Shown here: one piece after another, positions 1 to 33,389 of the stretch
Layout: every line of letters begins with the position of its first letter
Numbering within the stretch: position 1 is the stretch's first letter
Assembly (NCBI GenBank): GCA_016190175.1
Contig: JACPRC010000166.1
Coordinates: 1 to 33,389, forward strand
Direction: 5' to 3'
Source of the DNA: Planctomycetota bacterium
GTDB lineage: Bacteria; Planctomycetota; MHYJ01; JACPRB01
Length of the DNA: 33,389 nucleotides
Position numbers and translations under genes: made by a program
Notes under the pieces: generated by a model
What the model saw: only the letters and a program-made list of their open reading frames with translations
What the model was told of the DNA's origin: nothing
Database searches by the model: none

Positions 1-2
1 GG

Positions 3-707
3 CTCCTCAAGCTGAGCGGCTTCCCCGAGCCGTTCACCCGCGGCGAGGAGGCCTTCTACAACGTCTGGTCCCCCGAGCGGAAGAAGCTGCTGGTTCGCCA
101 GGACATCCGCGACGCCTCGAACATCCGGGAGATTTCGCTCCTGGAAATGCTGTCCCACGTCGTCCCCGGGCGGGTGGGGAGCCCCCTTTCCATCAACTCC
201 CTCCGGGAGGACATCGGGGTCGCCTTCGAGACCGCGAGGGACTGGCTGCTGATCCTCGAGGCCTTCTATTATCTATTCCGGATCCACCCGTACTCCCGGA
301 ACATCGCGCGGGCGATCCGGAAAGAGGCGAAGGCCTATCTCTTCGATTGGGGGGAGATCCAGGACCCGGCGGCCCGGTTCGAAAACCTGGTCGGGCTCCA
401 TTTGTTCAAGGCGGTCCATTCATGGCGGGCCACGGGGGAAGGCGAGATCGCGTTGCATTACCTGCGCGACAAGCAGAAGCGGGAAGTGGACTTCCTCGTG
501 ACCGAGAAGGGGCTCCCCGTCGTCCTGGTCGAGTGCAAGCGGGGGGAGGAGACGTTCTCTCCCGCGCTGGACCACTTCCAGCGCGCGCTGAAGGCGCCCG
601 TGGCGGTGCAGATCCTGGACAAGCCCGGCGTCTTGAAGAAGCTGCGGGCGGACGGGTTCGTCCGTTGGATCGTATCGGCGGACCGATGGCTGGCGATGCT
701 GCCGTGA
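3..707 (+). CDS. C-terminal part of AAA+ ATPase / DUF4143-type protein (5' end outside window)
   Basis: Frame 3 is open from the window edge: LLKLSGFPEPFTRGEEAFYNVWSPERKKLLVRQDIRD...VDFLVTEKGLPVVLVECKRGEE; nuclease-like 'REVDFLV...VECK' typical of DUF4143 C-termini. Confidence 0.8.
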   Translation, partial: LLKLSGFPEPFTRGEEAFYNVWSPERKKLLVRQDIRDASNIREISLLEMLSHVVPGRVGSPLSINSLREDIGVAFETARDWLLILEAFYYLFRIHPYSRNIARAIRKEAKAYLFDWGEIQDPAARFENLVGLHLFKAVHSWRATGEGEIALHYLRDKQKREVDFLVTEKGLPVVLVECKRGEETFSPALDHFQRALKAPVAVQILDKPGVLKKLRADGFVRWIVSADRWLAMLP

Positions 708-860
708 GGCGGGTTCCCCGTTTCGAAGGGAATGCGGCCGCGCCTGGAGGGGCAGGCCGCACCAAGGACCGGTGGAACTGCGGGTCCGAAGATCGGTGTT
801 TGCACAAACCGCACTGTCTTGCACGTCTGTGAGGCAAGATCGCAGGCGTGCCCAGGCACG

Positions 861-2738
861 CTATGCACGTTCCCAGATCTGGCGCGCGGTGACAAAGAGC
901 TCCTCGGCTCTTGTGTCGATTGCGTCTTCGTCCCACTGCTCTCGTCCGTCGAAGTATCGGTTCAGCATTAGGACGGAGTTCTTGAGGGCCTGCTGTTTCT
1001 TAGAAAAAGGGTCATTATGCATGGCACCATTAAGCGGCCCCGTGACAATCGTCAGATTGCCAATGGTGTGAATTATCTCGTTGCGCCTGCCAACCCGATC
1101 CTTGATCTTCTCCCATTTCGCCATCTTCGCCGCATCGCTGTCGACGAACCAGTTACCCGACATCTCCTTCGGGACGAGTTCTCCATCGAGAGGCCAGTTC
1201 TCCGCCCAATCCTGCGGCATTACATGCTCGATAGAGAGCGTCGACGTTGAGACCTCTTCTGTCTTGGAGCTGCGGAGTCGCTCATCAACGAGCTTCAATA
1301 CCAACGCGAGTTGCTTGCTTGAAAGAGAACGGTAGAGATCACCGCTCCTCCAGTGGTGTGCGAATTCCGCGTCGTCGGGCCACTCGCGAGTTGATCCCTT
1401 TCCAGCCAAGAGCAGGCTCCGTAACGCGTCACCTATCACCTGGGTCTTCCTCAGGGAGACGGTCAACTCAAGAAAGTACTTGTTGTACTCTTTGGTGTCC
1501 TTGCCGCACACGAGGCGGCGGACCAGGAAGGACTCCAGATCAGCAAGGCATTTCGCCACATCATCTTTCGGAAGTGCCGACTCTTCGAGCAGGTAGATGA
1601 CCAACGGATAAGCGGTGCTCACATCCCACACTTCCAGCCGTTCAGCGAATCGTGCGAACGGATCTCCGTTCGGGCGCTCGATCAAGGCCCTATATCGGGC
1701 ACCGAACCTCGTAAAGTGACGGAGTTCGTCTTCAACGGAGGGGAAAGGGGAAGTGTCCCTTATCCAGTTCTTGTATTCAATGTGGACCCTCCTCGAGTCT
1801 ACGGGCAGACCGAGCCTCGAAGAGAGAAACATTCGAGTCACAACATCAAGGTGGGAAGACCAGACACTTCCCCGTCGAATCCATTGGTCCCAGAACCTAT
1901 CCTCGAACTTGCTCCAATACTCGTCATACAGGTGATCCCGGTCCTCTTGGCCCTTCTCTGCGCGCATGAAAACATAACTCCGAAGAAGGTCGGACTGGCT
2001 TAGAGGTGCGCCGCGCGCGTTGAGCGAATTGAAGATCTCCTGAGAATCGTCCTGTTCGTCCAAGATGATTTCGACTACCGCGAAGTCGTCCTTGAGCACG
2101 CCGTAGAGTTCTTGCAGCAACCCTTTCTTCTTTTCGAGATCATCCCCACATGGCTTGGAAAGCTCGGCAATCCTGTCGCCAAAGAAAACGTACGCTTCGA
2201 CAAGGCGGTCTCGGGGCTCAGGCTTCCTCTTCCGTGGGAGTCTGACCACAGGATAGAGATCCTCGACCTTCTGTCGACTCCCAGCGGTTATTACATCGCA
2301 AAATACCTTTCGGTTGAATTGCGTTGGCCACAGCTTGAATTGTTCCTTTTCTCTGTCGTCCATCAAGTCAAGATCTGGATTAAGCAGAAAGCGGTCGAGC
2401 GCGTGGGCAAGAGTAGCGAACTTGTTGAGGAGCGCATAGTCGCGCACCGCGGCTATCAGGAGCTGCAACGTTGTAATCCGTTGCTGCCCGTCGATCACTA
2501 GAAACCTCGTCACCTCCTTTGTGGATTTCTTCCGAACCGTGTCCAAAATGAGCGCGCCAAGGAAGTGCGGAGTAACCCTCTTCTGAGCCAAGCGAAGGTC
2601 GAGCTTCTCGAGAATATCCTCAAGGAGAGGAGTCCAGTGATTCTCCGCAGACCACACGTAGTGCCGCTGGAAGATGGGGACGACGTACCGGAGAGAGTTG
2701 CCGAATAGATCGAGGAGCTTCCGCGGATTGGCCTGCAT
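861..2738 (-). CDS. DUF262 + DUF1524 (GmrSD-like) protein
   Basis: N-term YVVPIFQRHYVW and FLVIDGQQRITTLQLL (DUF262); C-term TLSIEHVMPQDW...IHTIGNLTIVTGPLN (HNH-like DUF1524); SD-like GGGAGGGA upstream. Confidence 0.85.
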   Translation of the reverse strand: MQANPRKLLDLFGNSLRYVVPIFQRHYVWSAENHWTPLLEDILEKLDLRLAQKRVTPHFLGALILDTVRKKSTKEVTRFLVIDGQQRITTLQLLIAAVRDYALLNKFATLAHALDRFLLNPDLDLMDDREKEQFKLWPTQFNRKVFCDVITAGSRQKVEDLYPVVRLPRKRKPEPRDRLVEAYVFFGDRIAELSKPCGDDLEKKKGLLQELYGVLKDDFAVVEIILDEQDDSQEIFNSLNARGAPLSQSDLLRSYVFMRAEKGQEDRDHLYDEYWSKFEDRFWDQWIRRGSVWSSHLDVVTRMFLSSRLGLPVDSRRVHIEYKNWIRDTSPFPSVEDELRHFTRFGARYRALIERPNGDPFARFAERLEVWDVSTAYPLVIYLLEESALPKDDVAKCLADLESFLVRRLVCGKDTKEYNKYFLELTVSLRKTQVIGDALRSLLLAGKGSTREWPDDAEFAHHWRSGDLYRSLSSKQLALVLKLVDERLRSSKTEEVSTSTLSIEHVMPQDWAENWPLDGELVPKEMSGNWFVDSDAAKMAKWEKIKDRVGRRNEIIHTIGNLTIVTGPLNGAMHNDPFSKKQQALKNSVLMLNRYFDGREQWDEDAIDTRAEELFVTARQIWERA

Positions 2739-2902
2739 CTCGGTCCCTCCCTATCCAGCCCCGGTCATCTCTGTGCGCCTTCCACTGATGGCATGGGGCG
2801 CGCGCAAGTGGGCCCCGCTTCCTTCGTGGCATCGCACTCCTGGATCCGTCCGGCGCTTCCGCGTCTTGCCGGCCCTCCCCCTCACGAGAGCCGGCCAGGC
2901 GA

Positions 2903-4117
2903 CTACTTGAACTTCACGTTCATCCCGATCCGCTGCTTCCCCCGCAGCACCGTCAGCGGCATCGACTCGCCCACGCGGAACTTCAGCCGCACGTGCATCA
3001 GCAGCTCGATCGCCTCCATGTCCTTCGTCTCGCGGTCCACGCCGACGACGACGTCGTCCGTCTTCACGCCCGCGCCCGCGGCCGCGCCGCCGCTCTTCAG
3101 CTTCGTCACCCGGATCGCGATCGCGTCCTCCGAAAGACCGAGCGCCTTGCGCTCGTCGGCCGAAAGGTCCTCCCCTTCGAGCCCGATGTCGGGCCCGCTG
3201 TCCCACCACGACTGGCGCCACGAGATGTTCGTCTTGCGCCAGTCGCCGCCCTTGAGCGCGAAGGAGAACGTCCGGCTCTTCCCCTCGCGGTCCGCGACGA
3301 CCTTCAACGTCCCGCCCTTGAAGGCGTTGAGGATCCAGATGAAGTCCGCGGGCGTCACGACGCGCTTGCCGTCCACCGTGACCACGCGGTCGCCCGCCTG
3401 CATGCCGGCCTTCTCCGCGAGGCCGCTCGCCTCCTTCACGACCGTGTTCCTGTCGATGTCGAGGACGATGCCGAGGTTGTCCGGCAGCGGGAAACCCCAC
3501 ACCGTCTCCTTGTTGAGCCGCCCCACCATGAACTCCTCCTTGCGGAGGTAGTAACCCGCGTGGTGGCAGTGGAGGCATCCCCCGGGCCGGCGCGGGTCCC
3601 GCTTGAAGGAGAGGAGATCCTGCGTGTCGAACGGCTTCCACGGCGGCGCCGTCTTCGACGCCTCCTTCCTGTGGATGTCGAGGACCTTTCGCATCGCGTC
3701 GCGGATCCCCTCGACGCTCATCATCGTCTCGCTCTTCCCGTCCTTGCGCTGGCCGTACCGCGAGTAGACATACCCGCTCGCGTTGAGGAAGAACATGTGC
3801 ATCGTGAGGTCGGGGTCCGCCTTGAAGAGGTTGATGTCCACGTTGTCCATCGTCGTGACGCGGAGGCAGACGAAGTCGCGGGAAAGCCTGGCGATCTCGG
3901 CGTCTTCCTGAGCAACCTGCTCATAGAGGGACTTGCCGTCCCTTCAAGCGATTCAGCGGAAGAGGACCCAGAGGGGCTTGCCGGTCCTGCGCGCCTCGGC
4001 GAAGGCCCGGCCGCGGTCGGAGAGCCAGTTGATCTTCGCGTCCTGGACGCCGCGCGCGCCCGCCGAGGAAACGAGCGTCAGGAGAGCGGTCGCGGATAGA
4101 AGACGGAAGCTGCGCAT
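2903..4117 (-). CDS. Predicted selenoprotein: signal peptide + thioredoxin-like domain with UxxU + CxxCH + PDZ domain(s)
   Basis: Single frame from ATG 4117: MRSFRLLSATALLTLVSSAGARG...INWLSDRGRAFAEARRTGKPLWVLFR*IA*RDGKSLYEQVAQEDAEIARLSRDFVCLRVTTMDNVDINLF...; continues through the provided ORF (M at 3850) with CLHCHH and PDZ-like segments. The only internal stops are TGA at 3953-3955 and 3944-3946. Confidence 0.85.
3927..3943 (-). promoter_or_regulatory. Candidate bacterial SECIS stem-loop
   Basis: Minus strand AGGGAC-GGCAA-GTCCCT: perfect 6-bp stem, 5-nt loop starting GG, immediately after the second TGA; loop begins 19 nt from the first base of the first TGA. Confidence 0.65.
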
Positions 4118-4190
4118 GAGTTCTCCCGAGATGCGGCCCGCTCCACGCCTATTATACGGTCGTTTCCGGAGGATGGGGACATCTTCCCGC

Positions 4191-5165
4191 TCACCTCCCC
4201 CGCACGAACCACCACGCGGCGGCCGCCGTGACGGCGAGGAGGAGGACGAGCAGCGGGATGTGGATCCACAGCGCCCGCCGGAAGGCCGCCAGCGCCGTCC
4301 GCTGCGCCTCCCGCCCGAGCGCCCCCGCCCTCTTCACGACCCGCCGCACCGCGAGAATCCTCGCCACGCTCGTGACGAGGGTCACGAGGAAGAGAAGCCC
4401 GAACACGCCTCCCGCGATCAGGCGGTACGTCTGGAAGAACTCCCCCGCGCGCTTCGCCATCGCCATCGAGACCAGCGCCACCAGGACCGTCCCCACGAGC
4501 GCGACGATCGTCCCCCAGATCCGCTGCTTCACCGGCGCGTCGAGCGACTCCTGTGCGACCCGCACGATCTCGTGCTTCTCCTCCCGGATCCCCTCGACCG
4601 TGCCCTTGACGAGGGACTCGCCCGTTTCGTGCGCGATCCGGGGGAGCTTCGCCCCGATCACGGCGGCGAGCTTCTCGCCCATCTCCGCCGCCTTCCCGCC
4701 GAGGAAGCCCTTCTTGCCGGCGATCATCGCGCCGACGGGGTCCTTCTTCATGCAGTCCTCGCACGCGCCCTCGCCGTCGATGACCTTGTGCTTCTTGAGC
4801 GAAGAGAGGAGCTCCGTCGTGAGCTGGTCGCGCGTGAAGAAGTGGCCCGTGCAGAACCACCGGCCGCAGTAGCTGCACATCCGCTTGACCGTCGTCATGC
4901 TCCCGAGGTTCGCGAGGCAGTCGATGCGCGAGCACTTCCGGTCGATCGCGCCCTTGATGTGCTCGGACCGGTGGCGCGCGACGCAGTCCACGCAGAAACC
5001 CTGGCCGGGATGGAGGGTCGGGAGGCACGTCGTGAGGAAGCGCGCGTACTCCGGCTTCGTGAGGTGGCGCGGGCAGTAGGTGTCCCCGCACATGAGGCAG
5101 GTCCCGAACGAGGTCAGGACGCCCGCCTTCTCCTCACAGTCCTCGTAGGTGCAGCTTTTCTCCAT
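4191..5165 (-). CDS. Cys-rich zinc-binding protein with C-terminal transmembrane segments
   Basis: Repeated treble-cleft-like Cys/His modules (CTYEDCEEKAG...CLMCGDTYCPRHL; CSRIDCLANLG...CSYCGRWFCTGHF) and C-terminal hydrophobic stretches. Confidence 0.7.
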   Translation of the reverse strand: MEKSCTYEDCEEKAGVLTSFGTCLMCGDTYCPRHLTKPEYARFLTTCLPTLHPGQGFCVDCVARHRSEHIKGAIDRKCSRIDCLANLGSMTTVKRMCSYCGRWFCTGHFFTRDQLTTELLSSLKKHKVIDGEGACEDCMKKDPVGAMIAGKKGFLGGKAAEMGEKLAAVIGAKLPRIAHETGESLVKGTVEGIREEKHEIVRVAQESLDAPVKQRIWGTIVALVGTVLVALVSMAMAKRAGEFFQTYRLIAGGVFGLLFLVTLVTSVARILAVRRVVKRAGALGREAQRTALAAFRRALWIHIPLLVLLLAVTAAAAWWFVRGR

Positions 5166-5171
5166 GGGCGA

Positions 5172-5606
5172 TCACGAACCGACGATACGCGCGATGCAGA
5201 CCCACGCCAGGGACGAGAAGGTGCTGACGCAGAGCAGGACCGCGCCCCGGCTCCACTGGCCCTTGGCCAGGCAGACGATGCCCACGACGAACCCGACGCA
5301 CGGGAGGAGCAGGCTGACGATCCAGTCGCCCGCCGTCGCGGGGCTCGCGAGGGAAGGCGCCGGCGGCTGCGGGGCGGACGCCCTCACCGGGCGGCCGGGA
5401 TCGACCTTCGGCAGCTCGCATCCGCACGAACGGCACCGCTCCGCCCCCAGCCCGCTCGGGCTCCCGCAGTTCTCGCACGTCTTCGCCGCGCCGTGCGACA
5501 ACAGGGCACGACAAGACGGGCAGACCTTCGCCTGCGGCAGGATCGCCTCGGCGCAGAACGGACACGGGACACGCTCCTCCGCCTCGTCGGGAACTTCGTC
5601 CGGCAC
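5172..5606 (-). CDS. Zinc-ribbon membrane protein
   Basis: GTG start at 5606; CPFCAEAILPQAKVCPSC and CENCGSPSGLGAERCRSCG ribbons, then hydrophobic C-term; TATAAT 6 nt upstream of GTG. Confidence 0.65.
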   Translation of the reverse strand: MPDEVPDEAEERVPCPFCAEAILPQAKVCPSCRALLSHGAAKTCENCGSPSGLGAERCRSCGCELPKVDPGRPVRASAPQPPAPSLASPATAGDWIVSLLLPCVGFVVGIVCLAKGQWSRGAVLLCVSTFSSLAWVCIARIVGS

Positions 5607-5612
5607 CGCGCC

Positions 5613-5618
5613 ATTATA
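5613..5618 (-). promoter_or_regulatory. -10 promoter element TATAAT, possibly leaderless
   Basis: Minus strand TATAAT-ggcgcg-GTG. Confidence 0.45.
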
Positions 5619-5635
5619 CCACGCCGCGATTCCCG

Positions 5636-8212
<2,577 letters not shown>

Positions 8213-8213
8213 A

Positions 8214-8954
8214 TCATTCTCCGAACAGCTCGCGCCACTCCTCCTCGAAGGCGCCTTCGCTCCCGGTCGTCTCCAGGATCTCGCGGCGGATCTCGGAGCG
8301 GATCTCCTCGCGCACCGCGTAGAGGTGGTTGCGCACGTCGCTCTCCTTGATCCCGAGCCTCGCGGCCACGCCCGCGTACGTCGGACTCTCGGCGGAGGAC
8401 ATCTCGTATTCCTCGTACGCGCGGAACTGCGCGTCGCGCCCGTCGGAGATGAGGCGCTCGCGGACGCGCGCGACCGCGCCTTGGACCAGCTCCGCCATCC
8501 ACGCCTGGTCGAACGCCTTCTCCGGGTCGGTCGCCTTCGGATCGGCGAGGACGTTTTCGAGCGGCGCCTCCTCGTCGCCGAGCCTGAGGATCGCGGCCCC
8601 TCCGCCGCGCTTCAGCCGCTGGAGCGCCTCCGCCTGGTGGGAGACGAAGCGGCCGAGGAGGAGCTTGAGATACTTGCGGAAGCTGCCGCGGTCGGGCTCG
8701 TACCGTTTGAGCGCGTCTCCCTGCAGGAGCCAGAGGAGGAACGCCTGCGTGATGTCCTTGGCGTCCTCGTTCGACTTCCCCCAGGTGAGGCGGACGTAGC
8801 GGTAGACGGGTTTCCAGTACCGCAGGGCGAGGGCGTCCAGGACGGGCCGCACGTCCGGGTTGTCGGGGTCGTGGATGCGCGAGACGAGGCCCCACGTCGT
8901 GTGGGGGAAGCCCGCCGCGCCGCCTCCGATGCTCGTATCTCCGCCGGGTCCCAT
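8214..8954 (-). CDS. ECF-type RNA polymerase sigma factor
   Basis: MGPGGDTSIGGGAAGFPHTTWGLVSRI...YRYVRLTWGKSNEDAKDITQAFLLWLLQ (sigma region 2) and YAGVAARLGIKESDVRNHLYAVREEIR (region 4); directly upstream of and nearly overlapping the kinase. Confidence 0.85.
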   Translation of the reverse strand: MGPGGDTSIGGGAAGFPHTTWGLVSRIHDPDNPDVRPVLDALALRYWKPVYRYVRLTWGKSNEDAKDITQAFLLWLLQGDALKRYEPDRGSFRKYLKLLLGRFVSHQAEALQRLKRGGGAAILRLGDEEAPLENVLADPKATDPEKAFDQAWMAELVQGAVARVRERLISDGRDAQFRAYEEYEMSSAESPTYAGVAARLGIKESDVRNHLYAVREEIRSEIRREILETTGSEGAFEEEWRELFGE

Positions 8955-9032
8955 GATCGGGGGCGCATTATAGCGATCCGGCCGGTCAAACGGAACGGCG
9001 CATTCGCGGAATCGTGATATCATGCTCTCCGC

Positions 9033-9906
9033 GATGACGTCGCGACGCACCTCCCTGCCCAGGCCGGGCGACCGCCTCGATCTCGGCGCGGGGCTCCGCG
9101 TCAGTCCCTTCTGCGTCGGCATGACCGGATCGCCGGAGACGGTCTGCGCGGCATACGACGCCGGGATCAACTTCTTTTTCCTGAGCGCCGATATGCACTG
9201 GCCGCTCTACGAGGGGATGCGGCGCGGTCTGGAGACGCTCCTCGGGCGCGGCGTGCGCGACCGCATCGCGGTCGGCGTCGTGTCGTACGCGACGCAGCCG
9301 GAGTTCTGCTGGATGCCGTTTCGCGAGGCGGTCGAAGCGGTGCCCGGACTGGAACGGATCGACGTCACGATCGCCGGCGGCGTCTATGGACCGGAGTTCG
9401 CGACCCGGGCGCAGGTCTACCGCGAACACCGGCGGCAGGCGTACCTCGGGGCCCGCGCGATCGGCGCGAGTTTCCACGACCGTCCCGCCGCGGCCGATGC
9501 GACGGCGCGAGGCCTCGTCGACATCTCCTTCGTGCGCTACAATCCGGCGCATCCCGGAGCGCGGGCCGACGTCTTCCCGCATCTGCCGGAACCGCGATCG
9601 ACGCTCCTCTACACGTTCAAGAGCACCGACGGGTACGTGCCGCCGTCCCGGTGCGCGCAGCTCGGCCTCGACGGCGCCTACTGGCGTCCCCGCGTGACGG
9701 ACCACTACCGCTTCGCGCTGACTTCGCCGCGGGTGGACGGCATCCTCTGCTCGCTCGACGGGCCGGCCGAGGTCGCGGAGTTCGCGGCGGCGATGGAGGC
9801 GGGGCCGCTCGACGAAGAGGAGGAGCGGTATCTCATCGAGCTGGCGATGCTGGACCGGGGGAAGGCGGGGCTCCGGCTTGACGGCGGGCCAGGACGCCCG
9901 CTCTGA
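9033..9906 (+). CDS. Aldo/keto reductase-like oxidoreductase
   Basis: LGAGLRVSPFCVGMTGSPETVCAAYDAGINFFFLSADMHW...; ATG at 9022 or 9033 possible (ORF track gives 9022 in the same frame family). Confidence 0.55.
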
Positions 9907-9919
9907 AGGTGACCGCCGC

Positions 9920-10582
9920 CTACCAGCCGTACTCCTCCGTGATGGGCTCGATGACCATCGACCTCACGAGCGCCTCGCCGAGATCCGAGGACGTCTCCTC
10001 CCAGCTTCCGGAGTAGACGCTTCCGATTTCGAGCGTCATGTCGCCGCGACCGACGGCGCCGGTGATGGAAACCGTGGCGCTGGAACTCCCCTCGTCCGGC
10101 GTGCGGATCTGCCACATGCCGTTCCCTCCCAGCGCGATGTTCGTGAGCTTGGCCGTGAAATTGTGGTTCACGAGCAGGTACTTGATCTTCCCCGTGATCG
10201 TGATCTTCGCGCCGGAGCCGGTCCACTGGGGCGAGACCCGCCAGTCGAAGGTGGTCGTCGTGGCGGAGCCGGTGCTCGTCGTCGCGCGGTTGCTGAGATC
10301 CATGGCCGGCGGGCTCGATCCCGCGTCAAAGGAGACGCTCATCTCCACGAGGCTCGCGCCCCACTCGTCGAGTTTGTCCTGAAGAGCGTCCTCGAAGGTC
10401 GAGGTGAGCCGGTCCTCGGCGGATTCCTCCATGGCGGACTTCCGGGATGCCGACGACCAGGTGTCGGAGAGGACCTCGTTGAAGCTCGATTCGTACAACG
10501 CCTCGATCGGATCGCAGCTCTGGAGAGCGGAGGACCCTGCCGCCATCATGGCGACGAGGAGCCAGTGTCCGGCGTTCTTCAT
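9920..10582 (-). CDS. Secreted/lipoprotein-like hypothetical protein
   Basis: N-term MKNAGHWLLVAMMAAGSSALQSCD resembles a signal peptide with lipobox-like Cys. Confidence 0.6.
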   Translation of the reverse strand: MKNAGHWLLVAMMAAGSSALQSCDPIEALYESSFNEVLSDTWSSASRKSAMEESAEDRLTSTFEDALQDKLDEWGASLVEMSVSFDAGSSPPAMDLSNRATTSTGSATTTTFDWRVSPQWTGSGAKITITGKIKYLLVNHNFTAKLTNIALGGNGMWQIRTPDEGSSSATVSITGAVGRGDMTLEIGSVYSGSWEETSSDLGEALVRSMVIEPITEEYGW

Positions 10583-10687
10583 CGGAGCATCTCCTTCCGT
10601 CTCCGGAAGACCCGTCCGGTCGCGGAAGGGGCCCGAAAAACGGAATGGGATGTCGCGATCCGTCGGCGGGAGTCGGCGACAATCCGC

Positions 10688-11116
10688 CTACGAGTCCTTG
10701 GGCTTGCGCCGGAACGTGGTGTCCGCGACGATCCGGCTCTCGCGCGCCTCGTGGTCCCGGAGCAGCCCCGTCAGGCCGACGATGTCGGTGACGGAGGGCG
10801 CGCCGCCGGCCGCGATCCTCCGCCGAAGCTCGGTCAGTTTCGACCGGATCGTCTCGTGATCGGCGAGCAGGTCCTCGATCCCGGCGGGATCGTCGCGGTC
10901 GACCATCTCGCGGAGCCCGTCGGGGCCTTCCTCACGCGCGAAGTGGGCTTCGAGGAGATCGTGCAGGTCGTCCAACAGCGGACCGGCCCCGTCCGGCCCC
11001 TTCGCTGCCTCCAGTCTGTCGACGAGCCTCCTCATGGCGAGGTGGTCCTGCTGCAACCGGGGAAGGTGCAGGCGGCGGGTCTCGCCGGTGGGATCGGAGG
11101 ATGGTGCGTCGCTCAT
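10688..11116 (-). CDS. Hemerythrin HHE-like domain protein
   Basis: LQQDHLAMRRLVD...LLEAHFAREE...LLADHETIRSKL...LRDHEARE spacing of His/Glu; start taken at internal MSDAPSS. Confidence 0.6.
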   Translation of the reverse strand: MSDAPSSDPTGETRRLHLPRLQQDHLAMRRLVDRLEAAKGPDGAGPLLDDLHDLLEAHFAREEGPDGLREMVDRDDPAGIEDLLADHETIRSKLTELRRRIAAGGAPSVTDIVGLTGLLRDHEARESRIVADTTFRRKPKDS

Positions 11117-11173
11117 GGTGCCGGCAGCCTCCGTCGATCGACGCCGCGATGCTACCACCGCCGCCGGGTCCCA

Positions 11174-14100
11174 TCAAGAACCCATATGGGCGACGGCCGG
11201 ATTCCGGACCGCGCGCGCGCGGCCGATCCGCGCGAGGAAGTCGACCAGGACGAGCTCCTGCGCGCGCGCCGCCGACCGCAGCATCCGGTTCGAGTGCATG
11301 TGGAGGAGGCTCGCCGCCAGCTCCCGCATCGGAACCGCGAGCCGCCCCCGCGCCTCCAGGTCGCGCAACTCGGCGACGACCGGCGTTAGGCGCTCCGACC
11401 GCGCGCGCAGGTGGCGGATCGCGCGCGCCAGCGGATGCGTCCCCTGCTTCGACGGATCGAGGAGCGCCTCCACCGCCGTCTTCTCGTGACGGAACTTCTG
11501 GCCGATCTGCCCGTCGAGGATCCCCCTGCTCCGGAACTCCGCGCGGTACGAATCGCGGATCCGCTCCAGGGCGGCGAGCTTCTCGTCGGATGCGAGGCCG
11601 AGATCGTCCAGGAGCAGGTCCATCCCGAGGAGGGCCAGCCGCCACCGCGCGTCGAGTCCTTCGTCGCCCGGCAGGAGGCCCACGATCGCCGCCGCCGCCT
11701 CGCTGTCGATCCAGAAGAGGCGCTCCGCGGCCGCGACGCCGTCGGGGCCGCCGTATCGCTCGACCTCGCGCTCGTACGTGTCGAGCTGGACTCGGGAGAT
11801 CCGGCCGTCCGCGACGAGCGGCGCGGCGAGACGATGGAGCGCGGGGAGCACCTCGGCGAGCAGGCGCTCGGGCCGCCCGTGGAAGCGCACGCGCAGGTGC
11901 CACTCGGGGTCGCCGTAGCGGACGAAGAACCACCGGTCCGCCGCCCCCGACCGGATCGCGCTCTCGGCGAGCGGCCTCACCAGGTCGCGCAGGACGCCGT
12001 CCGCGGTGGCCGTGCCGCAGTACAGGTTCGCGTGGAGCCATTCGCTTCCCGGCGCGAAGGTGCGCTCCGCGGTCCTGCTCGACGGGGCCGCGAGCGTGCT
12101 CCTCACCGGCGCGCCCGCGCGGAGGAAGGGCACGACGATCTCGTGCACGAAGCGGCCCCCGGGCCCGCGCACGAAGACGTCCTCGGGGCCGGCCGCCATC
12201 TCCTCGAGGGCGACGGCCTCGCGGTCCTTCACAAGGTGGACGAACGTCTCCACGCTCAGGGGATTGTCGAGATCGACGGGGAGCGTCGCGTCGCCGTCCG
12301 CGACGGTGACGAACCGCGGCAGGTGGCGCTCGCGCCGGATCCGCGCGAGGTCGCGGACCTCATCGTTCAGGATCAGCCAGCGCGCGGGCGCGAGGATCGT
12401 GCGGCCGTACCGGACGCGCGGGAGGAACCGCGCGGCCGCGAACGGACCCCAGTCCCACGCGAGCGAGCCCGCCGTGCCCTGGTGCTGGAGCCGGCAGAGG
12501 AACTTGTAGACCCCGAGGCCCGTGGAGCGGTAGTTGTGCGCGTTCGTCATCCGCGGGAGCACCTCGCGGCCGAGCCGCTTCGACCGGAGGACTACGCGGC
12601 CCTCCCGCACGGATACCATGAGGTCCTGGATCGGGATCTGCCGGTCGGCGGGAACGGCGGACGCGCCGAGAAACGGGATCTCGTAGTCGCGCAGCACCGG
12701 GCGCGAGATGACGTTTCCGTGGCGGCCGGCGGGGGCGTGCACGACCTCGGCGAAGATGGCGTCCGGGCGGAGCCGCTCCTCCGCGCGCAGGAAGTCGCGG
12801 ACGCGGGCCAGCAGTCCGTCGTCGAGGTGGCAGAAGCGGCCGAGCATCTGCGCGCCGGAAGGACCGCCGGCGGACTTGAGGTGGAAGCGGAACTCGCCGC
12901 GGTCCACGGCCTCCTCCGACGCCGCCAGAATCGTGCCGAACGCCGAGATCGCGTCCGGGAGCGGCGGCGGCTCTTCCGTGCCCAGGTCCTCGTCCTCAAG
13001 GACGATCTCCGTGGCGCCGCGGCGCTGCGCCTCCTCGATCTTGCGCACGAGCATCGAGCGCCCGGCGTCCCACGCGACGGTGGAGTCGCCGTTGCGCGGG
13101 CCGAACGCGAGACCGGCCAGGAGCGGCGAGGCCTCGGCCGCGGGCGCGGACGACTTCTCGAACCCGACGCCGGCCTCCTCGTCGAGCGCCTCCGCGAGCG
13201 GCACGTCGCGGTCCTGATAGCGCTCGTGGAACCGCTTCGCGAACTCGTCCCACTCCCGGCGGCTCCGTGCGCCGAAAAGGCGGTGCAGCGCGCCGACGCC
13301 GCGCAGGATCTCGCGCGTCACGGCGGGCGCGAGGGTCGCTTCGGCGGCCCTGGAGAGGTCCACCTGGAAGAGCGACGCGTCCGTCTTGACGGAGAATTCC
13401 TCGAGCCGGCGGGCCGTCTCCCGATACCGGTCCGGGGGATTCGAGAGCCCCGCGGCGTCCAGCGCCGCGAGATCGGCGCGCACGCGTTCCAGCCGCTCCG
13501 CGGCGGCCGGGTCGCAGGGGCGGAGCCGCTCGACGAGCCCGTGGATCGGCTCCGGTCCGGTGACGGCGGGGTCGAGGTCGGAGACGAGGATCTGCGCGTC
13601 GACGAGGGCTTCGACGAACGCGCGCGCCTCCTCCGCGGCGATCTCCGGGGTCACGAGGGCCGCGGCGAGCCGCCCCAGCGTGGCGCCCCCGGCGGCGCGG
13701 TCGAGCGTCGCCTCGAGGTGGCCGCTCGCCTCGACTCCGACGAAGCGGAGGACGCGCTTGCCGATCCAGCGCGACTCGTGGTAGCGGAACCGGCCGGCCG
13801 CGCGGTAGAGGCTCGAGTTCGGCCGGAAGACCAGCGCCTCGCGCAGCGCGGGCGTGCGCTCCAGCGAATCCGTGAGCGCCGAGACGTAGCCCATGTCGAG
13901 GCGCGTGTGGCGGCGGACCGCGTCGCCGACGCGAAGCCGCGTCGCGGCGCCGATTTCGCCCAGGGAGCAGCCGGCGAAGAGACCGAACGGCGTCGAGCGG
14001 CCGGCCATCCGCTGGAAGTAGCGGACCAGGGAACGCTCGACCTTGCGCCCGCGTTCGCCCTCCGGCTTCTCCTTCCAGAAACCGAGGCTGGACTCGAGGG

Positions 14101-14254
14101 CGGGGGAGGCGACGAAGAGCGCCTCGCGGACGTCGGGCCGATCGAGGAACGCGGCGAGTTTCGCGCGGTCGCCGTTCCAGCCGACGAGTTCGTCGACGGG
14201 AAGGAGCGGCGTGCGGAGCGCGAAGAAGCCCGCGGGTGCGAAGTCGGGTGTCAT
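11174..14254 (-). CDS. lanB: Class I lanthipeptide dehydratase (LanB, full length with elimination domain)
   Basis: MTPDFAPAGFFALRTPLLPVDEL...SLVRYFQRMAGRSTPFGLFAGCSLGEIG (Lant_dehydr_N); C-term WLHANLYCGTATADGVLRDLVRPL...WFFVRYGDPEWHLRVRF (SpaB_C / thiopeptide-type); SD AAAGGA upstream. Confidence 0.9.
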   Translation of the reverse strand: MTPDFAPAGFFALRTPLLPVDELVGWNGDRAKLAAFLDRPDVREALFVASPALESSLGFWKEKPEGERGRKVERSLVRYFQRMAGRSTPFGLFAGCSLGEIGAATRLRVGDAVRRHTRLDMGYVSALTDSLERTPALREALVFRPNSSLYRAAGRFRYHESRWIGKRVLRFVGVEASGHLEATLDRAAGGATLGRLAAALVTPEIAAEEARAFVEALVDAQILVSDLDPAVTGPEPIHGLVERLRPCDPAAAERLERVRADLAALDAAGLSNPPDRYRETARRLEEFSVKTDASLFQVDLSRAAEATLAPAVTREILRGVGALHRLFGARSRREWDEFAKRFHERYQDRDVPLAEALDEEAGVGFEKSSAPAAEASPLLAGLAFGPRNGDSTVAWDAGRSMLVRKIEEAQRRGATEIVLEDEDLGTEEPPPLPDAISAFGTILAASEEAVDRGEFRFHLKSAGGPSGAQMLGRFCHLDDGLLARVRDFLRAEERLRPDAIFAEVVHAPAGRHGNVISRPVLRDYEIPFLGASAVPADRQIPIQDLMVSVREGRVVLRSKRLGREVLPRMTNAHNYRSTGLGVYKFLCRLQHQGTAGSLAWDWGPFAAARFLPRVRYGRTILAPARWLILNDEVRDLARIRRERHLPRFVTVADGDATLPVDLDNPLSVETFVHLVKDREAVALEEMAAGPEDVFVRGPGGRFVHEIVVPFLRAGAPVRSTLAAPSSRTAERTFAPGSEWLHANLYCGTATADGVLRDLVRPLAESAIRSGAADRWFFVRYGDPEWHLRVRFHGRPERLLAEVLPALHRLAAPLVADGRISRVQLDTYEREVERYGGPDGVAAAERLFWIDSEAAAAIVGLLPGDEGLDARWRLALLGMDLLLDDLGLASDEKLAALERIRDSYRAEFRSRGILDGQIGQKFRHEKTAVEALLDPSKQGTHPLARAIRHLRARSERLTPVVAELRDLEARGRLAVPMRELAASLLHMHSNRMLRSAARAQELVLVDFLARIGRARAVRNPAVAHMGS

Positions 14255-14265
14255 GGTCGTTCCTT

Positions 14266-15555
14266 TCACATGCCGGACAGGAGGAGGACGCGGTCCCAGG
14301 CCGGTTCCACATCCGTCGCCGCGGCCAGGAGCGCGAGCCCGATGCCGGAGACGCCGATCAGCAGGCCCGGCTCGTCGTGCCGGCCGTCGGGTCCCCAGGC
14401 CGAGAAGCCCGCGATTCCCGCGTCCGCGCGGCGGAAACGGAGCGTGCGGTCGAACCACTCGCGGGCCGCCCGGAGGAGGCGCTCGTCGCCCGACGCGTGG
14501 AACATCCGGTTCAGGACGTGGGCGATGCCCGCGGCTCCGTGGCACAGACTCGCGTCGCACACCTTGCCCTCGACCGGCGAGGCCGCGGCCGCGCGGAGGG
14601 CGATCTCGACGGCCTCGCGCTCCCGGCGGGTTTCGCCCATGCGACGCGACGCCTGCAGGAGCGCCGCCGCGATCCCCAGGTCCCCGTAGCACCACGCGAG
14701 TCGCGACGGCTCGGGCGCGACGCCGACGCCGACGATCGCCGGGAAGCAGGGCCCCGCAACCGGCAGCCGTCGAACGAGCAGCCACTCCACCGAGCGCACG
14801 AGCAGGCGCGCCGCCGCGCTCCGGCGGACGTCCGCCGCGACCGCCTCTCCGAGGAACGCGACGACGCCCGCGAGCCCGTGCGCGACGCCGAGATCGAAGT
14901 AGTCGCCGGGCGCCTTCGCGCGCTGCCACGAGCCGTCCCTGGGCGTGGTCCGCCACGCCGCGCCGTCCGCGCTCTCCTCCAGGGCGTCGACGCACCGCTC
15001 GAGGCACTCCCGCGCCTCGGGGAGCGGCAGCCGTTCGAGGGCGTGGACGCCCGCGCCGACGACGCCGTTGATGAGATCGAAGTCGGAGGGCAGCGCGAAG
15101 AGACCCGCTTCAGGGAGATCCTCCATGTCGCCGAGCCCGAGATGCGCCGCAACCCAGGCGATCCCGAGCCCTTCGCCGTACAGGGACGGCGGTCGTGGCG
15201 GCAGCGCCTGCGCGAGCGCGAGCAGTTCGTCGAGCCGGAGCCGCGCCTCCGCGGACTCCCCGCGGTAGTGCCGGAAGATCACTTCTCCGGCGCGCCCGCC
15301 GCCGAGCGAGAGGTCCTCGCACGGGAAGTCCGCGAGCGCGCGGGCGATCTCGTCGACTGCGCGCGCCGCGCGCTCGCCGAGTTCGCCTTCGAGGATGGGG
15401 GCCCACGGCGCGGCAGAGCCGCAACGACCGGGTGACCGGAGGAGAGCCGTGGACCGGGAGACCTGGGGACCGGGAGACCCTGTATCCGACGCGGATCCGC
15501 GCGCGTCGTCGAGGATCTTCTCGCTGCGGCAAGCGGTTGCTCGTGAGCGGCACAT
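14266..15555 (-). CDS. lanC: Lanthionine synthetase C-like cyclase (LanC)
   Basis: LAWCYGDLGIAAALL and SLCHGAAGIAHVL zinc-ligand motifs; repeated GxxHGxxG-type alpha-toroid motifs. Confidence 0.9.
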   Translation of the reverse strand: MCRSRATACRSEKILDDARGSASDTGSPGPQVSRSTALLRSPGRCGSAAPWAPILEGELGERAARAVDEIARALADFPCEDLSLGGGRAGEVIFRHYRGESAEARLRLDELLALAQALPPRPPSLYGEGLGIAWVAAHLGLGDMEDLPEAGLFALPSDFDLINGVVGAGVHALERLPLPEARECLERCVDALEESADGAAWRTTPRDGSWQRAKAPGDYFDLGVAHGLAGVVAFLGEAVAADVRRSAAARLLVRSVEWLLVRRLPVAGPCFPAIVGVGVAPEPSRLAWCYGDLGIAAALLQASRRMGETRREREAVEIALRAAAASPVEGKVCDASLCHGAAGIAHVLNRMFHASGDERLLRAAREWFDRTLRFRRADAGIAGFSAWGPDGRHDEPGLLIGVSGIGLALLAAATDVEPAWDRVLLLSGM

Positions 15556-15577
15556 GCGCGTCTCCTCCCCGCTCGGA

Positions 15578-15823
15578 TCAGCAGGCGTTCGTGCCGCAGC
15601 TCGTCGGCGTATTCGTGCAGTACACGCAGTTCGTGAAGCCGGCCGTCTGCGGGTTGCCTCCGCCGGTGTCGCCGCCGGTCGTGATGAAGATGATCGGGCC
15701 GGTCAGGGTGATCGCCGATATGAGGGGGAGGAAATATCCGCCGTCGACGCCGGCCATTTCCGCGCCGCTCAGGTCCCGGATCGTCTCGCGGTTCAGGGGC
15801 AACTTCTTGAGGGGGGTGTTCAT
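15578..15823 (-). CDS. Class I lanthipeptide precursor peptide 1
   Basis: MNTPLKKLPLNRETIRDLSGAEMAGVDGG leader with GG site; core ending NPQTAGFTNCVYCTNTPTSCGTNAC; adjacent to lanC. Confidence 0.88.
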   Translation of the reverse strand: MNTPLKKLPLNRETIRDLSGAEMAGVDGGYFLPLISAITLTGPIIFITTGGDTGGGNPQTAGFTNCVYCTNTPTSCGTNAC

Positions 15824-15896
15824 CGTCGCTCCTCCATGAAAAGGGGGCCGGGGCGGGATCCCCCGCGTGGCCGCGAGGGATCCCTCCGTTCATGCG

Positions 15897-16130
15897 TCAA
15901 CAGGTGGCCGTGCCGCAACTCGTCGGCGTGTTCGTACAGTACACGCAGTTCGTGAAGCCGGCCGTCTGGGGATTGCCGCCGCCGCCGCCACCGCCCGAGC
16001 AACCTTCGAGCAGGAGCAGTGCGGTCGTCGTGAGGGTCCACCATCCGCCGTCGACGCCGGCCATTTCCGCGCCGCCCAGCTCCCGGATCGTCTCCCGGTT
16101 CAGGGGCAGCTTCTTGAGGGGGGTGCCCAT
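15897..16130 (-). CDS. Class I lanthipeptide precursor peptide 2 (tandem duplicate)
   Basis: MGTPLKKLPLNRETIRELGGAEMAGVDGG leader; core ending NPQTAGFTNCVYCTNTPTSCGTATC; near-identical to precursor 1 at leader and C-terminal core. Confidence 0.87.
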   Translation of the reverse strand: MGTPLKKLPLNRETIRELGGAEMAGVDGGWWTLTTTALLLLEGCSGGGGGGGNPQTAGFTNCVYCTNTPTSCGTATC

Positions 16131-16283
16131 CGCCATTCCTCCGTAAAAGGGGTTCATGCGCCGCGAGTACCGCTTCGGCGCCGGGTCGTAGTTCCGCGCC
16201 CGGCCGGCCGTGTTTGAGGAAAAATCGGCGCGCGGCGATTCGCGTCAAACGCCCGGCCGGGAATACGGAATCAGACCGGCGCC

Positions 16284-18455
16284 ATGAGACTCGTCTGCGT
16301 CCGGCAGCAGGATCCGGCCGATTGCGGTGCCGCGGTGCTCGCGACCGTCGCCCGCCACTACGGCAGGCCGATCTCCGTGCAGCAGCTTCGGACCCTGACG
16401 GGGACGGACAGCCGCGGAACGAACCTCCTGGGACTCGTCGAAGCCGCGAGGAAACTGGGATTCGAGGCGCGCGGGGTCCAGGCGGAGATCGAGGCGCTCG
16501 CCGAGATCCCGCTCCCGGCGATCGCCCACCTCCGCGGACCGCAGGGGAACCACTTCGTCGTCGTCCATCGCGCGGATCGCAAACGCGTCACGGTCGCCGA
16601 TCCGGGCGCGGGGATCGAGAAGTGGGATATCGCGGACTTCCGGCGCCTCTGGAGCGGCCATCTCGTGCTGCTCGTCCCGGGCGAGGACCGGCGCGAATTC
16701 GCGGGGCCGAGGGGCCCGATGCGGCGCCTCTTCGATCTCCTGTGGGTCCACAAGGGGACGCTCCTCGAGGCCGTCGGGTGCGCGATCCTCATGACGCTGC
16801 TCGGTCTCGCGGGCTCGCTCTACGTCCAGCAGCTCCTCGACTCGATCCTCGTGCACCAGGGGCGGACGCTCCTCGACGTCGTGGGCGCGGGCATGATCGT
16901 CGTCCTCCTCTTCCGCGTCGTCTTCGGGTCGTTCCGCCACTATCTGGTGGCCCACATGGGCCGCCGGATCGACCTGGGCCTCCAGCGGCGCTTCTACGGC
17001 CACGTCCTGCGCCTCCCGATCTCCTTCTTCGAGTCGCGGCGCGTGGGGGACATCCTCTCGCGGATGAACGAGACGGCGCGGGTCCGCGAGGTCGTCGGCG
17101 GCACCACGGTCTCGCTCGCGCTCGACGGCGTCCTCGTCCTGGGAGGCGCGGCGCTGATGGTCGCGTACTCGCCCGCGCTCGCGCTCGCGGCGCTGGCGAC
17201 GCTCCCGCTCTTCGCCCTCTCCACGTTCGCGCACCTCCCGTGGATGAAGCGGACGCAGCGGCGGATGATGGAGGAGGCGGCGGACCTGCACGCGCGCCTC
17301 GTCGAGGACGTGACCGGCGTCGAGACGATCCGCGCGTGCGGCGCGGAGGAGCACCGCATCGTCCGGACCGAGGCCGCCATGGTCCGCTTCACCAGACAGG
17401 TCTTCCGGAACCAGATGGTCTCGCTCAGCCTGAACGGGCTCGGCCTCTTCGCGGGCGGACTCGCGTCGCTCGCCGTCCTCTGGGTCGGCGGCCATCGCGT
17501 GCTCTCGGGAGAACTGACCGTCGGACAGCTCATGCTCTTCTCGAGTCTCATCGGGATGATGACGGGGCCGGTGGAACGGCTCGCGGGCGTGGTCATGAAC
17601 CTCCAGGACGCGGCGATCGCCCTGGACCGGATGGGCGAGATCCTCGACCTCCCGGCGGAATCCGCGGGGGGCGGGGCGGCGTTCCGCGGGCTCCGCGAGG
17701 GGGTCCGCCTGCGGAACGTCTCCTTCCGCTACGGGTGCCGGGACTTCGTGCTGCGGGACCTCGACCTCGACGTCCCGGCGGGGAAAACGGTCGCCATCGT
17801 GGGGGAGAGCGGCTGCGGGAAGTCGACGCTCTGCAAGCTCCTCGCGGGCTTCCACGCGCCGACGGAGGGGAGCATCCTCGTCGACGGCATGGACGCGCGG
17901 GACTACGACGCCGGGTCCCTGCGGCGGAAGACCGGCTGGGTCCAGCAGGAGCCCTTCGTCTTCAGCGGGACGATCCGCGAGAACATCGCGCTCGGGAGGC
18001 CCGACGCGCCGTTCGAGGAGATCGTCGAGGCGGCTCGCATCGCGCAGCTCGCCGGGTTCGTGGACGGGCTGCCGGAGCGGTACGAGACGAAGATCGGCGA
18101 GCGCGGGACGAACCTCTCGGGCGGGCAGCGGCAGCGGATCGCGATCGCGCGCGCGGTGCTGCGCCGGCCCGACCTCTTCATCTTCGACGAGGCGACGAGC
18201 CACCTCGACACGCGGACCGAGACGGCGCTGCAGGAGGCGCTGCGCGGCGTGCTCGAAGGGCGGACCGCGGTGCTGTTCGCCCACCGCCTCTCCACCGTGC
18301 GGATGGCCGACGTGATCGCCGTCATGGAGCACGGGACGATCGTGGAGCGCGGGACACACGAGGAACTGCTCGCGCTCGGCGGCCGGTACGCGGAGCTCTG
18401 GGCACGCCAGCAGGGCGCGGAGCCGTGGATCCTCATCGACAAGGAGGCCGCATGA
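16284..18455 (+). CDS. lanT: C39 peptidase-containing ABC transporter (LanT-like, leader-cleaving exporter)
   Basis: N-term MRLVCVRQQDPADCGAAVLATVARHYG (C39 Cys), ...GNHFVVVHRADRKRVTVADPG (C39 His/Asp); Walker A GESGCGKST; signature LSGGQRQRIAIARAVLRRPDLFIFDE. Confidence 0.93.
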   Translation: MRLVCVRQQDPADCGAAVLATVARHYGRPISVQQLRTLTGTDSRGTNLLGLVEAARKLGFEARGVQAEIEALAEIPLPAIAHLRGPQGNHFVVVHRADRKRVTVADPGAGIEKWDIADFRRLWSGHLVLLVPGEDRREFAGPRGPMRRLFDLLWVHKGTLLEAVGCAILMTLLGLAGSLYVQQLLDSILVHQGRTLLDVVGAGMIVVLLFRVVFGSFRHYLVAHMGRRIDLGLQRRFYGHVLRLPISFFESRRVGDILSRMNETARVREVVGGTTVSLALDGVLVLGGAALMVAYSPALALAALATLPLFALSTFAHLPWMKRTQRRMMEEAADLHARLVEDVTGVETIRACGAEEHRIVRTEAAMVRFTRQVFRNQMVSLSLNGLGLFAGGLASLAVLWVGGHRVLSGELTVGQLMLFSSLIGMMTGPVERLAGVVMNLQDAAIALDRMGEILDLPAESAGGGAAFRGLREGVRLRNVSFRYGCRDFVLRDLDLDVPAGKTVAIVGESGCGKSTLCKLLAGFHAPTEGSILVDGMDARDYDAGSLRRKTGWVQQEPFVFSGTIRENIALGRPDAPFEEIVEAARIAQLAGFVDGLPERYETKIGERGTNLSGGQRQRIAIARAVLRRPDLFIFDEATSHLDTRTETALQEALRGVLEGRTAVLFAHRLSTVRMADVIAVMEHGTIVERGTHEELLALGGRYAELWARQQGAEPWILIDKEAA

Positions 18456-19633
18456 GCGCCGAGGTCCTGGAGCTGAAGGACTGCGACGAGGCGGTGGAGA
18501 TCCTGCGCGTCCGTCCGTCGCGCGCAATCCGCGTCGCGCTGCTGTGCGTCCTGCTTCTCCTCGGGTGCGGCGCCGGCTGGGCCCGTGTCGCGAAGGTGGA
18601 CATCGTGGTCCGCGCGGCGGGGCGCGTCCGCCCCTCCGCAGGCCCGCTCGCGGAGGTGTGCTCGGAGGTCGGGGGACGCATCGCGGAGGCGCGGTGCGCC
18701 GAGGGCGACCGCGTCGAGCGGGGCGGTCTCCTGGCCAGGCTCGACTCGGCGAAGCTCGACGACGAGATCGAGGCGCAGGGACGCGCGATCCGGAGCGACG
18801 AGGAGGAGTGCGTCCGGCTCGACGCGCTCCTCGGGACGATCCGCGGACAGGAGGCGGCGGCGCTGGCGAGGATCGACTGCGAGGTCGAGGCGGCGGAGGC
18901 GGAGGAGAGGCTGGCGGAACTCGACGTCGCCGATGCGCGGAGGCGGGGCGATCTCCTGCGCGAACTGGTGAAGGAGGGGCTTGAGGCGGAGCAGAAACTG
19001 CGGGAGGCGGAGGGGGAACTGGCGCGGGCGAAGGTGCGGTTCGCGGCGGCGCGCGCGCGGACGGAGGCGGCGCGCGGCCAGAGGGAGATTGCGCGGAAGG
19101 ACGGCGCCGCCCGCCGCGAGGAGGCCGCGCTGCGCCTGGCGTCGAAGCGCGCCTCGGCCGAGCGGGCCCGCGAGGCGCTCCGGAACCTCGGGCGCGACCG
19201 CGAGCGGTGCGAGATCCGGGCCCCGATCTCGGGGATCGTCGTCTCGGGCCGCCCGCAGGTCGGCGACTTCGTGCATGCGGGGCGGCCGATCCTGGCGGTG
19301 GCGCCCGAGGCGGGGCTGCGCATCGAGGCCGTGGTGCCCGCGTCGGAAGTCGGGCTCCTGGGCGAAGGGATGGCGGCGCGCGCCCGGTTCGACGCGTTCG
19401 ACTACCGCGAGTACGGCTCGCTGGGCGGCCGCGTCGAGTGGATCTCCCCGGACTCGGAGACGAACGACCGCGGCGAAACGGTCTACCGCGTGCGCGTGCG
19501 CGTGGACGCGGAGGACCTCGGCGGGCGGGCCCGCCTCCGGATGGGGCTGACCGCGCAGGTGGAGATCGTCACGCGGCGGGAGTCCGTCTCGACGCTCCTC
19601 TTCAGGAAGGTGCGGGGCGAGGTGTCGTTTTGA
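18452..19633 (+). CDS. HlyD-family membrane fusion/adaptor protein
   Basis: Starts ATGA-overlapping lanT; N-terminal TM, coiled-coil, IRAPISGIVVSGRPQVGDFVHAGRPILAVAPE lipoyl-type segment. Confidence 0.85.
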   Translation: MSAEVLELKDCDEAVEILRVRPSRAIRVALLCVLLLLGCGAGWARVAKVDIVVRAAGRVRPSAGPLAEVCSEVGGRIAEARCAEGDRVERGGLLARLDSAKLDDEIEAQGRAIRSDEEECVRLDALLGTIRGQEAAALARIDCEVEAAEAEERLAELDVADARRRGDLLRELVKEGLEAEQKLREAEGELARAKVRFAAARARTEAARGQREIARKDGAARREEAALRLASKRASAERAREALRNLGRDRERCEIRAPISGIVVSGRPQVGDFVHAGRPILAVAPEAGLRIEAVVPASEVGLLGEGMAARARFDAFDYREYGSLGGRVEWISPDSETNDRGETVYRVRVRVDAEDLGGRARLRMGLTAQVEIVTRRESVSTLLFRKVRGEVSF

Positions 19634-19643
19634 GCGATAGTGT

Positions 19644-19672
19644 TTGCACCGGCGCGCCCCGGCCGCTAGGCT
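19644..19672 (+). promoter_or_regulatory. Sigma70-like promoter TTGCAC-17-TAGGCT
   Basis: TTGCAC 19644-19649, 17-nt spacer, TAGGCT 19667-19672; precedes the small ORF at 19700. Confidence 0.45.
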
Positions 19673-19699
19673 CCCGCCTCGAATTCACGGGAGACCGAC

Positions 19700-19885
19700 A
19701 TGAAGGCACGCACCGGAATGCACGCGTCCGCTTCCCTTCCCGCCACCGAGGCTTTCGCCGCTGGAGGCGCCTGGCATTCGCCCCAGGGACAGGTCGTCCG
19801 CTTCTTCGCGGATCCGGCCCTCACCCTGACCCACCCGGAAGGGATCCACAATCCGTACCTCCCGCCGCCGGGGTTGGCGTCGTAG
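19700..19885 (+). CDS. Small hypothetical protein (61 aa)
   Basis: MKARTGMHASASLPATEAFAAGGAWHSPQGQVVRFFADPALTLTHPEGIHNPYLPPPGLAS; GGGAG 8 nt before ATG and promoter-like sequence upstream. Confidence 0.4.
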   Translation: MKARTGMHASASLPATEAFAAGGAWHSPQGQVVRFFADPALTLTHPEGIHNPYLPPPGLAS

Positions 19886-19918
19886 CGCCGCCCTTTTCCG
19901 CTTGAAGACGGTGATCGG

Positions 19919-20139
19919 GGCGGGCCAGCCCGCCTTGTTCACGTCGGCTTCGCCGCCGACGTGAAGCGGCGCCCTACGGGCAGCTACGCCCGCTTCCGGC
20001 GGGCTCCGCTGGACAGCCCCTCCGGCTCCGCCCGACACCCTGTCGGGCTCCGCCCTCGGCCCGCGACGCGACTGTTGCCCCATGCGGTACGCGCCGCGGG
20101 CGGATTATTCATGAAGGCTCTCGCCTTCATGAACAATCC
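19919..20139. repeat. Hairpin-rich intergenic block (possible structured ncRNA or non-autonomous repeat element)
   Basis: TTCACGTCGGC-ttcgcc-GCCGACGTGAA (19938-19965), CCCGAC-accct-GTCGGG, CCCGC-ttcc-GGCGGG, and GGATTATTCATGAAGGC-tctc-GCCTTCATGAACAATCC (20102-20139). Confidence 0.6.
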
Positions 20140-20157
20140 GGGCTAGACTCTCCCGGC

Positions 20158-21342
20158 TTGGATCTCATCCTGCTCCTGGCCCTCGGTTCGCTCCTCATCC
20201 TGGTGATGTTCGGCTGGATGCTGCGCAAGCACGCGCCGGCCGTAGCACTGGTGCCGGAGGGGCTCCGCATGGGCCCCGACACGATCGTCGCGTGGGACGG
20301 AGTCGTCGCTCTGGACTACCGGCGCCGCCAGAGCCGCGCGAGGTTCGCGGTCCATTCCGGTCAGGGAAGGCTCGACTTCACGAACGAGCAGGCGGGCGAG
20401 CCGGACCCCGAGCGGCTCAAGAACGCGATCGTCGCCGCGGCCGGGCTGTCGGCGGCCGCCGAGAAGCGCCTGCCCGGCGAGATCGTGGAGCGATGGCACC
20501 GGGAAGTCGAGGTGGTGGAGCCGGAAGAGCCCCGACGGGGAGGACGCGGCGTCAAGGCGGCGCTGGGCGCGGCGGGCATTCTGGGACTTCTCCTTCTCAA
20601 GCTCAAGAAGATCGCGTTCCTCGTCCTGGTCGGCCTCCAATGGGGCGTGAAGGCGCTCAAGCTCGCGAAGTTCGGTCCGACCGTGATCTCGATGTTCGTC
20701 ACGATCGGCGTCTACGCGCTCCTGTGGGGCTGGCTCTTCGCCGTGGGGTTCGTGGTGCTCATCTACCTGCACGAGATGGGGCACTGGGCCGTGATCCGGG
20801 CGAAGGGCCTCAAGGCGGGGGTCCCGATCTTCATCCCGTTCGTGGGGGCGCTCATCGCGCTGCGCGGCCAGATGGCGGACGCGACGGTCGAGGCCGAGAT
20901 GGCGTACGGAGGTCCCGCGGCGGGGGCGCTCGCGTCGACGGGCTGTTTCGCGCTCTGGCTCGCGACGGGCTCGTCCCTCTGGCTGGCCCTCGCCTACGTC
21001 GGCTTCTTCATGAACCTCTTCAACCTCGTGCCGATCGCGCCGCTCGACGGCGGGCGCATCGTCACGGCGATCTCGACGAAGCTGTGGATCGCCGGCATCG
21101 TCGCCGCGGGGCTCCTCTTCTTCTATACCTTCAACGTGATCCTGCTGCTCATCGTCTTCCTGGGGATCGGCCGGGCGTGGTCGCTCATGCGCGGCAAGGA
21201 GCGGCAGGCGCCGGGCTACTACGCGATGGCGCCGTCGTACCGGCTCTTCATGGGGACGGCGTACTTCGGGCTCGCGGGGTATCTCGGGTTCCTCGCGTAC
21301 CACGCGCACGAGATCCTGAAGGCGCTGCAGGGGCGCGCGTAG
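20158..21342 (+). CDS. Site-2 protease (M50) family intramembrane metalloprotease
   Basis: LHEMGH and LFNLVPIAPLDGGRI motifs within multiple TM segments; TTG start with TAGACT 8 nt upstream. Confidence 0.85.
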   Translation: MDLILLLALGSLLILVMFGWMLRKHAPAVALVPEGLRMGPDTIVAWDGVVALDYRRRQSRARFAVHSGQGRLDFTNEQAGEPDPERLKNAIVAAAGLSAAAEKRLPGEIVERWHREVEVVEPEEPRRGGRGVKAALGAAGILGLLLLKLKKIAFLVLVGLQWGVKALKLAKFGPTVISMFVTIGVYALLWGWLFAVGFVVLIYLHEMGHWAVIRAKGLKAGVPIFIPFVGALIALRGQMADATVEAEMAYGGPAAGALASTGCFALWLATGSSLWLALAYVGFFMNLFNLVPIAPLDGGRIVTAISTKLWIAGIVAAGLLFFYTFNVILLLIVFLGIGRAWSLMRGKERQAPGYYAMAPSYRLFMGTAYFGLAGYLGFLAYHAHEILKALQGRA

Positions 21343-21348
21343 CGGTCG

Positions 21349-22425
21349 CTACGAGAGCGCCACCCGCGTCCGCTCCCCGGTCGTCCCCGCGATCTCGCGC
21401 TGGAACCGGCCGGGGATCGCCGTGCCGCACTTCGGGCAGCGGCCGTCGCGCAGGAGCGCCTTCGCGACCGCGAAGCCGCGGCGACGGATCACGCACTCCC
21501 CGCAGCCGTGGCAGTACGTGTCCTCGCCCGGATGTCCCGGGACGTTTCCCATGTAGACGTACTTGAGTCCCTCCTCCATCCCGATCTCCCGGAAGCGCTC
21601 GAGGGTGCGGATCGGAGTCGAAGACAGGTGCGAGAGATCGAGGTACGGATGGAACCGCGTGACGTGCCACGGCGTGAACTCGCCGAGCTCGCTCCGGATC
21701 CACCGCGCGATCCCGTGCGCGATCTCCTCGGCGTCGTTGATCGTCGGCGTCACGTTCGTCACGCATTCGACGTGCATGCCGTACTTGTGGAGCGCGAGTT
21801 TCGTCATCTCGAGGACGGGCTCCCAGCGCGCGAGGCCGGAGATCTTCTTGTACGACTCCTTCGAGAACCCCTTGATGTCGACGCGCCACGCGGAGAGGTA
21901 CGGGCCGATGAGCTCCATGTGCTCCGGCGTCGCGTATCCGTTCGTCATGTACGCGCTGTAGACGCCGAGCTTCTTCGCCTCGATCATCGCTTCGAGCGTG
22001 TGCTCGATCCAGATCGTCGGATCGTTGTAGGTCCAGCCGATCCCTTCGCAGCCGAGCCGTCGCGCGAGATGCGCGCTCTCCTTCGGGTCGAGCTTCTCGA
22101 GGTTCTCGCCGAACTTGTCGGGCTCGTCGTGCGAGATCTCCCAGTTCTGGCATCCGGGGCAGTGGAAGTTGCAGCCGCGCGTGCCCATCGAGAGGATGCG
22201 CGTGCCGGGGTAGAAGTGGTAGAGGGGTTTCTTCTCGATCGGATCGACGCACGCGGACGACGTGAGGCCGTAGAGGAGCGTGGTGAGGGTCCCGCCCTCG
22301 TTCAGGCGCGTGCGGCACGCCCCGCGGTCCCCGGGGGCGATGACGCACCGCACGGCGCAGACGTTTCAGCGGACCTTGCCGTCGCGCAGCTTCTCGTAGA
22401 GGAGGCTCTCTTTCACGGGGGCCAT
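21349..22425 (-). CDS. amrS: AmmeMemoRadiSam-type radical SAM enzyme with predicted selenocysteine at codon 20
   Basis: MAPVKESLLYEKLRDGKVR*NVCAVRCVIAPGDRGACRTRLNEGGTLTTLLYG...GTRGCNFHCPGCQNWEIS; the TGA at 22366-22368 is the only interruption of a continuous frame. Alternative GTG start at 22416. Confidence 0.87.
22345..22358 (-). promoter_or_regulatory. Candidate bacterial SECIS stem-loop in the radical SAM gene
   Basis: Minus strand GCGCC-GTGC-GGTGC (one G-U pair), loop starting with G, 16 nt from first base of TGA. Confidence 0.5.
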
Positions 22426-22429
22426 TATA
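22424..22429 (-). promoter_or_regulatory. -10 element TATAAT, possibly leaderless for the GTG at 22416
   Basis: Minus strand TATAAT-ggccccc-GTG. Confidence 0.4.
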
Positions 22430-22476
22430 CCCGATTTCGCGTGAGATGCGGCGCGACGGGACGTACACTGGCGGCC

Positions 22477-24654
22477 ATGTCCGGAGAGGGAATCACCCGC
22501 CGCGGCTTCCTCAAGGCGGCGGGCGCGGCGGGGGGCGCCATCGCCGGCCGCGACCTCGTCGGCGGCGCGCAGGCCCCCGCCGGCGCGCCGGTCCTCGGAC
22601 CCGACAAGGTCGCCTTCACGATCAAGGTGAACGGCAAGCCGTGCGACCTCAACGTCGAGCCCCGCACGACCCTCCTCAACGCGCTCCGCAATCACCTGGA
22701 CGTCACGGGGCCGAAGGAGGGATGCGGCCACGGCGCGTGCGGCGCGTGCACCGTCTGGCTGGACGGGAAGCCCGTCCTCGCCTGTCTCATGCTCGCGATC
22801 GACGCCGCGGGCCGCGAGGTCACGACGGTCGAGGGACTCTCCCAAAAGGGGCCCGACCCGCTCCAGGCGAAACTCGTCGAGCACGAGGGGCTGCAGTGCG
22901 GGTTCTGCGTCCCGGGCTTCGTCATGTCGATCAAGGCGTGCCTGCGGGACAACCCGAAAGCGACGCCCGACGAAGTGAAGCGCTCCTGTGCGGGCCATGT
23001 CTGCCGTTGCGCCGCGTATCCCGGCATGTTCGAGGCCGCGGCGGCGGTCGTGAAAGGCGAGGCGCCCGAGCCGGACGTGACGAAGCTCTCGGGCTCCGAG
23101 CTCAGGAGATACGTCGAGGAGAAGGGCCTGCCGCGCCTCGACGGCGCCGACAAGGTGACGGGCCGCGCGAAGTACGCCGCCGACGTGAAGCTCCCCGGGA
23201 TGCTGCACGCCCGTGTCTTCGCCTCGCCGTTCGCGAACGCGACCGTCGAGGGTGAACCGGACGTCGCGGCTGCGCGCAAGGTGCCGGGCGTGCGGCACGT
23301 CGAGGTCTTGACCCGGTCACCGAAGATCGGCGAACCCGTCGCGATCGCCGTCGCCGAGGACCCGCAGGCGGCGGACGAGGCGCTCGCGGCGCTCGGGCTG
23401 AAGCTGCGGCCGGGCGAGGTCCAGACCGATCCGCACGAGGCCTTCCGCCGGGGAGCCGTGAAGGAGGACCAGAAGTCCGAGTCGATTCGGAAGGCGATCG
23501 AGTCGGCGGCCGCGTCCGCCTCGAACACGTATTCAGTAAATATGGTTCAGCATTCGGCGCTGGAGCCGCACGGCTGCGCCGCGCAATGGAAAGACGACTC
23601 GCTCACCGTCTACGAGTCCACGCAGCACGTGTGGGGCGTCCACCGGGCGATCTCGGCGGCCACGAAGCTCGGGCAGAACAAGGTCCGCGTCCTGTGCGAG
23701 CACATGGGCGGGGGCTTCGGCGCCAAGATCGGCCCGTGGAACTTCACGCCCCGCGTCGTCGGCCTGGCGAAGGAGCTGGGCGCGCCGGTGAAGTGCATGA
23801 ACACCCGCGCCGGCGAGCTCCTCGGCGGCGGCGGGCGTATCCCCCAGGTCGTCGAGGTTCGCGTCGGCGCGGAGAAGGACGGCACCCTCGTCGGCGAATG
23901 GCGGAAGTCGTTCCCGCTCCGGATGGGACCCTACTGGTACAAGATGCCGTCGGCATGCGACCAGGTGCAGGGGAGGACCGACGGCGCCGGATGGGCCCCC
24001 GCGCTCCGCGCCCCCGGCGCGCCCCCCGCCCAGTTCGTGGCCGAGTCGATCATGGACGACCTGGCCGCGAAGCTCGGCATGGACCCGCTGGAGCTGCGGA
24101 TCAAGAACCGGCCGGAGCTCAAGCGCTGGTTCGACGAGGGAGCGAAACGGATCGGCTGGGAGCGCCGCCGGACGAAGCCATCCGGCGATCCGGTCGTCCG
24201 CGGGATCGGCGTCGGATGCGGGGAGTTCGCGGGCGCGAGCGGGTGCGACTTCATCGAAGTCGAGGTGGACCGCCGCACCGGACTCGTGCGCGTCGTCAAG
24301 GTCGTCGTCGTGTTCGAGGGCGGGTTCCTGAACCGGCGCGCCGTGCTGAACCAGGTCCGGGGCGGCACGATCATGGCGCTCTCGTGGGCGCTTCTCGAGG
24401 AGCGGGTCCTCGATCCGCGCACGGGCGCGATGATGAACCCGAACTTCGAGTTCTACAAGATCGCGGGACCGCTCGACGTGCCGGAGATCGAGGTCGTGCT
24501 CCTGGGGCGCGCCGGGAAATCGGGCGGCGTCGGCGAGGCGCCGGTCGTGCCGGTCGCGGGGGCGCTTTCGAATGCGATCTTCAACGCGCTGGGCGTGCGC
24601 GCGGCCCGGATGCCGTTCACGCCGCGGAACGTGCTCGAGGCGATCGGAGGATAG
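22477..24654 (+). CDS. Molybdenum hydroxylase: Tat signal + [2Fe-2S] small subunit fused to (incomplete) Mo-binding subunit
   Basis: MSGEGITRRGFLKAAGAAGG (Tat); GCGHGACGACTVWLDG and CGFCVPGF...CRCAAYPG (two 2Fe-2S sites); MGGGFGAKIG and C-terminal GVGEAPVVPVAGALSNAIFNA. Confidence 0.88.
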   Translation: MSGEGITRRGFLKAAGAAGGAIAGRDLVGGAQAPAGAPVLGPDKVAFTIKVNGKPCDLNVEPRTTLLNALRNHLDVTGPKEGCGHGACGACTVWLDGKPVLACLMLAIDAAGREVTTVEGLSQKGPDPLQAKLVEHEGLQCGFCVPGFVMSIKACLRDNPKATPDEVKRSCAGHVCRCAAYPGMFEAAAAVVKGEAPEPDVTKLSGSELRRYVEEKGLPRLDGADKVTGRAKYAADVKLPGMLHARVFASPFANATVEGEPDVAAARKVPGVRHVEVLTRSPKIGEPVAIAVAEDPQAADEALAALGLKLRPGEVQTDPHEAFRRGAVKEDQKSESIRKAIESAAASASNTYSVNMVQHSALEPHGCAAQWKDDSLTVYESTQHVWGVHRAISAATKLGQNKVRVLCEHMGGGFGAKIGPWNFTPRVVGLAKELGAPVKCMNTRAGELLGGGGRIPQVVEVRVGAEKDGTLVGEWRKSFPLRMGPYWYKMPSACDQVQGRTDGAGWAPALRAPGAPPAQFVAESIMDDLAAKLGMDPLELRIKNRPELKRWFDEGAKRIGWERRRTKPSGDPVVRGIGVGCGEFAGASGCDFIEVEVDRRTGLVRVVKVVVVFEGGFLNRRAVLNQVRGGTIMALSWALLEERVLDPRTGAMMNPNFEFYKIAGPLDVPEIEVVLLGRAGKSGGVGEAPVVPVAGALSNAIFNALGVRAARMPFTPRNVLEAIGG

Positions 24655-24655
24655 C

Positions 24656-25144
24656 ATGGCGCAGATCCGCATCCATCGGGACGGGACGGTCGAGGCGCTC
24701 TGCGGGACGCAGGACATCGGGGGCGGCGCGCGCACGGCGGTCCTGATCCTGGCCTCGCGCGCGTTCGAATGGCTGCCCCTGTCGAAGATCGTCGTCCGCA
24801 TCGGCGACAGCGACTTCGGCGCGTCGGGTGCGAGCGCGGGGAGTTCCACGACGGGCGGCGTGACGCAGGAATTCCGCAAGGCCTCCGAGGCGGTGAAGGC
24901 GAAGTTCTTCGGGGAGATCGCGCCGAGGCTCAAGGCCGGCGCCGGCGATCTCGAGATCCGCGAGGGCGGCCGCGTCGGCGTCAAGGGACAGGAGAGGTCG
25001 ATCGCGTGGGACGAGGCGTGCTCGCTCCTGCGCGACACGGTGCTCGGTCACGCGCCGACGATCGTGGAGCCCGAAGCGCAGTGGGCGTTCGTGCACGAGG
25101 ACGGGACGGTCGAGCAGGCGACGGAGGAGACTCACCCCGCATGA
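24656..25144 (+). CDS. Excised segment of the Mo-binding subunit encoded as a separate gene
   Basis: MAQIRIHRDGTVEALCGTQDIGGGARTAVLILAS...GDSDFGASGASAGSSTTGGVTQEFRKA matches the middle/late part of xanthine dehydrogenase-family Mo subunits; starts 1 nt after upstream stop (TAGCATG). Confidence 0.8.
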   Translation: MAQIRIHRDGTVEALCGTQDIGGGARTAVLILASRAFEWLPLSKIVVRIGDSDFGASGASAGSSTTGGVTQEFRKASEAVKAKFFGEIAPRLKAGAGDLEIREGGRVGVKGQERSIAWDEACSLLRDTVLGHAPTIVEPEAQWAFVHEDGTVEQATEETHPA

Positions 25145-26025
25145 TGCGCTTCGAGTACGTCACGCCGAAGACAGTCGAGGAGGCGCTGAAGCACCTGCCG
25201 GAGGGGCGCCCCAAGGCGGGCGGGACCGAACTCCTCCCGATGATCCAGGATCGGCTCATCGCGCCGAAGCGTCTCGTGAATCTCCTCGGTCTCGACTTGC
25301 GGGCGATCGAAACCGGCGCGACGCTGAAGGTGGGCGCGCTGGCGACGCTCGCCGAGGTCGCCGCCCATCCGAAGATCCGCGACGGGTACGCGGCGCTCGC
25401 GCAGGCGGCGGGGGAGGCCGCGACGCCGCAGGTCCGCAACATGGGCACGGTCGGGGGCAACCTCTGCCAGCGCCCGCGCTGCTGGTATTTCCGGAGCGAC
25501 CAGTTCCGGTGCCTGCGCAAAGGCGCGACGACCTGCCCGGCGATGGAAGGCGACAACCGATATCACGCGATCCTCGGCAACACCGCGTGCGCGGCGGTGC
25601 ATCCTTCGAATCTGGCCCCGGCGCTTATCGTGCTCGGCGGCACCGTGCACGTCGTCGGACCGAAAGGCGCGCGCGCCGTCCCGGCCGCGCGCTTCTTCGA
25701 CGTCGGGGACGACGTGACGCGCGAGACGACGCTGGAGCCCGGCGAGATCGTGACGGGGATCGAGGCCCCGCCCGGCGCGAAGAGCGTCTACCTCGAACTG
25801 CGCGAGCGGCAGTCGTTCGACTGGCCGCTCGTGTCGGTGGCGGCGGCGAAGAGGGACGGCACGATCCACATGGCCCTGGGCGGCGTGGCGCCGCGGCCGG
25901 TGGCCGTGGCGGACATGGGGCCCGACGAGGTCCTCAAGACGGCGCGTCCTCTCAAGCACAACGCCTACAAGGTCAAGCTCGCGCGCGTGCTCATGGAGCG
26001 GGCGATCGAGTCGCTGGGAAGATGA
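25141..26025 (+). CDS. FAD-binding subunit of molybdenum hydroxylase (PaoB/YagS-like with extra Cys loop)
   Basis: ATGA overlap with upstream gene; RNMGTVGGNLCQRPRCWYFR...FRCLRKGATTCPAMEGDNRYHAILG. Confidence 0.88.
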   Translation: MMRFEYVTPKTVEEALKHLPEGRPKAGGTELLPMIQDRLIAPKRLVNLLGLDLRAIETGATLKVGALATLAEVAAHPKIRDGYAALAQAAGEAATPQVRNMGTVGGNLCQRPRCWYFRSDQFRCLRKGATTCPAMEGDNRYHAILGNTACAAVHPSNLAPALIVLGGTVHVVGPKGARAVPAARFFDVGDDVTRETTLEPGEIVTGIEAPPGAKSVYLELRERQSFDWPLVSVAAAKRDGTIHMALGGVAPRPVAVADMGPDEVLKTARPLKHNAYKVKLARVLMERAIESLGR

Positions 26026-26044
26026 GTCGCCGGCCGCAGTGCCG

Positions 26045-26692
26045 CTAGTCCGCTTCGAACTTCAGAAGTTCCCATTCCACTTGGATGCGGTCGCAGCGTC
26101 CCGCGGCGGTGACCTTCTTTCTGACCAGCCCGCCGGGGACCGCGGAAGAGCACCAGAGCACGGCCGTGCCCGGGTAGTATTTTCCCAGCGTCCCTTCCAA
26201 CCGCACGCAGCGGTGCTTCTTCCCTCCGGTTTCCACGATCTCGTCGATCTGCGTGGCCGCACCGTCGAAGTCGTACCCGACGATCTTGAGCGGGACGTCC
26301 CCGTTCTTCGGAATCCAGACGCGGCGTTCCGACTTCCAGTTCCCTTTCGTGACTTCCGATTTCCAGATCACGCAGTCCCATCGCTTTCCCATGAGGGGCA
26401 GCGTCTCTTCCCCGGCTTTTTCCGGCAGGGTCTCTCTCTCTTCGAGGAGACCATTCTCGTTTTCGGATACGAACGTCGTGGCGATGAAGACCCCCGTCTT
26501 GTCGACCTTCAGAAGCGTGGACGTGACCCGCTCTTCAGTCTTGATGCCGCCCGTTCCCCCGCCGGAGTCATTCTCCTGCGTGACGCGGTATCGCACGTGG
26601 GTCCCGGGTTTCCAGGACGCCCAAGGATGGCGCGGGGGGGGGGACTTTTCCTGAGCCGGAGCGAGCAGGGCAAGCCAGAGCCAAATCGTCAT
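26045..26692 (-). CDS. Secreted hypothetical protein
   Basis: N-terminal hydrophobic MTIWLWLALLAPAQ; continuous ORF between neighbours. Confidence 0.6.
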   Translation of the reverse strand: MTIWLWLALLAPAQEKSPPPRHPWASWKPGTHVRYRVTQENDSGGGTGGIKTEERVTSTLLKVDKTGVFIATTFVSENENGLLEERETLPEKAGEETLPLMGKRWDCVIWKSEVTKGNWKSERRVWIPKNGDVPLKIVGYDFDGAATQIDEIVETGGKKHRCVRLEGTLGKYYPGTAVLWCSSAVPGGLVRKKVTAAGRCDRIQVEWELLKFEAD

Positions 26693-26773
26693 CGGACCGA
26701 TCCTCCGTTCGAGAGACGGGTCGACCCGAGGTTCTACGGGCGCCGCGCTGGAAAATTGTGGGGGATGCGTTCA

Positions 26774-26800
26774 GGCGTGCGAAAGCGTCCTTTCGACGCC
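26774..26800 (-). terminator. Stem-loop just after the stop of the large minus-strand ORF
   Basis: GGCGT-CGAAAG-GACG-CTTTCG-C-ACGCC: 11 bp with one bulge, 7 nt after stop (26807); no strong U-tract. Confidence 0.45.
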
Positions 26801-26806
26801 GGCGGC

Positions 26807-29800
26807 TCATCGCTCCTCGTGGTGGAGCGCCCGCGTCGGCCGCTCGTACTCCACACCGACCTGGAAGAGCCTCGGCGTCTTCTTCCACGCGTCGTTCGGC
26901 CGGAAGGACCCCGGCCGGTACTCCACGGCGAACCGCACGTCGAGTTGCCCCGCGTCGTGCGTGCCTCCGGTACGGTCGATGCGGTTCGGCGCCTCGGGGT
27001 CGATGAAGTCGAAGAGATGTTCGCCGTCCGGCGGATCCGTGAATTCTCCCCGGCCGTCCACGCGGACGAGGACGTGCAGCCGGACGAGCGGGTCGTCTCC
27101 CGGCACCCGTGCCTCCCACGAGAGCCGGCCCCATCTCGCGTCGGGGACCGTCGTCGAGACCTGCCAGTACGCCATCCGGTTGTCGAACTCGCCTGCCGCG
27201 TACGTGTCGTGGTAGCGCCAGGGGATCGCGTACGCCAGGGCGTCCTGCGCATGGGATTGCGGGCTCGTTCCGAACCGTCCGCGGAAGAGCCCCCGCGAGC
27301 CGTCGTGCGCGAGCGGCATCCGCAGCCGCATCGCGGGCTTCCCGATCTCGTCACGCGTGCCCGGCCATTTCTCGAAGAGAAGGACCTCTTCGTCGATGAG
27401 GACGTACAGGTCCTGCGGCTGCGCCATCCAGGTCGGCAGCGGCCGGCGCAGCGAGACCTCGCCGGCGGCCGGGCCGATGCCGGACTCCAGCGCGGAGACC
27501 GGCAGGAGGGACAGATGGAACGCCTCGTCGCCGGCGTCGTGCTCGCCGGCGGCGGATCCCAGGTAGCCGCGCCGGATCGAACGAAGGCCGCCCTCGGACG
27601 CCCTCGCGTATCCGATGATCTCGTCGCCGACCTTCACGGCGCCTCCGCCGTCGGTCATCCCCTCCGTCGAGTCGATTCCGTACGAATCTCCGACCGGCAC
27701 GCCCATCGAGCGGGTCCGCTTCGGGGTCGCGAGGAACTTGACCTCGTCCACCGTCGCGACGAACGGCCCCAGGGTGACGTCCGGGGCGGCGCGCTCCAAC
27801 CAGGATAGGTCGAGAAGCTCCCCGGACGGGAACTTCAGGATGCGGACGCGAAGGTCGTCCGCCGGGTGGACGGCGGGCACGTTCGCGTCGAAGGCGACGA
27901 GCTGAGCCCCGGCCCCGATGCTCGCTCTGAGGAACCCGCCGGAGACGTCGGCCGCGTGCCGGATGCGCATGCGGGCCTTCGAGCCGTCGGCGCCGATCAG
28001 CGTCACCCGGTCGCCGGCCCCGCAATTCTGTCGCGCGACCTCCGGCGCGGAGTCGCGCGCGACCCAGGTCGGGATCACAGGGGCGCCCGCGGCGTGCGCC
28101 TGCGGCGAGGTGCCGAGGACGCCGCGGAACAGCGGGATCGGAGCCGCGCCGCTCTGCACGCCGATCCAGAACCCCACGCGCGCCGGGTCCTTGCGCACGG
28201 GACCGAACCACTCGGAGTCGATCTGGAGCACCGTCGGCGTCGGGTACCGGTCGTCGGACGCCGGGGTCCCGTACGTGTCACCGGCGATCGACCAGAGTCG
28301 AACGGCGCTCGCGGCCTCGTGAGCTGCCGCGCGGGTGCCGTGCTGTCCCCGCGCGCAGCCCGTGAAGGCCGGCGGCGTCGTCCGGATCCCGTCGTAGTAG
28401 ATCGCCTCCTGGCCGATCGTGAGGTAACCCCTGGCCGGAAAGGGCGCGACGGTCGCCACCGGGATCGTCGTCTCACTCGCGCCCAGCCCATCGTCCTTCA
28501 CGACGGCGGTCTCCGCGATCGCGCCGAAGGGATAGCGGACGGCGCCTCCGCCGGTGCCGATGCGATCGTAGCTCAGTGCGGGAAGGCCGGCCTCGGAGGG
28601 CGTCAGCACCGCCCTGCGGACCCTGCTGGAGTATCCGAAGACCTGTACTTTCGCGCCCTTCGGGTGGCCGGCGGGGGCCGTTCCGCGCGCGGCGCGGAGA
28701 TGGACGCCCGTCGTCCTGTCGTAGAGGATCACCTCGCCGCCGATCCGGATCGGCGTCGGTCCGTCCGGCAGGAAGGAATCGTCCAGGAGGGGGACCGACG
28801 CGTCTCCCGCGCCGACCGCCGACGCGAGCTCCGTCAGGATCTCCTTCCCTTCCTCGTTCACGTGGACGAACTTCGCGCCGGGATGGGAAAAGCCGTCCAC
28901 GAGCAGCGCGAGGCGCGCGTACCGCGTGCCCTCCCAATAGGCGCCGATGTGGTACCACGTGTCCGGCTGCGGCGCGAAGGGGTGACGCACCAGGGCGAGG
29001 CCGTTGCCGATCGGGTCGTCCTTCGCGCCGACGGCCGCGTCGGACGCGGAGAGGAAGAGCACGCCGTTCTCGTAATGCAGGCTCATCCGGTTCGCGAAGT
29101 CCCCTTCGCGGATGTCGAGGAGCTGGATCCGCTGCGGGACCTGGCGGAAGCGGATCCAGAATTCGACGCCGCCCGCCGCGGCGTCGGGGAGGCCGGGCAT
29201 CGGGGAGAACAGCCTCTTCCATCCCGCCTTCAACGTTCCTCCCGGAACCTCCACGCCCTCGTACGAGTGGCGGTAGGCGCCGCACGCGAGAGTCCATTCG
29301 CGGCGATCCTCCTCCGGGATCTCCACGAACGAGGGAGGCGGATCGTGTTCCCCGGGATCGAACCGATAGCGATGGTCGAGGAGCGCGCCCATGCCCCGGC
29401 AATCCTTGGAGACGGCAAGCTGGACCCAGGCCTCGCGGTCGGGCGTCTGCCGGGGACGGAGCGTCAGGTCGCTCCCTCGCGAGCCGGACGAGTTCACGGC
29501 GGCGACGCGCGAGGAGTTCCCGAACGGGTACCCCAGGTAGCGCTGGAAGTCGTACTGACACTCCCAGCGCCGCTCGACGCGGGTCGGCGCTCCCAGGCGG
29601 ACGACTTCGCGGAGATGGCGTTCGCCGACCGTGACTCCCGACGGGGCGGTGACCGCCGCCAGCGCCTCGATCGTCACCGTGTCGTCGGAGAGCGTCGTGA
29701 GCGGCATCGTCCCGGTCCCGAGCAGGAACGCCGCCCCGGGATCGACGGCGTTCGCCTTCACCATCCTCGTCCACGCGCAGGTCGCGTTGTACCTCTCATA

Positions 29801-30262
29801 GGAGATCTGCCCCTTGAGGTTGGCCTCGAGGGCCCGGTCGATCAGCTCCTGGAGTCGCCCCAGCAGCTCTTCCATCGTGCGCAGGGCCGGCGGTTTCTGA
29901 AGCAGCTTCGCGAACGCCTCCGCCTCGTCGCGGTTGTAGAAGGTGAGGTGGTCGTCGGAGATCCTCGCCACGAGGCCCGTCAGCAGCTCGACGAGGATCT
30001 CGCGGGGAACGGTGTTCACGTTCACGGCGTGGCGGAGTTCCGCCTCGACCACGCCTCCGTCATAGTCGGCGGGCACCGGATCGGAGGTGAGGAACGCGTG
30101 CGCACGATCCGAGCTGGGAACCCGGGTCAGATGCGACTCCGCCACCGTCGTCTCAATCGGCGTCCGGCCGGGCTTCGTGATCCGCACGCGCGTACCGACA
30201 CCGAAGTGTCCCGCGTCGTCGACGAGGATCCCCCGGACCGGGGTCCCGTCCCATGTCCTGAT
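26807..30262 (-). CDS. Large secreted GspK-like/LamG-like protein with internal repeats (start uncertain; may be a continuation of the upstream ORF through TGA)
   Basis: VEAELRHAVNVNTVPREILVELLTGL (GspK-like); LamG-like segment around IQLLDIREGDFANRMSLHYENGVLFLSASDA; frame is open from the TGA at 30265, first ATG 30187. Confidence 0.65.
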   Translation of the reverse strand: MRTWDGTPVRGILVDDAGHFGVGTRVRITKPGRTPIETTVAESHLTRVPSSDRAHAFLTSDPVPADYDGGVVEAELRHAVNVNTVPREILVELLTGLVARISDDHLTFYNRDEAEAFAKLLQKPPALRTMEELLGRLQELIDRALEANLKGQISYERYNATCAWTRMVKANAVDPGAAFLLGTGTMPLTTLSDDTVTIEALAAVTAPSGVTVGERHLREVVRLGAPTRVERRWECQYDFQRYLGYPFGNSSRVAAVNSSGSRGSDLTLRPRQTPDREAWVQLAVSKDCRGMGALLDHRYRFDPGEHDPPPSFVEIPEEDRREWTLACGAYRHSYEGVEVPGGTLKAGWKRLFSPMPGLPDAAAGGVEFWIRFRQVPQRIQLLDIREGDFANRMSLHYENGVLFLSASDAAVGAKDDPIGNGLALVRHPFAPQPDTWYHIGAYWEGTRYARLALLVDGFSHPGAKFVHVNEEGKEILTELASAVGAGDASVPLLDDSFLPDGPTPIRIGGEVILYDRTTGVHLRAARGTAPAGHPKGAKVQVFGYSSRVRRAVLTPSEAGLPALSYDRIGTGGGAVRYPFGAIAETAVVKDDGLGASETTIPVATVAPFPARGYLTIGQEAIYYDGIRTTPPAFTGCARGQHGTRAAAHEAASAVRLWSIAGDTYGTPASDDRYPTPTVLQIDSEWFGPVRKDPARVGFWIGVQSGAAPIPLFRGVLGTSPQAHAAGAPVIPTWVARDSAPEVARQNCGAGDRVTLIGADGSKARMRIRHAADVSGGFLRASIGAGAQLVAFDANVPAVHPADDLRVRILKFPSGELLDLSWLERAAPDVTLGPFVATVDEVKFLATPKRTRSMGVPVGDSYGIDSTEGMTDGGGAVKVGDEIIGYARASEGGLRSIRRGYLGSAAGEHDAGDEAFHLSLLPVSALESGIGPAAGEVSLRRPLPTWMAQPQDLYVLIDEEVLLFEKWPGTRDEIGKPAMRLRMPLAHDGSRGLFRGRFGTSPQSHAQDALAYAIPWRYHDTYAAGEFDNRMAYWQVSTTVPDARWGRLSWEARVPGDDPLVRLHVLVRVDGRGEFTDPPDGEHLFDFIDPEAPNRIDRTGGTHDAGQLDVRFAVEYRPGSFRPNDAWKKTPRLFQVGVEYERPTRALHHEER

Positions 30263-30772
30263 TCAGCTCATCGCGCGAATGCGCTGGGGGAAGACCCATC
30301 GCGCGTCGCGGCCCGCGTGGATGGTGACGGCGTCCCTGAAGTCGAGGATCGGGGAGTCGAATCCGCGCCGGAGCCGCTCCCGCAGGGCCGGCGGCGCCGT
30401 GCGCAGGTCGACCTTGCTCTGCTCGTCCCGCACCTGGATCCCCCGGATCGAGTCGGTCCCTTTCGGCCCGTCGGGGATCCGCGGCTCGAACTCGACCCGG
30501 GTGTCGTGAAACGGCGTGCCGAAGGGATCCTTGGGATGACGCCGCTCGAAGTGATCGGTCCCATGGAGCAGCCGGAAGACCGCGTAGTTCCTGGCGCCCT
30601 CCGCGCCGTAGGCGGACTGCGTTTGCCGGGTGGCTGCGGCCGCCGTCCTCTCCTGGGCGGTCATGGCGGACACGAAATAGGTGCCGATGAGCGCGAGCAT
30701 CAGCACGACGACGAGGACGAGGACGAGCGCGGTGCCGCCGGATCCGGCGCCCTCTTCCGTAGGACGGGGCAT
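30263..30772 (-). CDS. Pseudopilin/GspK-N-terminal-like membrane-anchored protein
   Basis: MPRPTEEGAGSGGTALVLVLVVVLMLALIGTYFVSAMTAQERTAAAATRQTQSAYGAEGARNYAVFRLL...VRDEQSKVDLRTAPPALRERL. Confidence 0.7.
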   Translation of the reverse strand: MPRPTEEGAGSGGTALVLVLVVVLMLALIGTYFVSAMTAQERTAAAATRQTQSAYGAEGARNYAVFRLLHGTDHFERRHPKDPFGTPFHDTRVEFEPRIPDGPKGTDSIRGIQVRDEQSKVDLRTAPPALRERLRRGFDSPILDFRDAVTIHAGRDARWVFPQRIRAMS

Positions 30773-30834
30773 TATGGTCACTCCGTACCCACTACGCGCG
30801 GGATTCGATTTCGTGTCCGCCGATGCGAACTCCG

Positions 30835-32106
30835 TCAGTCGAATTCCGACTCGCGTTCCGCGAGCGAGACGCGGGGGCCGAATCTCTCGATGAGCGCGGC
30901 GGCGCCGTCCCTGACCGGGTTGTAGTCGAGGACGAGCGAGCAAAGGAAGTCCGTGTGCCGGGAACGGGCCAGGGCACGCGCGCCGGCGGGACCGATTCCG
31001 CAGTCCGCGAGGTCCAGGGTCTCCAGCCGGGCCAGGCCCTCCCAGCTCGCGATCTTCCTGCCCGCGTTGTCGAGCCGGTTTCCCGCGAGCCGGAGCCGGC
31101 GCAGGCTGCGGGCGTTCTCCGAGGTGAAGAGCGCGGTCAACCCGTCGGATCCGATGGAGCAGCCGTTCAAGTTGAGATCCTCGACCGTAGCCAGGACCGG
31201 CGAGGAGGCGAGGGCGCGCAGGCCGTCGTCGCCGATGCCGCATGCCCACAGGCAGAGGGAGCGTAACCCGCGGAGGCATCGTGACGCGGCCAGAGCACGG
31301 GCGCCGTCCGCTCCCATGCGGTTCCCCGTCAGACTCAGATCCTCGAGTCCCGACAGGGTCTCCGATCGCGCGAGGGCCGCCGCGCCGGCCGCGCCGATGC
31401 CGGTCCCTACGAGGTGGAGGCGCCGGAGCCGGGAGAGGTGAGGCGAGGTCGCAAGGGTCTTGAGCCCTTCGTCGCCGACTTGATGGGGCAGGATGACGTA
31501 TCCGTTGATCTCCAGGTCTTCGAGACGACTCGATGCTTCGGATCCTGCCAGAGCCTGCGCCCCGGCCTTGCCGCAGCCGTCGATGAGAAGGCGTCGGAGC
31601 CGCCAGTCCGACGCCGCGATGGCGGCGGCCTCCTCGTCGGCGCTGCGGTGGCCGCGGAGTCGCAACGTTTCGAGATCGCGCAGTCCCCGGCCGAGACTCC
31701 GCAGCACGTCCGGATCGATCGGCGTGGGCTCCCGCACCTCCATCCACCGCAGGCCGCCGGCGCACGGCGAGCCGGCGAGCGGCTCGAGGGCGCGCGGGTC
31801 GCCCGGCCACGATTCCGTGAGGATGAGATGCGTCACGTGCGCCAGCGGAGGCCAGGCGGCGAGACGGGCGATCACCTCGCGGTTCCACGGGCGTCCGAGC
31901 CACAGGCCCCGGACCGTGTCCGATTCGAAATAATAGGCGAACTCGGCGAAGCGATCTCCCGCCTCCACCTGGGCCGTCATGATGCCGGGCGGGTACTCGA
32001 TGATGCAGGCCGCGGGTCGGACGTGCTCGGGCGGGCCGTCTCCCGACGGCGGAGAGTACGCCCGGTCCTCGGGTTCGACATCTCCGGGGCGCGGCGGAGG
32101 GGTCAT
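30835..32106 (-). CDS. Leucine-rich-repeat (ribonuclease-inhibitor-like) protein
   Basis: Repeated L-x-x-L-x-L-x-x-(N/C)-x-(I/M)-G-x-x-G-x-x-A-L-A units, e.g. LEDLSLTGNRMGADGARALAAS, LRSLCLWACGIGDDGLRALASS. Confidence 0.85.
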   Translation of the reverse strand: MTPPPRPGDVEPEDRAYSPPSGDGPPEHVRPAACIIEYPPGIMTAQVEAGDRFAEFAYYFESDTVRGLWLGRPWNREVIARLAAWPPLAHVTHLILTESWPGDPRALEPLAGSPCAGGLRWMEVREPTPIDPDVLRSLGRGLRDLETLRLRGHRSADEEAAAIAASDWRLRRLLIDGCGKAGAQALAGSEASSRLEDLEINGYVILPHQVGDEGLKTLATSPHLSRLRRLHLVGTGIGAAGAAALARSETLSGLEDLSLTGNRMGADGARALAASRCLRGLRSLCLWACGIGDDGLRALASSPVLATVEDLNLNGCSIGSDGLTALFTSENARSLRRLRLAGNRLDNAGRKIASWEGLARLETLDLADCGIGPAGARALARSRHTDFLCSLVLDYNPVRDGAAALIERFGPRVSLAERESEFD

Positions 32107-32288
32107 CGGCACGCGCGCGAGGATATCCGCGGTCCCGCGGGGGTGCAAGCGGATCGAGGGCGCGCGAATGTCCGATTCGGAGGGCGGATCGGCCGCGCGG
32201 CGGCGGCGGCACCACGTGGCACGGTTGGATCCCTTGGGTGGAGGTGACGATTCCGCGGCCGGACTTGGCGGAGTAGCGAACTTGACTC

Positions 32289-32317
32289 TTGTCCTCCTCT
32301 CCTCCCGGCGGTATGCT
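32289..32317 (+). promoter_or_regulatory. Sigma70-like promoter TTGTCC-17-TATGCT
   Basis: TTGTCC 32289-32294, 17-nt spacer, TATGCT 32312-32317, upstream of the ATG at 32371. Confidence 0.45.
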
Positions 32318-32370
32318 CCACCTACGCCCGGCGCCGGCATGGATGGGCTTGAAATCCGGCGCGGAAAGGG

Positions 32371-33389
32371 ATGGCCGACGAACGCGTCCGAAGGCAGATC
32401 ACCCTCCGAGCCGCCCGCCTGATGTACGATCGCACCGAGACCGAGTACTTCACCGCCAAACGCAAGGCCGCCCGCGAACTGGGACTCGATCCCCGCTACC
32501 ATCCCCGCGACCTCCCCTCCAACCGCGAGATCCGGGACGAGATCCGGTCGCTGGCCGAACTCTACGAAGGCGACCGCCGCGGAATCGTGCTCCGCGACAT
32601 GCGGGTCGAGGCACTCCGCCTCATGCGAAAGCTCGCGCGGTTCGAGCCCCGCCTCATCGGCAGCGTCTGGACCGGCCACGTCCGCAGGGGGTCGGACATC
32701 GATCTCCACGTCTTCGCCGACTCGCTCTCCGCGGTCACGTCCGTCCTCGACGACAACGGATTCCGCTACGACGTCCAGCACAAGCGCATCGTCAAGTTCG
32801 GCGAGGAGCGCGTCTTCACGCACGTGCATGTCTTCGACCGGTACACCTTCGAGCTGACGGTGTATCCGACCGACAAGATCGGTTGCGTTTTCAAGAGCTC
32901 CATCACGGGGCAGCCGATCGAGAAGGCCACGATCGCCACGCTTGAGCGATCTCTGCGCGAGGAACGGCCCGGAGAGGATCTCGAAAGCGAACTCGACCGC
33001 ATCGAGGACCACATCGACCGCTTCGAGCTGTACCGGATGCTGCTCGCGCCGCTGGAGGAGGTGAAGCAGGACCCGCGGCGCCACCCGGAGGGGGACGCGC
33101 TGTACCACAGCCTGCAGGCGTTCGAGCGCGCGCGGGACGAGCGGCCGTGGGACGAGGAGTTCCTGCTCGCGGCGCTGCTTCACGACGTCGGGAAGGCGAT
33201 CGATCCCGCCGACCACACGGCCGCGGGCGTCGCCGCGATCGAGGGCGCCGTGACTCCCCGCACCGCCTGGCTCATCGCGAACCACATGGAAGCGATGGCC
33301 TATCGGGAACGCACGCTCGGGAAGGAGGAGCGCGCGAGGATCGAGAGATCGGAGTTCTTCGAGGACCTGATGCTGCTGCGCGACTGCGA
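32371..33389 (+). CDS. Nucleotidyltransferase + HD domain protein (3' end outside window)
   Basis: Frame from ATG 32371 (GGAAAGGG directly upstream): MADERVRRQITLRAARLMYDRTETEYFTAKRKAARELG...GSVWTGHVRRGSDIDLHVF...LLAALLHDVGKAIDPADH; open to window end. Confidence 0.8.
   Translation, partial: MADERVRRQITLRAARLMYDRTETEYFTAKRKAARELGLDPRYHPRDLPSNREIRDEIRSLAELYEGDRRGIVLRDMRVEALRLMRKLARFEPRLIGSVWTGHVRRGSDIDLHVFADSLSAVTSVLDDNGFRYDVQHKRIVKFGEERVFTHVHVFDRYTFELTVYPTDKIGCVFKSSITGQPIEKATIATLERSLREERPGEDLESELDRIEDHIDRFELYRMLLAPLEEVKQDPRRHPEGDALYHSLQAFERARDERPWDEEFLLAALLHDVGKAIDPADHTAAGVAAIEGAVTPRTAWLIANHMEAMAYRERTLGKEERARIERSEFFEDLMLLRDC

Follow-up and report, generated by a model that had tools for sequence, protein, structure and literature searches.

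Class I lanthipeptides with Gly-Gly leaders and a tandem precursor pair

Prochlorosins, which are class II lanthipeptides with Nif11 leaders, combine a conserved leader with a divergent core, and it is the entire core that varies. Roseocin and the other two-peptide lantibiotics are also class II systems. Roseocin is described as having precursors with a conserved leader and a diverse core (PMC10027976). Class I precursors with an LxLxKx5L motif and a Gly-Gly leader have been described mainly from Bacteroidetes, often beside a C39 protease (Walker 2020, PMC7268733). Since 62% of class I precursors are the sole precursor of their cluster (PMC7268733), clusters with several precursors are not rare. 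Pinensins are class I peptides of Bacteroidetes whose LanB consists of two separate proteins (PMC7268733), and the leader of the class I peptide PedA15 from Pedobacter lusitanus is reported to have been removed with the GG-protease LahT150 (Bothwell 2021, via PMC12328550).

The window, by which we mean the whole stretch of 33,389 nucleotides analysed here, contains two tandem precursor genes, A and B, for which a lanthipeptide identity had been proposed in the initial annotation. Both ORFs are present at that place, and because LanB, LanC, LanT, and HlyD genes adjoin them (Table 1), the lanthipeptide reading is firm. The gene A product is MNTPLKKLPLNRETIRDLSGAEMAGVDGG-YFLPLISAITLTGPIIFITT-GGDT-GGGNPQTAGFTNCVYCTNTPTSCGTNAC and the gene B product is MGTPLKKLPLNRETIRELGGAEMAGVDGG-WWTLTTTALLLLEGCS-GGGG-GGGNPQTAGFTNCVYCTNTPTSCGTATC. 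Both cores are rich in Ser, Thr, and Cys (13 Ser/Thr in each, with 4 Cys in A and 5 in B), and a Pfam search of the two precursors returned no domain match. In both genes a GGAGG(A) ribosome-binding site lies immediately upstream of the chosen ATG. An alternative start of gene B at 16157, used in the listed ORF, would give a longer product but is less likely, since the ribosome-binding site favours 16130.

Table 1. Positions of the precursor genes, their parts, and the adjoining biosynthetic genes in the window.
Feature	Positions	Strand	Remarks
LanB dehydratase, full-length	11174..14254	-	PF04738 (E=3e-168) and PF14028 (E=8e-65)
LanC cyclase	14266..15555	-	PF05147 (E=1.2e-27); start uncertain, homology from about residue 50
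Precursor gene A	15578..15823	-	81 aa ORF
Gene A Gly-rich linker and constant C-terminal core	15578..15676	-	4 Cys; stop included
Gene A variable block YFLPLISAITLTGPIIFITT	15677..15736	-	Without Cys; mean hydropathy 1.64
Gene A leader MNTPLKKLPLNRETIRDLSGAEMAGVDGG	15737..15823	-	Gly-Gly cleavage site at its end
Precursor gene B	15897..16130	-	77 aa; ATG downstream of GGAGGA ribosome-binding site
Gene B Gly-rich linker and constant C-terminal core	15897..15995	-	4 Cys; stop included
Gene B variable block WWTLTTTALLLLEGCS	15996..16043	-	One extra Cys; mean hydropathy 0.88
Gene B leader MGTPLKKLPLNRETIRELGGAEMAGVDGG	16044..16130	-	
LanT, C39 peptidase and ABC exporter (PCAT type)	16284..18455	+	PF03412, PF00664, PF00005
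HlyD-type periplasmic adaptor	18452..19633	+	PF13437 (E=1e-19), TIGR01843; overlaps LanT end

Both leaders (LPLNRETIRDL in A, LPLNRETIREL in B) match LxLxKx5L at every position but one, where R conservatively replaces K, and both carry a GVDGG cleavage site. The leader model NF038153 (lant_leader_L1a) matches leader A with E=0.001 and 19.2 bits and leader B with E=0.005 and 16.9 bits, under the 22-bit cut-off in each case, so the family assignment rests on the motif, the class I enzymes, and the gene context. The locus is like the described LxLxKx5L/Gly-Gly class I systems (PMC7268733) in its leader motif apart from the R for K, and in its GG site, C39 exporter, and LanB and LanC. It differs from them in its host, which belongs to another lineage and has a genome of 70% GC, in having a core unlike any seen, and in scoring just under the NF038153 cut-off. 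It can be likened to pinensins by pathway rather than by core sequence, both being class I pathways of Gram-negative bacteria, although LanB is here one fused protein. PedA15 offers a likeness by description rather than by sequence, as a class I peptide with a leader cut by a GG-protease.

The fused LanB carries both glutamylation and elimination domains and has 5ehk and NisB as solved relatives. LanC is a stand-alone protein that aligns with the solved 8byk_A and retains the zinc-ligand motifs WCYG and CHG. LanT is transcribed divergently from the precursor genes; its C39 domain is recognised by PF03412 at E=4.5e-36, and among solved structures the protein is closest to 4ry2, an ABC-type bacteriocin transporter, with which the Cys of DCGAA is aligned. 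By analogy with these known families, LanB, LanC, LanT, and HlyD would make up a complete pathway to modify, cut, and export Gly-Gly peptides from a Gram-negative cell. The draft of the host genome is fragmented into 231 contigs and reaches 64% completeness. About 500 bases after HlyD there is an M50 site-2 protease-like gene (20158-21342, forward strand), directly preceded by a near-perfect inverted repeat, TTCATGAAGGC..GCCTTCATGAA, at 20103-20138; an M50 relative was looked for in the related clusters and none was found there.

Constant flanks around an unrelated block

A and B agree at 81 of 87 nt in the leader and at 74 of 84 nt in the C-terminal core, where only 2 of 28 residues differ. 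A repeat search recovers the same arrangement as direct repeats of 110 nt (89%) on the leader side and 99 nt (86%) on the C-terminal side. The near-identity of leader and C-terminal core had been noticed before and is borne out down to the DNA level, as are the four Cys of each constant core and the additional Cys in the B segment.

The block that follows the Gly-Gly site is hydrophobic and Thr-rich, with 20 residues in A and 16 in B. Neither DNA global alignment nor protein alignment of the two blocks is significant (9% and 41% of shuffles, respectively, reach the score), and when they are aligned in frame without gaps, at most 35% of positions (17/48) are identical. An origin of the block by inversion or frame shift was considered and rejected, as reverse-complement and local alignments are no better than shuffles. 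The block has a sharp left edge, exactly where the GG codons end. Its right edge is soft because GGDTGGG in A and GGGGGGG in B are probably one Gly-rich linker. When this linker is added, the DNA score beats most shuffles (p about 0.01 versus codon shuffles), which suggests that the linker is common to the two genes and that the truly unrelated block measures 60 versus 48 nt. The claim of an unrelated intervening segment thus holds for its lack of significant similarity, but not for its extent, which had been put at 72 versus 60 nt. Third-position GC in the block (0.90 and 0.81) is as high as elsewhere and so gives no hint of foreign DNA.

Synonymous divergence between A and B is 0.09 in the leader, 0.46 in the C-terminus, and 0.25 over the flanks overall. 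Neutral drift at the flank dS predicts a block identity of about 79% (at dS 0.25) or 66% (at dS 0.46), and the binomial probability of the observed 17/48 is about 1e-10 against the former and 2e-5 against the latter. With 35% identity where 66-79% is predicted, the block has been replaced or has changed much faster than neutral; on sequence comparison, the single gene pair would fit either course. The head has 7 codons changed synonymously and 2 non-synonymously, and since its dN of 0.05 is far below its dS of 0.46 (Fisher p = 0.001), purifying selection acts on it. The leader has a dN of 0.06 and a dS of 0.09. The dS values of leader and head differ only at p = 0.06, a non-significant inequality that is suggestive of a mosaic or of gene conversion. 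A recent duplication followed by a swap or rapid divergence, as proposed initially, is therefore right in its bounded block and its faster-than-neutral change, but with dS of 0.09 and 0.46 the duplication is not very recent.

Relatives of the cluster and of the precursors

LanC relatives at E <= 1e-20 are found in 4 of 392 genomes sampled from the phylum, the host genome included. In two genomes of the same phylum, G291 and G1141, the genes are arranged alike, HlyD-LanT being divergent from precursor-LanC-LanB, with identities to the window of 52% for LanT, 44-47% for LanB, 37-39% for LanC, and about 61% for the leader. Each has one recognisable precursor. These two are orthologous, the only such pair found, and their nucleotide identity is 84% in the leader, 77% in the first part of the core, and 71% in the remainder. 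A sharply variable block had been expected among homologous precursors, and this pair goes against that expectation in diverging evenly along the core.

Tandem precursors occur in two other genomes, G204 and G729. The pair in G204 has the leader alone in common. The class I Gly-Gly leader model finds 19 strong matches in G729, a 2.6-Mb genome belonging to the same class as the Dyadobacter record; they lie in several tandem arrays, on contigs C72, C20, C8, and C91 (L025, L028, L031-L050). Even where G729 leaders agree at up to 90%, the cores are less than half identical and largely unrelated, with no constant C-terminus. Among the closest-leader pairs listed, only the pair in the window keeps 90% identity over the last 20 residues. 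Two of the G729 loci, L048:1902 and L048:3313, encode identical peptides.

A core of the TNCVYCTNTPTSC type was not detected in the 392 genomes of the phylum sample (only one leader-level match), in 284 genomes of the phylum of the Myxococcales MAG (one leader-level match), or in 398 genomes of the G291 class (three leader-level matches). The class sample of 23 genomes held no relative of it, plasmids and IMG/VR gave no match, and a search of gene A against the genome contig collection likewise found no relative. Because no third relative with a TNCVYCTNTPTSC core turned up in these collections, the history of the block has to be read from a single gene pair. Matches at the order level (L004-L006) were weak and partial and were not taken as precursors, and LanB loci from Dyadobacter, Alphaproteobacteria, and Myxococcales (L010-L012) have no recognisable GG-leader precursor near LanB. 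The suggestion of a diversification module acting as a recurrent mechanism finds no backing here, given the lack of a core homologue in the collections searched and the leader-only likeness of the tandem precursors in G204 and G729.

Candidate products of the pair and competing explanations

A and B are probably paralogous class I lanthipeptides that have one ring-bearing head and different hydrophobic tails. As substrates of a single pathway with Gly-Gly leaders, they would be docked through the leader by LanB, which would dehydrate Ser and Thr of the core, and LanC would then close (methyl)lanthionine rings on Cys. Cleavage after GVDGG by the C39 domain of LanT and export through LanT and HlyD would be expected to release a mature peptide whose N-terminal tail is hydrophobic and rich in Thr (possibly in Dhb) and is joined through a Gly-rich hinge to the constant C-terminal head. 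This head could bear up to four thioether rings, and the tail of B may hold a fifth. Once the gene had been duplicated, purifying selection would have preserved the head, and the tail would have been exchanged or have changed rapidly; the two variants would probably act on a common target, with differences in how they insert into membranes or in their spectrum. Such peptides would extend Gly-Gly class I lanthipeptides to a cluster type rare in this phylum and offer a natural pair for testing the effect of a tail against a constant head.

That A and B act jointly, in the way of the alpha and beta peptides known from two-peptide lantibiotics, is possible but rather unlikely. The precursors are adjacent and served by a single enzyme set, their hydrophobic N-termini differ, and the extra Cys in B could alter the ring pattern. 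The ring regions are however not distinct, since the cores differ at so few residues and only the tail Cys of B is extra, and the relatives with the same layout, G291 and G1141, each have a single precursor. The near-identical ring heads are also a mild argument against joint action, as roseocin-type systems, alike in having two precursors with a conserved leader, have diverse cores (PMC10027976).

In prochlorosins variation extends over the whole core, whereas here it is confined to the N-terminal part. A and B might represent a modular family with a constant C-terminal ring head and exchangeable hydrophobic N-terminal tails, though we regard its existence as doubtful. In nisin, the target-binding rings are N-terminal, and the layout of such a family would be the reverse. 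If it were real, several membrane-active variants would depend on a single set of enzymes and perhaps on a single immunity function, and an exchangeable tail would make the pathway of use in peptide engineering.

A recurrent module in which recombination exchanges tails between precursors and leaves head and leader unchanged is quite improbable. The sharp left edge directly after the GG codons, the unequal block lengths, and the mosaic-like dS would all agree with it, but the arrangement is known from one pair only, the G291/G1141 orthologues diverge evenly, the tandem precursors of G204 and G729 have leaders alone in common, and the genome itself holds no donor copy beyond a 22-nt match (95%) to the gene A block. 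This match (L055, G000:C113:885-906) lies within a gene predicted to encode a membrane protein and keeps the reading frame (PIIFI.T), and we took it as chance because the block query gave many short matches. The A/B pair is a single case within a known peptide family and not yet a new diversification system.

Decay of one copy, with its tail as debris, is very unlikely: the B tail is shorter and leads into seven Gly, but the frame, ribosome-binding site, GG site, and all head Cys are intact in both copies, and the head changes are mostly synonymous. Repeats of diversity-generating retroelements keep their length and vary at template adenines, and the reverse transcriptases of these elements carry [IVL]GxxxSQ. 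That such an element, or another targeted-mutation system, wrote the block has almost no probability, for although the block is bounded and reverse transcriptases are present in the genome, its two copies are unequal in length and not alignable, and the two full reverse transcriptases read carry QGxxxSP and sit on other contigs. These two (L062 and L063, on G000 contigs C149 and C8) have YADD with the QGxxxSP motif, appear retron-like by eye, and both contain a HGF.TGRS..TNAAPHV stretch; a third match in the genome is weak and without a readable reverse transcriptase frame.

Other genes in the window include, on the reverse strand, a GmrSD-type (type IV restriction) endonuclease with both Pfam domains (861-2738) and a protein kinase fused to an FGE-sulfatase (formylglycine-generating-enzyme-like) domain (5636-8212), which adjoins a gene for a sigma-70-like protein (8214-9170). 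On the forward strand, a molybdenum hydroxylase that is a large MoCo/2Fe-2S fusion (21508-24654) is followed by a molybdenum hydroxylase FAD subunit resembling 4-hydroxybenzoyl-CoA reductase beta (24769-26025).
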